Positions 1-64,000 of a stretch of DNA of 64,000 nucleotides are shown piece by piece (within the stretch, counting starts at the first letter, position 1; each line of letters begins with the position of its first letter). The stretch is from positions 1 through 64,000 of the forward strand of contig NZ_CP047593.1 of the NCBI RefSeq assembly GCF_009905215.1. Direction: 5' to 3'. The position numbers and the translations under genes were made by a program. Under the pieces are notes generated by a model. That model worked only from the letters and a program-made list of their open reading frames with translations. It had not been told where the DNA came from and made no database searches. The stretch is from Tichowtungia aerotolerans. Lineage in GTDB: Bacteria > Verrucomicrobiota > Kiritimatiellia > Kiritimatiellales > Tichowtungiaceae.

Positions 1-456
1 TTCTGCTGGGCCGGAGGCTCAAAACTGTCGATTCCTGAAATCAAAGGATCTGTTTCTCAACTGCGTGACGGAAGGATCACAGTTCAGCCCGACCTGTCAC
101 TGCCAAATTATCCGAACGTGTTTGCCGCCGGCGACAGCGCCGCAATCATGCAACATGGGCAGCCCCTCCGAAAAGCAATCAACTTTGCATGGTACAGCGG
201 CGCCCGAGCCGGAAAAAACATCGCATCCTGCCTAAAGAAACGTCCAACAAAACCGTTTAAACCAATCGATCTCGGATGGGTTATCCCGCTTCACACCCAA
301 AGCACCGGAAAGCTGTTTTCCCTCCTTCCCGTCCATGGACGCCCAGGCCTGAGATTGCATTACTTCATGTGCGGACTGCGCAACTTCAACATCGTCAACT
401 TCATTGGATTCACCAAAATCAGCCTGAAGCTGTTTAAAAAGGAGAGATCAACATGA
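1..456 (+). CDS. Type II NADH dehydrogenase-like flavoprotein, C-terminal part
   Basis: The gene enters from the left edge and is open in frame 1 from the first base, so only the last 151 residues are visible. The stretch YPNVFAAGDSA at about residues 39-49 is the C-terminal FAD-contacting motif (VFAxGDxA) of NDH-2/pyridine nucleotide-disulfide oxidoreductases, and the preceding DGRITVQPDLSLP fits the same fold. The tail is hydrophobic and basic (FNIVNFIGFTKISLKLFKK), as in the membrane-anchoring end of NDH-2. By family, it would oxidise NADH and reduce quinone at the inner membrane. The stop overlaps the DoxX start (ATGA), and a MenA-like gene follows, which fits a quinone role. Substrate is inferred, as the NADH-binding half is missing. 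Confidence 0.75.
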   Translation, partial: FCWAGGSKLSIPEIKGSVSQLRDGRITVQPDLSLPNYPNVFAAGDSAAIMQHGQPLRKAINFAWYSGARAGKNIASCLKKRPTKPFKPIDLGWVIPLHTQSTGKLFSLLPVHGRPGLRLHYFMCGLRNFNIVNFIGFTKISLKLFKKERST

Positions 457-866
457 ACATAAAAAGCATTCTGTTCGGAACATCGCTCGATTCCAACCCG
501 GGAACTGTAATTCTACGGGTTCTCATTGGCGCAGCACTGATGACTCACGGTTTCCCTAAAATGTTTGGAGGATTATCCGGTTTCACCGAATTTGTTGCCA
601 GCCTTGGTGTGCCGGCTCCGCAGGTGATGGCATTTCTGGCAGCATTTGCGGAAAGCTTTGGCTCCCTGCTGCTTCTAATCGGATTGATGACCCGTCCCGC
701 AGCATTCCTGATCGCCTGCACAATGGCCGTCGCAGCAATCGGCGCCCACGGCGCCGACGGATTCGCGAAACAGGAACTGGCTTGGCTTTATTTTGTCCCG
801 GCCCTTTTCTTTCTGTTAAAGGGTGCAGGAAAATGGTCGCTGGACGCCCTGATCTCCCGCAAATGA
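453..866 (+). CDS. DoxX family membrane protein
   Basis: A 137-residue protein with about four hydrophobic segments and the DoxX-type N-terminus RVLIGAALMTHGFPKMFG (first helix plus an HGxxK loop). DoxX family members are small integral membrane proteins, some associated with terminal oxidases or thiol oxidation; the exact activity here is unknown. The start overlaps the end of the NDH-2-like gene and its stop overlaps the start of the MenA-like gene (ATGA both times), so the three are probably translationally coupled. An upstream AAAGGAGAGATCAAC gives a good Shine-Dalgarno site. The family assignment is firm, while a respiratory role is inferred from context. Confidence 0.85.
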   Translation: MNIKSILFGTSLDSNPGTVILRVLIGAALMTHGFPKMFGGLSGFTEFVASLGVPAPQVMAFLAAFAESFGSLLLLIGLMTRPAAFLIACTMAVAAIGAHGADGFAKQELAWLYFVPALFFLLKGAGKWSLDALISRK

Positions 867-1759
867 ATACCTCAAACTCATTCTCAATCTGGTGGAGATC
901 TCTGAGGGCATACTCCCTGCCCATGACCATGCTGCCGATTCTCTGCGCCTTCCTGTACGCACGGGCCCTGGGATACACAGTTCTATGGGGCCTGTTCCCA
1001 GTCATGCTGCTCTGCGGAGTCCTGCTGCATGCCGGCACAAACCTTCTGAATGACCACTATGATTATACCCTTGGCTTCGACACCGACGAAGCCAGCGGAG
1101 CAAGCGGACTGCTTCAGGAAAAACTCGTTCCGGAAAATTATATGCTGTTTTACGGTCGACTCTACCTGGTATTGGGTTGTCTCTTCGGGCTGCCCCTCAT
1201 TCGCCTGCGCGGGCTTCCCATGCTCCTTCTAGGCATTCTTGCGATATGCGGAGCCTACTTCTACTCTCACCCGAAGGGATACAAATACAAAGGAATCGGC
1301 GAACCAGCTGTCTTCCTGCTGATGGGGCCCCTGCTCTTTACCGCATCCATCTACGCCGCATGCGGAACCTGTCCGCAATATTCTTTTATTCCGGCCTGCG
1401 CATTCGGATGCCTGGTCACCGCCGTATTGCTCATCAACAACATGCGAGATGAACAAATGGACCGCAACGCCGGATTCATAACGATGCCGATGCGGCTGGG
1501 TCCCTCCGGCAGCCGCAACCTCTACTCATTGCTGCTCGCCGGTGCCGAGATTATTCCGCTCCTGCTCCTGTTCACCGGACTCCTGCAATGGCCGGTTCTT
1601 CTCCCACTGCTCAGCCTCCCGCCGGCAATACGACTGGGACGGATGGTCCAAACAGCTCGTCGGCCTTCCATAGACCTGAAAACCGGCCCTCAGCAAACGG
1701 CTCAGGTTTATATGATATACGGCAGCCTGATGGCCGTCGGGCTGGCTCTTTGCCGCTAA
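863..1759 (+). CDS. menA: UbiA-family prenyltransferase, MenA-like
   Basis: A 298-residue polytopic membrane protein of the UbiA superfamily. The first Asp-rich motif is NLLNDHYDYTLGFDTDE at about residues 62-78, typical of 1,4-dihydroxy-2-naphthoate polyprenyltransferases, and a second charged loop NNMRDEQMDRNAG lies near residues 193-205. MenA attaches the isoprenoid side chain to DHNA in menaquinone synthesis. I chose the ATG at 863 because it overlaps the DoxX stop; an upstream in-frame start at 782 would bury most of doxX. Neighbouring NDH-2 supports a menaquinone role. Other UbiA members (ubiquinone, chlorophyll or heme type) cannot be fully excluded. Confidence 0.8.
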   Translation: MNTSNSFSIWWRSLRAYSLPMTMLPILCAFLYARALGYTVLWGLFPVMLLCGVLLHAGTNLLNDHYDYTLGFDTDEASGASGLLQEKLVPENYMLFYGRLYLVLGCLFGLPLIRLRGLPMLLLGILAICGAYFYSHPKGYKYKGIGEPAVFLLMGPLLFTASIYAACGTCPQYSFIPACAFGCLVTAVLLINNMRDEQMDRNAGFITMPMRLGPSGSRNLYSLLLAGAEIIPLLLLFTGLLQWPVLLPLLSLPPAIRLGRMVQTARRPSIDLKTGPQQTAQVYMIYGSLMAVGLALCR

Positions 1760-1770
1760 AAGATCCTGAA

Positions 1771-2439
1771 TCAGGAAAGCAGGTCCGGACGGCGATCCCC
1801 CGTACGTTTCTCGGCCTGACCCCGACGCCATTCTGCAATAGATCCATGATCACCAGACAGCAGTTCTTGCGGAACTTTCATTCCCCGAAAATCGGCGGGA
1901 CGGGTGTATTGAGGGCCCTCCAGCAGCGGCTCTGAAAAGGACTCCGACTCCGTGGCCCCCTCTCCCCCCAGCACATCCGGGCGAAGCCGGACCACCGCAT
2001 CAATAACAACCGCGGCAGAAAGCACGCCGTTGGTCAGCACATAATCTCCGATCGAAATCTCTTCGTCGACCAGTACCTCGCGCACACGTTCATCAACCCC
2101 CTCGTAATGTCCGCAAATAAAAATCAGATGCTCCTCTTTGGAAAGAGCCTGCGCGCGCGCCTGCTTAAACGGCGCCCCCTGGGGACACATTAGAATGACT
2201 CGGCAGTTTTCGGTGCGCAACGATTCAACCGCCTTAAAAATCGGCTCCGGCTTCATCACCATACCGGGACCGCCGCCGAAGGGACGATCGTCCGTTTTGC
2301 GATGCTTGTCTTCGGCAAAATCACGCAGATTGACGAGGTTAAATTCAACATGACCTGCCTCCGCCGCACGCTTCATCATGCTCTGGCCAAGAAACCCTTC
2401 GAGCATTTCCGGAAAAATAGTGATGACATCAATTCTCAT
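1771..2439 (-). CDS. trmD: tRNA (guanine-37-N1)-methyltransferase TrmD
   Basis: A 222-residue SPOUT methyltransferase that methylates G37 of tRNAs reading CNN codons and protects against frameshifting. The N-terminus [12 protein letters not shown], the loop [21 protein letters not shown] and the knot segment [12 protein letters not shown] followed by [12 protein letters not shown] are diagnostic of TrmD. It is the last gene of rpsP-khpA-trmD; the usual neighbours rimM and rplS are absent here. It has no visible Shine-Dalgarno sequence: an intrinsic-terminator-like hairpin with a T-run ends a few bases before its ATG. The convergent menA stop is 11 bp away. Confidence 0.97.
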
Positions 2440-2442
2440 AAC

Positions 2443-2470
2443 AAAAAAAGCGGCCTTTCGGCCGCTTTTA
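2443..2470 (-). terminator. GC hairpin plus T-run directly before trmD
   Basis: On the minus strand AAAAGCGGCC, a GAAA tetraloop and GGCCGCTTTTTTT form a 10-bp stem followed by seven T residues, the form of an intrinsic terminator. The T-run ends four bases before the trmD ATG (2437-2439). It could end rpsP-khpA transcripts or act as an attenuator for trmD. Confidence 0.8.
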
Positions 2471-2487
2471 TACCACAGAGTGGCTGC

Positions 2488-2718
2488 TTATTCCACCACT
2501 TCGAGCATTGCCCGGCGGCCCTCACGTGCAGCGATCGCTCCGAGGAGAGTCCGCATTGCACCGACGGTTTTTCCGCTGCGCCCGATCACTTTACCAATAT
2601 CTTTGGTGTGACAGCGCAGTTCATAAACAACGCTTTTATCACCTTTGATTTCGGTAATCTTGACGTGGCGAGGATGGTCCACAAGTGCGGTGACCATCTG
2701 CTTAACCAGTTTTTTCAT
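2488..2718 (-). CDS. khpA: KH-domain RNA-binding protein KhpA
   Basis: A 76-residue single KH-domain protein. The GxxG loop appears as IGRSGKTVGAM (residues about 45-55) after KDIGKV, matching KhpA/YlqC. Family members bind RNA, often with KhpB, and influence cell division or sRNA biology. It lies between rpsP and trmD, the usual position of this gene in many bacteria, two bases after the rpsP stop. Length matches the family. A GGAGTC sequence 6-11 bases upstream of the ATG, overlapping the end of rpsP, can serve as ribosome binding site. Confidence 0.93.
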   Translation of the reverse strand: MKKLVKQMVTALVDHPRHVKITEIKGDKSVVYELRCHTKDIGKVIGRSGKTVGAMRTLLGAIAAREGRRAMLEVVE

Positions 2719-2720
2719 AA

Positions 2721-3146
2721 TCAGGACTCCTGTTTTTCAGGAGCTTCCTCTGCTGCGACCTCTTCGGCAGCAGCGTCGGCAGACTCCTCAGCAGGAGCTT
2801 CTTCAGCAACCGGCTCCGGTTTTTCAACAGTTTCCGGAACAGCTTCGATCAAAGCCTGAGTGTCAACCTGCTTTTCTTCCGGAGCAGAACCCGGTTCCAC
2901 ACCTTCGCCGGCGCGGGCTTTTTTGATCAGGCTTTTAGCGGTGGCAGACATCTGCGCGCCGGTTCCGAGCCAGTGGTCAACACGATCAACCTTAACGCTG
3001 AAATTTTTATCAGCCTGTTTGGGGTCATACCAGCCCAGCACTTCGAGGTAACGGCCGGTGGTTGCAAAACGCGAGTCAGCAACAACCAGACGATAGAAGG
3101 GGTTGTTGCGGGCGCCCATGCGACGTAAACGAATTTTTGTAGCCAT
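2721..3146 (-). CDS. rpsP: 30S ribosomal protein S16 with long acidic tail
   Basis: Residues 1-85 are a standard S16: MATKIRLRRMGARNNPFYRL, then RYLEVLGWYDP and the KVDRVDHWLGTGAQ segment. S16 is a small-subunit assembly protein. The remaining ~55 residues are a low-complexity Ala/Glu/Pro tail (PVAEEAPAEESADAAAEE) that makes the protein 141 residues, much longer than the usual 80-90. Such tails occur in other bacterial S16 proteins and are presumably disordered. It heads the rpsP-khpA-trmD operon; a GGAGAAAC sequence precedes the start. Identity is certain, the role of the tail unknown. Confidence 0.97.
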   Translation of the reverse strand: MATKIRLRRMGARNNPFYRLVVADSRFATTGRYLEVLGWYDPKQADKNFSVKVDRVDHWLGTGAQMSATAKSLIKKARAGEGVEPGSAPEEKQVDTQALIEAVPETVEKPEPVAEEAPAEESADAAAEEVAAEEAPEKQES

Positions 3147-3299
3147 AGTTTTTGTTTCTCCAGTCCAGATTTGCAGGCCTACACCTGCCGAAAGGGTGCA
3201 CTATTTATAGGTTTTCCACCCCCGCATCAACCTTTTTGTTCTCTTTTTCGGATAACCGGATTTCCAAGGTCCGAAAAAAAGCAGTATTCTGCCCCCCCA

Positions 3300-4499
3300 A
3301 TGTTACAAAGAACAATACTCCACGTGGATATGGACGCCTTCTTCGCGGCGATCGAACAGCACGACCGTCCGGAGCTCAAAGGGCTTCCGGTTGTCGTCGG
3401 CTCTCCGCGCGACCGGCGCGGCGTGGTTTCCACCTGTTCCTATGAGGCGCGCAAATACGGCATCCACTCTGCCATGCCTTCTCGCACCGCCGCACAGCGC
3501 TGCCCGCAGGCCGTTTTCCTGCCGGTGCGCATGGCACGCTACCAGGAAGTGTCCCGCCAGATCATGCAGGTTTTCGAAAACTTCACCCCGTACGTCCAAC
3601 CCCTTTCGTGCGACGAAGCCTTCCTCGATGTCACCGGCGCCATCCGTCTCTTTGGCGACGGACCGACAATCGCAAAAAAAATCAAAGCTGCCATTCTGGA
3701 GCAAACCGGCCTCACCTGCTCCATCGGCGTCGCCCCGAACCCCTTTCTCGCAAAAATCGCCAGCGACATGAATAAACCCGACGGGCTCACCGTCGTCCCC
3801 TTCTCCGAAAAACTCATTCCAGCCTTTCTGGCCCCTCTGCCAATCAAACGCATGTGGGGCGCAGGCGGAAAAACACAGGCCATTCTAAAATCACACAACA
3901 TCCACACCATCGGCGATCTGCAGAAAACGGATCCGCAGCAGCTCGCCAAATGGATCGGCGAAAACGCCGCGTCCTCTTTCCGCCGCCGCGCCTTCGGCAT
4001 CGATGAACGCCCTATCGAAACCGACACCGAAGAAAAAAGCATCTCCAACGAAATCACCTTCCCGGAAGACACCGCCAACGCCGACCAGATTGAACAGTGT
4101 CTGCTCGATCTGGCTGATAAAGTCGGCCGCCGCCTGCGCAAGGCCGGTTATTACGCCGCCACAGCCCAGATCAAAGTTCGCTGGAAGGATTTTTCCACCA
4201 TCACCCGCCAGCGGCGGCTCGACCCCGTCTGCTGCGACGACATCACCCTGCGTGAAACCGCCATGGAACTTCTGAAAAAAGAAGGGCTGCACTCCCCTGT
4301 GCGCCTGATCGGCTTCGGCGTAAGCGGCCTGCGCGAAACCGCGGACTCCCCGCAGCTCGACCTTTTCCAAAGCCCGGAAAAACAAACCTCTAAAAAACGA
4401 GAAGCGCTCAGCCGCGCCGTCGACGCCGTCCGCAGCAAATTTGGAACAAACAGCCTTCGCCGCGGCTCATCGATTGAAAGCAGAAAGCTTGATCCTTGA
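3300..4499 (+). CDS. dinB: DNA polymerase IV (Y family)
   Basis: A 399-residue Y-family translesion polymerase. The catalytic N-terminus RTILHVDMDAFFAAIEQ carries the first metal-binding Asp, and the second acidic motif is SCDEAFLDVTGA near residue 105. The little-finger region is present in the C-terminal third. Pol IV copies damaged templates and extends mismatched ends. I chose ATG 3300 because it places the HVDMDAFF motif at residue 8 as in other Pol IV proteins; an in-frame start at 3171 would add an unrelated extension. The reading frame is intact. The next gene starts 31 bp after the stop. Confidence 0.96.
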   Translation: MLQRTILHVDMDAFFAAIEQHDRPELKGLPVVVGSPRDRRGVVSTCSYEARKYGIHSAMPSRTAAQRCPQAVFLPVRMARYQEVSRQIMQVFENFTPYVQPLSCDEAFLDVTGAIRLFGDGPTIAKKIKAAILEQTGLTCSIGVAPNPFLAKIASDMNKPDGLTVVPFSEKLIPAFLAPLPIKRMWGAGGKTQAILKSHNIHTIGDLQKTDPQQLAKWIGENAASSFRRRAFGIDERPIETDTEEKSISNEITFPEDTANADQIEQCLLDLADKVGRRLRKAGYYAATAQIKVRWKDFSTITRQRRLDPVCCDDITLRETAMELLKKEGLHSPVRLIGFGVSGLRETADSPQLDLFQSPEKQTSKKREALSRAVDAVRSKFGTNSLRRGSSIESRKLDP

Positions 4500-4530
4500 A
4501 ACAAGGGTAAAGCGGTGTACCTTTAATGCC

Positions 4531-5367
4531 ATGCAAAAACGAACACTTGGGAAAACAGGCGCAGAACTCTCCGTCATCGGCTTTGGCGGCATCGTCGTTA
4601 CAAATGTCTCCCCCGCCGAAGCCGACCGATATGTTGGAGAGGCAATCGATCGCGGAATCAACTACTTTGACGTCGCTCCGCAATACGGCAATGCCGAAGA
4701 GCGGCTCGGCCCTGCGCTCAAACCGTATCGGGATGAGGTTTTTCTGGCCTGCAAAACCGAAAAACGAGATGCAGCCGGAGCCCGGAGTGCGCTGGAAAAC
4801 TCACTCAAACTTCTCAAAACCGACTATTTTGATCTCTATCAGTTTCACGGGGTTCCATCCGTTGAAGATGCAGAGCAGATTCTCGCACCCGGCGGCGCAC
4901 TCGAAACCGCACTGAAAGCACAGAAAGAAGGGCTGATCCGTCACATCGGCTTTTCCGCTCACTCTCAGGAAGCCGCCCTGCTTTTGCTCAATTCCTTTGA
5001 TTTCACGAGCGTGCTGTTCCCGGTCAACTTCCGCTGCTGGATCGACGGCGGCTTCGGCCCGAAGCTCATCCAGAAAGCCCGGGAAAAAGAGGTCGGCATT
5101 CTCGCACTCAAAGCTCTGGCCAACCGACCGCTTGAGGAGGGAGAACAAAAGAAATGGACGAAGTGCTGGTATGTTCCGATCGACACACTGGACGAAGCCA
5201 TCCCGGCATTGGGATTTACACTGTCCCTGCCGGTCACAGCGGCGGTTGCGCCGGGACATATTGAACTGCTCCGGCTGGCGTGCGATGCACTGGACGCGCT
5301 GGGGGAACCACCTTGGGACACAGCGCCGTCTACAGACGACAGCAAGCCGATCTTCTCAGCCGAATAA
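4531..5367 (+). CDS. Aldo/keto reductase
   Basis: A 278-residue TIM-barrel oxidoreductase. The N-terminus MQKRTLGKTGAELSVIGFGG is typical of the family; the catalytic tetrad can be read as Asp and Tyr in YFDVAPQYGNAEERLG, Lys in LACKTEKRDA and His in LYQFHGV. It lacks the C-terminal cysteine cluster of the longer ferredoxin-type members. The substrate cannot be told. It follows dinB at short distance, but they need not be functionally linked. ATG 4531 was chosen because the family motif starts there; the upstream extension overlaps dinB. Confidence 0.9.
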   Translation: MQKRTLGKTGAELSVIGFGGIVVTNVSPAEADRYVGEAIDRGINYFDVAPQYGNAEERLGPALKPYRDEVFLACKTEKRDAAGARSALENSLKLLKTDYFDLYQFHGVPSVEDAEQILAPGGALETALKAQKEGLIRHIGFSAHSQEAALLLLNSFDFTSVLFPVNFRCWIDGGFGPKLIQKAREKEVGILALKALANRPLEEGEQKKWTKCWYVPIDTLDEAIPALGFTLSLPVTAAVAPGHIELLRLACDALDALGEPPWDTAPSTDDSKPIFSAE

Positions 5368-5408
5368 GTTTCATTTAAACGACGCAGCACGTTGCAGCAC
5401 CTCCATCA

Positions 5409-6239
5409 ATGAACAGTAACTTTCATCTTCCTCTGTGCTGCCCCGTCTGCGCCGAACCATTGCAACAGGACAAGCGAACCTTTCGCTGTTCCAGCAACCA
5501 CTGCTTTGACACAGCTAAAGAAGGATACCTGAACCTGCTGCTCAGTCATCAGCGCCGATCCGCTGATCCCGGCGACGGCAAAATGATGATCCAGGCGCGC
5601 AGACGTTTTTTCGAATCTGGAGCCTACAATCCGCTCATCGGTCTGATTCATCAAAACACCTCCTTCGGAACGATTCTTGATGCAGGTTGCGGAGAAGGCG
5701 CCCTTTCCGGAAATCTCCCCGGAACGGTCATTGGAATGGACATTTCCAAAGAAGCCGTGCGCGCGGCCGCCAAACGCTATAAACCGGCGACGTGGATTGT
5801 TGCCAATACGATGCGACCGCTCCCCTTCGCGGACCAGTCGTTCGACACCATTCTAAGCGTACTGGCGCCCCGCAACATCGACGAATTTGCCCGCATTCTG
5901 AAATCCGATGGGCAACTGCTGATTGGCGTCCCCGGCCCGAACCATTTAATCGAACTGCGGTCTCAACTGAACATTGGAACCGCCGGTTTCGAAGAGAAGG
6001 CAGATGAAGCTGCAGGCAAATGCGCGCCCCAATTCAAGGAAACCGACCGAACGCCTTTGACCTATCAAATGCAGCTCAACCGGCAACAGATCAATGACCT
6101 GATTCAGATGACTCCCATCTTCTGGAATTCGGGCCCAGAGGCGAAAGAGCACATCGGTCAGCTGAATGAGCTGAACATCACCGTCAGCTTTGTGCTTTTA
6201 ACCCTGCGACAATCCGATCCAGGCCAGACAGGTCTTTAA
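5409..6239 (+). CDS. rlmA: 23S rRNA (guanine-745-N1)-methyltransferase-like RlmA
   Basis: A 276-residue SAM-dependent methyltransferase. It begins with an RlmA-type zinc finger (CPVCAEPL ... FRCSSNHCFDTAKEGYLNLLL), followed by the SAM-binding motif ILDAGCGEGAL near residue 94. RlmA methylates G745 (or G748 in TlrB types) in 23S rRNA helix 35. The C-terminus runs 56 bp into the convergent prmC gene, so both proteins use the same DNA in opposite strands at their ends. RlmA versus TlrB specificity cannot be told from sequence by eye. Confidence 0.88.
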   Translation: MNSNFHLPLCCPVCAEPLQQDKRTFRCSSNHCFDTAKEGYLNLLLSHQRRSADPGDGKMMIQARRRFFESGAYNPLIGLIHQNTSFGTILDAGCGEGALSGNLPGTVIGMDISKEAVRAAAKRYKPATWIVANTMRPLPFADQSFDTILSVLAPRNIDEFARILKSDGQLLIGVPGPNHLIELRSQLNIGTAGFEEKADEAAGKCAPQFKETDRTPLTYQMQLNRQQINDLIQMTPIFWNSGPEAKEHIGQLNELNITVSFVLLTLRQSDPGQTGL

Positions 6240-7023
6240 CGATCCGAACCTGCTCGAACCCGGCGTTTTCCAAACATTGGAAAACCGCTTCGCCCTGATC
6301 ATATCCGATTTCCAGGAAAATCCCTCCGCCCGGCTTCAGAACCCGCATGGCCTGCCCGGACAGCGGACGAATCAGGTCCAGCCCGTCTTCTCCTCCATCA
6401 AGCGCCAGCATCGGCTCATAATCCTTCACCGACGCATCCAGCGTTTTACAGACATTGGAAAGAATGTACGGAGGATTCGAAACCACCACGTCAAAACATC
6501 CGGCATCAAACCCGTCGAGCAGATTGTTTTCCAAACATTGGAAACGGTCTGCCGGGCCGAGACGTTCCGCGTTCTCTTTAGTCAGCGCCAGCGCATCCGG
6601 CGAAATATCAATTGCGGTCACCTCAGCATCCGGCAGTTCATGCGCCAGCGCAAGACCGATGCAACCGGTTCCGGCGCAGACATCGACTATTCGTACAGAG
6701 CCTGGACTTTGAACCGCAAACTTCAGGACTTCCTCAACCAGAAGCTCTGTCTCCGGACGGGGAATAAGTGCACGACGATCACATCGTATTTCCAACCCTC
6801 GGAAATCGACGTGACCGATAATGTACTGGATCGGCTCGCCCTGCTCCGCGCGGACGATCAGAGGATCCAGCTTCGCCGCCTGTTCCAGCGACATCTCCCC
6901 AAAATAAATCTCGAGCGGTTTGCAGCCGAGCACATGCGCAGCCAGTTCTTCAACGGCCCGCTTCGGGTTGCCGCTGCCCGCTGCCGCCAGCCTTAACTCC
7001 AGACTCTTGAAATCTATTTTCAC
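6184..7023 (-). CDS. prmC: Release factor glutamine methyltransferase PrmC
   Basis: A 279-residue methyltransferase that modifies the GGQ glutamine of RF1/RF2. Hallmarks are RRALIPRPETELLVEEVL, the SAM motif VDVCAGTGCIGLAL and the catalytic NPPYI. The coding sequence holds two exact copies of the TTTCCAAACATTGGAAA dyad, each translated as FQCLEN (VFQCLENAGFEQ and DRFQCLENNLLDG), plus a degenerate third at 6445. It overlaps the upstream helicase-nuclease gene by four bases (ATGA) and the convergent rlmA by 56 bases. PrmC is normally next to prfA, which is not in this window. Confidence 0.96.
   Translation of the reverse strand: MKIDFKSLELRLAAAGSGNPKRAVEELAAHVLGCKPLEIYFGEMSLEQAAKLDPLIVRAEQGEPIQYIIGHVDFRGLEIRCDRRALIPRPETELLVEEVLKFAVQSPGSVRIVDVCAGTGCIGLALAHELPDAEVTAIDISPDALALTKENAERLGPADRFQCLENNLLDGFDAGCFDVVVSNPPYILSNVCKTLDASVKDYEPMLALDGGEDGLDLIRPLSGQAMRVLKPGGGIFLEIGYDQGEAVFQCLENAGFEQVRIVKDLSGLDRIVAGLKAQS
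6267..6283. repeat. TTTCCAA-N3-TTGGAAA dyad, exact
   Basis: Exact copy with centre ACA, extended to 19 bp by flanking T and A. It lies inside prmC and is translated as FQCLEN. Confidence 0.9.
6528..6544. repeat. TTTCCAA-N3-TTGGAAA dyad, exact
   Basis: Second exact copy in prmC, centre ACA, again giving the peptide FQCLEN. A degenerate copy (TTTACAG-ACA-TTGGAAA) sits between them at 6445. Confidence 0.9.
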
Positions 7024-10000
7024 AATACCTCAACCACCTGAACCGTTTCACCGATCAGCACCAGCGCCGCCGAAACCGCGTCGCCCGGATGCATTTTTCC
7101 AACCGCCTCTTTGTAGGCCGCCAGCTGCGGGCCGTAGGTTTCCAGCGCATGTTCCGGTGTATCGTTTGAAAATTTATAATCGAGAATTTTCCAGGCATTG
7201 GAAAACTGCGCCAGCAGATCGATCGATCCATCGAGAATTAAATCGTCACGCTTCAGCACAAAGGGATGCTCTGCAAACAGCGCTTCGCCCCCCGCCGTTT
7301 CTTTTTCCAACACCTCCCGAACCGCTTCCAGTTTATCAACCAGCTCTTTCGACTGCTCAAAACCATTCCCAAACAGCTCCACCAATTCAACAACATCACC
7401 AACCCACCGATTCTTTGCCAACTCTTCCAGCACAGCATGACCGATGGTTCCGAACGCCCGTCGGTCGCCGGATGGCGTCAGGCTTTGACCGGTAGGCTTG
7501 AGATGTTCAACCAGAGCCGTTACGGGTTTCCGATCAAACCCTTTCGGGATTTCCAAGGGCTGAAAAACGACTTCATCTTTCGAATTTCGAGCTTCAAGCT
7601 TCCTCGTCTCACACTCCGGAATTTCTGCATAGCTCAATCGTTTCAAAACCGACGAATCAGCACTTTCCAGAAACTTTTCCGACAGCTTCATCCAGCCCGC
7701 CACCCGGGACGTCCCTGCGCCGGACAAAACGACCAGATCGCGCGCGCGGGTCATCGCAACGTAAAAAACGTTAACCGACTCTTTCTCGCGAACGGCTTTA
7801 TCATCGGCGCGCGCGGCATTCCATCCGGGACTCTTTACATCGCCACCGTCAATCCCGCCCAGTTTCAGCTCCAGCGTACTGTCTTTGGAAAACAGAGCGA
7901 AGCCTTTGTCGGTCTGCTCGCCGAAACTGATGTCCGGCACAAAACAGATCCGTTTAGTCAGCCCCTTGGCTCCGTGAACCGTCATGATCGTCACGGCGTT
8001 CTGCTGCGGATCGGGCAGAAGTGCTTCGGCAGCTCCGCTCTTCGGCGGTTCTTTAATCGCCCGCTCAAACCGCCGCACCACATCTCCGAGAAGAACCTGC
8101 CCGCCGCGCTCGATCGCGCGCAGCCAGTCGAGCGCCTTTTTAAAATTGGCCAGCATCTGCTCCCCGCCGGTCTGCCCGGCCAGATAAGCATCGAATGCTG
8201 TTTCCCGCACAACTTCCCGGACCAGTTGCGAAGCCAGCTTGCTGCCGGACTGTTCGCGATAGCGCAACAGCAGCTTTGCCCGTTCGGTTTCAAAAAACTG
8301 AGTTCTGAGAACTGCGCGATCGAAGGTTTTCCCATCCCAGCCGAGCTGAACGATTTCGTCATCAGGCAGATTCATAAACGGCGAACGCAGAAAGCCGACC
8401 AGTGCCAAATCATTCTGTGGCTGCGTAACGGCCTGCAGGAACAGGAGCAGGTCGCGCACTTCCTGCTGCTCAAACAACGCCCGGCCTTTCCCTCCACTGG
8501 TGGAAGGAACTCCTGCATCGCGCAGTGCCTTTTCCAGTGCGGCCTGATGCGTCGACCGCTTCAGCAGAATCAGAATATCGCTGTATCGGACCGGAGTTCC
8601 TTCCGAAAATTCGCGTCCATCATGACCAAACGCCGGTCGCCATTCTTCACCGCCATTAACCAGCAATTGGATGCGCCGCGCAACCGCAGCCATTTCATCG
8701 TCGCTGCCCTGTTCCTCATCGTCCGCAGCCAAAAATTCGACGCACGGCTTTTCGTCCTGCAAAGTGCCCAGCGGTTCCAGCGCATCGTAGGATGCGTAAA
8801 GTCCTTCAAACAGCTCATTGACCGCATCGATCACCCGGTCTTTGCTGCGATAGCTTTTTTTGAGCGGAACGGTTGCGTACTCCCCGCGCTGCGCCATCCA
8901 GCTTTCCAGATCCGGCATCACATCCGGGTCGGCGCTGCGCCATGCATAAATCGACTGCTTCCGGTCGCCGCAAATCACCAGATTCGAGTCTGCACGCCAC
9001 AATGCTTCAATGACTTCACACTGCACGCGAGACGTATCCTGAACTTCATCGACAATAATCCATTCAAAGTCCGGAGCCTCAACCCGATTGCTTTTCAGAA
9101 GGTCGCGAACCATCAGCAGCTGATCGCCGAAGTCGACAGCGTCCCGCGCACGCTTGGCCGCCGCAAAACTGTTGGCACAGCGCCCCAGACAGCGGGCAAA
9201 CGACTGAAAGTTTCCAAAATTATCTGCATACTGCGATTCCGTCTGATAGCGGTCTTTGAGTTCAAAAAGCTCATCGGACAAATGCTTTACCGCCTTGATC
9301 CGACCAAACTTTTTCAAACCGTCCAATCCGTGGGGGAAATTGGCCAGACATTGTTTCAGAGCATCCACCGCATCCAGCACCGTTTTCTGAGACAAACCTG
9401 ACGCTGTCAATTCATCATAGATCTTTTGGAAATCGGCGATCCCAATGGTTTCCGCCGGAACCGGGAGCATCGCTTCGGCACTTGATAAATCCAGTCCGCG
9501 CGAGTCGGCTTTTTCGAGCAGCATGCGAATCGTGCCGATCACGCTGTATTCACTGCCGCCGAGCACGGAAACGCCATTGCAGAAAGCCCGAAAATCGGCG
9601 TCGGTTTCCAAGGCCTGGAAAATTTCAGCTGTAAGGACTTGATCGAGCAGCTCGTCGCGCTCTTCATCTTCCAGGGTTTGGAAAACCGGCGACAGGCCCA
9701 GTTCCAACGCATGCTCTCGAAGCAGTCCGGCACAAAAAGCGTGGATCGTTGAAATGTTTGCGGCCGGCAGATGCCGCAACACACTGCGGGCGAGATCCGA
9801 CTGATCGACATCAGCCGACTCTTCCGCCGCAATCATTTTTGCCGCGACCCGTTCACGCAGCTCGGCGGCGGCGTTGTCGGTAAAAGTCATCAGCAGGATT
9901 TTTTCCGGCGGAACCGGCGAACGGTTTTCCGGAAGATGAGGATGATCTCCGCCCAGCACCAATGCGCCATAGAGCTCGGTAACCTGCCAGGTCTTTCCCG

Positions 10001-10031
10001 TTCCCGCCGATGCATTGAAAATCATATTCAT
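7020..10031 (-). CDS. AddA/RecB-like UvrD-family helicase with C-terminal nuclease
   Basis: A 1003-residue SF1A helicase-nuclease. Walker A is FNASAGTGKTWQ at the N-terminus, Walker B reads IIVDEVQDTSRVQ, and further helicase motifs include GDRKQSIYAWRSA and VMTVHGAKGLTK-like IMTVHGAKGLTKRI. The C-terminal PD-(D/E)XK nuclease is seen as GTIGHAVLEEL, then GSIDLLAQF, ILDYKFS and QLAAYKEAV. Such proteins resect double-strand breaks with a partner (AddB or RecC); no partner gene is in the window. Four dyad repeats interrupt the coding sequence without breaking the frame, one of them in the nuclease core (FSNAWKILDYK). Overlaps prmC by ATGA. Confidence 0.9.
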   Translation of the reverse strand: MNMIFNASAGTGKTWQVTELYGALVLGGDHPHLPENRSPVPPEKILLMTFTDNAAAELRERVAAKMIAAEESADVDQSDLARSVLRHLPAANISTIHAFCAGLLREHALELGLSPVFQTLEDEERDELLDQVLTAEIFQALETDADFRAFCNGVSVLGGSEYSVIGTIRMLLEKADSRGLDLSSAEAMLPVPAETIGIADFQKIYDELTASGLSQKTVLDAVDALKQCLANFPHGLDGLKKFGRIKAVKHLSDELFELKDRYQTESQYADNFGNFQSFARCLGRCANSFAAAKRARDAVDFGDQLLMVRDLLKSNRVEAPDFEWIIVDEVQDTSRVQCEVIEALWRADSNLVICGDRKQSIYAWRSADPDVMPDLESWMAQRGEYATVPLKKSYRSKDRVIDAVNELFEGLYASYDALEPLGTLQDEKPCVEFLAADDEEQGSDDEMAAVARRIQLLVNGGEEWRPAFGHDGREFSEGTPVRYSDILILLKRSTHQAALEKALRDAGVPSTSGGKGRALFEQQEVRDLLLFLQAVTQPQNDLALVGFLRSPFMNLPDDEIVQLGWDGKTFDRAVLRTQFFETERAKLLLRYREQSGSKLASQLVREVVRETAFDAYLAGQTGGEQMLANFKKALDWLRAIERGGQVLLGDVVRRFERAIKEPPKSGAAEALLPDPQQNAVTIMTVHGAKGLTKRICFVPDISFGEQTDKGFALFSKDSTLELKLGGIDGGDVKSPGWNAARADDKAVREKESVNVFYVAMTRARDLVVLSGAGTSRVAGWMKLSEKFLESADSSVLKRLSYAEIPECETRKLEARNSKDEVVFQPLEIPKGFDRKPVTALVEHLKPTGQSLTPSGDRRAFGTIGHAVLEELAKNRWVGDVVELVELFGNGFEQSKELVDKLEAVREVLEKETAGGEALFAEHPFVLKRDDLILDGSIDLLAQFSNAWKILDYKFSNDTPEHALETYGPQLAAYKEAVGKMHPGDAVSAALVLIGETVQVVEVL
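7188..7204. repeat. Dyad repeat, one mismatch
   Basis: TTTCCAG-GCA-TTGGAAA inside the nuclease domain of the AddA-like gene, translated as FSNAWK immediately before the catalytic DYK. Confidence 0.8.
9605..9684. repeat. Two dyad repeats 63 bp apart
   Basis: TTTCCAA-GGC-CTGGAAA at 9605 (one mismatch) and CTTCCAG-GGT-TTGGAAA at 9668 (two mismatches), both in the AddA-like gene (peptides FQALET and FQTLED). The 63-bp step is close to six helical turns. Confidence 0.7.
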
Positions 10032-10334
10032 TCCGCGCAGTATGCCGAGAAACGGGCAGAATTAAAACCAATGACACAAAAAAAGCGGAACGACTCACAA
10101 AACAACAAAACAACAAAACAACGAAGGGGTGTATCGCTTGATCATAATAAGTAACCCTCCGAATTATGTTTATTTGTCGCCAAGCACCCCGATATGGGGA
10201 GTAAACCGATAAAAAGAAACTAAATTTAATACAAATATATTGTAAATCTTGCTCTCAAGGAGGTTTTGAGTAGTGTATGCGGAGAAAAAGCGTATACGCA
10301 TAATTAATATGTTGTGCACACAAAAGGATGAAAT
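10032..10334. other. Intergenic leader of the accessory island
   Basis: About 300 bp without a recognisable gene. It contains an AACAAAAC microsatellite (three near-perfect units, about 10097-10124), a turn to clearly AT-rich sequence after 10140, and two small inverted repeats (CTCAA/TTGAG near 10254-10270, TATGCG/CGCATA near 10276-10302). It ends with GTTGTGC at 10311-10317, which is the reverse complement of GCACAAC at 10931-10937 just after the two accessory genes. Confidence 0.6.
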
Positions 10335-10811
10335 ATGGAAAAGGATTTTTATACCTCAGAAGTTGATCCTGTGATTTTGAAACAACGCGGAGATTACATC
10401 TCCGAGAGATGGACTCAATTACACGAGGTCTCAACCAAAGCTGCGGATGAAACCAAAAAATTTCTATTCATAGTCAATGCTGGCGGCGCTGTAGCAGTCC
10501 TAAGTTTTATTGGAGTAAATGAAACATCCGATATAGCACTGGGAGCAAAATCGGCATTGATACTTTTTTGTTTAGGAGTCGTTTCCGTAGGTATATTGCA
10601 TGCTCGGATAACTCACCGACTCTATGATTTGTTTACTGATTGGAGAGAGAATTGCTCCAAGTATTGGAATCAAGAAATTGGATACACCCAGCTGACAACA
10701 GAAGATGAGAAGAAAACAGATTCAGATAAATGTGAATTTGTTATTGGATATATTTCTGCAGCGTTTTTTCTCGCAGGCTTGATAGTCGGTGGAGTCACGT
10801 TGCTAAACTAA
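10335..10811 (+). CDS. Unknown three-helix membrane protein, accessory
   Basis: A 158-residue protein I do not recognise by name. It has a soluble N-terminus (residues 1-45, rich in charged residues), two hydrophobic helices at about 46-62 and 72-92, a charged central loop (HRLYDLFTDWRENCSKYWNQ), and a last helix at about 137-157 ending GLIVGGVTLLN. Composition and codon use are clearly more AT-rich than the flanking core genes, which suggests transfer. It starts 18 bp after a GTTGTGC box, has a weak AAAGGATG ribosome site, and is followed 15 bp later by a proline-rich microprotein. Function unknown; membrane-associated defence or toxin roles are only possibilities. Confidence 0.75.
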   Translation: MEKDFYTSEVDPVILKQRGDYISERWTQLHEVSTKAADETKKFLFIVNAGGAVAVLSFIGVNETSDIALGAKSALILFCLGVVSVGILHARITHRLYDLFTDWRENCSKYWNQEIGYTQLTTEDEKKTDSDKCEFVIGYISAAFFLAGLIVGGVTLLN

Positions 10812-10826
10812 ATAAGGAGCGTAATC

Positions 10827-10931
10827 ATGGGCAATCCAACACCACCAAAAGGGCCTTCTCATGGAGATAAAAGTAGTGTCCCAAACAGGCCGCCACCGCC
10901 CCCACCACCGCCGCCGCCACAAAAAAAGTAG
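10827..10931 (+). CDS. 34-residue proline-rich microprotein
   Basis: A short ORF with a clear ribosome binding site (AAGGAGC, six bases before ATG) directly after the three-helix membrane gene. The product begins MGNPTPPKGPSHGDKSS and ends in a run of ten consecutive prolines followed by QKK. The spacing and SD site argue that it is translated. The TAG stop shares its last base with the GCACAAC box, leaving no spare sequence, as in compact gene cassettes. Polyproline tracts normally need EF-P for translation. No function can be assigned; it may be a partner of the preceding membrane protein. Confidence 0.6.
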   Translation: MGNPTPPKGPSHGDKSSVPNRPPPPPPPPPPQKK

Positions 10932-10976
10932 CACAACAATCGGTGACCTGCCCCCGTCGATTGGACCACTGAGCCT

Positions 10977-11876
10977 CTAAAATACGGCTTCTAATAGTTG
11001 CTGTGTTCTCTGGGTTCCCTCCCTCCTCCGGAGGAGGGAGGGAAGCGCGGACGCCTCCATCCACGCACCTATATATTCCGTCGGAGTCTTGTTATCAAGC
11101 GACTTATGCGGTCGCTGCTCATTGTAATCTTTTTTCCATGCTGCGAGTTTATCACGGGCATCGTCCACTCCGAAGAAAAGCTCCACATTCAAACATTCAT
11201 CCCTCAACTTTCCGTTGAAGCTTTCGATGTATCCATTTTCGGTCGGCTTACCCGGTCGGATAAACTCCATGGCGACCTCATGATGATATGTCCAGGCATC
11301 CATCGACCTGGAGTAAAACTCGCTTCCGTTGTCCACACGAATGCTTTTGGGATAACCGCGTTGATTAGCCACTCCGTTCAGACAAGACGCGACCTTTTCA
11401 CCGGTGATGGATCGGTCAGCATATAGCGCCAGGCATTCCCGACTAAAGTTATCGACTACCGTCAGTATCCTGAAGTGACGCCCGTCCTCGGTGCGATCCA
11501 TCACAAAGTCCATACTCCATTGCTCGTTGGGCCCGGCAGCCTGCTCAAGAGGAACACGAGGCCGGTTCGCCAACTTTTTACGGGGTTTCGTGCGAACGGC
11601 AAGGTTTTCCTCCATGTAGACCCGATAGACTCTTTTGTGATTAATCTCCCATCCTTCCCGGCGCAACAGAACATGAATGCGCCGGTAACCGAACCGGACA
11701 CGTTTAGCGGCCAGTTCCTTAATCCGCAGACGAAGCGCCTCATCGTCCCGAGGCTTCGCTTTGTAGAAAAAGGTGGTCCGGCTTAACTCAAAAAGCCCGC
11801 ACGCCCGGCGGCCCGAGAGTCCGTATGCATCACATGCCCCCTCGGCCAGTTCGCGCTTCCGTGCAGGCTTCAGAGC
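10977..11876 (-). CDS. IS3 transposase OrfB (catalytic, by -1 frameshift)
   Basis: The DDE catalytic part of the transposase. The acidic triad is seen as [16 protein letters not shown] and [10 protein letters not shown], with 35 residues between the second Asp and the Glu, as in the IS3/retroviral integrase family. No stop occurs in this frame from the slippery heptamer A AAA AAG (11882-11876) to the end, so OrfAB would be made by programmed -1 frameshifting from orfA. An HTH_21-like segment ([19 protein letters not shown]) precedes the core. The stretch from 11666 down also carries its own possible start codon. Confidence 0.88.
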
Positions 11877-12136
11877 TTTTTTGCAATGACCTCCTGCAAG
11901 ATGTGCTTGTCCAGACTCAGGTCGGCTACGAGCTGCTTCAACTTGCGGTTTTCATCACGTAACATGCGTAACTCCCGCACCTCGCTTACTCCAAGCCCCT
12001 TGTACTTCTTGCGCCAGTTGTAAAACGTGGCCTCACTGACTCCCATCGACCGGCATAGTTCGGCTATCTTCTCGCCGTTCTCCGCCTGCTTCAGGGCATA
12101 TACGATCTGTTCCTCTGTGTATCTCTTCCGCTTCAT
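11870..12136 (-). CDS. IS3 transposase OrfA (helix-turn-helix)
   Basis: An 88-residue protein of the IS3/IS911 OrfA family: [20 protein letters not shown], the HTH segment [25 protein letters not shown], and a leucine-zipper-like end ([20 protein letters not shown]). It binds the inverted repeats and dimerises. Its last codons GCA AAA AAG CTC TGA contain the A AAA AAG heptamer for -1 frameshifting into orfB. The start has GAGGACGAATG-type spacing with a GGAGGACG ribosome site. Confidence 0.93.
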
Positions 12137-12265
12137 TCGTCCTCCTTATCATGAGGTTAAACGAAGCCGAATCCTAAAGTATCAACTGGTCCAGTTTTCG
12201 GGGTGAACGTCATCGGTTTCACTCTATCGCCGCCTCCGGCGGCTCAGAGTGAGCCGTGACGTTCA

Positions 12266-12582
12266 TATGGCTGAAGCTTTGTCAACAAGGCAAAAAAAGT
12301 TCAGACCCACATTTCCCAATGTTTGGGAAAGGGTCTTCCGATCGTTCCCGGGGCCGGAAGAGCGCACGCAGGGTGAGCGGTTGTTTCCGCATGCAGGGTA
12401 TGCTCATATCCGTGGACTGGGTACCACATTTTCTTTGATCACCGCGGCCTTGTTCTTTGTCTGGGTGGCGAGCACTCACCGTTGCCCCGTCAGGCATTCA
12501 TGGCTTAGCTCATAACGTTCATCAAGTACCGGCCTCTGCAACTCTCGTTTCCGTACCCCCGGGTTCGATTCTGGAAAAAGTT
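12266..12582. other. Unassigned stretch between IS3 and IS110
   Basis: About 315 bp with no gene I can support. It includes a variant dyad repeat TTTCCCAATGTTTGGGAAA (12312-12330), a GGTGAG/CTCACC inverted pair (12371 and 12477 regions) and a second ACGTTCAT (12514-12522) like the one that ends the attC-like palindrome. An open frame at 12249-12515 has no family resemblance. It may be the remains of another cassette or of the target region of the IS110 element. Confidence 0.4.
12312..12330. repeat. Dyad repeat variant with extra C/G
   Basis: TTTCCCAATGTTTGGGAAA, a perfect-arm relative of the dyad in which each arm has one additional C or G, so symmetry is kept. Confidence 0.6.
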
Positions 12583-13676
12583 TTATCCGACGATCTTCGC
12601 CAGATCCCAAATATATGAGGAGAGTTCACGGGCAACGGCAACCCGGATTTTGTTCGGGTGCATTCCCCGGAAGATCAGTTTATTCCAGCGTTTGTTTAAT
12701 CGATTCTGGGCATGCCAGCTGATGATTTTCACCTCCCGAGAAAGCCCTTCCTGACGCACGGAGAGTCCTTTGGCTATTTTGGGCGGCTTTCGATAATGCT
12801 CGGCTGATTCAACCAGCATCCAACGCGCGTGAGAGTTGCCGCACTTGGTAATGGAGCCCTGTCGTCTTCGGCCACCGGAGGAGTCCTCCGATGGAACCAG
12901 CCCGAGATAGGCCATTAGCTGTTTGGGATGTTCGAATCGACCAAAGTGTCCGATTTCGCTGACGATCACCATCGCCGCTGTTCGTTTAAAACCCTTGAAC
13001 CCCATTAGAGCTTCGACCAGTGGCTTGCGAGACCAGGTCTGTAAAAGGGCTTCCATCTGCCCGTCAATGCGTTCGACCTGTTTGACTGCAAAATCGATCC
13101 GTTGAAGATACTCTTCCAGAACCACTTTTTGCGCTGGATCGGCCAGTACAAGTTCCCGCAGGTAACGCATGTGCGGCTCGCCCCAATGAGCTTTCCCTTT
13201 GTAGCGGTATCCATTCCGAAGCAAAAAGGAGAGCAGCTGTTTCTTCGTCCGGGCCATGGAGTTGACCGCATCGGTTCGTCCCCGGCATACATCGCGGATC
13301 ACCTCGTCTTCGACGGAAGGAATATGAATGCCTTCCAACTCGCCGGCACGATAGAGCCGTGCGAGCTTGCGGGCGTCGCGTCGGTCCGTCTTGACCCGAT
13401 CGCCGGACTGCGTCGGAATCTTCGACGGCGCAACCACAATGCACTCAAACCCCAGTTTAATAAGACGTCTTGCCAGTACGAACCCTGTCGGTCCCGCCTC
13501 GTAGCACAGCGCCATATCCTCCTTCGCCAGCTCATACTTTTTCATGATCCGCCGCAGCACTGCCTCAAACGCTTTCAAATCAGCCGTCGTCTTCCCATAC
13601 ATCTCCGGCGCTTCCGTACCCGAAAAGGCTAACGCAAGAACATTTGATTCTTTGTGCGCATCGATTCCTATGTATA

Positions 13677-15117
13677 GGTAGTGTCCAGAATCTTTCGCAC
13701 TTTCGTTTTGGAGTTCTCCATAAATTCTGTTGTTCGGGGCGGCCTCTGGGCTTCGGGCCAACGAGAATGGGTCATATAACTCGTCGGAGTTGGGTCGAAG
13801 CCCGAGGCCGCCTATGCGGCATTCTTCTTGAGTTGTTCCAGTTCGTAGAGTCGGGTCATGTTCAGGTAGCGGCGCGTCCCCCATTTGGTGCCTGCGATGT
13901 GGCGTAGACGAGCTGCGACCAGCATCAGCGCGGACTGTCCGTCAGGAAAGCTGCCGACTACGCGGGTACGTCGCCGGATCTCGCGCATAATCCGCTCCAA
14001 CGGATTGTTGGTGCGGATGCGCCGCCAATGCTCCTCGGGATAGCTCATATAGCTCAGTGTTTCGTCTACGGTTCGTTGCACGTGATCGGCCGCTTTGTTC
14101 AGCTTCATGCCTTTTAGCTTTTCTACGACTGCCTGAGCCTTTTCCAAGGCCGCTTCGCGGTCTTCCTGGGCATGAATTGCTTTGAGCATGGCAGCGACTG
14201 CTTTGACTTTCTGGCGCGGTACATTCTGGAAGATGTTGCGGTACCAGTGAACCACGCAACGTTGCCAGTCGGCGGATGGATAAACCTCGGCGACCGATTC
14301 CACCAACCCAAGGCATTTATCGCTGACGATCAAGCGAACCCCTTTGAGCCCCCGCTCCTTCAGATCGCGCAAGAATGCTTGCCATCCGGCCTTGTCTTCC
14401 TTCTCGCCTTCGGCGGCACCAAGAATCTCTCGATAGCCTTCCGCATTGACTCCAATAGCGACCAGAACCGATACGTTCTTCACTTCGCCGCCCCAGCTGC
14501 GCTTCAGGCAGATCCCGTCGAGATAGACGTACGGATACTCGCCATCAATCGGGCGTGTCCGCCACTTCTCGATGCGTTCATAAACTTTTTGGTTCAGGTT
14601 ACTGACCGTTCCCGGGCTGACTCGCGTGCCCCACAGTGCCTGCGTAATATCTTCAACACGGCGAACCGACACCCCGGCCAGATACATCTCCATCAACGCT
14701 TCTTCGACGGAGCTTTCACGACGACGATAGCGTTCAATGATCTGTGTCTCAAAGGGAATGCTGCGAAGCTTGGGTACTTTGAGCTTCACACTGCCGGCTT
14801 GTGTCTCCAGTCCACGCTCGTAATGGCCCGCACGAGAATCCACCCGATCCGGGCTTCGCTCATAGCGTTTTGCTCCGCACAGGGTATCCGCTTCGGCATC
14901 CAGCAGGCCGTTGAGCGTCTCCTCAACGGAGCCTCTCACCAGCTCCTGCAGATGTCCCCGCACAGCCGAGTCGTCAATTTCGATGATCTTTTTCGTGGTA
15001 TCTTCCGTCGTCTTTTGGTCTCTATCCATTTGGTTCTCCTTGTGTTTGCTGACACACGGCTGGTTTTACCAGCCGGGAGAACCCCAATTCAAATGTGCGA
15101 AAGATTTAATACGCTAT
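13677..15117 (-). mobile_element. IS256-family insertion sequence, complete
   Basis: A 1441-bp element bounded by the 9-bp target duplication CTATGTATA (13668-13676 and 15118-15126). The ends are imperfect inverted repeats: GGTAGTGTCCAGAATCTTTC on the left and GATAGCGTATTAAATCTTTC on the right read on minus, continuing with CGCAC and later TTGG-GTTCTCC in both. It interrupts the IS110 transposase. A strong hairpin (GGCGGCCTC...GAGGCCGCC, about 13739-13813) follows the transposase stop and may terminate transcription. Confidence 0.9.
13812..15029 (-). CDS. IS256-family transposase
   Basis: A 405-residue MULE-type DDE transposase. The catalytic triad can be placed in YLDGICLKRSWGG (Asp), VRLIVSDKCLGL (Asp) and RTNNPLERIMREIRRRTRVVG (Glu, with the conserved C-terminal signature after it). 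Length is normal for the family and the frame is intact. It ends at 13812 inside the element's left end. An AAGGAGAACC ribosome site precedes the ATG. The surrounding target duplication and inverted repeats are intact, so the element may be functional. Confidence 0.95.
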   Translation of the reverse strand: MDRDQKTTEDTTKKIIEIDDSAVRGHLQELVRGSVEETLNGLLDAEADTLCGAKRYERSPDRVDSRAGHYERGLETQAGSVKLKVPKLRSIPFETQIIERYRRRESSVEEALMEMYLAGVSVRRVEDITQALWGTRVSPGTVSNLNQKVYERIEKWRTRPIDGEYPYVYLDGICLKRSWGGEVKNVSVLVAIGVNAEGYREILGAAEGEKEDKAGWQAFLRDLKERGLKGVRLIVSDKCLGLVESVAEVYPSADWQRCVVHWYRNIFQNVPRQKVKAVAAMLKAIHAQEDREAALEKAQAVVEKLKGMKLNKAADHVQRTVDETLSYMSYPEEHWRRIRTNNPLERIMREIRRRTRVVGSFPDGQSALMLVAARLRHIAGTKWGTRRYLNMTRLYELEQLKKNAA

Positions 15118-15136
15118 CTATGTATACTCGCTTCAT

Positions 15137-15240
15137 GCGTACTCCTTTGGTTTGAATGCATTGTTCGTTCAATGTTGGATAGGCCCCGGCCCGTCCGGGG
15201 CAGCCCACGAGACATCATCCCATGGAGTACGCCGCCAGTT
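15137..15240 (-). ncRNA. Candidate IS110 bridge RNA region
   Basis: Non-coding DNA directly upstream of the original IS110 transposase start. Two hairpins are visible: GCCCCGG/CCGGGGC (15183-15201) and CATTG/CAATG (15159-15174). In IS110-group elements this interval encodes the bridge RNA that specifies target and donor. The location fits the family; the loop pairings were not shown. Confidence 0.4.
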
Positions 15241-15283
15241 TAAAAACAAAAGGCCGAAGCTCTCGCTTCAGCCATAAGGTCTA

Positions 15284-15309
15284 AGCTGACCGCTCGCGCG
15301 GTCAGCTTA
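15284..15309. other. Perfect hairpin AAGCTGACCGC/GCGGTCAGCTT
   Basis: A near-perfect 26-bp palindrome between the IS110 end and the yebC terminator. There is no T-run, so it is not an obvious terminator; it might be an insertion-sequence end or a protein site. Confidence 0.5.
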
Positions 15310-15345
15310 ACGTCGCGGCTGCTTCGCCATCCGCCACCCGTTCAC

Positions 15346-15376
15346 AAAAAAAGCCCGCAGTTCTCTGCGGACTTTT
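15346..15376 (-). terminator. Intrinsic terminator of yebC
   Basis: On minus: CCGCAG, loop AGAA, CTGCGG, then GC and seven T residues, about 25 bp downstream of the yebC stop. Confidence 0.85.
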
Positions 15377-15379
15377 GCT

Positions 15380-15396
15380 TTTCCAGACATTGGAAC
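15380..15396. repeat. Dyad repeat, two mismatches
   Basis: TTTCCAG-ACA-TTGGAAC in the short gap between the yebC stop and its terminator. Confidence 0.55.
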
Positions 15397-15401
15397 CAGT
15401 T

Positions 15402-16151
15402 CTATTCGATTTCGTCGACAATGGAGTCGTCGATTTCGAAGCCGGGATAAACGTTCTGAACATCATCGAGTTCGTCGAGAAGATCAACGAGTTTCATCAG
15501 CTTCTGGGCCTGATCTTTGTCGTCAATATTGGTCGGCATATCCGGAATCATGGTGATTTCCGAAGACTCGGGTTCGATGTCAGCTTCGGAGATAGCGTTG
15601 GCCACAGCGGCATAATCACCGAAGGCCGTAAGCACTTCGAACTGATCGCCATCGCGCTGCATATCTTCGGCTCCGGCTTCGAGCACGAGATCCATGAGCG
15701 TATCCTCTTCAATTTTGGAGGCATCGATCAGAATCTGACCTTTGCGCTGGAACATGCGGCTGACCGCGCCCTGCTGTGCGAGACTGGCACCGTTTTTGGT
15801 AAGCACGTTCTTAATTTCGGAGGCCGCCCGGTTTTTGTTGTCGGTGAGGGCTTCGACAATCAGCGGCACACCGCCGGGAGCGTAGGCTTCATACATGCAC
15901 TCATCAAGAGTGCCGCCTTCGAGCTCTCCGGTTCCTTTTTTAATGGCCCGGTCAATATTATCTTTCGGCATCGAAACGCCTTTGGCTTTCTGAACCAGCG
16001 CACGAAGCGAAATGTTGTCATCCACATTGCCGCCGCCCATGGACGCCGCAACAATAATTTCCTTGGCAATTTTGCTGAACACCTTGCCGCGAGCCGCATC
16101 TGCGCGTCCTTTTTTGTGCTTAATGTTCGCCCATTTACTATGACCAGCCAT
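15402..16151 (-). CDS. yebC: YebC/PmpR-family regulator (TACO1 family)
   Basis: A 249-residue member of the YebC family. The N-terminal signature MAGHSKWANIKHKKGRADAA fixes the start at 16151; the longer open frame upstream runs into the dyad repeat and clpX. Other conserved segments are MGGGNVDDNISLR, MPKDNIDRAIKKGTGE and EAYAPGGVPLIVEALTDN. Family members act in transcription regulation or translation of polyproline-containing proteins. It follows clpX on the same strand and ends at a clear terminator, so it is probably the last gene of the tig-clpP-clpX unit. Confidence 0.95.
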   Translation of the reverse strand: MAGHSKWANIKHKKGRADAARGKVFSKIAKEIIVAASMGGGNVDDNISLRALVQKAKGVSMPKDNIDRAIKKGTGELEGGTLDECMYEAYAPGGVPLIVEALTDNKNRAASEIKNVLTKNGASLAQQGAVSRMFQRKGQILIDASKIEEDTLMDLVLEAGAEDMQRDGDQFEVLTAFGDYAAVANAISEADIEPESSEITMIPDMPTNIDDKDQAQKLMKLVDLLDELDDVQNVYPGFEIDDSIVDEIE

Positions 16152-16239
16152 AACTCCTCCAAAAATCCTCTGTCTTCTATCTCGAAAACGAAGTGTTCTA
16201 TCGAAAAGTTCCGCCCGTTGGAACTTTTTTTCGTCCGTT

Positions 16240-16256
16240 TTTCCAAGGGTTGGAAA
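16240..16256. repeat. Dyad repeat, exact, between clpX and yebC
   Basis: TTTCCAA-GGG-TTGGAAA, extended to 20 bp by T and A runs, one base after the end of clpX (16258). A degenerate relative (GTTCCGC-CCG-TTGGAAC) lies at 16208. Confidence 0.88.
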
Positions 16257-16257
16257 A

Positions 16258-17499
16258 TCAGGCGGATTTCTTCTTTGTCGTCCCCAGCTCGATGGGATGA
16301 GCACGTCCTTCAACGACATCGCGCGTAATTTTGCAAACGTCGATATCATCGCGCTGCGGCACTTCGTACATCACGTCGAGCATCAGATGCTCCAGAATAG
16401 CGCGCAGTCCGCGGGCTCCCGTTTTGCGTTTAATGGCCATCTGGGCCAGAGCACGCAACGCGGCTTCATCGAAATCGAGTTCCACATCATCCATGGACAG
16501 CAGCTTTTTGTACTGTTTGACCATTGCGTTTTTCGGAACGGTCAGAATGTGAACGAGATCGTCTTCGGACAGTTCCTGAAGCTGAACCACCAGCGGAATG
16601 CGGCCGATAAATTCAGGGATGAGTCCGAACTTCAGCAGATCTTCCGGCTCGACGTTCATGGTTTCAGGTTTCCAATCTTTGGAAACTTTGTCAGCAGAGC
16701 CGAATCCGAGCACTTTTTTATCGGTCCGGCGCTTGATGATCTCGTCGATTCCGACAAAGGCTCCTCCGCAGATGAAGAGAATATTGCTGGTGTCGAGCTG
16801 GATGTATTTTTCCTGAGGGTGCTTGCGTCCACCTTTGGGCGGAATGTTTGCAACCGTGCCTTCGATGATTTTCAGCAGTGCCTGCTGAACCCCTTCGCCA
16901 GAAACATCACGCGTGATCGATACGTTGTCGGTCTTGCGGCCGATCTTATCGATCTCATCAATATAAATAATGCCGCGTTCGGCTTTCTGCACATCAAAGT
17001 CCGCGTTCTGAAGCAGTGAGAGCAGGATGCTTTCGACGTCTTCACCAACATACCCGGCTTCGGTGACCGTGGTGGCATCGGTGACGGCATATGGAACATC
17101 AAGAACGCGAGCCAGCGTTTTTGCGAGCAGGGTTTTCCCCGAACCGGTCGGCCCGACGAGCAGAACGTTGCTCTTTTCGAGCTCAACGCCGTCTTCATCG
17201 CCGGTATGCAGCATCCGTTTGTAATGATTGTGCACAGCGACCGAAAGCACTTTTTTGGCGTGTTCCTGACCGATTACATACTCGTCGAGGTGCGCCTTGA
17301 TTTCGTGCGGCTTCAGCACATTGACCGGTGCAACCACGGCGCTTTCACTCTGCTTCGCCTGCTGAGCAATCATCGCCTCACAGAGCTCAACGCACTCGTC
17401 GCAGATAAAAACACCTTCCGGCCCGGCAATCAGGCTCTGAGCGTCTTTTTCGTCCTTTCCGCAAAAAGAACAGGAGGCTCCGGACTTCTTGTTATTCAT
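16258..17499 (-). CDS. clpX: ClpX, ATP-dependent unfoldase of ClpXP
   Basis: A 413-residue AAA+ ATPase. The N-terminal zinc-binding domain shows [10 protein letters not shown] ... ICDECVELC; Walker A is [17 protein letters not shown], Walker [14 protein letters not shown], and the pore loop GYVGEDVE is present along with the ClpP-docking IGF-type loop region. It recognises and unfolds substrates for ClpP degradation. It follows clpP by 62 bp in the tig-clpP-clpX order typical of bacteria. One exact dyad repeat lies inside the gene (peptide SKDWKP). Confidence 0.98.
16669..16685. repeat. Dyad repeat, exact, in clpX
   Basis: TTTCCAA-TCT-TTGGAAA inside clpX, translated as VSKDWKP. Confidence 0.88.
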
Positions 17500-17561
17500 A
17501 ATATCAAATTCCCAGTTCTAAGGTCAGAGGGATCACCGCCCCTGTCTGCTCACTCCGGAAG

Positions 17562-18161
17562 CTACTGCTTCTGAGTAACCACTTCGTCGACCAAACCGTA
17601 TTTGACCGCTTCTTCAGCAGACATGAAAAAGTCGCGGTCCGTGTCTTTTTCGATCGTCTTGATCGGCTGGCCGGTATGATGCGCAAGAATCTCATTGAGG
17701 CTCTTCTTCATGCGCAGAATCTCTTTGGTCTGGATTTCAATATCCGTGGCCTGCCCCTGCGCACCGCCGAGTGGCTGGTGAATCATAATCCGCGAGTTGG
17801 GAAGCGCATAACGCTTCCCCGCGGCGCCGGCGGCGAGCAGAACCGCACCCATGCTGGCGGCCTGTCCGACGCAGTAGGTGGTAATCGGGCATTTCAGAAA
17901 CTGCATGGTGTCGTAGATCGCCATTCCGGCAGTGACCACACCACCGGGCGAGTTGATGTAGATGCTGATATCTTTTTCGGCATCCTCGCTCTGAAGGAAC
18001 AGCATCTGGGCAATCACCAGATTGCTGACCGTATCATTGATCTCGGTGCCGAGAAAAATGATCCGTTCCTTGAGCAGTCGCGAGTAGATATCATAGGCAC
18101 GCTCGCCACGGCCGGTCGTTTCAATCACTGTCGGAATAAGAATCTGTGCAGTTTCGTTCAT
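17562..18161 (-). CDS. clpP: ClpP protease subunit
   Basis: A 199-residue serine protease. The catalytic Ser lies in [16 protein letters not shown] and the His in [18 protein letters not shown]; the Asp follows in the C-terminal third ([13 protein letters not shown]). It assembles into a tetradecamer with ClpX. The N-terminus ([22 protein letters not shown]) is standard. It is placed between tig and clpX, 28 bp after tig, on the same strand, consistent with one operon. Confidence 0.98.
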
Positions 18162-18189
18162 TTATAAATCTCCAGGTAAGCGGTTTGAC

Positions 18190-21931
<3,742 letters not shown>

Positions 21932-21952
21932 TTGAAGGCTTAAAACCTTGGA

Positions 21953-21981
21953 GGCCCGCACAAACCGTGCGGGCCTTTTTT
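21953..21981 (+). terminator. Intrinsic terminator of icd
   Basis: GGCCCGCAC, loop AAACC, GTGCGGGCC and TTTTTT, about 20 bp after the icd stop. Confidence 0.93.
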
Positions 21982-22119
21982 ATTATCGTGTTTTCGAAAA
22001 AACTGCAGCCGTTCGCCTGTGGCGAATGAGTCGCCCTCAGGGAGACTGCTGCAAAACAATGATTATCCGGGCGCTATAACGATTTCTGGTCTGCTACAGA
22101 CACGATGCTCCCGTCATGT

Positions 22120-22158
22120 TTTCCAAACACCCGGAAGCGATTTTTCAACCTTTGAAAA
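22120..22158. repeat. Two diverged dyads 22 bp apart
   Basis: TTTCCAAACACCCGGAAG at 22120 is degenerate; TTTTCAA-CCT-TTGAAAA at 22142 has C-to-T and G-to-A changes that are symmetrical, so its arms still pair perfectly. They lie upstream of the acetyltransferase. Confidence 0.5.
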
Positions 22159-22277
22159 ACACTTCAGCAGAAAGGACCCAAAAAGATTACCTTTTTGATC
22201 GTTTTTATATTAATTATCGTCATAATCCTTGTTGTAAAGGGTATCAAGCAAAGGTCATAGAATCGGAGATCCTGAAA

Positions 22278-22880
22278 ATGACGTGTTTAGAACCTTCAAT
22301 ATTGGGGAATTTCTCGAAGCTCCAGCGGTATCTGGCATTCAAAAAGCATCAGATACTCCCCCGCCGACACTGCAGTGCCATTAACCTGAAGATACGGCAG
22401 ATTAATGAAACGGATACGTCTGCAATCAAAGATCTCGTACGATCATCTTACGGACGAACCCTTGCCGAAGAACTGGAAGATCAAAACCGGGGGCTGACGT
22501 CCATCATTGTTGCATGGGTGGACACAATTCCCTGCGGTTATTCATTCGTGTCGTGGAAAGGGCCCCGGGATCCGGAGGTGCGCAGCAAACTCCCCAATAT
22601 CCCTGAGTTTTACTGTCTCACTGTGATCGAACCGTTTCGATGCAGGGGAATCGGAACGGCCCTGATTGATTTTATGGAGAAAACGGCGCGAAACCAGGGC
22701 TTCACACAAATGGGGCTGGGCGTCGCCCATACCAACCTAAGAGCGCATACTTTATACCAGCATCTTGGATACAAGGAAGCCATAGAAGAATACTATGACC
22801 GGTATCCATGCCTGGATGAAACAGGGCACCCCAAAGAAGCAGCGGACCTGTGTCGGTTCATGGTTAAGAACCTGGACTAA
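22278..22880 (+). CDS. GNAT family N-acetyltransferase
   Basis: A 200-residue acetyltransferase of the GNAT fold. Motif A for acetyl-CoA appears as VIEPFRCRGIGTALIDFMEKTA, followed by LGVAHTNLRAHTLYQHLGYKEA, the usual motif B. The N-terminal 40 residues are variable. I prefer ATG 22278 (GGAG ten bases upstream); an earlier in-frame ATG at 22116 would encode a dyad-repeat-rich, unconvincing extension. Substrate unknown. Convergent with the following MFS gene. Confidence 0.8.
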   Translation: MTCLEPSILGNFSKLQRYLAFKKHQILPRRHCSAINLKIRQINETDTSAIKDLVRSSYGRTLAEELEDQNRGLTSIIVAWVDTIPCGYSFVSWKGPRDPEVRSKLPNIPEFYCLTVIEPFRCRGIGTALIDFMEKTARNQGFTQMGLGVAHTNLRAHTLYQHLGYKEAIEEYYDRYPCLDETGHPKEAADLCRFMVKNLD

Positions 22881-22923
22881 AAGCCCTACCCCCGTCTTTT
22901 ACAAAGCTTAAAAAACGGCTCCA

Positions 22924-24156
22924 TTATTCCTTCGGATGACCGGAACAATCCGATCGCGGACAGATCTTTCTTTCCATACCGACCAGCAGCGCTATCACTG
23001 CGAAACAGAACGGAACCAGATAAAAGGCCGGCCCGAGTCCGGCTCCCATATTTCCGAGCAATCCCATCAAAAAAGTAAACACGCCGCAACCGGGAATCCC
23101 GGCACAGGAAAGCAGAATGAAGAGCATGGTGGTATCTGCATGCGGAATCCGATCCGCACAAAAGCTTTGAATGCTTGGCCACAGAGGCGCAGTACAGATA
23201 CCGGCAATAAACAGCAGAATAAAAAGGCTGACAAGTCCGGCTTGCATTGGGAAAAGCAGCGTAATCGGAATCGCAATAACGGAAGATCCGAGGATCAAAC
23301 GCCGCAGATGATGCTGATGAAGCAGCCATCCCCACCCCATGCGCCCCGCCATCATTCCGGCAGCAAACAGAGCGGTTCCCGCACCGCCGGCCCATGCCGT
23401 GGAACCAAAGTGAAGCTGAATATAGCTCGCGCTCCAGAAGGTGAGACAAAACTCCGCGCCCCCCGCAAAAAACATCGCAAAGAAGAAAACCCAGAAACGC
23501 GGGATGCGAAGAATATCGACCATCTGTTTATGAACATGACTCCAATGCAGCGGCTCGGTATGATCAGGAACCTGCTGCCCCCGTTTGGATGGTCGTAAAA
23601 GAAGAAAGCCCGGAATCAAAGAAAACAGAGCCACAGCACCGGTCAGTATCCGCCAGGAAACGCCCGCAGAGAGCAAAGCGCCCGCCAACAGCACCGTAAT
23701 CAAAATTCCAATAGACCAGAAACTGTGTGAAAAATTGATGTACCGGCCAGGCTCCTTGGGATGCAAGTCCTGAACAAGCGGGGTTGCCAGTCCTTCAATA
23801 GTGCCTTCTCCAAACCCGGCAACTGCCAGCGCCAGAAAAAGGATCCCATATACCGGCGAAACAGCACACAGCCCAACACCGGCCCCCATCAGCAGCACTG
23901 ACCAACCGAATACACGGCGTTTTCCCCAGCGGCCCGCGGCAAACCCGCTCAGAAGGAGCGCCAGGACCATCGGAAGCGTCCGGGCGATCTGCAGCGCTCC
24001 GCCGGCGGTCATGCCGCCGTCTTCGAGCGAAAACCCCAGATCACGGGCCAACCGAACAAGCACAACGGGAATAATGACCGAACCGGCGGCATAGGTGGAA
24101 AAACTGCTGAATACCGCACAGTCATACCGTCCCAGATTCATCTGCCTGAATTTCAC
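22924..24156 (-). CDS. Major facilitator superfamily transporter
   Basis: A 410-residue protein with about 12 hydrophobic segments and the MFS loop GFAAGRWGKRRVFGWS between helices 2 and 3 (GxxxDRxGRR type). The second half repeats a similar motif (GRMGWGWLLHQHHLRRLI). Substrate cannot be predicted; distant relatives include sugar/H+ symporters. It stands alone between a GNAT gene and the LptF/G-type permease, 44 bp from the convergent GNAT stop. Confidence 0.85.
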   Translation of the reverse strand: MKFRQMNLGRYDCAVFSSFSTYAAGSVIIPVVLVRLARDLGFSLEDGGMTAGGALQIARTLPMVLALLLSGFAAGRWGKRRVFGWSVLLMGAGVGLCAVSPVYGILFLALAVAGFGEGTIEGLATPLVQDLHPKEPGRYINFSHSFWSIGILITVLLAGALLSAGVSWRILTGAVALFSLIPGFLLLRPSKRGQQVPDHTEPLHWSHVHKQMVDILRIPRFWVFFFAMFFAGGAEFCLTFWSASYIQLHFGSTAWAGGAGTALFAAGMMAGRMGWGWLLHQHHLRRLILGSSVIAIPITLLFPMQAGLVSLFILLFIAGICTAPLWPSIQSFCADRIPHADTTMLFILLSCAGIPGCGVFTFLMGLLGNMGAGLGPAFYLVPFCFAVIALLVGMERKICPRSDCSGHPKE

Positions 24157-24221
24157 GTTGCGCTCTCCAATAAGGATATTTCATTAAGAAACATCAGCTC
24201 CATACCACCACCTGCCTAAAA

Positions 24222-25349
24222 TCAGCCGGAACGATGGATCAGGACAAATCCGAGAATCTGGGTAGCAACCAGCGGCAGCCAGAGAATCAGGTTGGGATGC
24301 AGGCCCGGATAATCAGCCAGTGCTTTAGCGATCACAATGAAAATATAGTAGGCAAATACAATTCCAAGACTCATCACCATGCCGATCGAAGTCTCTTTGC
24401 GATGCGATTTAACCCCAAGCGGAATTCCAATCAGCATAAACGTAAAACAGGCCATTGCTATTGAGATTCGCCGATTGGCCTCAATCATCAACTTGCAGCG
24501 CTGAACGGCCTGGTCGGCCTCAGAGAGCATTGGAAAATCCTTCTTGACATTGCGGATATTGTCGATCAGCTGCGACGTCGTCATATAACTGTGCTTAACC
24601 CGAATTTTATCATCCTTCAGCAGCTCCTTGAAATCGAGAGGGGGAAGCTGAACATAACGGAACGGGGTATAGGTGGTTTTGGAAATGTCATGTGGATCAT
24701 CGAGATCCGGAGTCTCCATACTGCCGTCATAGAGCCGCACCCGGAGAATCTTATTGACGTCATCGGCTTCAATCTCACCGCGTTTCGCACGAAGACTGCG
24801 TTTCACCTGCCCGTCGTCAGACAGCTCATAAGCGACCACATCCTTCACTTCGTGACCGTTTTTTCTGCCGACATAAATCAGCAGTCCGGGAAACTCCCTG
24901 ATGAACCGGCCCTCTTCCAGCAGATTGATCGGCTCATCCACACCGGCAGAGCTCAACAGCCGTTTATTCGCATATTTCGCCTGGGGAGCCACTTCGTTAT
25001 TGATGTAAACACAAATGCCGCTCAACAGAACAGAAAGCACAATCAGAGGAGCCACCACCTGCCACAAGCTGAGCCCGCAGGCCTTCATGGCGCTGATTTC
25101 ACTGTCCATCGACAGCCGCCCGAAAAGCAGCAATGCGGCAAACAGGATGCTGATCGGCATCGAAAAGGACAGGATATAAGGAACGTTCTGAAAAAAGAAA
25201 CGAACAATCAGCATCGGAGAAATTCCGCGAGCCATCAGGTCCACAGCCTTCACCATTGCACCGATCGTCATCACAAATGTGATCAGACCAAGAGCCGTTA
25301 AAAAGATGACCAGATAGTCAAAAAGGAGATAACGGTTCAACACACGCAT
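24222..25349 (-). CDS. LptF/LptG-family lipopolysaccharide export permease
   Basis: A 375-residue YjgP/YjgQ-family permease with about six membrane helices: three at the N-terminus (YLLFDYLVIFLTALGLITFV, then MPISILFAALLLFGRL and VVAPLIVLSVLLSGICVYI), a periplasmic beta-jellyroll domain (about 120-270), and three C-terminal helices. LptF/G with LptB move LPS to the Lpt bridge. Only one such permease is here, so its partner lies elsewhere. It starts three bases after the folD stop and is probably co-transcribed with it. LptF versus LptG was not decided. Confidence 0.88.
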   Translation of the reverse strand: MRVLNRYLLFDYLVIFLTALGLITFVMTIGAMVKAVDLMARGISPMLIVRFFFQNVPYILSFSMPISILFAALLLFGRLSMDSEISAMKACGLSLWQVVAPLIVLSVLLSGICVYINNEVAPQAKYANKRLLSSAGVDEPINLLEEGRFIREFPGLLIYVGRKNGHEVKDVVAYELSDDGQVKRSLRAKRGEIEADDVNKILRVRLYDGSMETPDLDDPHDISKTTYTPFRYVQLPPLDFKELLKDDKIRVKHSYMTTSQLIDNIRNVKKDFPMLSEADQAVQRCKLMIEANRRISIAMACFTFMLIGIPLGVKSHRKETSIGMVMSLGIVFAYYIFIVIAKALADYPGLHPNLILWLPLVATQILGFVLIHRSG

Positions 25350-25352
25350 AGA

Positions 25353-26237
25353 TTACTCCGCACCGTGCGCACGCACAGCAGATTCGACGGTATTGGCCAG
25401 AAGCATCGTGATGGTCATCGGGCCGACGCCGCCGGGAACCGGAGTAATGGCCGACGCCTTTTCGGCCACGGCATCAAAATCCACATCGCCGCAGAGACGG
25501 TATCCCCGCTTTTTCGAGGCATCCTCCACACGGTTTACCCCCACATCAATCACCACGGCACCCTCTTTGACCATATCGGCCGTCACCGTATCAGGGCGAC
25601 CAACAGCGGCAACCACAATATCGGCCTGCCGGGTCAGCTCCGCCATGTTTTTAGTGCCGGTATGACACATCGTCACCGTCGCATTGCCAAGATCACTCTT
25701 CTGGCTGAGCAGATTCACCAGCGGACGACCAACAATATTGCTGCGGCCAATCACCACGACATGTGCACCGCGGGTTTCGATTCCGGAACGCTTCAGAATC
25801 TGCAGCACTCCGTGCGGCGTGCAAGGCAGGAATGCCGGCAGCCCGAGCATCATGCGCCCGACATTCACCGGGTGAAATCCATCGACATCCTTCTCCGGAA
25901 CAATTTCTTCAATCACCGACTGCTCCATCGACGAATCAGGAAGCGGCAACTGCACCAGAATGCCGTTGATCTTTTCATCCGCATTAAATTTCCGAACCAC
26001 GCCTAGAATTTCATCATGGGTAGCATCTGCCGGCAGTTTTACCTCTTCAGAATAAATGCCAGCCTCTTCGCAGGCCCGCTCCTTGGCAGTCACATACGAC
26101 CGGGACGCCGGATCCTCACCGACCAGCAGCACCCCGAGCCCCGGGACAATCCCCTGCTCTCTTAATTCACTCACCCGGGTTTTCAGTTCTGCCCGAATTT
26201 CCGCTGAAATTGCTTTGCCATCCAGAATCTTTGCCAC
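25353..26237 (-). CDS. folD: Bifunctional methylenetetrahydrofolate dehydrogenase/cyclohydrolase
   Basis: A 294-residue FolD. The catalytic motif is SYVTAKERACEEAGI (Tyr, Lys) and the NADP-binding motif VVIGRSNIVGRPLVNLL; the signature PGGVGPMTITMLLANT closes the protein. It interconverts methylene-, methenyl- and formyl-THF. I chose GTG at 26237 since it gives the usual N-terminus (V/M)AKILDGKAISAEIR and has GGAGAAAG seven bases upstream; the in-frame extension to 26300 is not FolD-like. Transcribed with the LptF/G gene. Confidence 0.96.
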   Translation of the reverse strand: MAKILDGKAISAEIRAELKTRVSELREQGIVPGLGVLLVGEDPASRSYVTAKERACEEAGIYSEEVKLPADATHDEILGVVRKFNADEKINGILVQLPLPDSSMEQSVIEEIVPEKDVDGFHPVNVGRMMLGLPAFLPCTPHGVLQILKRSGIETRGAHVVVIGRSNIVGRPLVNLLSQKSDLGNATVTMCHTGTKNMAELTRQADIVVAAVGRPDTVTADMVKEGAVVIDVGVNRVEDASKKRGYRLCGDVDFDAVAEKASAITPVPGGVGPMTITMLLANTVESAVRAHGAE

Positions 26238-26302
26238 AATGCTTTCTCCGATTTCGTTTAAAAGATTCAGGTTTCTAACGTAATGCTCAAACGGTTTCAA
26301 TT

Positions 26303-26590
26303 ATGGAATGGATGAATGAAACATCGAAAGGACTGGAAGTGCGCGTACGCGCCGTTCCGCGCGCGTCGAAAAACGAAATCCAGGGCATTCACGACGGCGC
26401 AGTAAAAATCCGGCTGACCACGCCTCCGGTCGACGGAAAAGCCAATCAGGCACTCATCAAATTCCTGAGCAAAACCCTGAAGCTGTCCAAATCACAGATC
26501 GAACTCCTGCAGGGAGATACCAGCCGGCACAAAACCCTGCGCATCAGCGGAATCAGCCCCGCCGAACTGCAATCCCGACTGAAGCTGTGA
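26303..26590 (+). CDS. DUF167/YggU family protein
   Basis: A 95-residue protein of the YggU/DUF167 family, recognised by LEVRVRAVPRASKNEIQGI and LTTPPVDGKANQALIKFLSKTLKLSKSQIELLQGDTSRHK. Structure is known for relatives, function not. It is divergent to folD, with only 65 bp between the two starts. Length is normal. A palindrome CATACATTAAATGTATG follows the stop. Confidence 0.93.
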   Translation: MEWMNETSKGLEVRVRAVPRASKNEIQGIHDGAVKIRLTTPPVDGKANQALIKFLSKTLKLSKSQIELLQGDTSRHKTLRISGISPAELQSRLKL

Positions 26591-26596
26591 TCGTTT

Positions 26597-26613
26597 CATA
26601 CATTAAATGTATG
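26597..26613. repeat. CATACATTAAATGTATG palindrome
   Basis: A perfect 17-bp palindrome followed by GGATA, seven bases after yggU. A nearly identical one with GGGATAATT occurs at 55175, and both are followed by a TTTCCAA dyad. Confidence 0.7.
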
Positions 26614-26625
26614 GGATATTTTCTG

Positions 26626-26684
26626 TTTCCAAAGTTTGGAAAATCAAACAAAAACAGGCTTATTCCGCCTCCAAATACTGGAAA
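26626..26684. repeat. Exact dyad plus degenerate copy 42 bp on
   Basis: TTTCCAA-AGT-TTGGAAA at 26626 and CCTCCAA-ATA-CTGGAAA at 26668, upstream of the SAM riboswitch. Confidence 0.75.
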
Positions 26685-26802
26685 AACGACCTCCTGATTT
26701 CACCGCCCGCAGACACAAACACACAAACTGTGATTATTTTTCTAATATTTTTCACAACAGGAGTTGACTCCGCCCAAAAAAAAGGTATGTTGCATTCCAA
26801 GC

Positions 26803-26920
26803 ATTGAGAGAGGCGCAGGTAATGTGCCCGGCAACCTGACAACAAAGGTGCCTGCCTTGCACAAGGCGATGCGCCCCGGACCGGGGAAAGTTGGAAGCGC
26901 CTCGCCGCCCCTCTCTCAAA
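26803..26920 (+). ncRNA. S-adenosylmethionine riboswitch (SAM-I/IV type)
   Basis: The outer stem P1 is TTGAGAGAGG (26804-26813) pairing with CCTCTCTCAA (26910-26919). Inside, CCCGGCAACCT ... AAGGTGCC is the conserved SAM-I core (P3 and the SAM pocket), CAGG/CCTG pairs outside it, and CCCCGGACCGGGG is a later hairpin. It ends 37 bp before the metY ATG, so control of translation or termination in the short leader is likely. SAM-I or SAM-IV was not resolved. Confidence 0.88.
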
Positions 26921-26956
26921 CGCTTTAAAACAAGTAAAAGAAATGAGAGGGAAATC

Positions 26957-28234
26957 ATGAGTAACAAAGCAGAAACACTGGCGCTCCACGCGGGCTACAC
27001 GCCAGAACCGACCACAGGCAGCTGTGCGGTTCCCGTTTATCGCACCAGCTCTTATGTCTTCAAAGACACAGAGCACGCAGCGAATCTGTTCGGCCTCAAA
27101 GAGCTGGGCAACATCTACACCCGCCTCATGAATCCCACCACGGATGTCCTTGAGCAACGGGTCGCCGCACTTGAAGGCGGCGCCGGCGCGCTTGCCGTCG
27201 CCTCCGGAACGGCCGCCATCTTCTACAGCATCATCAACCTCGCCCAGGCCGGTGATGAAATTGTGGCATCGAGCAACCTCTACGGCGGAACCTACACGCA
27301 GTTCAACAACATCCTGCCGCAGCTCGGTATCACCGTAAAATTTGTCGACCCGTCCAACCCGCAGAACTTTGCGGAGGCCATTACCGATAAAACCAAGGCC
27401 CTCTACACCGAGACCATCGGCAACCCGTCGCTCGACGTCTCCGACATCGAGGCGATCTCCGAAATCGCGCATAGCAACGGGCTGCCGCTGATTGTCGACG
27501 GAACCTTTACCACCGCCGCACTGCTGCGCCCGATTGAGCACGGCGCGGACATTGTCGTCTCCTCGCTCACTAAATGGTACGGCGGACACGGCAACGGTAT
27601 CGGCGGCATCGTGGTTGATTCCGGAAAATTCAACTGGGCGGCGGGCAAACACCCCCTGCTCTCCGAACCGGACGAAAGCTATCACGGTATCCGCTACGCC
27701 ATCGACCTGCCCGACGAACTCCGTCCACTGGCCTACATTCTGCGCATGAGGCTCGTACCGCTGCGCAATCTCGGCGCATGCATCTCGCCGGACAATGCAT
27801 GGCAGTTCCTGCAGGGAATTGAAACCCTTCCCCTGCGTATAAAGCGTCACAGCGACAACGCGCTGGCCGTCGCCAAATTCCTGGAAAAGCAGGACGAGGT
27901 CGAGTGGGTCCGCTATCCCGGACTCCACAGCCACCCATCGCACAAAGTCGCCAAAAAGCTGCTTAAAGACGGGTATGGCGCCACGGTTGTCTTCGAACTA
28001 AAAGGCGGCGAAGCCGTCGGCCGGAAGTTTATTGAAAATCTCAAGGTCTTCTCACATCTCGCCAATGTCGGCGATGCGAAGAGCCTTGCGATTCATCCGG
28101 CCAGCACAACCCACTCACAACTGACCGAAGAGCAACAGGCATCCGGTGGCATTACCCCCGGCCTCGTCCGCCTTTCTGTCGGCATCGAAAACATTGAAGA
28201 CCTGCTTGATGATATCAACCAGGCCCTGAAATAA
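26957..28234 (+). CDS. metY: O-acetylhomoserine sulfhydrylase (MetY-like)
   Basis: A 425-residue PLP enzyme of the Cys/Met metabolism family. The PLP lysine lies in DIVVSSLTKWYGGHGNGIGG, and the family signatures IYTRLMNPTTDVLEQRVAALEGG and VASGTAAIFYSIINLAQAGDEIV are clear. It makes homocysteine (or methionine) from O-acetylhomoserine and sulfide or methanethiol. ATG 26957 follows GAGAGGGAAATC; upstream in-frame codons belong to the riboswitch leader. The SAM riboswitch strongly supports a methionine role. Convergent with manA. Confidence 0.95.
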   Translation: MSNKAETLALHAGYTPEPTTGSCAVPVYRTSSYVFKDTEHAANLFGLKELGNIYTRLMNPTTDVLEQRVAALEGGAGALAVASGTAAIFYSIINLAQAGDEIVASSNLYGGTYTQFNNILPQLGITVKFVDPSNPQNFAEAITDKTKALYTETIGNPSLDVSDIEAISEIAHSNGLPLIVDGTFTTAALLRPIEHGADIVVSSLTKWYGGHGNGIGGIVVDSGKFNWAAGKHPLLSEPDESYHGIRYAIDLPDELRPLAYILRMRLVPLRNLGACISPDNAWQFLQGIETLPLRIKRHSDNALAVAKFLEKQDEVEWVRYPGLHSHPSHKVAKKLLKDGYGATVVFELKGGEAVGRKFIENLKVFSHLANVGDAKSLAIHPASTTHSQLTEEQQASGGITPGLVRLSVGIENIEDLLDDINQALK

Positions 28235-28241
28235 GCCCCGC

Positions 28242-28273
28242 GTGCGCCACCATTTTACGGAATGGTGGTGCAC
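28242..28273. terminator. Bidirectional hairpin between metY and manA
   Basis: GTGCGCCACCATT (28242-28254) and AATGGTGGTGCAC (28261-28273) form a 13-bp arm with one mismatch, overlapping the last codons of manA. No long T-run follows. Confidence 0.6.
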
Positions 28274-29202
28274 AGGACAGTCATGGCATCTTCGGGAATA
28301 ATTTCGAAGTCGCCAAGGGCGGCGGGAACGAGCCATGACTGTCCGAGAAACAGCTTTTCTTCGCCGTCGGACCAGCGGATGATTCCTTCGCCGCCGGCGA
28401 TGAACAGCGCCTGGAAACTTTTTCCAAGGTTTGGAAACGCGGTTTCTTCGCTCAGCTCGTGGCGGTCCAGCTGGAAGTATTCACAGCTCTGAATGGTGGT
28501 TCCGTGCACATCGCAGTGCGGATCGCCGTTGTTTTCCCAGTCGATCACCTGCAGGGCTTTGTCGATATGGAGCTCGCGCGAGTTGCCGTTGGCATCCGTG
28601 CGGTCCCAGTCGTACAGGCGATACGTCGTGTTGGAGTTCTGCTGAATCTCAAGAATCAGGCAGCCGGTTCCGATGGCATGAACCCGGCCGCCGGGAACAA
28701 ATACCGCTTCGCCCGGCTCTGCCGGAATGATCTGCAGGATGTCAGCAAAGGTTTTGTCTTCCATGGCTTTCAGGAATTCTTCTTTACCGATTCCGGGCTT
28801 TAGACCGCAGTAGATGTTCGCATCGGCATCGCCTTCGAGAAAATACCACATTTCCGTCTTGGGCTGGCCGTCAACTTCTGCGGCGTTGCCGTCGTTGGGG
28901 TGCACCTGCACGCTGAGTTTGTCGCGCGCATCGATCAGCTTGATCAGCAGCGGGAAGTCATCGCCTTTCACATGGCTCCCCAGAATCTCATCTTTACGCT
29001 CCGGAAGCAGATCGCCGAGCGTTTTTCCGGCCAGCGGGCCGTTGGCGATGACGGTTGCACCGTCTGGATGCGTAGAAATTTCCCACGATTCCGCATAAAC
29101 GCCCTCGGGCATATCGCGCTTAAAGATTTTCGGAATGCGATCTCCGCCCCACAGGTAATCTTTGTAAACGGGCGTGAAACGCAGCGGGTAAAGCTTGTCC
29201 AT
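28255..29202 (-). CDS. manA: Mannose-6-phosphate isomerase, class I
   Basis: A 315-residue cupin isomerase. The N-terminus MDKLYPLRFTPVYKDYLWGG is typical of type I ManA; metal ligands fit SVQVHPNDGNAAEVDG, then TEMWYFLE and VPGGRVHAIG. It interconverts fructose-6-P and mannose-6-P. The start at 29202 follows CCGAGGAAAACAATC; codons further up to 29418 are not family-like. One exact dyad repeat gives FPNLGKSFQAL. The C-terminus overlaps the metY/manA hairpin. Confidence 0.95.
   Translation of the reverse strand: MDKLYPLRFTPVYKDYLWGGDRIPKIFKRDMPEGVYAESWEISTHPDGATVIANGPLAGKTLGDLLPERKDEILGSHVKGDDFPLLIKLIDARDKLSVQVHPNDGNAAEVDGQPKTEMWYFLEGDADANIYCGLKPGIGKEEFLKAMEDKTFADILQIIPAEPGEAVFVPGGRVHAIGTGCLILEIQQNSNTTYRLYDWDRTDANGNSRELHIDKALQVIDWENNGDPHCDVHGTTIQSCEYFQLDRHELSEETAFPNLGKSFQALFIAGGEGIIRWSDGEEKLFLGQSWLVPAALGDFEIIPEDAMTVLCTTIP
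28421..28437. repeat. Dyad repeat, exact, in manA
   Basis: TTTCCAA-GGT-TTGGAAA, flanked by extra T residues, translated as FPNLGK. Confidence 0.88.
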
Positions 29203-29272
29203 GATTGTTTTCCTCGGTTTTGAAAAATTTAAACTGGCTTCGTCGTTATGGATGTTTAGAGTCAAGCTAAGC

Positions 29273-29665
29273 ATGAACGAGATTAGCGTCCAGTCAAATT
29301 CCCGCACTGATTTCATCGACATCACCGATGCCGTCCAGAAGTTCGTTCTGGAAACCGGTTTTCGCGATGGCGTTGTCACGGTGTTCATACCCCACACCAC
29401 CGCAGGCGTCACCATCAACGAGAACGCCGACCCCGATGTAACGAACGACCTCGAAATGGTTCTCGACCGCGTCGTGCCATGGACCGACGGCTATGCCCAT
29501 TTCGAGGGCAACACGGCCGCCCACATGAAAGCGAGCATGATGGGCTCTTCGGCACAGGTGATGGTTGAAAACGGTCGACTCTGTCTCGGCACATGGCAAA
29601 GCATTTATTTCTGCGAATTTGACGGCCCGCGCTCCCGCCACGTCTGGCTGAAGGAGACCGCATGA
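29273..29665 (+). CDS. yjbQ: YjbQ family protein (UPF0047)
   Basis: A 130-residue protein of the YjbQ/UPF0047 family: FIPHTTAGVTINENADPDV, HFEGNTAAHMKASMMGSS and LGTWQSIYFCEFDGPRSRHVW are all diagnostic. E. coli YjbQ has a weak thiamine-phosphate synthase activity; its normal role is open. ATG 29273 places the conserved N-terminus correctly; codons before it overlap the divergent manA leader. The stop overlaps the next start (ATGA). Confidence 0.93.
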   Translation: MNEISVQSNSRTDFIDITDAVQKFVLETGFRDGVVTVFIPHTTAGVTINENADPDVTNDLEMVLDRVVPWTDGYAHFEGNTAAHMKASMMGSSAQVMVENGRLCLGTWQSIYFCEFDGPRSRHVWLKETA

Positions 29666-30816
29666 ACCCCCGTCATTTCAAATGGATTCTGCCCGCCGTA
29701 CTGATTGTCGTTCTGTTTTTCGGCTGCGGTCGCCGCCCGGGCGAAAAGCTGTATTATGACGCACTGGCACAGTGGGACGACGGCAATCTGGTTCGAGCCC
29801 GCACCCTGCTCGAAAAATCCATCCGACGCCGCACCGGCAGCACTGAAAATGCGGATGCCTATAACCGCCTCGGCCTGCTGCTTTGGGAAATGGGTGAACT
29901 GAAAGACGCCGTACCCGCATTCAACGAAAGTCTGCGCATTGATTCCGACCAATATCCGGTCCTCTGCAACCTGGGAGTTGCACTGAGCGCCACCCAGGAT
30001 TTTACCGGAGCGGAACGTGCTTTCCGGGAAGCCGCACTGCTGGAACCCGACAATCCGCAACCGCTGGCCTTTGCCGGCGTTGTCTACGCCCAAAACGGCA
30101 AATGGCAGGACGCCGCACGCAACCTGAGCAAAGCGCTCCGCCGAACACCGAATGACCCTCAACTGCAAACCGCCATGGCCCTGGCCGAGCTGCAGACTCG
30201 CGGACCAGAGGCCGCGATACAACGACTGCGCACCGTCACCCGACAAAAACCGGATTATGCTCCCGCCCTGTTCAATCTAGGCTCGATCTGTCGCTATCAG
30301 GCTCGAAATCCGGCCGAGGCCAAAGTCTGGTTTGAACGCTACTTGAAACAGTCATCCGGCATTGATGCCTTCTCCGCGTTTGCCCGCACCCAGCTGCAAG
30401 CTCTGCAGGAACCGGCAACGGCCCCGAAACTTTCCTATACCCCGCCAAAGACCCGCGATCGCAAAACCGCACAAACCTACTTTGGGCAGGCCGTAACCCT
30501 TCATCGTGCCGGCAAAACCGCCGAAGCTATCCAGCAGTATATTCGTGCCGTCGAAGCCGACGACAGCTACGAGCGCGCCTTCTACAACCTTGGACTGGCC
30601 TATTACTCCGCCGGAAAAATGGAGCTCGCCGGCGAAGCCTTCACCCGGGCGGTCCAGCTCAACCCTGCCTACGTGGAGGCCCGCTACAATCTGGCGTTAG
30701 TCGATCACTATCATCTGGGCCGCACCACACAGGCCGTTCGGGAACTCGAAACTGTGCTTTCCCAGAAACCGGATTATCAGCCCGCGATCGACCTGCTGAC
30801 CCGCATCCGGCAATGA
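29662..30816 (+). CDS. TPR-repeat lipoprotein
   Basis: A 384-residue protein. The N-terminus MNPRHFKWILPAVLIVVLFFGCG is a lipoprotein signal with lipobox LFFGC (Cys22). The rest consists of tetratricopeptide repeats, for example DAYNRLGLLLWEMGELKDAVPAFNES, PVLCNLGVALSATQDFTGAERAF and RAFYNLGLAYYSAGKMELAGEAF. TPR proteins scaffold complexes; partners here are unknown. Translationally coupled to yjbQ. Two dyad repeats follow the stop directly. Confidence 0.85.
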   Translation: MNPRHFKWILPAVLIVVLFFGCGRRPGEKLYYDALAQWDDGNLVRARTLLEKSIRRRTGSTENADAYNRLGLLLWEMGELKDAVPAFNESLRIDSDQYPVLCNLGVALSATQDFTGAERAFREAALLEPDNPQPLAFAGVVYAQNGKWQDAARNLSKALRRTPNDPQLQTAMALAELQTRGPEAAIQRLRTVTRQKPDYAPALFNLGSICRYQARNPAEAKVWFERYLKQSSGIDAFSAFARTQLQALQEPATAPKLSYTPPKTRDRKTAQTYFGQAVTLHRAGKTAEAIQQYIRAVEADDSYERAFYNLGLAYYSAGKMELAGEAFTRAVQLNPAYVEARYNLALVDHYHLGRTTQAVRELETVLSQKPDYQPAIDLLTRIRQ

Positions 30817-30864
30817 TTTCCAAAGATGAGAAAAACCACCGGTCATTTTTCCATCCTTTGGAAA
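30817..30864. repeat. Dyad pair, 31 bp apart
   Basis: TTTCCAA-AGA-TGAGAAA (30817, starting right after the TPR stop) and TTTCCAT-CCT-TTGGAAA (30848), between the TPR gene and pyrH. Confidence 0.65.
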
Positions 30865-30919
30865 TTGTCAGCAGTAATTCATTTTTTTATGGTTTGCCGA
30901 ACCACTTGAGAGGAATTAG

Positions 30920-31630
30920 ATGAAATACAGACGCATTTTGCTCAAACTCAGCGGAGAGGCCCTGCAAAACAGAGAAAAAGGCCTTAGCATTGACCCCGAA
31001 ATCCTTGCCAGCATCAGCCGGCAATTTAAAGAATTAATCAAAGAAGGTGCCGAAATCGCCGTGGTCGTCGGAGGCGGCAACATCTTCCGCGGTCTGGCTG
31101 GAGAAAAAGGCGGAACCGACCGCACCACCGGCGACTCCATGGGAATGCTCGCCACCTGTATCAACGCACTCGCCTTGCAGTCGGCCCTGGAAAATGCAGG
31201 CGTTGAAACCCGCGTACAGACTGCTATCAGCATGCCGGCTGTCGCAGAACCGTTCATCCGCCGCAAAGCCATGCGCCATCTGGAAAAAGGCCGCGTGGTC
31301 ATTTTCGGTGCCGGCACCGGAAACCCCTACTTCACCACCGACAGCGCCGCAGCCCTGCGCGCATCGGAAATCAACGCCGACGTGCTGATGAAGGCCACCA
31401 AAGTTGACGGAATTTATACTGCCGACCCGGTTGTAGATCCGAATGCAGTGCGCTACGATAAGGTTTCGTATGCAGAAGCTCTGAACAAGCAGCTCAAAAT
31501 CATGGATGCTGCCGCCTTCTCACTCTGCATGGAAAACGACATCCCGATTGTCGTATTCAACTTTTTCAAAGACGGTGAGATCCTGCGGGTATTTCGCGGC
31601 GAAGATGCCGGAACGCAGGTCAGTCACTGA
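30920..31630 (+). CDS. pyrH: UMP kinase
   Basis: A 236-residue UMP kinase: RRILLKLSGEALQNREKGLSID at the start, VVVGGGNIFRGLAG near residue 50 and GAGTGNPYFTTDSAAALRASEI near 130 are diagnostic. It phosphorylates UMP to UDP. Followed by frr 26 bp on, the common pyrH-frr order. AGAGGAATTAG precedes the ATG. Confidence 0.97.
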   Translation: MKYRRILLKLSGEALQNREKGLSIDPEILASISRQFKELIKEGAEIAVVVGGGNIFRGLAGEKGGTDRTTGDSMGMLATCINALALQSALENAGVETRVQTAISMPAVAEPFIRRKAMRHLEKGRVVIFGAGTGNPYFTTDSAAALRASEINADVLMKATKVDGIYTADPVVDPNAVRYDKVSYAEALNKQLKIMDAAAFSLCMENDIPIVVFNFFKDGEILRVFRGEDAGTQVSH

Positions 31631-31656
31631 CCAATAAATTGACGAAGGAGAGTATT

Positions 31657-32220
31657 ATGGAATCAAGTACTGAAGTTCTGTTGGCAGCTGAAGATAAAAT
31701 GAACAAATGCGTGGAGTTCCTGCAGCAGGAACTGGCCGGACTGCGCACCGGAAAAGCCAGCCCGAGCCTGGTGGAAAACATTACAGTCGATTACTACGGA
31801 AGCGCCAGCCGCCTGCGTGATATCGCCAACATCTCCACCCCCGAGCCACGCCTGATCGTAATCAGCCCGTTCGACCCCTCTTCGCTGGGAACCATCGAAA
31901 AGGCCATCATCGCCGCCAACATCGGAATCACTCCGATGAACGACGGACGTCTCATCCGCGTTCCGATCCCGGAACTGAGTGAAGAGCGCCGCAAAGATCT
32001 CGTCAAGGTCGCAGGCCGCACCACCGAAGAACAGCGTGTCGCTGTTCGCAACGTTCGCCGAGAAGCCAACGACCTGCTGAAATCTCTGGAGAAAAACAGC
32101 AAGATCAGCGAAGACGACCGCGACGAAAGTCTCGAGGAAGTCCAGAAGCTGACCGATACCCATATCAAGAAAATGGACCAAATGCTCTCCGCTAAAGAAA
32201 CGGAAGTGATGGCGGTCTAG
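31657..32220 (+). CDS. frr: Ribosome recycling factor
   Basis: A 187-residue RRF: LRTGKASPSLVENITVDYYGS, LRDIANISTPEPRLIVISPFD and GRLIRVPIPELSEERRKDLVK fit the family throughout. RRF with EF-G splits post-termination ribosomes. ATG 31657 has GAAGGAGAGTATT upstream; an earlier in-frame start at 31639 lies before that site. Coupled with pyrH. Confidence 0.97.
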   Translation: MESSTEVLLAAEDKMNKCVEFLQQELAGLRTGKASPSLVENITVDYYGSASRLRDIANISTPEPRLIVISPFDPSSLGTIEKAIIAANIGITPMNDGRLIRVPIPELSEERRKDLVKVAGRTTEEQRVAVRNVRREANDLLKSLEKNSKISEDDRDESLEEVQKLTDTHIKKMDQMLSAKETEVMAV

Positions 32221-32284
32221 AGAGAACGGTGAACGATGGATTCTGAAAGATGAATCCTGGTAACACTTTCATTTTTCATACTTC

Positions 32285-32836
32285 ATGAAAAAAATCCTCA
32301 TAGGAGTCACCGGCGGCATTGCGGCCTACAAGGCCGCAAGTGTCGTCAGTGCACTGAAACAGGCAGGACACGATGTGCAGGTGGCCATGACGCCTGCCGC
32401 CTGCCGGTTCGTCACTCCGCTCACGTTTGCGGCACTGTCACAAAAGGAAGTCCGCACCGAACTGTTCCCGGCACATCCCTCTTCGGAAAAGGGACAACTC
32501 TACCCTCACCTCTATCCGGCCACCGAAGCCGACCTGTTTGCTGTGCTGCCCGCCACCGCCGACATCATCGGCAAATTTGCATACGGTTTCGGCGACGATA
32601 TCGTCTCGGCCTCCGCCCTCTCTCTTTCCGCCGACTGCCCCAAGCTCTTCTGTCCGGCCATGAACACACAGATGTGGGGAAATCCGGTCGTACAGGAAAA
32701 TGTCCAGAGATTGGAAAAACGCGGGTGGATGCGCATCGGCCCCGCAGAAGGCCTCATGGCCTGCGGCACCACCGGTGCCGGACGCATGGCCGAACCCAGC
32801 ACCATCATCCAGACGATTCTTCAGGCGCTGGCATGA
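32285..32836 (+). CDS. coaC: Phosphopantothenoylcysteine decarboxylase CoaC
   Basis: A 183-residue flavoprotein: KKILIGVTGGIAAYKAASVV, then PATADIIGKFAYGFGDD and FCPAMNTQMWGNPVVQENV (the PxMNxxMW substrate clamp). It decarboxylates 4'-phosphopantothenoylcysteine on the way to CoA. In many bacteria it is fused to CoaB as Dfp; here CoaB is a separate gene overlapping by ATGA. A half-type dyad (GTCCAGAGATTGGAAA) is present near 32701. Confidence 0.93.
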   Translation: MKKILIGVTGGIAAYKAASVVSALKQAGHDVQVAMTPAACRFVTPLTFAALSQKEVRTELFPAHPSSEKGQLYPHLYPATEADLFAVLPATADIIGKFAYGFGDDIVSASALSLSADCPKLFCPAMNTQMWGNPVVQENVQRLEKRGWMRIGPAEGLMACGTTGAGRMAEPSTIIQTILQALA

Positions 32837-33456
32837 AAAAAGTTTTGATACTCTCCGGCCCGACCCACGAATACTTTGATCCGGTCCGTTTTATCGGCAA
32901 CGCCAGCTCCGGAAAAATGGGAAAAGCCCTCGCCGAAGAAGCATTGAAACGCGGCATGGATGTCGAATTCATTTCCGGCCCGGTCTCCGAAACAAACCTC
33001 CCCTCCCTTGGCAAACAAATCATCCGTGTAACCGGTGCCGAAGAGATGCTGGCCGCTGCACAGGAAAAATTTATCGAAACCGATCTTATTATTTTCGCGG
33101 CGGCGGTCGCAGATTTCCAACCCTTGGAAAAATCAGTCGAAAAGTTTCCAAAGGTTGGAAACAATATTTCGATTGAGCTCAAACCGACGCCCGACGTCGC
33201 AGCAACCCTGTGCGCAGACAAAAGGGATAACCAGATCGCCATCGGCTTTGCGCTTCAAACGCATGACGGCGAAGCCAAAGCCAGAGAGAAACTGACGAAA
33301 AAAAACCTCAACGGTATCGTGCTCAACACCCCCGCCACCCTCGGCGCCGAAAACGGACTGTTCACATGGATCGATTTCCAAACCATGGAAGACTGGGGAT
33401 CCCTCGGCAAAGCCGACTGCGCTCGGAATATTTTTGAAAAAATCTGTACGCGCTGA
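32833..33456 (+). CDS. coaB: Phosphopantothenate-cysteine ligase CoaB
   Basis: A 207-residue stand-alone CoaB: VLILSGPTHEYFDPVRFIGNASSGKMG at the start, the AAVADFQP motif near residue 97 and KPTPDVAATL later. It joins phosphopantothenate and cysteine. ATG 32833 overlaps the coaC stop, fixing the start. A 31-bp-spaced pair of exact dyad repeats sits just after the AAVADFQP motif and encodes FQPLEKSVEKFPKVGNN; a third, weaker copy gives FQTMED. Confidence 0.93.
   Translation: MKKVLILSGPTHEYFDPVRFIGNASSGKMGKALAEEALKRGMDVEFISGPVSETNLPSLGKQIIRVTGAEEMLAAAQEKFIETDLIIFAAAVADFQPLEKSVEKFPKVGNNISIELKPTPDVAATLCADKRDNQIAIGFALQTHDGEAKAREKLTKKNLNGIVLNTPATLGAENGLFTWIDFQTMEDWGSLGKADCARNIFEKICTR
33114..33161. 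repeat. Dyad pair, both exact, 31 bp apart, in coaB
   Basis: TTTCCAA-CCC-TTGGAAA (33114) and TTTCCAA-AGG-TTGGAAA (33145). The same gene carries TTTCCAA-ACC-ATGGAAG at 33375. Confidence 0.93.
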
Positions 33457-33462
33457 CGGGAG

Positions 33463-33482
33463 GGGTGCGCTCCGCCGCACCC
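33463..33482. terminator. GC hairpin between coaB and gtrA-like gene
   Basis: GGGTGCG, loop CTCCGC, CGCACCC in the convergent gap. No T-run, so Rho-independent activity is uncertain. Confidence 0.45.
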
Positions 33483-33495
33483 GTCTCTGGAAGAG

Positions 33496-33999
33496 TTATC
33501 CATGAAAGATGAAGAACTTGCGGCCGGTGTAGTTGATGAGCAATGCGGCGATGGCAGCGCAGGCATAGGAATAAGTGGTATCGAAGCCGGCAAAACGGAT
33601 CAGCAGGTCACCGGCTGCTGTTCCGAGAAAAAAGGCGACGGTTGACACGGCGTAGAACAGAATCAGCTCATGGTGGCGCTTGTGCTTGCCTGCCTTGAAG
33701 ACAAACAGGACGTTGAGCACATATGCCGTAAAGTTGGAAAACATGAAGCAGATGACTTTGTCGATCCAGTAGTTGCGCAGGCGAACGGCCTCAGTCACTT
33801 CACGAATATCCAGATTCATCAGCCCGAGAAGCCTGGTGAACGGATCACTTTCGGTCAGTGCCGGAAAAACCAGCCATGCAAACAGAAAAAAGACCGACAT
33901 ATCCACCACAGTGGCGATTCCACCGCACATGCCGTATTTAATGAACTGCACGAAATGATTGTCTTTGTCGTTCAGGAAAGAAAAAATCAGTTTTCTCAT
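33496..33999 (-). CDS. GtrA-like membrane protein
   Basis: A 167-residue protein with four membrane helices of the GtrA family: FIKYGMCGGIATVVDMSVFFLFAWL, then FMFSNFTAYVLNVLFVFK (the SNF...N..F.F signature) and GRKFFIFHG at the end. GtrA-like proteins are thought to flip or help transfer polyprenyl-linked sugars. An extra insertion (about 47-75) separates helices one and two. Convergent with coaB. Confidence 0.85.
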   Translation of the reverse strand: MRKLIFSFLNDKDNHFVQFIKYGMCGGIATVVDMSVFFLFAWLVFPALTESDPFTRLLGLMNLDIREVTEAVRLRNYWIDKVICFMFSNFTAYVLNVLFVFKAGKHKRHHELILFYAVSTVAFFLGTAAGDLLIRFAGFDTTYSYACAAIAALLINYTGRKFFIFHG

Positions 34000-34023
34000 A
34001 AGCGGTCAGTGTACAGGACCAGA

Positions 34024-35001
34024 TTAAATATTCCACTCCGTTGTCTGTGTTTCAGGTTCACTTCCATCTATGCGCACCAACAGCTGGTGCAGGACTCCGA
34101 ACACGGCGAATGGAATCACCATGGCGTACATCATCAGGCGAATGAAGCCGAAGTGATACAGCGGGTTTTCAACAGCCATGTAGATGTTCCAGAAAATGAG
34201 AAGACAGCAGAACCAGACGCCAACAAAATTGGGAAAGGCGTCGCCGGAATGCATCATTTTAAAACCAGGCAACCGTTTTTTCGTAAACGGAAAGAGAATA
34301 TTGGAACCCATATGCCCCATCTGGTCTTCGATTACGTGAACCATATAAGCCCCGGCAATAACGACTCCGGCTTTCCACGTCCAGATGGAAGCCATCCCCG
34401 CCAGAGCCAGTCCTACCGTTAGAGAGTGCGACCAGTTTCGGTGCCAAGGAAGAAAGTCGACATCCACCTCCCCGGCTTCATTGCGCTGAAACGCGAAACT
34501 GGGACCGTCAAAGATATCGACGGTATAGGTCGTCTCGCAACTCTGCAGGATCGGCGCGTTAAACTTTGCGACACCAACGGATCGCGGCTCGGGCAGCGAG
34601 TCGGGTTGCGGCACCTGGCCGGTGCTGACAATCGGTCCGAACTGCACGCGCACCTCTCCGGCTTCCGGATCAATTCTGACGCGATACTGCCGCCAGTTAT
34701 CTGCGTCCATTTTGATCGTCGCCAGTTTGAGCGTGGTGCGCCGGCCTTCTGCAGCCAGCAAAACGGCTTTGGCGACAGCGTCGGCGACCGGCTGCGGATC
34801 AAGCTGGTCGGGGTGCGGTTCAATCTGGATATCGTGGCTGTAGAAGAAGCGGTAGAACTTAAAATCCACTGTATCGGGAAGGATGCCGGCCACCGCGCCG
34901 AGAATAAAATACGCCGGATTGCCATTCTGGGCAGTCTCTACAGCCCACGGGCAAAATGAGGCTACCGTGACTCCGGATATAAAATGGGCGATGCCTTTCA
35001 T
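34024..35001 (-). CDS. Membrane-bound metal-dependent hydrolase (YdjM-like)
   Basis: A 325-residue protein resembling the YdjM/LexA-regulated membrane hydrolase family. Candidate metal residues are AHFISGV (His), GILPDTVDFKF (Asp), PWHRNWSHSLTVGL (HRxxSHS) and MVHVIEDQMGHMG. Several hydrophobic helices occur at both ends, with a ~150-residue soluble insertion (about 65-200) that is unusual for the family. The start at 35001 lies two bases after the TctA-like stop. It is the last of three tightly packed genes with an OB-fold protein and a permease; the substrate is unknown. Confidence 0.7.
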   Translation of the reverse strand: MKGIAHFISGVTVASFCPWAVETAQNGNPAYFILGAVAGILPDTVDFKFYRFFYSHDIQIEPHPDQLDPQPVADAVAKAVLLAAEGRRTTLKLATIKMDADNWRQYRVRIDPEAGEVRVQFGPIVSTGQVPQPDSLPEPRSVGVAKFNAPILQSCETTYTVDIFDGPSFAFQRNEAGEVDVDFLPWHRNWSHSLTVGLALAGMASIWTWKAGVVIAGAYMVHVIEDQMGHMGSNILFPFTKKRLPGFKMMHSGDAFPNFVGVWFCCLLIFWNIYMAVENPLYHFGFIRLMMYAMVIPFAVFGVLHQLLVRIDGSEPETQTTEWNI

Positions 35002-35003
35002 AA

Positions 35004-36332
35004 TCAGAGGAGTCCCAAAAATGCGGCGATGGGTTCGCCCATGCCGGACATGTTGCAGGCGATCGGAAGCAGCAGGATGCCGAGGCAGTTGAGGCGGCGC
35101 GACCCGAACAGTACGGGAATGAGGCCGATACCGGTGCCGACGACCATGACAAACAGACCGATCCCACCGGTCATTGAAAAAACAAGCGCAACGATGATTC
35201 CCAACGCGACAATTGAAATCAAACGATAGTCCACTTTCTTCATGAGCTTGAGCATCCATTTGGTGAGCGGGGACATCAGAAGGAAGGACAGTCCGCCGGC
35301 GAGAGCGATAGACCCGAGTGCGAGATAATAATCGCCCCATGTTTTCGGCGTGTAGAGTCCTTTTATGATCCATGCGCCGCCACCGCGGGTGAGGAACAGC
35401 CCCGGCACAAAAAAGAGCATGAGAGCGCCGGCATAGTAGACCACTTTGGAAACGCCCTGAGACATCAGGAAGACCCGTTCGTCCCGCTGGGCTGTGGCGT
35501 GCCCGGCCAGCAGTCCGCCCACCCCGCCGGTCACGACCGGAAAGAATGCGGCAAAGCCGCCTCCGATGCCGCCGGCGATGCCACCGCGCAGCAGCAGGTC
35601 TCCGTTGATGTTCAGCGTGTCGCGCACGTACTGCTTCGGAACGTTCGCTCCGCAGAGCACGTTGAGCAGGCACCACGGAATCGCGAACAGGCCGACAAAA
35701 GCAGGCATGATGTTCTGGAAAGCATTGTCGATATCAATCGGCGCACGGTAGAGCAGCAGAAAGCCGAACAGTCCGGAAAGAATGAATGTGAAAATTCCGG
35801 CGCTGAGCGTGGACCAGGCGTCGGCGAATTTCGGCCAGCCGGCAGGACCGCAGGTACCGCCCTTCGGCCATTCAGTCATCAGAATAAATGTGATAATGAC
35901 CCACAAAATCCAGTGCATATGCGGAGCAAACACATTGCGAGCAACCGGCAGGAATTTCGGAGCGAACGGCGCCACGATAAACACGAGTATGAACAGACCG
36001 ATCAGACTGCCCGCGCCAATGATCATTGCGCCTTCGTAACCACGCCCGGTCATCAGATATTTCTGCCCCGGCAGCACGGTAAAGATGGCACTTTCGTCCG
36101 GCGCGCCGAGAAGGACCGAAGGAATGGTATTGAGCACGGACCAGCCGACGACAAGCCCGATCATGAACGGCAGATATAGTTCCGGAACGACCGCCATCCC
36201 AATACTCTGCATTTTATAGATAAGCAACACCGCCAAACCCATCACGTTATAAATGTGAAGTCCCGGCAAAACAGCCAGAAAACAGGCCAGCGCCGTTCCG
36301 GCCAGCACTGAAAGTGCTGCCACGACGATCAT
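35004..36332 (-). CDS. TctA-like permease (DUF112/COG1784 type)
   Basis: A 442-residue protein with about ten membrane helices. It resembles the TctA family of tripartite tricarboxylate transporters and particularly the archaeal-type stand-alone members: LPGLHIYNVMGLAVLL, NTIPSVLLGAPDESAIFTVLPGQKYLMTGRGYEGA, and FPVVTGGVGGLLAGHATAQRD. No TctB or TctC partner is present. It overlaps the upstream OB-fold gene by ATGA and touches the hydrolase gene. Transport substrate unknown. Confidence 0.8.
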   Translation of the reverse strand: MIVVAALSVLAGTALACFLAVLPGLHIYNVMGLAVLLIYKMQSIGMAVVPELYLPFMIGLVVGWSVLNTIPSVLLGAPDESAIFTVLPGQKYLMTGRGYEGAMIIGAGSLIGLFILVFIVAPFAPKFLPVARNVFAPHMHWILWVIITFILMTEWPKGGTCGPAGWPKFADAWSTLSAGIFTFILSGLFGFLLLYRAPIDIDNAFQNIMPAFVGLFAIPWCLLNVLCGANVPKQYVRDTLNINGDLLLRGGIAGGIGGGFAAFFPVVTGGVGGLLAGHATAQRDERVFLMSQGVSKVVYYAGALMLFFVPGLFLTRGGGAWIIKGLYTPKTWGDYYLALGSIALAGGLSFLLMSPLTKWMLKLMKKVDYRLISIVALGIIVALVFSMTGGIGLFVMVVGTGIGLIPVLFGSRRLNCLGILLLPIACNMSGMGEPIAAFLGLL

Positions 36333-37393
36333 TCGTTCATCTCCACGCTGAATGCACCAATATTTTCTGGAATCAGTTCGAGAGTTCCTTTGTAGGCAAC
36401 CAGCGGCGCTGTCACCCGCAACCTCACGCCTTCTTCGAGCGCGTCACGTTCTTCTCCGGACACTTTTTTATCCCAGAACAGAACAGCCATATCGCCGGTT
36501 TCATCGCGAATGGGATAGCATACTCCACCGGGAATGGAGCGCGGTTCGCCAAGTGTTCCGGTGACTGTAAAAACAGCTCCTTCCTGCTCGGCTCTAATGT
36601 CGGCAATCGATGCCTTAATCGGCATCTGTGCCTCGGGCACTTCATGCAGATCCGCGTCGTCCCATACTTTCAACTGCACCTTGCCTTTATAAACATCCAC
36701 CTTGCCGGATGCGCTGATTATTTTTCCAGGCATCGGAAGAGTTTTTTCCAATTTCTGAAAAACCTTGTCCCAAAAGACAACCTCCAGTTCTGCGCCGTCC
36801 CGTTCCAGCGTCAGCACATAGGGAGCTTTCGAGCCGGGACCCGGGATTTGAATATTTCTGAGTGTTCCGACGATCGAAATCCGTTCATCTTTCTGCGCGG
36901 CGGACACCTCCGCCAGCGGCACCGGGTTCAACATGATTGCAGAGGATGTATCTGAACGTTTGCGCTGCAAGATCATCTGGTCGGCAGACTGCATCCGGAG
37001 TTTAATCTCCTGATCCGCGCTGACGCTGAGACTGCCGGCCACTTCGACCCGATCGCCGACATACGGCAGGCGGCCCGCACGCTGGAGGGCTTCGGCCTGC
37101 GCCCGCCCCCCCATGACGGCGATGTCCCCGCTACCGTCGTTCAGGGTAAAAACAACTCCACCGGATTTGAATACGTAGGCGTCGCGAATGACCTCGCCGG
37201 TGATACGCACATAGGCAAAGTTCATGGCCGGATTGATTTCCGCCACCTTTACCACAGGAATATCGCGATGGATGGAATAGAAATAGAGCAGGATCAGGCC
37301 CGCCACAGCCAAGATAACCGAAGCCAATTGAAGCACCCGCACTCGAAGCGGACGTTTTACCTGCGGACCGTAAACCGGGTAATCATCACCCAT
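36329..37393 (-). CDS. Membrane-anchored multi-OB-fold protein
   Basis: A 354-residue protein with one N-terminal membrane helix (about 20-42, VLQLASVILAVAGLILLYFY) and, beyond it, about three OB-fold modules: NFAYVRITGEVIRDAYVFKSGGVVFTLND, ERISIVGTLRNIQI ... APYVLTLERDG, and GAVFTVTGTLGEPRSIPGG. OB modules of this kind occur in nucleic-acid-binding and ligand-binding exported proteins. It overlaps the TctA-like gene. Two degenerate dyads lie within it. Ligand unknown. Confidence 0.7.
   Translation of the reverse strand: MGDDYPVYGPQVKRPLRVRVLQLASVILAVAGLILLYFYSIHRDIPVVKVAEINPAMNFAYVRITGEVIRDAYVFKSGGVVFTLNDGSGDIAVMGGRAQAEALQRAGRLPYVGDRVEVAGSLSVSADQEIKLRMQSADQMILQRKRSDTSSAIMLNPVPLAEVSAAQKDERISIVGTLRNIQIPGPGSKAPYVLTLERDGAELEVVFWDKVFQKLEKTLPMPGKIISASGKVDVYKGKVQLKVWDDADLHEVPEAQMPIKASIADIRAEQEGAVFTVTGTLGEPRSIPGGVCYPIRDETGDMAVLFWDKKVSGEERDALEEGVRLRVTAPLVAYKGTLELIPENIGAFSVEMNE
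36723..36761. repeat. Two degenerate dyads 22 bp apart
   Basis: TTTCCAG-GCA-TCGGAAG (36723) and TTTCCAA-TTT-CTGAAAA (36745), in the OB-fold gene. Confidence 0.5.
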
Positions 37394-37407
37394 CCTGTTT
37401 CTTTCCT

Positions 37408-38340
37408 TTAGAAGGCCCCGAAAACCACAGAGCTGAAGGTTGTAACCGGCGAGGTTTCACGCATGTCATCAATCGCGGCGCGCAGCTCTTCGAACAGCTT
37501 CTGCGCTTCGACATACATCTGATCGTCTTCCATCAGCTTGCCGAGAGTCCCCTCACCGGACCTGATTTTCTCTGTAATTTCGCGAATATTTGCAGCGGCA
37601 CTGGAAACGTCGGCATACAGTGCGTCATCTTCGGACAGAAGTCTGCCCAGCGTTCCTTTTCCATTCACTAGACGTTCGCTGACATCGCTCAAATTGGCAA
37701 CCGTCTTCTGAACGTCGTTATAAATTGTCTCGTCCTGAATCAGCTTTCCGATGGTTCCCTCTCCATTCGAGAGTTTGGCACTGATGACATTCAGGTTATC
37801 CACCATCGTTTTCAGTGATTTATACATTTCATCATCTGAAAGAAGACGACCCAAGGTACCTTCTCCAGCGGTCACTTTCCGGGTCATTGCCTTAAACTCA
37901 CCGACGGCATCACCCAGCTCCTGCAGAATATCAATGGGTTCATCCCCCATAATGGTCGTACTGGGAGGAAGTGCCGGAGCTCCCAGCGGTCCTTCATAGA
38001 GTTTCAGCAGTTTACCACCCAGCATAGACGATGCCACCACTTCCACTTTATAACCCTCTCGGAATTCCACCGGAACTTCGAGATCGCTTTCGACGATCAC
38101 GTGATTGTTCTCCAGATAAGTGGCTTTGACAATCCCCACCTTGGTGCCGCGCAGAAACACATTGTCGCCTTCGCGCAACCCACCGACCTCTGAGAAGATG
38201 ACCCTAACTGGATATTTTTTCTGCAGAAAGTTCTGTCGGCTGAGCACGATGGTGAAAACTCCCAGAGCAATCAGGATTACAAACATAAACATCCCGACAA
38301 GGACTTCAATACTCAGGTCTTTTTTGTATTTATCAGGCAT
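37408..38340 (-). CDS. mlaD: MlaD-family MCE protein with GEGTLG repeats
   Basis: A 310-residue lipid-binding subunit of a phospholipid transport system. One N-terminal membrane helix (LVGMFMFVILIALGVFTIVL) leads into the MCE domain (VRVIFSEVGGLREGDNVFLRGTKVGIV, residues about 43-115). The C-terminal half has four copies of a G(E/K)GT(L/I)G(R/K)L motif followed by an acidic patch and Tyr (GEGTLGRLLSDDEMY, GEGTIGKLIQDETIY, GKGTLGRLLSEDDALY, GEGTLGKLMEDDQMY). It is encoded with the ATPase and permease, overlapping mlaF by eight bases. Confidence 0.93.
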   Translation of the reverse strand: MPDKYKKDLSIEVLVGMFMFVILIALGVFTIVLSRQNFLQKKYPVRVIFSEVGGLREGDNVFLRGTKVGIVKATYLENNHVIVESDLEVPVEFREGYKVEVVASSMLGGKLLKLYEGPLGAPALPPSTTIMGDEPIDILQELGDAVGEFKAMTRKVTAGEGTLGRLLSDDEMYKSLKTMVDNLNVISAKLSNGEGTIGKLIQDETIYNDVQKTVANLSDVSERLVNGKGTLGRLLSEDDALYADVSSAAANIREITEKIRSGEGTLGKLMEDDQMYVEAQKLFEELRAAIDDMRETSPVTTFSSVVFGAF

Positions 38341-39103
38341 GATTCTTCATTCCTTTCTCCCATTCCCCTCGACGGGTGATGTACTGGGACTCGAGGAACC
38401 GCTGAACGGTCTCATTTTTTGATTCTATAAATTCTTCAGGGGTAGCGTTTTCAACTATTCTTCCACCGTCAATCATCATAATACGCGTGCCGATGGCCAG
38501 AGCGCTGTGCAGATCGTGCGTCACCACCACACTGGTAATGCCCAGTTCATTGCGAAGGTTTTCGATCAGTCCGTCAATCAGGCGCGATGTGACCGGATCG
38601 AGGCCGGATGTCGGCTCGTCGTAAAGAATAATCTCCGGATTCATTACGATGGCCCGCGCCAGCCCAACTCTTTTCTGCATTCCGCCGGACAGGTCGGAAG
38701 GATATTTATCAACCGCTTCCTGCATATTCAGCAGACTCAGTTTTTCGAGGACGGTTTTTTCGATTTCCTCTTCGCTCATTTTGGTGTGCTCACGCAAAGG
38801 CAAAGCGACATTCTCAAACACCGTTAACCACTGCAGCAGCGCCGCGCCTTGGAAAAGCACACCAAACCGGCCGCGAATCCGCGCCAGCTCCGGCCCGCTG
38901 GCGGAACTGATTACATCGTCGCCGATGCGCACAGTTCCGCTGTCCGGAACCAACAGCTGCACCATGTGCTTCAGCGTCACACTTTTTCCTGCGCCCGACA
39001 GACCGACCACAACAAACGTCTCCCCCTTCGGAACCTCAAAAGAGACTCCGTCGAGGACAGTCTTTCTGCCCAGCTTTTTCGTTACATTTTCGAACTTGAT
39101 CAT
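38333..39103 (-). CDS. mlaF: MlaF-type ABC ATPase
   Basis: A 256-residue ABC ATPase for phospholipid transport. Walker A reads VVGLSGAGKSVTLKH, signature LSGGMQKRVGLARA, Walker B IILYDEPTSGLDP, switch VVTHDLHSAL. The start at 39103 gives the family N-terminus MIKFENVTKKLGRK and overlaps the mlaE stop; codons further upstream are not family-like. MlaF powers lipid movement through MlaE and MlaD between the membranes. Confidence 0.95.
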   Translation of the reverse strand: MIKFENVTKKLGRKTVLDGVSFEVPKGETFVVVGLSGAGKSVTLKHMVQLLVPDSGTVRIGDDVISSASGPELARIRGRFGVLFQGAALLQWLTVFENVALPLREHTKMSEEEIEKTVLEKLSLLNMQEAVDKYPSDLSGGMQKRVGLARAIVMNPEIILYDEPTSGLDPVTSRLIDGLIENLRNELGITSVVVTHDLHSALAIGTRIMMIDGGRIVENATPEEFIESKNETVQRFLESQYITRRGEWEKGMKNHA

Positions 39104-39930
39104 ATGTAAAACAGCCGTGTAATCATGTAGCCGACAATCAGGATCAGCAGAAAAGAGATAATCACAGTGCGGCGGGTGGCCCGTCCCACCCCAACGGCCC
39201 CTTCGGAAGTCGTCAGCCCCTGATGACACGCGACCGTAGCGATAATGACTCCGAAGACCAACGCCTTAAGCAGGCCGACATACAAATCCTTATTCTCGGC
39301 ATAGCGGGTGGCGTTGTCGAGATAAGCCTGAAATGCCACACCGAGCTGAGTGGAACCGACAACACCGCCGCCAAAAATCCCGATCAGATTGGTATAAATC
39401 GTCAGAATCGGCATCATCACCGCCAAAGCAACCAGCCGCGGCATCACCAGAAAACGATGGGGGTCAATCGACATCACCTCAAGCGCGGCGATTTCTTCCG
39501 AGACAGTCATCGTCCCAAGCTGAGCGGCAATTGCGGACCCGACACTGGCTGCAATAATCAGGCCGGTCATAAACGGTCCCATTTCGCGAATCATCGAAAC
39601 CGCCACCGCAGAACCGATGAATTCCTCCTGCCCATAGCGGCGCAGCTCCAGGCCGGTCTGCAACGCCAGGATCATTCCCGTGAACATGGCCACCACCGTA
39701 ATTACCCCCAGGCTCTTAATTCCGGTGATATACAGCTGCATGGATGTCTCATACCGGGCGCGCGGGCGCCAAAGGGTCCGGATATAAAGCGTGGAAGAAG
39801 CCAGCATAATCAGGGCCTGCCCCATCTCGTGACAGGCCATCAGAATAATCCGACCCAGCCGCCGGAACGACCGGATCGGAAGATCCAGATAACTCATTCG
39901 CTCCCGATGTTCTGACGCTGTAACCTTCAT
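39100..39930 (-). CDS. mlaE: MlaE-type lipid ABC permease
   Basis: A 276-residue permease of the MlaE family: KSLGVITVVAMFTGMILALQTGLELRRYGQEEFIG, VSMIREMGPFMTGLIIAASVGSAIAAQLGTM and SEEIAALEVMSIDPHRFLVMPR are diagnostic. About five or six membrane helices. It begins the Mla transport gene set here and overlaps mlaF (ATGA). Its start shares a base with the stop of the aromatic repeat gene. A start at the internal MSYLDLPIRS is possible. Confidence 0.95.
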   Translation of the reverse strand: MKVTASEHRERMSYLDLPIRSFRRLGRIILMACHEMGQALIMLASSTLYIRTLWRPRARYETSMQLYITGIKSLGVITVVAMFTGMILALQTGLELRRYGQEEFIGSAVAVSMIREMGPFMTGLIIAASVGSAIAAQLGTMTVSEEIAALEVMSIDPHRFLVMPRLVALAVMMPILTIYTNLIGIFGGGVVGSTQLGVAFQAYLDNATRYAENKDLYVGLLKALVFGVIIATVACHQGLTTSEGAVGVGRATRRTVIISFLLILIVGYMITRLFYI

Positions 39931-41225
39931 TATTTTCCTAAACTAAACCAAAAGATTTTCATTTTTTTCGAATCGCCGTCCTTTTTATACCCGAGTAAAC
40001 CTTTCAGTAAAGCCCATTCGGATCGCTCCGCTTCCGGTTCTTTTTCGCTGTTCCAGATGAACCATAACATGTCTTTTTTGACCAGCCCGTCATCATTCGT
40101 TTGTTTATAAAGCGTCCAAAGCGGCGACCAGTTTCGTTCGATCGGAGCAGAGTCCAGCGGCCACAGCTCCAGCATCCGAAATCGCGATTGATCGCCCGCC
40201 CGCTTCCAGCTCATCAACGGCCAGATTTTCCATCCCGTGGAAACTTCGTCCCACTCCTCTTCCGGCACCTCCGGCTCCGGCAGCTTTTTGGACTGCCAAT
40301 AGAAAAACGGCAGCGCCAGTTTGCGGTTCACCTGCAGATGTTCCTGCCGGGTGTTTTCCGACCACAGGAGAGGCCAGAGCGCAAAACGACGGTCAATTCG
40401 TCCGCCCGCCTCCAGTTTGCGGCCCCACAACGGCCAGACAAACAACTTATCGAGCTGCTCACTTTTCACTTTCTGAATGAACGGCCACGGACACAGAAGG
40501 CGGTCTTCGCGCTCTCCATCCGTGAAACGGAAAAACGGCGGAATCACCCACCAGGTGCTTTCTTTATCCAGTTTACTGCGCCCGAGAATTGGAAAGAGAA
40601 TCCACGACTTTCCGGAGTCCCCGGGATAAAAATATTCTGCCGATGTCCAGAACGGCCACAGGACAAATTTTTTCTCATACTGATTCTCGAGCACCGTTTT
40701 TCCAACGATTGGAAAAACCCGATCGCGCTGAATGCCGTCGCCGCGTGTGTGCGAATAGATGGGCCACAGAACACTGGTGGTTTTCACCTCATTGATCTGC
40801 GATTTCCCGAACATTGGAAAAAGCACAAACATGATTTTGTCGCGCCCGAGGAACTCGTGAATGGTTCCGCCCAGAGGGAACAGCGCGAAATAATTTTCGC
40901 CGTTGACATCCCGACCCTGAAAATAGATTGGCAGCAGCCAGTTGCGATCGCGCGGCAATTCCGAATCGGTCGCAAAATTATGCGTCCACCAAAAAAGAAA
41001 CGCCCGGGAAGATTCTTCATTTTTGAACGATTTGCGCAAATAAAGCGGCCAGAGATAGTCCTGAATGGTTCCTTCCTCCAGCTCCGTTTTGGAATAGAAT
41101 GGACGCACTGCAAAAAACGAACCTTCTTCTGTCTGAAGGCGATCGTAAAACGGATACAAATCAGCAACCGCGGTGAAGCAGAACAGCACTCCCATCAATC
41201 CTATCAAATGACCTTTTCGAAACAT
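39930..41225 (-). CDS. Exported aromatic-repeat protein of the Mla operon
   Basis: A 431-residue protein with a hydrophobic N-terminus (HLIGLMGVLFCFTAVADLYPFY), a likely signal peptide. I do not know its family. The body is made of short alternating units around W/F-P motifs: LWPLYLR, LLPIYFQGR, LFPLGG, LFPMFGK, LWPIYSH, VFPIVGK, LWPFWTS, LFPILGR, VIPPFFR, PWPFIQK, VWPLWGR, LWPLLWS, IWPLMSW, LWPLDSA. The regular 25-45 residue period suggests a beta-rich repeat fold, perhaps a barrel. It directly precedes mlaE and is probably co-transcribed, so an outer-membrane or periplasmic partner is possible. It has at least one exact dyad repeat. Confidence 0.7.
   Translation of the reverse strand: MFRKGHLIGLMGVLFCFTAVADLYPFYDRLQTEEGSFFAVRPFYSKTELEEGTIQDYLWPLYLRKSFKNEESSRAFLFWWTHNFATDSELPRDRNWLLPIYFQGRDVNGENYFALFPLGGTIHEFLGRDKIMFVLFPMFGKSQINEVKTTSVLWPIYSHTRGDGIQRDRVFPIVGKTVLENQYEKKFVLWPFWTSAEYFYPGDSGKSWILFPILGRSKLDKESTWWVIPPFFRFTDGEREDRLLCPWPFIQKVKSEQLDKLFVWPLWGRKLEAGGRIDRRFALWPLLWSENTRQEHLQVNRKLALPFFYWQSKKLPEPEVPEEEWDEVSTGWKIWPLMSWKRAGDQSRFRMLELWPLDSAPIERNWSPLWTLYKQTNDDGLVKKDMLWFIWNSEKEPEAERSEWALLKGLLGYKKDGDSKKMKIFWFSLGK
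40699..40715. repeat. Dyad repeat, exact, in aromatic-repeat gene
   Basis: TTTCCAA-CGA-TTGGAAA extended to 23 bp (GTTTTT...AAAAAC), translated as FPIVGK. A degenerate copy (TTCCCGA-ACA-TTGGAAA) follows at 40804, 105 bp on, and another (TTTCCAT-CCC-GTGGAAA) is at 40227. Confidence 0.88.
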
Positions 41226-41505
41226 AACCAGTCGACGCTACCAGAAGCCTTTCTCTGGTGAAAACCCTTTTGCACATTCTCGCGTCGAAAATGCAGAATC
41301 TCTTCTTTGAGGTCACTGCCCAAAACCAGGCCCCATTCTCCTTACAACCGTTTTCAATCTGAAAAAATCACATCAGGACACGCAATGAAAACAAACCCTG
41401 CCCTTCTACTGTCTTGGATGACCGGTCTGATCTGCCCCGAGAATACACCGGAATGTTTAAAATAAACATTCCAGCAGAACATAGCCCTGTCTTCTTTGCC
41501 CTGAT
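41226..41505. other. Intergenic stretch without a gene
   Basis: About 280 bp; I see no convincing gene, terminator or repeat in it. A short direct pair around AATGTTTAAAATAAACATT (41452-41470) forms a small palindrome that might be a terminator or operator for the MIF-like gene. Confidence 0.4.
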
Positions 41506-41841
41506 TTATCCAAAAAGCGAGCTGTTCCATCCCCATTGACTGGCGGGAACTTCAGTAAAATTCAGATAAACACGATCCATTGAGATTCCAAGCGTCCCGT
41601 TAAGCAGCCTGCAGATGTTCTCAGAAAGAGCCGCATTTACCTCATGGCTGAGTCCGCCGATACTTTTGACCTCCACAAAAGCGGCATCTCCTGAAGAACC
41701 GGACATCATCAAATTCGCGGTCGTTGCACTAACCATGACATAGCTCTCCGGCTTACCAATGGTTTCCGCCAGAATCATTGAAAGAGCGGCCAGCATATCG
41801 GATGGAATTTCTGTGGGGGTTTGAATTTTAAGAAGCGGCAT
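41506..41841 (-). CDS. MIF/tautomerase superfamily protein
   Basis: A 111-residue protein of the MIF family: Pro2 follows the initiator Met (MPLLKIQTPTEI), and ETIGKPESYVMVSATTANLMMSGSSGDAAFVEVKSIGG matches the central strand-helix unit. The N-terminal proline is the catalytic base in tautomerases; the physiological substrate in bacteria is unknown. It stands alone; GAGGAGGAAAATATG is a strong ribosome site. Confidence 0.85.
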   Translation of the reverse strand: MPLLKIQTPTEIPSDMLAALSMILAETIGKPESYVMVSATTANLMMSGSSGDAAFVEVKSIGGLSHEVNAALSENICRLLNGTLGISMDRVYLNFTEVPASQWGWNSSLFG

Positions 41842-41937
41842 ATTTTCCTCCTCGTTTTAAATGCCCGAACAATACACCCTGTTCCGGAGTTGAAAAAACC
41901 GGAATCAGTGAGAAACTCATCTGAAAAGGAACAGATT

Positions 41938-43104
41938 ATGAAAAAACCGGTTGTGGTTTATATTGCAGGAGAACGACAGCACGCAGGAAAAACCGTGTCC
42001 AGCCTCGGAATCATTTCCGCGCTGTGCAAAGTGGTTGCCCCGAAAGATATCGGATACTTCAAACCCGTCGGACAGGAAATGGTCACGCTGCCGTCCGGAG
42101 AGCGCATCGACAAAGACGTTCGCATTGTTCAGGAATTCACCGAACTGGACATGCCGAACCTGGGACTGCTCTCCCCGGTTCGAGTCGGCGACGGTGTTAC
42201 GCGCGACTATCTGGCCTGCGATCACCCCGGAAAACGCACCGAAGCCTACGAAAAAGCGATCGTACAAACCATGGAGCATCTGTCGAACAAACGGCTGATT
42301 ATTGCAGAAGGGACCGGTCATCCCGGCGTCGGCGCGGTTGTCGGACTCTCGAATGCCCGCGTTTCCAACCTGCTTCATGCCAAAATCCTCTACCTGGTCG
42401 GCGGCGGCATCGGCAAACCGCTCGACGAACTGGAAGTCGACCTCTCCTATTTTTCCCACAAAAAAAGCCGCGTCGCCGGAATTCTGTTCAACAAAGTTCT
42501 GCCCAACAAAACAGATATGATGAAATCTGTACTTTCAGAACCGGCCATCAACCGGATCTTCCCGGAGTGGGACCCGTCATTGAAAATTTTCGGCTACATG
42601 CCGCAGGTCCAATATCTCAACAACCCGTCCATGCAGCTGGTCAGCGGAAGTTTTAAAACCTGCCAACGGATGAATGAACAAAACATTGAGCGCTGGCAGA
42701 AGCCCTGCCGACAGGTCAACGTCGTTTCCCAGGGCAGCGAATCATTCATTGCCAAAGAGCATCTGAAAGCCCGCGACATCGCTGTACTCGGCGCCGGATC
42801 CCATTGCCGCCTGCAGCGCATCATCGATTTCGACCGAGCTCTTGAGGGAGACAATCTCGGAGGCATCATCCTCAACTGCGCCAATGACAACATGCCGGAT
42901 GAAAAAGCCCTTGCGATGGTACGAGAAAGCGGCATCCCGACACTGATCGTTCCGGACGACGCCGGAGCCGTCGACCAGACATGCTACAAATGCTTTGTCA
43001 ACACCAAGCTGCAGCTCTACGACCGCCAGAAACATGAAGCCATCGAACAGCTCTTCGCCGAACACTTTGACGCCGAGCGCTTCGTTCGAACGATCGGACT
43101 GTAA
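41938..43104 (+). CDS. BioD-like P-loop plus DRTGG domain protein
   Basis: A 388-residue protein. The N-terminal part is a dethiobiotin-synthetase-like P-loop domain (VVYIAGERQHAGKTVSSLGII, with a loop resembling GxxxxxGKT), and the C-terminal part carries a DRTGG-type regulatory domain (IILNCANDNMPDEKALAMVRESGIPTLIVPDD). The same pair of domains is found at the N-terminus of some phosphotransacetylases, but no acetyltransferase domain follows. Function unknown; nucleotide sensing is possible. ATG 41938 follows AAAAGGAACAGATT. Confidence 0.75.
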   Translation: MKKPVVVYIAGERQHAGKTVSSLGIISALCKVVAPKDIGYFKPVGQEMVTLPSGERIDKDVRIVQEFTELDMPNLGLLSPVRVGDGVTRDYLACDHPGKRTEAYEKAIVQTMEHLSNKRLIIAEGTGHPGVGAVVGLSNARVSNLLHAKILYLVGGGIGKPLDELEVDLSYFSHKKSRVAGILFNKVLPNKTDMMKSVLSEPAINRIFPEWDPSLKIFGYMPQVQYLNNPSMQLVSGSFKTCQRMNEQNIERWQKPCRQVNVVSQGSESFIAKEHLKARDIAVLGAGSHCRLQRIIDFDRALEGDNLGGIILNCANDNMPDEKALAMVRESGIPTLIVPDDAGAVDQTCYKCFVNTKLQLYDRQKHEAIEQLFAEHFDAERFVRTIGL

Positions 43105-43151
43105 GACAGAAAAGCCGTGAGTTTCGTCGCACTGATCATTACCTTCACACC

Positions 43152-44330
43152 ATGAGAATTCACGTTATTGGAATCGGCGGGTGCGGAATGAACGGCGTCG
43201 CACAGCTCGCGGCGCACGCCGGATATCGCGTAAGCGGCTCGGACCGCGCAACCGGCCTCGACATTTTCCAAACATTGGAAAAACAGGGAATCGACATTGT
43301 TCCGCAGGACGGCTCCGGCATTCTGAAAGACACCGATTTTGTCGTCTACAGCACCGCCATCGAACAGGGAAACCCTGACCTTGAGAAGGCCCAGTCATTG
43401 GGCATCCCTCTTTTGCATCGCTCCGAAATGCTGGCCAAGCTGTGCAAAGGCAACGAGGTCATCGCCATCGCCGGAACGGCCGGAAAATCGACCGTTACCG
43501 GACTGCTCGGCCATATTTTCCAATGCATGGAAAAAGATCCGACCGTCTACTGCGGCGCAGCAATCAACAACTTCGGCTCGTCGGTTCGCTTCGGCTCTAA
43601 AGGCGGTCCATGGATCATCGAAGTCGACGAAAGCGACAAGTCGTTCCTCCATTTTTACCCGGCGCACGCAATCATCACCAACATTGCCGAAGACCATTTT
43701 GAACTTCCCGAACTCCGAAAGCTGTTCACCCAGTTTGAAGAACAGGTTGCCGGAACCCTCATCAAACAGCCGGAACGGTTCGAGTGCCCTTCTCCGCTGA
43801 TCGGCAGGCACAACATTGAAAATGTGAACAATGCGCTGACGCTTTGCAAAGCGCTCGGGCTCGATATGCAGAAATGTATTGAAGCAATTGCTTCCTTCAA
43901 AGGAATTGAGCGACGACTGGAGCGGCACGGCGACTACGTGATCGACGACTTCGCGCACAGTCCGATCAAGATTGAAGCCGCACTCGAAGCTGTCTCCGAA
44001 GTCTGGCCTTCGTTCAACGCCGTCTGGCGTCCGCACGGCTTCACCCCTCTGTTCCAGGGACTCAACGGATTCACTGCAGCATTCGCCACTGAAAAGGCGC
44101 AACGTGCTTTCATTCTGCCGGTTTATTATGCCGGGGGGACTGTGAACAAAAAAATCACGTCGGAACAGTTTGTTGAGAAGCTTCAAGCCGCCGGCGTGCC
44201 GGCGGAATTTGTTCCGGATTTCCAATGTCTGGAAAAACGTCTGCTCGAAGACGGCCGGCCGGTTCTCCTCATGGGCGCGCGCGATCCCGAGCTGCCGAGG
44301 GTTGCCCGGCAGCTCGCGAAAAAGCTTTAA
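43152..44330 (+). CDS. mpl: Mur ligase family protein, Mpl/MurC-like
   Basis: A 392-residue ATP-dependent ligase. N-terminal Rossmann part MRIHVIGIGGCGMNGVAQLA, P-loop AIAGTAGKSTVTGLLG (GTAGKST rather than the GTHGKTT of MurC), DESDKSFLHFYPAHAIITNI and ATP domain IDDFAHSPIKIEAAL. The sequence best fits Mpl/MurC relatives; Mpl recycles murein tripeptide. No other mur genes are nearby. Three dyad repeats encode FQTLEK, FQCMEK and FQCLEK. The end overlaps the subtilase end by four bases. Confidence 0.8.
   Translation: MRIHVIGIGGCGMNGVAQLAAHAGYRVSGSDRATGLDIFQTLEKQGIDIVPQDGSGILKDTDFVVYSTAIEQGNPDLEKAQSLGIPLLHRSEMLAKLCKGNEVIAIAGTAGKSTVTGLLGHIFQCMEKDPTVYCGAAINNFGSSVRFGSKGGPWIIEVDESDKSFLHFYPAHAIITNIAEDHFELPELRKLFTQFEEQVAGTLIKQPERFECPSPLIGRHNIENVNNALTLCKALGLDMQKCIEAIASFKGIERRLERHGDYVIDDFAHSPIKIEAALEAVSEVWPSFNAVWRPHGFTPLFQGLNGFTAAFATEKAQRAFILPVYYAGGTVNKKITSEQFVEKLQAAGVPAEFVPDFQCLEKRLLEDGRPVLLMGARDPELPRVARQLAKKL
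43265..43281. repeat. Dyad repeat, exact, in mpl
   Basis: TTTCCAA-ACA-TTGGAAA, translated as FQTLEK. Confidence 0.88.
43517..43533. repeat. Dyad repeat, one mismatch, in mpl
   Basis: TTTCCAA-TGC-ATGGAAA, translated as FQCMEK, 252 bp after the first copy. Confidence 0.8.
44219..44235. repeat. Dyad repeat, one mismatch, in mpl
   Basis: TTTCCAA-TGT-CTGGAAA, translated as FQCLEK. Confidence 0.8.
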
Positions 44331-47300
44331 TCGCCGTCGTACTCGACTTCGAGGCGGTAGAAGACGGACGGCTGATCCGCATGCAGATAGTCGGGCAGCC
44401 AAAGCGGCATCGGGAAGATTGAATAGTACTCGACCAGCACGTTGTTGATTCCTTCTGTCAGGTTGGTTCCGTAATACAGGGTGTATGTGCGGTCCGCCTG
44501 CGCCATCCACGACAGCGAATTGGTTCCCGGCTGCATTTCCAGATTGAGCCGCAGCACTGAGTTGGAGTTGAACGGTTGCGTTCCGGCAACATACTCCTGC
44601 CAGGTCTGAGCACCGTCACCGTCCGGGTCTTCGGCCGCCACTGCGTCGTAGTTGTTGGTGAATCCATATTGCCCGAGCCACCAGTGCGGCACGCCACTGG
44701 CGGTGCGGCCCAGAACAAACCGTGCGTAGAGTTCAACGGGCCGTGTGAGTTGAATGGTCAGAGGATTATTCGCGACCGAGGTGTTCTCGCCAGCCCACTC
44801 ATCAAACACGTAATACAGGTCGGGCGTGGCTGTTGCGGACAACATACTGTTGGCAGCATACCAGCCATTGCTGAAAGCAACGGTTCCGTTTGTCCCCGCA
44901 TATAAATCGGCCCGGTAAAACAGGTCGTGCGAGACGCGAACAATCCAGTTGTTGGTCATAGAAAGATCCAGCGACTCGTTTGTACTCAAACTCCGCGCCC
45001 AGCTGTTGTCCGTGGACCACGCCGAAAACTGATACTGAGTGGTACCCACCGTAAACGGATCGTCCGCCAAAGAAACCGCTACAAAATCTTCCGGCGAATA
45101 AATATGTACTCCCGCAGCCGGATCGGTCGCCCCGTCAACGGCCTGCACGATCAGGCGGGTTTCATTGGTTCCACTGCGGGATGCTTCGGCTGTATTTCCG
45201 TATGCACCCATGTTGACGCGGCTTACCGTCGGTTCACGGGAAGCATCGGAGAGCGGATTGCCGAAATCGATGCACGGACTGTCTTCAGAGTCCACAACCC
45301 ATCCGCCGGCAGCAAAGCGTCCGTAAGTGCTTCGCAGATGGTAGTCCCCCGCATCAAAATCAGCGAACAGCGGGTCAATATCCATGTTCCCAATGCCGGA
45401 AGGAAGCGGCGTTGTACAGCTGTAGCGCATGTTCATCGGCACCCACTCATACCAGTTGTCGCCACCGAGAGCGGCGTTGTTTGAAAGCACGATGCAGTTT
45501 TCGACCAACGCAACATCACCGATATCCACGCCGCCGCCATAGCCGCCGGCGTAGTTGTTCACAAACGTGCAGTTGCGAATCGTTCCGCCCCACACCTCGA
45601 CACCACCGGCATCCAATCCGGACTGGTTGCCATCAATAATCGAGTTCTCAACAAGTCCGCCCCGCGTCAGGAGCCCGCCACCGTAATAGTAGCAGAGGTT
45701 GTTTTCGATCCGGCAATCCTTCACCAGGCCGTCATACAGATACACTCCGCCTGCAAGATAGTACGAAAAGTTATTCCGCACCCAGCAGTTTGAAAGTGTG
45801 CCGCCGGCAACCGTCACCCCGCCGGCGGCAATGTCAACCGGTGACAAGCCGCCCTGTATGGTGACCCCGGAAACAGTGCCGGCATAAAGAATGATCCCCG
45901 GATAATTCTGAGCTGTGAAATCCAGAATGGTTGACCCCGGCCCATTTAAGGAAGTCAGCGTAATGTCATCGTCAAAGGACATCAGCTGTACCTCATACGA
46001 ACCGTCATCGACTCGAATCTCCCTTCCCGGAAGCGCAGCATTGAATGCCTGATTCAAATTGGTGTACGCTCGCTCGAGTGAATCATACGGCCAGGTCTGC
46101 GAACCGGATGTAGACACATACAGCACCGGGCTGTTAACGCCGAACTGATTCGTCGGGCTTGTGATCAGCTCCAGGTCCAGCAAGGCATAGGCATAATAAT
46201 CAACCACAGCTCCCACCGAAGACGGTTGAATCTGCGTGGAATACACCAGATTCTCTCCATTGGTTGCAATGAAGCTCATAGCCTGATACTTCCATGCGCC
46301 ATCGTCTTCCCGCCAGCTCATTCCAACACCTGCCAGCGCCTTCCCGCCGGTCGTCAGGCTGGCAAACAAATCCACGGGTTCCTCTGCCCCGACGACAATA
46401 GTCGGCTCATGCCAAACGGACGTCACTTCAAACGTATTTCCCGCATCACCGCTGAACGAGGAAAAGAGCGCATACGACTGAGGCCCTTCCGGAACGCTGT
46501 AGCCAGAGACCACCATGGTCCAAAGGCCGGTTTCGCAAACTGCCAGATCCACCTGTTCCACATTATTGGTATGGTCCGCACTGACCAATCCGTTGGGCCG
46601 ATTCGTCACGCCGGACGGCGAGATCAATATCAGGTCGAGGTCGTTTACCAGCTGGAGCGACGAAAGCAGTGAAGCCGGCGGATCGCTCCACACCAGCGTC
46701 GTGCTGAGTCCATTGGTCCCGGTCACATTCAGTTCAAAGATATGCTTTTCGGAAGTCTGCAGGCGGTTGCGATCCCAAAACACATTTTCTTTCCCTTCCG
46801 GGAAAAAGGTATTTCCGGCATTCACCTGCCCCCAGCCCTCAACATTGTTTCCGGTCGTATTCGGAATTTCCAAAAAATCGTTGGTTCCGTACTGACCGGG
46901 ATAAAGGGACACTGCGCCATTAATCAGAGCCGCCTTCAGCAGCGCGGCACTCGGATTGGGAACACTGTGGTATTCCTCAAAATACTGCCGCGCCAGCGCC
47001 GCCACACCTGAAACCAGCGGGCCCGACATACTGGTCCCGCCGCTGAATTTATAATACTCTCCAGCCTCCCCACTCAGAAGTCCCCATCCATCAGAAGCCC
47101 CGTCCCGGGCCCGGCAGGAAATAATATCAGTTCCTGGAGCGACGACATCCGGTTTAATGCGGCCGTCCGCGCAGGGCCCTCGGCTCGAAAACGCAGCCAT
47201 GCCCTGATGCACTCCATCGTCAGACGTGGAAATTAAATCGTCACGAATCGGCGGCTCCGAATACTGCACAGGCCTTACCCCTCCCCATGACTTACTGGAA

Positions 47301-48532
47301 TATCCGCCGCTTCCGGCAGGCCGATCCGACTCCGCCGCGCCGACCGTCAGGCAGTTTTTAGCCGTTCCGGGGACTCCGAGGGACTGCCAGTCAATCACGC
47401 CATCGCCATTGGCATCCTCTCCAGCGTTTCCGGCAGAAAAGACAATCAGCATATCGTCGTTCTGCCACATAAAATCGTCCACATCGCGAGATTGGGATGT
47501 GTATGCTCCGGCGGCATCAGCGCCCCAGCTGTTATGATGAATCCGGGCGCCGTTGGTATAAGCCTCTTCAAACAGGATTCCCAGCGGGCTGGGGCCATAG
47601 ATCGCCGCAGTCCCGCTGTTGTCTCCCAGTGCCTGCATTACCAGCTCAGATTCATAAGCCACTCCGCGATATAGTCCGTTGCTGAATGCCGAACCATCTC
47701 CCAATACCGAACCGGCAACATGGGTTCCATGCCCGTTGTAATCTTTCCAATTATCCCCGTAAAGATAACTGGATGCATACCGAATACGTCCGGAAAAATC
47801 CGGATGGATTGTCTCCAGATTTCCCAAATCAAGCCCGGTATCTCCAACCGCAACCACCTGCCCGGCTCCGGTCAACCCATGCGTCTCCCAAACGGTCTTC
47901 ACATTCATCCGCGGCGCTTCAACGGCAACATTATTGAAGACCTCCATTTGAATAAACGGCTCAATCCACTCCACCTCGGCCAGTTCAGCCAGCGCAGCTA
48001 CAGAATCCGCGGAAAGCGTCGCCCGAATTGATGCGCGAGTGGTGCTTTTCCCTGAGTCCACAACCGTCCCCTGCTGCTGTTCAATCCACCATTCAACACG
48101 CGGAAGAAAGCCCGGTTTCAATAAAGAAATCACGACCTCCAGCTCGGGCTGGGTCATATCGAGGGCTGCACTCACTTTGTATTCCGGAAAACAGGATCCC
48201 ACCCATTCAACACCGCTCAGAGTTTGCGGCAAATCAGACTTTGCAGAATCAATCAGCACCAGGAATGCATGGTCCGGCACATAGCCGACAATCTCGCCCC
48301 CCAGAGCCTGCAGCTGTTTTTGATCGTCCCCGCTCGGTGTTGCGCGAAACTGCACCAGCTGACAGATTTTACCATCCAGAGTCTCCTGCTGAACTGCTGC
48401 CGGCAGAGCCAAACTCATTGTCTTCACAGGTAAAGACGACGTATCGACCGCACCGTTTTTCAGTCTCAACGTTCCTGCGCGTCCCTGTCCGGCAATCGCC
48501 AGACAAACCATTCCTATCCATATATGCTTCAT
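44327..48532 (-). CDS. Secreted S8 subtilisin-like protease with beta-helix
   Basis: A 1401-residue exported protease. Signal peptide MKHIWIGMVCLAIAGQGRAG. The catalytic triad is in VVAVGDTGLDLGN (Asp), NGHGTHVAGSVLG (His) and FSGGTSMSGPLVSGVAALA (Ser), within about residues 215-545. Around residues 860-1100 comes a right-handed parallel beta-helix-like stretch (short repeats such as NSIIDGNQSG, GGTIRNCTFVNN, ALVENCIVLSNN). An InlB-like module (NGTVAFSNGWYAANSMLSATA) and a C-terminal HWWLGQYGF/DPDGDGAQTWQEY segment follow. By family it degrades extracellular protein. Start at 48532 gives the signal peptide. Confidence 0.9.
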   Translation of the reverse strand: MKHIWIGMVCLAIAGQGRAGTLRLKNGAVDTSSLPVKTMSLALPAAVQQETLDGKICQLVQFRATPSGDDQKQLQALGGEIVGYVPDHAFLVLIDSAKSDLPQTLSGVEWVGSCFPEYKVSAALDMTQPELEVVISLLKPGFLPRVEWWIEQQQGTVVDSGKSTTRASIRATLSADSVAALAELAEVEWIEPFIQMEVFNNVAVEAPRMNVKTVWETHGLTGAGQVVAVGDTGLDLGNLETIHPDFSGRIRYASSYLYGDNWKDYNGHGTHVAGSVLGDGSAFSNGLYRGVAYESELVMQALGDNSGTAAIYGPSPLGILFEEAYTNGARIHHNSWGADAAGAYTSQSRDVDDFMWQNDDMLIVFSAGNAGEDANGDGVIDWQSLGVPGTAKNCLTVGAAESDRPAGSGGYSSKSWGGVRPVQYSEPPIRDDLISTSDDGVHQGMAAFSSRGPCADGRIKPDVVAPGTDIISCRARDGASDGWGLLSGEAGEYYKFSGGTSMSGPLVSGVAALARQYFEEYHSVPNPSAALLKAALINGAVSLYPGQYGTNDFLEIPNTTGNNVEGWGQVNAGNTFFPEGKENVFWDRNRLQTSEKHIFELNVTGTNGLSTTLVWSDPPASLLSSLQLVNDLDLILISPSGVTNRPNGLVSADHTNNVEQVDLAVCETGLWTMVVSGYSVPEGPQSYALFSSFSGDAGNTFEVTSVWHEPTIVVGAEEPVDLFASLTTGGKALAGVGMSWREDDGAWKYQAMSFIATNGENLVYSTQIQPSSVGAVVDYYAYALLDLELITSPTNQFGVNSPVLYVSTSGSQTWPYDSLERAYTNLNQAFNAALPGREIRVDDGSYEVQLMSFDDDITLTSLNGPGSTILDFTAQNYPGIILYAGTVSGVTIQGGLSPVDIAAGGVTVAGGTLSNCWVRNNFSYYLAGGVYLYDGLVKDCRIENNLCYYYGGGLLTRGGLVENSIIDGNQSGLDAGGVEVWGGTIRNCTFVNNYAGGYGGGVDIGDVALVENCIVLSNNAALGGDNWYEWVPMNMRYSCTTPLPSGIGNMDIDPLFADFDAGDYHLRSTYGRFAAGGWVVDSEDSPCIDFGNPLSDASREPTVSRVNMGAYGNTAEASRSGTNETRLIVQAVDGATDPAAGVHIYSPEDFVAVSLADDPFTVGTTQYQFSAWSTDNSWARSLSTNESLDLSMTNNWIVRVSHDLFYRADLYAGTNGTVAFSNGWYAANSMLSATATPDLYYVFDEWAGENTSVANNPLTIQLTRPVELYARFVLGRTASGVPHWWLGQYGFTNNYDAVAAEDPDGDGAQTWQEYVAGTQPFNSNSVLRLNLEMQPGTNSLSWMAQADRTYTLYYGTNLTEGINNVLVEYYSIFPMPLWLPDYLHADQPSVFYRLEVEYDGD

Positions 48533-48711
48533 AAAAACTCCCAAACTCTCCGGCACACAAAGAAAATCACAGCCGTAGAAAATCTGACCCTACTCTCACA
48601 CTTGACAGCGCACAACGAAAGATTCTCATTTTTGCAAATTTTACCGTCAGACTTGCGTCGACGGCTCGCAAGTAATAGATTACCGCCCTTTTGAACCGGA
48701 GAAATTTGAAA

Positions 48712-49278
48712 ATGATAAAAGCTGCAGATTTGAAAAGATCATCCGTCATCGAGATTGACGGCGTACCGCATACCGTTGAAAACATTCAGCTGAGCACACC
48801 AACTGCACGCGGAGGCAACACCATTTATCGCGTCCGTTTCCGTAACGTAACCACCAAAGCCAAGGTGGATAAAAGCTACAAAGGCGGTGACGCTCTTCAG
48901 GAAGCTTCTTTCGATACCACGCAGGTGCAGTACCTTTATAAGGAAGGTGACCGCTACACCTTCATGGATCTCGAATCCTACGAACAGTTTGAATTGCTCG
49001 AGAGCGATATTGAAGACGCACTTCCCTTCCTCATCGAAGACATGGAAGGCATTACCGCGCTGATTTCTGACGGCAAAGTGCTGACCATTCGCATGCCCGC
49101 CACACTGGAAATGGAAATCATCGAATGTCCGCCGTCCATGAAAGGCGCCTCGGCCACATCGCGCACCAAACCTGCCACTCTCGCCACCGGTCTGATCGTC
49201 CAGGTTCCGGAGTACATCGCCCCCGGCGAAATCATCAAAGTCGATACCGAAGAGCGCCGCTTCCTTTCGAGGGCATGA
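48712..49278 (+). CDS. efpL: Elongation factor P-like protein (YeiP/EfpL type)
   Basis: A 188-residue EF-P fold protein: MIKAADLKRSSVIEIDGVPH, and the C-terminal VQVPEYIAPGEIIKVDTEERRFLSRA. At the tip loop where EF-P has a modified Lys, the sequence STPTARGGNTIYRV has Arg, as in YeiP/EfpL. EF-P proteins relieve ribosome stalling at polyproline; EfpL-type factors do so with altered motif preference. ATG 48712 has CGGAGAAATTTGAAA before it. cysS follows. Note the proline-rich microprotein elsewhere in the window. Confidence 0.88.
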   Translation: MIKAADLKRSSVIEIDGVPHTVENIQLSTPTARGGNTIYRVRFRNVTTKAKVDKSYKGGDALQEASFDTTQVQYLYKEGDRYTFMDLESYEQFELLESDIEDALPFLIEDMEGITALISDGKVLTIRMPATLEMEIIECPPSMKGASATSRTKPATLATGLIVQVPEYIAPGEIIKVDTEERRFLSRA

Positions 49279-49393
49279 CAGTCAGTTATCCGAAAATTGT
49301 TATTTGTTACCAGAAAAGGAGAGTGTTATCAGAAAATATGAGATATCAGTGAATGACTGATAACTCTGAACCCATAACGATAACCAACGTCTC
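49279..49393 (+). promoter_or_regulatory. cysS leader with repeated GTTATC/GATAAC
   Basis: The 115-bp gap holds several GTTATC or GATAAC units on both strands, including the inverted pair GTTATCAG (49325) ... CTGATAAC and AGTCAGTTATC near its start. Alternative hairpins can be drawn, so it may be a structured leader of cysS. I see no T-box core (AGGGTGGNACCGCG). Confidence 0.35.
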
Positions 49394-50782
49394 ATGTTTA
49401 AGATCTACAACACCCTGTCCCGTCAGCTCGAAGAGCTGGTTCCGCTCAAAGACAACCACGTCCGTCTCTACACCTGCGGGCCGACGGTCTATAACTACGC
49501 ACATATCGGCAACTACCGGGCCTACATGTTTGAAGATCTTCTGCGCCGCTGGATCCAGTATAAGGGAATGGGAATCACGCAGGTCCAGAACCTCACCGAC
49601 GTGGATGACAAAACGATCCGCGGTTCGCGCGAAACCGGAAAGCCCCTGCGCGAATACACGCAGACCTATAAGGATGCTTTCTTCGAAGACCTCAAAACGC
49701 TCAACATCCAGCCCGCCGAGCACTATCCCGCCGCCACCGACTGCATCCCGGAAATGATCGAACTGATCGAAAAACTTTTCGAAAAAGGCCTCGCCTACAA
49801 ATCCGACGACGGTTCGGTCTACTTCCCCATCGATAAGTTTCCGGAATATGGAAAACTCGCCCGCCTCGATCGCGAAGGCATGCGCTCCGGCGCCCGCGTG
49901 GACCAGGACGAATACGACAAAGACAACGCCGCCGACTTCGCCCTCTGGAAAGGCTACGTCGAAGAAGACGGCGACGTCGTCTGGGATTCACCCTGGGGCA
50001 AAGGCCGCCCCGGCTGGCACATCGAATGTTCCGCCATGAGCCAGAAATACCTCGGCAAAACCTTCGACCTGCACTGCGGCGGCGTCGATAACATTTTCCC
50101 GCACCACGAAGACGAAATCGCCCAGAGCGAAGGCGCCAACGGCTGCCTCTATTCCAAATACTGGATGCACAACGCCCACCTGCAGGTCGAAGGCAAAAAA
50201 ATGTCCAAGTCCGAAGGCAACTTCTTCACTCTGCGCGAAATCCTCGACAAAGGCTACTCCGGCCGCGAAATCCGCTACGAGCTCATCGGCACCCACTACC
50301 GCCAATCGCTCAACTTCACCTTCGCGTCCCTCAACGCCAACCGCGCCGCCCTCGCCCGCCTCGACGAATTCTACGCCAAGCTTCAGGAATCCATCGGCGG
50401 AGAAACCGAAGCCGGTGAACTGCCCGAATGGGCCGCCACGCTCGCCGAAAAATTTGAAGCCGCGCTCGATGACGACCTCAACATCGCCGGCGCACTCGGC
50501 GCGCTCTTTGACGGCGTCCACGAAGGCAACAAGAGTTTTCCAATGTCTGGAAAAGAAGCGCTCGCCGTTTCCAACCTTTGGAAAAAAATCGACAGCGTCC
50601 TCGGCTTCCTCGAGCCGCCCAAAGAAGATGTTCCCGCCGAGCTCATCGAAATGGCCAACGCCCGCGTCGAAGCCAAAAAGAACAAAGACTGGGCCGAAGC
50701 CGACCGCCTGCGCGACGCCATCGCCGCCGCCGGATGGATCGTCCAGGACACCCCTACCGGCCCAAAACTCAAAAAGCAGTAA
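49394..50782 (+). CDS. cysS: Cysteinyl-tRNA synthetase
   Basis: A 462-residue class I aminoacyl-tRNA synthetase. Signature motifs: YTCGPTVYNYAHIGNYRAY (zinc Cys and HIGN) and KKMSKSEGNFFTLRE (KMSKS); a second zinc-ligand set lies in WHIECSAMSQKYLG and HCGGVDNIFPHHEDE. It charges tRNA-Cys. Two dyad repeats 31 bp apart lie near the 3' end (FPMSGKEALAVSNLWKKID), in the helical anticodon-binding part where an insertion is tolerated. Confidence 0.98.
   Translation: MFKIYNTLSRQLEELVPLKDNHVRLYTCGPTVYNYAHIGNYRAYMFEDLLRRWIQYKGMGITQVQNLTDVDDKTIRGSRETGKPLREYTQTYKDAFFEDLKTLNIQPAEHYPAATDCIPEMIELIEKLFEKGLAYKSDDGSVYFPIDKFPEYGKLARLDREGMRSGARVDQDEYDKDNAADFALWKGYVEEDGDVVWDSPWGKGRPGWHIECSAMSQKYLGKTFDLHCGGVDNIFPHHEDEIAQSEGANGCLYSKYWMHNAHLQVEGKKMSKSEGNFFTLREILDKGYSGREIRYELIGTHYRQSLNFTFASLNANRAALARLDEFYAKLQESIGGETEAGELPEWAATLAEKFEAALDDDLNIAGALGALFDGVHEGNKSFPMSGKEALAVSNLWKKIDSVLGFLEPPKEDVPAELIEMANARVEAKKNKDWAEADRLRDAIAAAGWIVQDTPTGPKLKKQ
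50537..50584. repeat. Dyad pair, 31 bp apart, in cysS
   Basis: TTTCCAA-TGT-CTGGAAA (50537, one mismatch) and TTTCCAA-CCT-TTGGAAA (50568, exact). Confidence 0.9.
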
Positions 50783-50857
50783 ACGCAAAGACGCAAAGAT
50801 TATTGAGCTTCGCAAAGTAAACTCCGCGTTCCTTTGCGCTCTCAGCGTCTTTGCGTT
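50782..50857. repeat. GCAAAGACGC long hairpin
   Basis: AACGCAAAGACGC at the left end and GCGTCTTTGCGTT at the right are perfect 13-bp inverted arms; between them are further GCAAAG/CTTTGCG units. It separates cysS from the convergent 50863 gene. This GCAAAGACGC word resembles a repeat I know from several unrelated bacterial genomes. Confidence 0.8.
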
Positions 50858-50862
50858 GAATT

Positions 50863-51525
50863 TTACAAGTCCGGAACAGTTTCGGGGATAAGCTGGCCGG
50901 TCGGGCTGATTTTGAAGACATAGATGAGGCCGGGGCGAAGCTTTTTATAGACCGCGTTCCCGTAAACAGCTTTGATCCCATGCTGCTCTAAGGCTTCCGG
51001 ATCGTTGGCAAGATCCCAGATGGCGTTCCAGAACATCTGCTGATCTTTCAGGCGCAGGCGCGAAAGCAGTCCGGCATACCGTGCAGGTTCCGCGCCCGGT
51101 TCTTCAATTTCGAACCCCGCCGACGGCGCCTGATTGTCGCCGTAGACTCGCCGCCACAGGTAGAGCGAACGGTCTTTTCCATCGATGACGGCCTGCCCGG
51201 AAAAGCTGACGATCAACGCGTCGAAGTGAACGATGTCCCCTTCAATCTCGACCTCTTTCTGAAGCACAGTCTTCAGCGGATTCCCGCGCTCCGTCTCGAC
51301 GAAACGCAGTGTGGTGTAAAGCTGCCCGTCACGGGCTTCCTGCATCAGAACCTTGGCGTAGCCGATCTGCTCTTCCGTGGTCAACGTGGAAATGGCTTCT
51401 TTAAGCTTTTTGTTTTCGCCAAGCAGGTCGTGGACGGTTTTGGTGCCATAGAAAAGAGTACCGGCAACGAGAATCACCGCGACCAGTGCCAGCAGGCCGA
51501 AAACTGTCCGAACGAACTTTTTCAT
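50863..51525 (-). CDS. Membrane-anchored protein of unknown function
   Basis: A 220-residue protein with one N-terminal membrane helix (about 4-27, VRTVFGLLALVAVILVAGTLFY), followed by a short coiled-coil-like helix (LLGENKKLKEAISTLTTEEQ) and a soluble domain with no motif that I recognise. It may be a periplasmic or cytoplasmic membrane-anchored sensor. It ends at a GCAAAGACGC hairpin, and its 5' leader is a 31-bp-spaced dyad pair. I chose 51525 as start because the membrane helix begins there. Confidence 0.7.
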   Translation of the reverse strand: MKKFVRTVFGLLALVAVILVAGTLFYGTKTVHDLLGENKKLKEAISTLTTEEQIGYAKVLMQEARDGQLYTTLRFVETERGNPLKTVLQKEVEIEGDIVHFDALIVSFSGQAVIDGKDRSLYLWRRVYGDNQAPSAGFEIEEPGAEPARYAGLLSRLRLKDQQMFWNAIWDLANDPEALEQHGIKAVYGNAVYKKLRPGLIYVFKISPTGQLIPETVPDL

Positions 51526-51530
51526 GGGTA

Positions 51531-51578
51531 TTTCCAATGGTTGGAAAAAGTGTATGCGTTTTTTCCAACCATTGGAAG
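51531..51578. repeat. Dyad pair forming one large inverted repeat
   Basis: TTTCCAA-TGG-TTGGAAA (51531, exact) and TTTCCAA-CCA-TTGGAAG (51562). The centres TGG and CCA are complementary, so the two copies also pair with each other: TTCCAATGGTTGGAAAAA and its exact reverse complement form 18-bp arms around a short loop. Confidence 0.92.
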
Positions 51579-51583
51579 CGTGC

Positions 51584-52171
51584 TCAGTATTTTACGGAGC
51601 AGCCGTAGGGTTTGGTCATAGGTGTCGGCACAGGGTTTCCGGCAAGCAGCGCGTACAGCGCCTCATCAAGATAATTGCGACCTTTTCCGGCCGTCTTGGG
51701 GTCGGCGGTACGCTGGTCATCAACGGATCCCTGATACGCCAGATTACCATCTTTATCGACGACGAATATATGCGGTGTATTACTCGCCCGATACGCATGG
51801 CCCACCCGACCGCTTTCATCCAGCAGAACAGCCGTTGCTTTTGAGCCGTTTGCTTTGACCCGCAACTTCCATTCGTCCAGAGAAAGGTTTCCCTGCTTGC
51901 CGGGGGCTGATGAACAGATGCTCAGCCAAACCACATTTTTAGCCGTATATTCTTCCTGCATGGCCTGCATGGTGCCGGTTTCATAGAACTTTCGTACAAA
52001 CGGACAGTCATAGTTGGTCCATTCAAGCACTACAATTTTACCGATATAGTGACTGAGCGAATGTGTTGCACCGTTAATGTCCGGCAGAGCAAACGCCGGT
52101 GCGACTGACTGAGCGACGGCCGAAAGGCCGAGCAGTACAGCCATTGCACAAACAGTAAACCTTTTCATCAT
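51584..52171 (-). CDS. Exported thioredoxin-like/AhpC-type redox protein
   Basis: A 195-residue protein with a signal peptide (MMKRFTVCAMAVLLGLSAVAQ) and a thioredoxin-fold domain of the AhpC/TSA-like type: FALPDINGATHSLSHYIGK, EWTNYDCPFVRKFYE (Cys in DCPF, single, as in peroxiredoxins), SNTPHIFVVDKDGN and a C-terminal KPYGCSVKY with a second Cys. Acting in the periplasm is inferred. It follows a DsbD N-domain gene on the same strand and may share its redox pathway. Confidence 0.82.
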   Translation of the reverse strand: MMKRFTVCAMAVLLGLSAVAQSVAPAFALPDINGATHSLSHYIGKIVVLEWTNYDCPFVRKFYETGTMQAMQEEYTAKNVVWLSICSSAPGKQGNLSLDEWKLRVKANGSKATAVLLDESGRVGHAYRASNTPHIFVVDKDGNLAYQGSVDDQRTADPKTAGKGRNYLDEALYALLAGNPVPTPMTKPYGCSVKY

Positions 52172-52195
52172 AGCTCCTTTCCGGGAAACACGTCC

Positions 52196-52732
52196 CTATT
52201 GCGCCTTCTCCCAGCCGCTTTCTTTCAGAAGCGCCTGCCATTCCGCGGTCGGTTCTGACGAAGCCGATCCGCTCTGCACAGAAACCGTCTGTGTGCCTTT
52301 CTGAAACACACAGATGTCCTTGCAAATCATCCATGTTATGGAAGCCGTCAGTTGAATTGTTTCGCCCGCCGGAACAGAGGCTGGGATCAGCACATTACTC
52401 AGCAGAACCACCTGATGCTCGTAGCCGTAGGATGTTCCGGCCGAATCCGTGAAGCTTTCCGGCGCAGGAAAGCGCCATTCTGAAACCTCGAGTCCGTCCA
52501 CTCCACTGATTTCAATTGACGGAGGCATCCCGGAATCCCCCGGCTCTTTGGCGTACGTATGCCAACCTTCAGCCACCTTGATTCTCACAGCCACCGGAAG
52601 ACGGTCGCCGGGGCGAACCGTTTTATAGGCAACAAACACTTCGACACTGGACCGCTCATCTTCCGCGCGGGCGGTTCCGACCATCCACAGTGCAGCGATC
52701 AGAAACAGAACGGGTTGAAAAATCGCTCTCAT
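52196..52732 (-). CDS. Exported DsbD N-terminal-domain-like protein
   Basis: A 178-residue protein with a signal peptide (MRAIFQPVLFLIAALWMVGTARA) and a single domain like the N-terminal domain of DsbD: VRIKVAEGWHTYAKEPGDSGMPP and ITWMICKDICVFQKG, whose two cysteines (CKDIC) correspond to the redox pair. The membrane and thioredoxin domains of DsbD are absent. With the downstream exported redox protein it suggests a periplasmic thiol pathway. GGGGGAAGCAACG lies before 52732, though an upstream in-frame Met at 52774 is possible. Confidence 0.8.
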   Translation of the reverse strand: MRAIFQPVLFLIAALWMVGTARAEDERSSVEVFVAYKTVRPGDRLPVAVRIKVAEGWHTYAKEPGDSGMPPSIEISGVDGLEVSEWRFPAPESFTDSAGTSYGYEHQVVLLSNVLIPASVPAGETIQLTASITWMICKDICVFQKGTQTVSVQSGSASSEPTAEWQALLKESGWEKAQ

Positions 52733-52911
52733 CGTTGCTTCCCCCTTCAACGAAGGAAAGGTTACTTCACTCATCTCTTTTATCAAGCCAATCCAACGCT
52801 TCAAACACGGACTCATTTCCTGCCTTTTAAATCGCTCTTAACGGCCTTGCATATGTGAAGTCTCAATGAAAGCTGGATATTCATCGACGTTACAGATACA
52901 TTTTTTCGTCT

Positions 52912-53547
52912 ATGCACGGAAAATTTATTACATTGGAAGGGCCGGAAGGATCCGGCAAATCAACACAGGCTCAGATGATTATCCGTCGACTCGGCGAGAT
53001 GGGCATTGAGGCCATGTACACCCGCGAGCCGGGCGGCACCGCACTGGGTGAAGCAATCCGTAATATTCTTCAGCACAACGCGGCCGGAGAGGCCCCCTGT
53101 GAACGGGCGGAACTGCTGCTGTTCGAAGCCAGCCGCAACCAGCTGGTCGAAAAAGTAATCCGCCCCGCTCTTGAAAAAGGAACATGGGTCATCTGCGACC
53201 GCTTCATCGATTCCACCACGGCCTATCAGGGATACGGCCGCGGCCTTCCGGTCGACGAAGTCCAGGCAATCAACAGCTTTGCCATTCACTGGATCGCGCC
53301 CGATTTGACACTGCTGCTCGACCTGGACGTCAACACCGGATTCGACCGCATCGCCCAGCGCTACCTGGAACTCGGAGAGTCCGCCGATCGTTTTGAACAG
53401 GAAGAACGCTCGTTTCACGAACGGGTCCGTCAGGGATATCTGACTCAGGCAGACACCGAACCGGAACGCTTCCGTACAGTCGACGCTTCGCAGGATCCTG
53501 AAACTGTTTCCACAGCAATCTGGGATATCATTCAGGAACTGCTATGA
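52912..53547 (+). CDS. tmk: Thymidylate kinase
   Basis: A 211-residue dTMP kinase: P-loop ITLEGPEGSGKSTQAQMI, the DR motif WVICDRFIDSTTAYQGYGRGL and the lid region YLELGESADRFEQEERSFHERV. It makes dTDP for DNA synthesis. The stop overlaps the holB start (ATGA); tmk-holB is a common gene order. Confidence 0.97.
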   Translation: MHGKFITLEGPEGSGKSTQAQMIIRRLGEMGIEAMYTREPGGTALGEAIRNILQHNAAGEAPCERAELLLFEASRNQLVEKVIRPALEKGTWVICDRFIDSTTAYQGYGRGLPVDEVQAINSFAIHWIAPDLTLLLDLDVNTGFDRIAQRYLELGESADRFEQEERSFHERVRQGYLTQADTEPERFRTVDASQDPETVSTAIWDIIQELL

Positions 53548-54479
53548 GCTCCGAACAGTTCCAGAAAGCATGGGAAGGCATTGAAAAAGGCTGGCAAAGC
53601 GGACAGCTCGCGCACGCGTACCTGCTGCAGGGAGCTCCGCACGGCGCGGCCCTGCGCTTTGCCGAACAGATCCTCAACCTGATTTATGACAATCATCCGC
53701 AGGTGGCGACCCGTGCTCATCCCGACATCGCATGGATTGAACCGCAAAGTAAAAGCCGGCAGATTCTGATCGATCAGGTGCGCGAACGGCTGATCCAGCC
53801 GTTTTCCCAAACCTCATTTTCCGGAGGTTGGAAGGCCGGAGTCATCGTCAATGCCGACCGAATGAACGTGCAGGCCGCCAACGCCCTGCTCAAAACACTG
53901 GAAGAGCCGCCGGCAAAAAGTATCCTGCTGCTGATCACCAATGAGCCGCAAAGTCTGCTGCCGACCATTTCCTCGCGCTGCCAGCGAATCACACTGACGT
54001 CTGCCGACGACGAAATTTCCAAACATTGGGAAGAACCCCTGTTCGATATTCTGCGCGATCTTCCCCCGGCGTCCGCGCCGGAAGCCGCGCTGCTGGCGGG
54101 GAGACTGACCGTTCTGCTGAACAATCTGAAAAAGGAATTCGAGGCAGAAGAGAACGAACGACTCTCAGAAGATCTCTCCGCAAAGGAAGCAAAGTCGCTG
54201 CTCGACGGACGTTCCTCCGCACGGCTGATTGAAGCGCGCGCCGAGATTCTGCGTATGATCCTGCAGTGGCAGCGGGATGTACTGATGCTGGTGATCGAAC
54301 AGCAGGATTCGCTGCTTCACTTTCCGGAAGAAAAAGATGTATTGGCACAGCAGGCATTAACCAGCAATCGGGCCGAAGCATTTCAACGACTTGCCGCAGT
54401 GGAGGAAGCCAGCCGCCGCCTCGATCGAAATCTGCCCGCCGAACTGGTGTTTGAAGCATTCTTCTCGCAGATGATTTAG
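53544..54479 (+). CDS. holB: DNA polymerase III delta-prime subunit
   Basis: A 311-residue clamp-loader subunit of AAA+ fold: HAYLLQGAPHGAALRFAEQIL at the P-loop position (the usual GxxGxGK is not kept, as expected for delta-prime), VIVNADRMNVQAANALLKTLEEPPAKSILLLITN and LLPTISSRCQRITL (the SRC motif). It overlaps tmk. A dyad repeat with one mismatch encodes ISKHWEEPLF shortly after the SRC motif. Confidence 0.93.
   Translation: MSSEQFQKAWEGIEKGWQSGQLAHAYLLQGAPHGAALRFAEQILNLIYDNHPQVATRAHPDIAWIEPQSKSRQILIDQVRERLIQPFSQTSFSGGWKAGVIVNADRMNVQAANALLKTLEEPPAKSILLLITNEPQSLLPTISSRCQRITLTSADDEISKHWEEPLFDILRDLPPASAPEAALLAGRLTVLLNNLKKEFEAEENERLSEDLSAKEAKSLLDGRSSARLIEARAEILRMILQWQRDVLMLVIEQQDSLLHFPEEKDVLAQQALTSNRAEAFQRLAAVEEASRRLDRNLPAELVFEAFFSQMI
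54016..54032. repeat. Dyad repeat, one mismatch, in holB
   Basis: TTTCCAA-ACA-TTGGGAA, translated as SKHWEE. Confidence 0.75.
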
Positions 54480-54522
54480 CGTTAAAATGCGCAATACCGC
54501 TCGTTAAAACGGCCTGCGGCCT

Positions 54523-54591
54523 CGTTCAAATCGTTGAATGTTAAATCGTTGAATGATTTCAACGCTTTTAACGGGTTTAACGACTTGAACG
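54523..54591. repeat. GTTCAA-type long hairpin at the aroQ end
   Basis: CGTTCAAATCGTTGAATGTT and its partner TTTAACGACTTGAACG form imperfect arms with repeated CGTT/AACG units around TGATTTCAACGC. It overlaps the last codons of aroQ (stop at 54577) and resembles the hairpin at 59903. Confidence 0.7.
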
Positions 54592-55035
54592 CAAATGCTT
54601 CACCAGCGCCTGCAGCGCCAAAACGTACCCGTAGCCTTTAAAGCCCATCAGCTGACCAATACATCCGGGAGCCGTCAGGCTTTTGTGACGAATTTCTTCA
54701 CGGGCGTGCGTATTGCTTAAATGAACTTCCACCGACGGAACCGCATCTGCCACAGCCTTGATTGCATCCGCCACACCAAGACTGGTATGTGTCAGCGCCG
54801 CTGGATTAATGATGATGCCATCAAAATTCCCGCGGGTTTCCCCAATACGGGTAATCAGGTCACTCTCCGCATTGCTCTGAAAAAATTCAATTTCTACGCC
54901 GCCGAGCGCCTCAGCACAGGCACGCAGATCGGATTCAATGGATTGCAGAGTCTCACTGCCATAGATTTCCGGCTCGCGTGTACCCAGCAAATTCAGGTTC
55001 GGACCATTCAGGACAAGAATTTTAAGCATTTTCAT
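54577..55035 (-). CDS. aroQ: 3-Dehydroquinate dehydratase, type II
   Basis: A 152-residue shikimate pathway enzyme: ILVLNGPNLNLLGTREPEIYG, then FFQSNAESDLITRI, GIIINPAALTHTSLGVADAI and VHLSNTHAREEIRHKS (catalytic His). It dehydrates 3-dehydroquinate. The start could be MKM at 55035 or the second Met at 55029. No other aro gene is adjacent. Confidence 0.95.
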   Translation of the reverse strand: MKMLKILVLNGPNLNLLGTREPEIYGSETLQSIESDLRACAEALGGVEIEFFQSNAESDLITRIGETRGNFDGIIINPAALTHTSLGVADAIKAVADAVPSVEVHLSNTHAREEIRHKSLTAPGCIGQLMGFKGYGYVLALQALVKHLRSSR

Positions 55036-55076
55036 AAACGAGGTTGTAACACACCTGACAGAATCTGAAAACTATT

Positions 55077-55093
55077 CTTCCAAACATTGGAAA
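55077..55093. repeat. Dyad repeat, one mismatch
   Basis: CTTCCAA-ACA-TTGGAAA in the region between aroQ and the glycosyltransferase. Confidence 0.75.
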
Positions 55094-55174
55094 ACTCATA
55101 TTGTCTCACCAGTCGAATCAAAACGAAATACGTTTAACTTGATAAACTATAATGGTTTACAAAACAAACTACCC

Positions 55175-55192
55175 CATACATTTAAATGTATG
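55175..55192. repeat. CATACATTTAAATGTATG palindrome
   Basis: A perfect 18-bp palindrome, 22 bp with CCC...GGG flanks removed by two bases, followed by GGGATAATTTGAACC. Matches the copy at 26597. Confidence 0.75.
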
Positions 55193-55243
55193 GGATAATT
55201 TGAACCCCTAAAGCCTCCTTCTGAACCAGCGCAAGGCAGTTGC

Positions 55244-55260
55244 TTTCCAAACATTGGAAA
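55244..55260. repeat. Dyad repeat, exact, before the glycosyltransferase
   Basis: TTTCCAA-ACA-TTGGAAA with flanking C and G (19-bp palindrome), ending 15 bp before the ATG, so it replaces a normal ribosome site position. Confidence 0.9.
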
Positions 55261-55275
55261 GGTAAATTGATCTTT

Positions 55276-56511
55276 ATGAGCAAACTGTCCGGAACTGTTG
55301 CACACGTGATGCGTCGCTTTACTCTCGATAAATGGGGTGGCACAGAAACAGTCGTTTTTAATCTGTCGCGCGAACTGGAAAAAGCGGGACTTCACAGTCC
55401 AATATTCTGCACTGACATGTTCGCAGCGCCGGGCAAAGAAGAGATCGAGGGAGTCACGCTGCGCCGCTTCCGCTATTGCTTTCCATGGTTTGGACTCAGC
55501 GAAGACGCCAAAGCCAAACTGCGCCTGAAAGGCGGGAGCCCCCTCTCCCTGTCGCTGTTTCTCAACCTGCTTTTCACCAAGAATTTAATACTGATTCACA
55601 CCCACGTCGGTCGACGTCTCGGCGGCATTGCCCGCACCGTCGCTAAAATTCGCCGGGTTCCATATGTGATTCATGTGCATGGCGGACGACATACCGTTCC
55701 GCAGGACCAATACGACGCAATGGTTTCTCCAGTGAAAGGAAAATTCGAGTGGGGAAAAATATTCGGCCTGCTGTTCGGATCACGGCGCGTATTTGATGAT
55801 GCCGATGCGGTGATCTGCGTAGGCCGGAGTGAAGCTGACGAAATGCGCGAACGCGGACAGAAGAATGTGCACTATCTGCCCAATGGAGTTTACGTCGATC
55901 ATTTTTCATCTGCAGACCCGGCTCCGTTCCGCAAGGAGTACGGACTGGAAAACACGCCGTTCATTCTCTGCCTGTCGCGCATCGACTACCAGAAAAACCA
56001 ACGGCTTCTGCTTGAGTCGTTTTCCGAATTCAGAAAAACACATCCCGGCTGGAAGCTGGTGTTCATCGGGCCCATCACAGTCGAAGACTATCACCGGCAG
56101 ATGCTCGACGACATCGATCGGTTCGGACTCGGCGAATCCGTTCTGATTATTCCCGGCATGCGCCCCGGAGATCCGCTGCTTCCTTCCGCCTACCGCGCCG
56201 CAAAAATGTTCGTACTGCCAACGTCCAACGAACCGTTCGGCATTGTGATTCTCGAAGCATGGGCTGCAAAAACTCCGGTCATCGCCACGCGTGTCGGCGG
56301 CATTCCCGGCTTCACCACCGACCATGAGAACATCCTGCTGTTCGAAGATAACAATGCAGACGAACTGACCGGACAAATGAACCGGCTCGCAAACGACAAA
56401 GTCCTCCTGTCAAAACTGACCCAAAGCGGCTTCACCGAAGTCTCCGCACACTACGACTGGAGTGCCATCGCAAAGCGCGTCATGGATATCTATAAGGAGG
56501 TGCTGAAATGA
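55276..56511 (+). CDS. Glycosyltransferase family 4
   Basis: A 411-residue GT-B glycosyltransferase. N-terminal MRRFTLDKWGGTETVVFNLSREL is the acceptor-side signature, and the C-terminal nucleotide-sugar site is FVLPTSNEPFGIVILEAWAAKTPVIATRVGGIPG (E...E type motif). Neither donor nor acceptor can be predicted; envelope polysaccharide or LPS is plausible. ATG 55276 was chosen because the family domain starts there. The stop overlaps a 53-residue membrane microprotein. Confidence 0.9.
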   Translation: MSKLSGTVAHVMRRFTLDKWGGTETVVFNLSRELEKAGLHSPIFCTDMFAAPGKEEIEGVTLRRFRYCFPWFGLSEDAKAKLRLKGGSPLSLSLFLNLLFTKNLILIHTHVGRRLGGIARTVAKIRRVPYVIHVHGGRHTVPQDQYDAMVSPVKGKFEWGKIFGLLFGSRRVFDDADAVICVGRSEADEMRERGQKNVHYLPNGVYVDHFSSADPAPFRKEYGLENTPFILCLSRIDYQKNQRLLLESFSEFRKTHPGWKLVFIGPITVEDYHRQMLDDIDRFGLGESVLIIPGMRPGDPLLPSAYRAAKMFVLPTSNEPFGIVILEAWAAKTPVIATRVGGIPGFTTDHENILLFEDNNADELTGQMNRLANDKVLLSKLTQSGFTEVSAHYDWSAIAKRVMDIYKEVLK

Positions 56512-56669
56512 CCAAACTGCTGATCTGGATCGGAGTCTTTGTCGGCGGTTGGATCGGCTGGTATCTGGGCGACCTCATCGGCGGATTCGGCTGGTCCTTC
56601 ACCATCAGCAGCATCGGCAGCATCGCCGGCGTCTTCATCGGCTGGAAAATTTCCCGGAACCTGTACTGA
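56508..56669 (+). CDS. 53-residue two-helix membrane microprotein
   Basis: A short ORF overlapping the glycosyltransferase stop by ATGA, with AAGGAGGTGCTGAA as ribosome site. The product MTKLLIWIGVFVGGWIGWYL continues with a GD turn and a second Gly-rich hydrophobic helix (GSIAGVFIGWKISRNLY), i.e. two membrane helices joined by a short loop. Small proteins of this kind accompany envelope genes; I do not know this family. Translational coupling makes it credible as a real gene. Confidence 0.75.
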   Translation: MTKLLIWIGVFVGGWIGWYLGDLIGGFGWSFTISSIGSIAGVFIGWKISRNLY

Positions 56670-56750
56670 CTCCTGACAAATCTGGAAATTAGATTGAACG
56701 GCTTATTTAGATCGTGTCTAATTACGGCAGATTAAAGAAAGGAGGCAGTC

Positions 56751-57209
56751 ATGACTGCTCGTTCAACAATAAACACAGGAGTTGCCGTTGCAACTCTGGC
56801 ACTCTGTGCCCAGTTCCTCTACGCCGCAGAAGATTGCTCTTCCGGCGTATGCAGCCTGAGTTCTGCGCCCAAAGCAAGCAAAGCCCACAACCTCAACACC
56901 TTCGAAATGAAGGCAATTGTCGATTCCGGGAAAGCCGTAATACTGGATGCACGATCCGGAGAGTATGATGACGGCTACCGGATCCCCGGCGCAAAATCGC
57001 TCAACAGCGAATCAACACCGGAAGAAATTGCCGCCATCATTCCCTCCAAAGAGTCACCGGTTGTAACCTACTGCGGCAACCTGAAATGTCCTGCCAGCGC
57101 CGAATTGGCCAAGCACCTGAAGGCCTTGGGATATACCAATGTGAAAGAATATCCTGAAGGAATTGCCGGCTGGCGCGAAGCCGGCGGCGATGTTGATAAG
57201 GTTAAATAA
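56751..57209 (+). CDS. Exported rhodanese-like protein
   Basis: A 152-residue protein with an N-terminal signal peptide (MTARSTINTGVAVATLALCA, cleaved after about residue 26) and one rhodanese domain: AVILDARSGEYDDGYRIPGAK and the active-site loop VVTYCGNLKCPASAELAKHL with Cys at CGNLKC. Rhodaneses move sulfur or act in cyanide/thiol chemistry. It has its own terminator, shared with acnB on the other strand. Confidence 0.88.
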   Translation: MTARSTINTGVAVATLALCAQFLYAAEDCSSGVCSLSSAPKASKAHNLNTFEMKAIVDSGKAVILDARSGEYDDGYRIPGAKSLNSESTPEEIAAIIPSKESPVVTYCGNLKCPASAELAKHLKALGYTNVKEYPEGIAGWREAGGDVDKVK

Positions 57210-57221
57210 CCGGAACCGGAC

Positions 57222-57260
57222 AAAAAGAAAGGCGGCCTGCTTTGGGTCGCCTTTCTTTTT
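57222..57260. terminator. Bidirectional terminator between rhodanese and acnB
   Basis: AAAAAGAAAGGCG (57222-57234) and CGCCTTTCTTTTT (57248-57260) form a perfect 13-bp arm. A T-run is present on both strands. It touches the dyad repeat at 57259. Confidence 0.92.
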
Positions 57261-57275
57261 TCCAAACCTTGGAAA
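57259..57275. repeat. Dyad repeat, exact, beside the terminator
   Basis: TTTCCAA-ACC-TTGGAAA directly after the T-run of the terminator. Confidence 0.88.
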
Positions 57276-57287
57276 GTTCCGGTTGAT

Positions 57288-59852
57288 CTATACAGAAAAA
57301 CCGGCTATCTGATCAAAGTTCAGGTATTTGTAAATGTCAGCCGACCTGCCGTCCAGTTTCGGCCCGACAATTTCCAGATATTCTTCCGGAGTCGGCAAAA
57401 CGCCTTTCAGCGCAACAACCGCAGCAAGTTCGGCGGATCCCAGATAAACCTGAGCGCCCGTCCCCATGCGGTTGTTGAAGTTGCGGGTGGAGGTTGAAAA
57501 AACCACTGCGTTATCGCGAACCCGGGCCTGGTTACCCATGCACAGCGAACAGCCGGGAATTTCAAGGCGTGCACCGGCAGCACCGAACTTTGCGTAGAAC
57601 CCTTCTTTTGTCAGTTGAGCCTCATCCATTTTAGTCGGCGGACAAACCCAGAGATTGACATTGGCAAAGCCCTCGCCGTCGAGCACCTCGGCAGCGGCGC
57701 GGAAATGACCGATATTGGTCATGCAGCTTCCAATGAACACATCGTCGACTTTAGCTCCTGCAACGTCGGACAGTTTCTTCACGTCGTCAGGGTCGTTCGG
57801 GCAGCACAAAAGCGGCTCGGTAATTTCATTCAGATCAATTTCGATGATTTCCGCGTACTCGGCATTTTCATCGGCGCTCATCAGCTCGCCGTTCTCAATC
57901 CAGTCTTTGACGTCCTCAATCCGTTTTTTGAGCGTATCGGCATCGCCATAGCCGCCTTTGATCATCTCTTCCATCAAAGTGACGTTGGATTGCAGGAACT
58001 CAACAATCGGCCCGCGATCCAGTTTAATCGTCGCCCCGGCGGCGGAACGCTCGGCGGAGGCATCGGTCAGCTCGAACGCCTGCTCCACTTTGAGTTGCGG
58101 CAGACCTTCCATTTCCAGAATGCGGCCCGCAAAAATGTTTTTCTTATTCTTCTTCTCAACCGTCAGCAGCCCCTGCTGGATCGCATAATACGGAATGGCA
58201 TTGACGATATCGCGCAGCGTGACACCCGGCTGAAGCTCGCCTTTAAAGCGAACCAAAACTGACTCCGGCATGTCGAGCGGCATAACGCCGAGCGCGGCGG
58301 CGAATGCGACCAAACCGGATCCGGCCGGGAATGAAAGGCCCATCGGGAAACGGGTGTGCGAGTCTCCACCGGTTCCAACGGTATCGGGAATCAGCAGCCG
58401 GTTGAGCCACGAGTGAATGACTCCGTCACCCGGGCGCAGGGAAACACCTTTGCGGTTCATGATGTAGTCCGGAAGCGTTGCGTGTGTAATCACATCGCTC
58501 GGCTTCGGATAAGCCGCTGTATGGCAGAACGATTGCATCACGAGATCCGCATTGAATTTCAAACAGGCCAATTCGGTAATTTCCCCGGCAGTCATCGGAC
58601 CGGTGGTATCCTGAGAACCGACCGTCGTCATTTTCGGCAGGCAGGAAGTTCCCGGCAGAATGCCTTCCACGCCACAGGCTTTCCCGACCATCTTCTGAGC
58701 CAGGGTGTACCCCTGCCCTTCTTTCGGTTGCGGATTGTCCGGAACCACAAAAATGCCGGACTCATTAATCGAACTCATCCCCAGCGCCTCGCGGGCTTTT
58801 TCAGTCAGCTGTTTTCCAATGATCAGCGGAACACGGCCGCCGGCGCGGAATTCGTCGAGAATTGTATCGGGCTTGACAGCAAAGCGGCTGATTTCATTGC
58901 CGTCGGCATCCGTAATTTTTCCAAGGGCTGGAAAAACCTTGATCACCTTGCCGGTCGTGAGTTCGCTTACGTCTGTCTGAATCGGCAGCGCGCCTGAGTC
59001 TTCTGCGGTATTGAAGAAAATCGGAGCAATGGTACTGCCGATCACAATGCCGCCACGGCGTTTATTCGGAATGCAGGGAATATCCTGCCCAATGTGCCAG
59101 ATCAATGAGTTACAGGCGGATTTACGGGACGATCCGGTGCCAACCACATCGCCGACAAAGGTGACCGGAAGCCCGGTTTTCTCTTTGAGTTCAGAGATTT
59201 CCTGCGGGCCGTTCGGAAACAGTGTTCCACCCATGCAATTGGAGTGCAGCGGAATATCCGCGCGGGTATATGCGAAGGACGCCGGAGAAAAATCATCGGT
59301 GTTAATTTCTCCATCGACCTTATAAACAACGGTCTCAATCTCCTCTGCAATTTCCGGAAGCGATGTGAACCACTCGCCGTTCGCCCATGAGATCAGAACC
59401 TCTTTAGCGACTTTGTTTTCTTGATCCGCCAGAGCCTGAATATCTTCAAATCGGTTGACGGAAAGCACCATGTTTTTCAAAGCGGCACCGGCTGTAGCCG
59501 CCAGCGGCCCCTGTTCGCCAATCAGACGAATCAGCCCGTCGAGGTTATAGCCGCCAACCATGGTTCCCAGAAGCTCAACCGCGCGCTCCGGCGGGATCAT
59601 CGGGGTTGATTCCTCCCCGTGCGCCACCTTAAAGAGAAACTCTGCCTTCAGCTGCGCCGCCGGGTCTACGCCGGGGTTGACGCGATTTGTAATCAGATCA
59701 ACCAGTTCTTCTTCTTTGCCAGACGGCGGATCTTTCAGCAGTTCGATCACAGCAGCGGTCTGTTCTTTGTCCAGAGCCAACGGCGGAACATTTTCTTTGG
59801 CCCGCTCTTCAACGTGGACGTAATACTCTTCAAAAAAATCATTTTTGCTCAT
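57288..59852 (-). CDS. acnB: Aconitate hydratase 2 (AcnB)
   Basis: An 854-residue bacterial AcnB. The N-terminal HEAT-like domain is seen in [28 protein letters not shown], and iron-sulfur cluster cysteines fall in [15 protein letters not shown] and [14 protein letters not shown]. AcnB isomerises citrate to isocitrate and can act on 2-methylisocitrate. ATG 59852 follows GAAGGAGAACCGTTT; upstream codons to 59909 are not family-like. One dyad repeat (one mismatch) encodes VFPALGK. Confidence 0.97.
58918..58934. repeat. Dyad repeat, one mismatch, in acnB
   Basis: TTTCCAA-GGG-CTGGAAA, translated as FPALGK. Confidence 0.8.
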
Positions 59853-59902
59853 AAACGGTTCTCCTTCTAAAGGCGCGAAACCATACTGCATCCTCCGCAG
59901 TC

Positions 59903-60006
59903 CGTTCAAACCGTTAAACGTTCAAATCGTTCAAACGGCTGCACCCAGCCAACATTTCATCGATTTCAACGCGTTCAACGTTTTTAACACTTGAACGGTT
60001 TGAACG
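59903..60006. repeat. GTTCAA-type long hairpin between acnB and kinase
   Basis: CGTTCAAACCGTTAAACGTT and TTAACACTTGAACGGTTTG with their neighbours form two imperfect ~45-bp arms. It is of the same word type as the hairpin at 54523 and occupies most of the divergent gap. Confidence 0.75.
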
Positions 60007-60029
60007 ATCAATCATATTGATTTGTACAT

Positions 60030-61727
60030 ATGAAACCACAACTCACCAGTTTTCGAACCGGCCGATGGTCAATCACGTTAGCTGTCCTGACCGCCATCAT
60101 AGGCATTACCCTTTCCTTCTATGTCCGGTCCCGCATCGCCCAATCCGAAGCGGCTGCGGCAAGATTGGCAGCAAACACCCTCCGTCAGCACACGGAACAG
60201 GAACTGAACCTGTTTGTCGATGTACTGGAATCGGTCCGGGCCCTGCATGCACTGTCCGGCGAAATCAGCCAGGCAGCAATGGATGAATTCATCGAAAAAG
60301 GGATGGTTCATCAACACGAGGTGCTGGGTCCCTTCGGCCTGACCCAGCAAATCAGCCCGCAACTTCGCGCCGCCATCGAAAGCAAACAATCATCCGGCCC
60401 CGGGGCCTACGATGTTGTACAGGCAGGACCCGACGGAAACTGGATTCCTGCCCTGTCCCGCACGGTTTATTATCCATTGACGTGGCAAAGCCGTCCCAAC
60501 GGATTAAAAATCCCGATCGGCTTCGATTTTGGCTCCACGGAAGCCAATTGGACAGTGATTTCCCATATCAGACGTACGCGCCGGACCGAACTGGTTCCTG
60601 AGCCAATTCAGGGAGCCACCGCCCCCGCCTACTGGGTTCTGGCCCCGGTGATTCCAAGTGACGCCCCGCGCTTTGTCATCGGCTTTGCCGTCGCCATCCT
60701 GCATCCACAGGAAATTCTGGAGAAAGTGACAGCCCTGTCCGTCCACTCACCGCAGTTAAAACTGACTCCGTCTGCCGCTCCGCTGAAAGGAAGCGCCCGC
60801 TTTACCGGCAATGCGTGGGCCATCCGGCTGCCGCTCGAAGCGATCGGAACCAAATGGGTTTTCGAATGCACATTGCCGGTCGCTGCCGCACAACAGCGCT
60901 CTACAGCAGCAGTGCTATTCGGACTGGTTGTTACAGCGCTAATGACCGCCCTGCTCCTGATCCTGGCCGGCCGCACCCGCCGAATTGAAGCAGAAGTGCT
61001 GACTCGAACCGAAGAACTCCGGATTGCCAACCAGCAACTGGAACAGAATATCCGCGAACGCGCCCAGATGGAAGAGGCAATGAATGAACTGTCCGCGAGG
61101 GAGCAGCGGCGCATCGGACGCGACCTGCATGACTCGCTCGGACAAAAACTGACCGGAGCTGTTTTTCTCAGCCGCTCGCTGCTCAACCACTTCAAACACA
61201 GCGAATGCGAACAGAAAACCCATGCAAAAACGCTAAACGAGACACTGAAGTCCACCGTCAGCCAGGTGCGCAATATGGCCCGGGGTCTGGCATCGGTGAC
61301 CCTGAACGAAGAAAGTCTCGAAGAATCCCTGGAACAGCTGGCGGACGAAATGAGCTCGCTTTACGACACGTCCTGTACCGTTAAATGCGCGGGAGATCTC
61401 CCTGAACTAACCAGGAAAACCAAAGAGCAGCTCTATTTCATCGCCCGCGAAGCAGTGAATAATGCCGCCCGTCACGCAAAACCAAAGCATATTACGATCC
61501 GACTCGACGACTCCGACTCAGGCTGGACACTGAGTATTGAAGACGACGGAGCCGGGCTTCCTGACGACAGGCCCGCAGGCGAAGGTATGGGGCTGCGCAT
61601 CATGCGCCACCGTGCCACCCGTATTGGGGCGGAATTTTCCATTCACTCCAACCCCGGAAAAGGGACATCGATTAAAGTGGAATCAAAGCAATCGCCACAA
61701 AAAACACAAAAACCCACAAAAACATGA
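60030..61727 (+). CDS. CHASE-domain sensor histidine kinase (NarX/DegS type)
   Basis: A 565-residue kinase. Helix one (about 15-34, ITLAVLTAIIGITLSFYV) leads to a periplasmic CHASE domain (about 50-280; ALHALSGEISQAAMDEFIEKG), helix two (about 293-313, VLFGLVVTALMTALLLILAG), a coiled coil, then HisKA_3 (RIGRDLHDSLGQKLTGAVFL, His about 367) and HATPase (FIAREAVNNAARHAKPKH, IEDDGAGLPDDRPAGEGMGL). It is paired with the response regulator 210 bp later. Ligand unknown. Confidence 0.93.
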   Translation: MKPQLTSFRTGRWSITLAVLTAIIGITLSFYVRSRIAQSEAAAARLAANTLRQHTEQELNLFVDVLESVRALHALSGEISQAAMDEFIEKGMVHQHEVLGPFGLTQQISPQLRAAIESKQSSGPGAYDVVQAGPDGNWIPALSRTVYYPLTWQSRPNGLKIPIGFDFGSTEANWTVISHIRRTRRTELVPEPIQGATAPAYWVLAPVIPSDAPRFVIGFAVAILHPQEILEKVTALSVHSPQLKLTPSAAPLKGSARFTGNAWAIRLPLEAIGTKWVFECTLPVAAAQQRSTAAVLFGLVVTALMTALLLILAGRTRRIEAEVLTRTEELRIANQQLEQNIRERAQMEEAMNELSAREQRRIGRDLHDSLGQKLTGAVFLSRSLLNHFKHSECEQKTHAKTLNETLKSTVSQVRNMARGLASVTLNEESLEESLEQLADEMSSLYDTSCTVKCAGDLPELTRKTKEQLYFIAREAVNNAARHAKPKHITIRLDDSDSGWTLSIEDDGAGLPDDRPAGEGMGLRIMRHRATRIGAEFSIHSNPGKGTSIKVESKQSPQKTQKPTKT

Positions 61728-61801
61728 GGTCATCCTGCTGTAATCCATCTTACCTCAGCAAATGAAACACAACGGCTAAAGATATAAAAAAGAGAGGAAA
61801 C

Positions 61802-61876
61802 ATGGAAATCAATGAACTTTGCGACATCATCAGAAAAACAAGCTTTTCCATTCATAAATATCACCGAATGGGTTAA
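61802..61876 (+). pseudogene. Remnant of a GxxExxY-type gene
   Basis: A 24-codon ORF with a good ribosome site (AGAGAGGAAAC) that reads MEINELCDIIRKTSFSIHKY and then HRMG before the stop. It resembles the very start of GxxExxY family proteins (EINEL..I...S..IH...G). It ends where the family's namesake motif would begin, so it is a truncated remnant. The sequence after it (TTCGTGATTTTTTGTGTTTT and following) is repeat-like. Confidence 0.55.
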
Positions 61877-61936
61877 CTTCATTTTCGTGATTTTTTGTGT
61901 TTTTTGTGGCTAAATACCTCTTCTTAGAGTTTAAAA

Positions 61937-62599
61937 ATGAAATTTACTGCTGAAAATCCTGCTAAAATCCTGATCGTAGATGACCACGCCATTGTCCGCT
62001 ACGGAATGGGCGTACTGCTTGCAGGAGCCAATGATCTGACCTTGTGCGGCGAAGCCGAAAATATTGATGAGGCCATCAAAGCTGTGCAGGAATTGAAGCC
62101 GGACGCAGCAGTCATAGACATCGTTCTCAAAGATGAGAACGGCCTGGACCTGATCCGCAAACTTCGATCCAACGGAGAAAAACTTCCTCTATTGGTTATG
62201 TCCATGCATAACGAATCCACTCATGCCGAAAAAGCCCTGCGGGCCGGAGCTCAGGGGTATATTATGAAAGAAGATGCCGATGAAGTGCTTGTGGAAGCGC
62301 TGCGCACCGTTCTATCCGGCAAACTGCATGTCAGTGATGGAATTCATGAAAAAATGCTTCGTTCCTACATCCAGGGCGACGAAGAACCCGAGCAGGACGG
62401 CATCGAATCGCTGACCGCCCGCGAAAAAGAAGTTTTCGAAGGAGTCGGCAAAGGACTCACCTCCAAAGAAATTGCTGAAAAGTTCCATCTAAGCCCCCGC
62501 ACCGTCGAAGTGCACCGCGCCAACATTAAGAAAAAACTTCAGTGTGACAGTGCCGCCCAGTTGCTCCGCATGGCCGTCCAGTGGGTGGAAGGACAATAA
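61937..62599 (+). CDS. NarL/FixJ-family response regulator
   Basis: A 220-residue two-domain regulator. Receiver: ILIVDDHAIVRYGMGVLLAG, phosphorylated Asp in AAVIDIVLKDENGLDLI (about residue 60), LVMSMHNE and KAGAQGY-like RAGAQGYIMKE. C-terminal HTH_LuxR: LTAREKEVFEGVGKGLTSKEIAEKFHLSPRTVEVHRANIKKKL. It is the partner of the CHASE kinase and presumably controls transcription of unknown genes. Confidence 0.96.
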   Translation: MKFTAENPAKILIVDDHAIVRYGMGVLLAGANDLTLCGEAENIDEAIKAVQELKPDAAVIDIVLKDENGLDLIRKLRSNGEKLPLLVMSMHNESTHAEKALRAGAQGYIMKEDADEVLVEALRTVLSGKLHVSDGIHEKMLRSYIQGDEEPEQDGIESLTAREKEVFEGVGKGLTSKEIAEKFHLSPRTVEVHRANIKKKLQCDSAAQLLRMAVQWVEGQ

Positions 62600-62638
62600 G
62601 AAGATAGACAGCAGGAACAGAGGCGAATGGCGCGAAGC

Positions 62639-62818
62639 TAAGGTGATTTACAGCAGAATGACTGTGGAATAAAGGACATGTATAGACCGCTGATTTCGCG
62701 GATTAAACAGATCAAAGAGCCGGATTATTCGAAAGCAAAAGAAGGCTTCCGGCAAGTTTCCGAGTTCTCCTTCATAATCTGCGCTATCTGCAAAACTTGC
62801 GGTTCAAATGAGCTTAAC
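62639..62818. repeat. 180-bp direct repeat, copy 1
   Basis: Starts TAAGGTGATTTACAG and ends GGTTCAAATGAGCTTAAC. The 3' part consists of words such as AATCTGCGCTATCTGC. The second copy is at 63073 with only scattered differences. Confidence 0.93.
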
Positions 62819-63076
62819 TTAGTGCCATTCGGGATAGATGAAACATAGAGAGAAAACACAGCTGATCAAAACAGCCACAAGCACAAGCTCCCGCAAGATC
62901 GCCACATAAGAAACACTAAAATTCACGAAAAAGGTCGGTTTAGATTTTCTTTGTGACCTATCGTGCTTTTCGTGGCCATTTCCAGACCCTCTAAAAAATC
63001 CTGTCGATCCCGTCATACCCCGAAAAAACGGCCCTGCACCGAAGAATAATTCAGACCGGAATGGCACTAAGTTAAG
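62813..63076. mobile_element. Possible 264-bp MITE-like element
   Basis: CTTAACTTAGTGCCATTC (62813-62830) and GAATGGCACTAAGTTAAG (63059-63076) are perfect 18-bp inverted repeats enclosing 228 bp without a gene. Inside, CACGAAAA and TTTTCGTG form another hairpin. The ends overlap both copies of the 180-bp repeat. Confidence 0.55.
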
Positions 63077-63252
63077 GTGATTTACAGGAGAATGACTGTG
63101 GAATAAAGGACATGTATAGACCGCTGATTTCGCGGATTAAAACAGATCAAAGAGACGGATTTTCAAAAGCAAAAGAGAGCTTCCGGCAAGTTGCCGATTT
63201 CTCCTTCATAATCTGCGCTATCTGCGAAATCTGCGGTTCAAATGAGCTTAAC
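63073..63252. repeat. 180-bp direct repeat, copy 2
   Basis: Same length as copy 1 and offset by 434 bp. It carries ATCTGCGAAATCTGCGG words at its end. Confidence 0.93.
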
Positions 63253-63563
63253 CGATGCTCCCCGCGCGCGGTTTAAATTTGGTTTTGGCAGCGCCGCAGC
63301 CAATGATTTTCTCTCACAAAGCCGCGAAATTCATCAAATAACTTTGCATTCTTTGCGCCATGGTGCCTTGAGTGAGCAACCAAACGGACGAGAGAATATG
63401 ACTCAGATTAATTTGGTACAATATTTTTTGAACAGGGTGAAAATCACCAGAGCGGACCTGTACCTAATTACAGGCTTACCTGATCCTGTCCAGGTCGGTA
63501 CATTCGGTCAAAATACGTAGCGTTTAGTAGTTTTTATTTATGTTAAAATTCCACAACTACGTA

Positions 63564-63590
63564 TTGACACGTATACCACTTACGTATACT
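63564..63590 (+). promoter_or_regulatory. Candidate promoter with ACGTATAC direct repeat
   Basis: TTGACA (63564-63569) and TATACT (63585-63590), 15 bp apart, shorter than the ideal 17. ACGTATAC occurs twice within it (63569 and 63582), a possible operator for the following secreted protein gene. Confidence 0.5.
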
Positions 63591-63704
63591 CTCTAGACAT
63601 GCTCAGGGAAAGGGCATAGAAAAAAGTTGCGATGGGCGTGATTTTTTTCTGGATGGGCCCCTGAAAAAGGTCCAGATTATTCAAATCCAAATAAGGAGAA
63701 GAAA

Positions 63705-64000
63705 ATGAAGAAGACACTCACACTAGCGGCTGTCGCTCTTATTAGCGCTTCCGCACTTGCACAGACGGTCACCAGTGCTAATGTTGTTGGATACATCAAA
63801 GCCGAAACCCAGGATGGACTGCAGCTGATGTCCTCTCCGTTTGGCCCGGCGTCAATTAATGACCTCAGCTTGACCAATGGTGTTGGCGGCTTCACGGCGG
63901 ACATTGCTGATAACATTCATGTTTACGTGCCGGGATCTGGATACCAAAACTATTACTACCTCGGATACACTGGCGATCCTGCTTACGACTATAAATGGGT
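63705..64000 (+). CDS. Secreted protein, N-terminal part
   Basis: The gene runs off the right edge; 98 codons are visible. MKKTLTLAAVALISASALAQ is a signal peptide, followed by TVTSANVVGYIKAETQDGLQ, which resembles the start of a secreted protein type that I associate with Kiritimatiellota/Verrucomicrobia. A strong ribosome site (AAGGAGAAGAAA) precedes the ATG. The function is unknown. Aromatic and Gly-rich residues (SGYQNYYYLGYTGDPAYDYKW) follow near the edge. Confidence 0.8.
   Translation, partial: MKKTLTLAAVALISASALAQTVTSANVVGYIKAETQDGLQLMSSPFGPASINDLSLTNGVGGFTADIADNIHVYVPGSGYQNYYYLGYTGDPAYDYKW

Follow-up and report, generated by a model that had tools for sequence, protein, structure and literature searches.

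The best candidate for the step in which DNA crosses the membrane of competent archaea is a pair made of an OB-fold protein and a TctA-like permease. In M. maripaludis the two genes, MMJJ_13020 (OB, with a single TM helix) and MMJJ_13030 (TctA-like), form a putative operon, and each of them is essential for natural transformation, the loss of either abolishing it and both having been complemented (PMC10133366). Transformation of Methanoculleus thermophilus likewise depends on its TctA homolog; archaea are without ComEC, their TctA-like proteins have no clear TctB/TctC partners, and the authors of that study proposed the TctA-like protein as the archaeal DNA transporter (PMC10133366). The TctA family arCOG04469/COG1784 is widespread in euryarchaea, mostly as stand-alone putative carboxylate transporters, and because of this wide distribution transformation may not be the sole role of the archaeal TctA-like proteins (PMC5898192).

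The three-gene locus of Tichowtungia aerotolerans

The stretch of DNA analysed here, which we call the window, comprises 64,000 nucleotides (positions 1 to 64,000 of NZ_CP047593.1) of the T. aerotolerans genome, a single contig of 3.88 Mb. Three genes follow one another on its minus strand: a membrane-anchored OB-fold protein of 354 aa (36329-37393; PF01336 in three stretches, 6e-21), a TctA-like permease of 442 aa (35004-36332; PF01970 over the full length, 1.7e-31) and a YdjM-type membrane protein of 325 aa, a predicted metal-dependent hydrolase (34024-35001; PF04307, 2.8e-12), all assigned by Pfam. The ATG of the permease overlaps the stop of the OB gene by 4 bases, while the YdjM gene, with its start at 35001 and its stop at 34024, is separated from the permease stop by a gap of 2 bases; an automatic ORF at 34024-35676 (550 aa) has its start chosen too far upstream. 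Directly upstream of the OB gene lie MlaD, an MlaF-like ABC ATPase and MlaE (37408-39930, minus strand; identities backed by Pfam), with 14 bases between the end of MlaD and the OB start, and directly downstream of the YdjM gene, about 24 bases away, is a GtrA-family membrane protein (33496-33999, minus strand; PF04138, 3e-13 in Pfam). Since the gaps are short, the whole minus-strand run (MlaE-MlaF-MlaD-OB-TctA-YdjM-GtrA) is likely a single operon read as one transcript; a promoter and terminator scan of the locus was uninformative. Neither TctB nor TctC was found beside the permease in the window neighbourhood (Pfam), and no competence genes were found adjoining the trio. An earlier, sequence-only reading of this DNA had described three tightly packed genes without the usual TctB/TctC partners, set between upstream Mla genes and a downstream GtrA on the same strand, and the coordinates and Pfam assignments bear it out. 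Directly upstream of MlaE there is also a 431-aa protein without a Pfam match (39930-41225), a position kept in relatives (L030, L031).

The trio resembles MMJJ_13020/13030 in combining a one-helix OB protein with a TctA-like protein lacking TctB/TctC, a likeness of architecture, and its partnerless permease is also reminiscent of the partnerless TctA-family permeases of euryarchaea (arCOG04469/COG1784; PMC5898192). Unlike the archaeal pair, it is found in bacterial hosts that have ComEC, it includes a third gene, a YdjM with a long insert, and the OB protein of the window has three OB folds and lacks a zinc ribbon. Both PF01970 and PF04307 are carried by M. jannaschii, H. volcanii and M. acetivorans, used as control genomes, which is compatible with an archaeal link and goes no further. 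From these analogies we infer that the trio may be orthologous to the archaeal OB and TctA-like pair, of which it would probably be a three-gene bacterial variant. The system had been called undescribed in the sequence-only reading, a term that is only partly right because the OB and TctA-like pair was already known in archaea.

Conservation across the class and variable neighbours

The permease is present in 24 of 58 relatives (those with names are Kiritimatiellota), in most of them with an OB gene before it and a YdjM gene after it. Across 210 genomes of the class, the permease and the long-insert YdjM were found in 73 each and the OB protein in 86; the OB protein is present in 71 of the 73 genomes with TctA, and among 289 sampled genomes of the phylum all those with matches belong to the same class. 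Both TctA and the long-insert YdjM are encoded in 69 genomes, 14 of which have them on different contigs (Fisher 3e-45, a test that ignores kinship among genomes), and for this reason their association was examined again within families, where the two were concordant in 70 of 77 genomes, a figure reached by 0/100,000 within-family shuffles. This concordance extends to families that gained or lost both genes. In family f2, for example, TctA and YdjM are confined to the same three genomes, where they lie on separate contigs, and seventeen have neither. A single-TM OB protein stands directly before the TctA-like permease, on the same strand, in the window and in 38 of the 41 TctA neighbourhoods compared, and 30 of these contain the full OB-TctA-YdjM order, often with overlapping stop and start codons. 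The arrangement is not due to chance, since across the class these genes are kept and occur together, and the finding of their homologs together far above chance supports a conserved functional unit. Conservation of the trio was the point on which the sequence-only reading had declared itself open to refutation, and homologs are mostly found together, as seen in 69 of the 73 genomes on either side and in the 30 full trios.

The association is not uniform among the three genes. The OB protein occurs without TctA in 15 genomes of the class and was kept in 14 f2 genomes without both TctA and YdjM, so that, with a further clade in which it accompanies CNNM/CorC genes (see below), the permease and YdjM are the tightest evolutionary partners. 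It is quite improbable, in our judgement, that the trio is nothing more than an operon of long-standing linkage, whose members are inherited jointly and function separately. The genomes with OB and no TctA would agree with this, as would the 14 class genomes in which TctA and YdjM are both kept on different contigs, but shared operon ancestry is insufficient because in several families the occurrence of TctA follows that of YdjM, also where the two genes are not linked.

Some individual loci depart from the common pattern. One genome has two complete trios, back to back on opposite strands (L089:4825-11109), and in one relative the YdjM gene is in two pieces about 1 kb apart, perhaps through an insertion, beside an intact permease (L087:5979-7951). 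In two f2 genomes (L145:3216-6575 and L146:3012-6344) YdjM is unlinked from TctA and adjoins, divergently, a pseudopilin-like gene cluster, and in two others that lack permease and YdjM (L161, L162) the OB gene comes directly after MlaEFD.

The neighbours of the trio are far less constant. Adjacency to Mla is conserved only within the order of the window organism and that to GtrA is limited to close relatives; the context given in the sequence-only reading is therefore true at the window locus and holds only in that order. We rejected the idea that the trio works as one unit with Mla or GtrA, their adjacency being confined to the order. Another clade (L106, L112, L103, L158) has a PurA-like ssDNA-binding protein, a LolA-like protein and two CNNM/CorC genes, followed by OB, TctA-like and YdjM genes, and in the same clade the OB gene remains by the CNNM pair where TctA sits elsewhere. 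Such surroundings bear on an explanation in which the substrates of the trio are envelope lipids or lipid-linked glycans: YdjM would be a lipid phosphohydrolase or phospholipase, its product would be flipped by the TctA-like protein, and the OB protein would bind an oligosaccharide or organise the complex; the loss of these proteins would alter the cell surface and in this way block pilus-dependent DNA uptake indirectly. The position between MlaEFD and GtrA in the window's order, the LolA-like and CNNM/CorC membrane proteins of the other clade, the OB gene that stays beside Mla after the loss of TctA and YdjM, and the membrane nature of YdjM itself all fit such a role. However, these neighbours vary between clades while the trio is constant, none of the three proteins has a known lipid-transport fold and the OB domains match nucleic-acid binders, all of which makes an action on lipids unlikely.

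Features of the three proteins

The OB protein has a short N-terminus, one TM helix (approximately residues 16-41) and OB folds at about 46-146, 160-255 and 262-354, and its AlphaFold2 model (mean pLDDT 91) shows the same layout, a single membrane helix followed by three OB folds. Ahead of the helix lie positive residues, which suggests an outward orientation of the OB folds. Many relatives are shorter, with a zinc ribbon, the helix and one OB fold; the window protein is without the zinc ribbon, which is kept in most relatives, often together with a single OB fold. Among solved structures, the matches of the OB profile were for the most part archaeal RPA and further OB folds that bind ssDNA, and Foldseek matched the model to tandem-OB DNA-binding proteins (HIN, RPA, Teb1, POT1 and BRCA2 folds; best E 5e-15). 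By profile and modelled structure, the OB folds belong to the nucleic-acid/DNA-binding type. The first OB domain has weak profile similarity to the OB domain of ComEC as found in this bacterial class (hhalign E 5e-5, probability 67), and DUF4131 gave a match below the cut-off in the window protein (E 0.014) and weak ones in 17 of 42 homologs. The ComEC OB fold is reported to bind DNA electrostatically (PMC12455585), whereas the OB domains of the trio are neutral to acidic, the first averaging a net charge of about zero, the third being acidic and none being basic.

The permease shares PF01970 with that of the tricarboxylate transporter TctABC, to which it is only distantly similar in profile comparison (hhalign probability 92 against canonical TctA). 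The TctABC permease has about 500 residues, against 442 in the trio, and TctB and TctC are adjacent only in TctABC, where they adjoin TctA in 7 of the 7 canonical loci compared. Profile comparison also showed that the canonical motifs (PGLG, PEAANNA and TLGxPG) are not conserved in the trio TctA: PGLG is replaced by PGLHxYN, the PEAANNA region is not preserved, and APDES...LPGQ is present instead of the signature. No solved structure was found for TctA. A citrate-type transporter was rejected, both the signature motifs and the TctB/TctC partners being missing, and from the sequence ordinary tricarboxylate transport by this permease seems unlikely. A search of plasmids with the window TctA gave no match, also in the 807 plasmid records with canonical TctA; these records were counted with a fragment of Salmonella TctA, which an annotated permease matches at 97.6%.

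The trio might instead import or export a small organic anion or a nucleotide. The OB protein would then replace the soluble TctC receptor, YdjM would split a larger compound to free the molecule to be transported, and transport itself would fall to the TctA-like carrier; the transformation defect of the archaeal mutants would be indirect. PF01970 is a solute carrier family with widespread archaeal members (PMC5898192), and neutral to acidic OB domains would be in keeping with such a substrate. The unconserved PGLG, PEAANNA and TLGxPG regions, the absence of TctB/TctC from the neighbourhood and OB folds of the nucleic-acid class speak against it, and we regard this kind of transport as somewhat unlikely.

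The third protein falls in the YdjM family (PF04307; COG1988, membrane-bound metal-dependent hydrolases), with which it has in common the family match and the full His/Asp set: H6, D43, D46, H187, R188, H192, H222 and D226 do not vary among 36 homologs, and it is accordingly predicted to be a metal-dependent hydrolase. It differs from the rest of the family in the segment between the PDxxD and HRxxxH motifs, where about 130 residues (roughly 55-183) form a beta-rich insertion. Every trio member keeps this insertion, and in the AlphaFold2 model of the protein (mean pLDDT 90) it is confidently predicted as a helix and about nine strands. The unusual insertion had been put at 150 residues from the letters of the DNA; it is real, at the smaller size given here. 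No solved structure was found for YdjM. For a suggested likeness to the nuclease P1 or phospholipase C fold Foldseek gave no support, with no match for the model in the PDB at E 0.001 or better.

ComEC and a possible role in nucleic-acid uptake

The explanation we consider best, with a probability of roughly 0.4, is that the trio may be a cytoplasmic-membrane module through which periplasmic nucleic acid, as DNA or oligonucleotides, is captured, trimmed and transported, a bacterial relative of the archaeal transformation pair. On the outside of the membrane, nucleic acid would be held by the anchored OB protein; at the membrane, it would be cut or hydrolysed by the YdjM-type metal enzyme, and the TctA-like protein would let the product pass through. 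Uptake or processing of nucleic acid is favoured because the architecture matches that of MMJJ_13020/13030, essential for transformation; we infer the substrate, the direction of transport and the action of YdjM on that same substrate. Nucleic-acid uptake had already been guessed in the sequence-only reading, and the archaeal genetics (PMC10133366) and the DNA-binding class of the OB folds strengthen it as a prediction; the genome also carries ComEC. The presence of ComEC, the non-basic OB domains and the survival of the OB protein without TctA in one family are evidence against it, as are the lack of adjoining competence genes, the wide occurrence of TctA-like proteins in euryarchaea and the YdjM model's lack of a significant structural match.

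A bolder proposal is that the trio is a complete, ComEC-independent DNA importer common to archaea and this bacterial class, in which the OB protein captures DNA, the TctA-like protein is the channel for it and the YdjM-type protein is the nuclease. We consider this unlikely; if true, it would identify the archaeal DNA transporter that has long been sought and, through the bacterial genes, reveal the nuclease that partners it. A class that keeps what is apparently the same pair, along with a co-evolving membrane hydrolase, offers a comparative handle and predicts an extra protein in archaea, and the trio provides proteins and hosts in which the function could be studied next to ComEC.

ComEC, which combines a DUF4131 OB fold, the Competence channel and a beta-lactamase-like nuclease (PMC12455585), has a set of roles analogous to that of the trio. 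In the trio, by comparison, the genes are separate, the channel is TctA-type and not PF03772, and the hydrolase is YdjM-type and not metallo-beta-lactamase; in Pfam searches the trio proteins gave no match to the PF03772 competence channel. The likeness of roles is an analogy and not a homology of channel or nuclease. ComEC (PF03772) was found in 199 of the 210 class genomes, including that of the window, where DprA is also present, so this bacterium already has the standard DNA channel. Retention of the trio owing to ComEC loss was rejected, given this distribution and no enrichment of the trio in genomes without ComEC, and compensation for a nuclease-less ComEC showed no association (p 0.50, with protein length as proxy). 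In the ComEC of the window genome (1223444-1225390; L136:5445-7391) an OB domain and a competence channel are evident, with no recognisable metallo-beta-lactamase domain in the C-terminus, and short ComEC proteins occur in many relatives.
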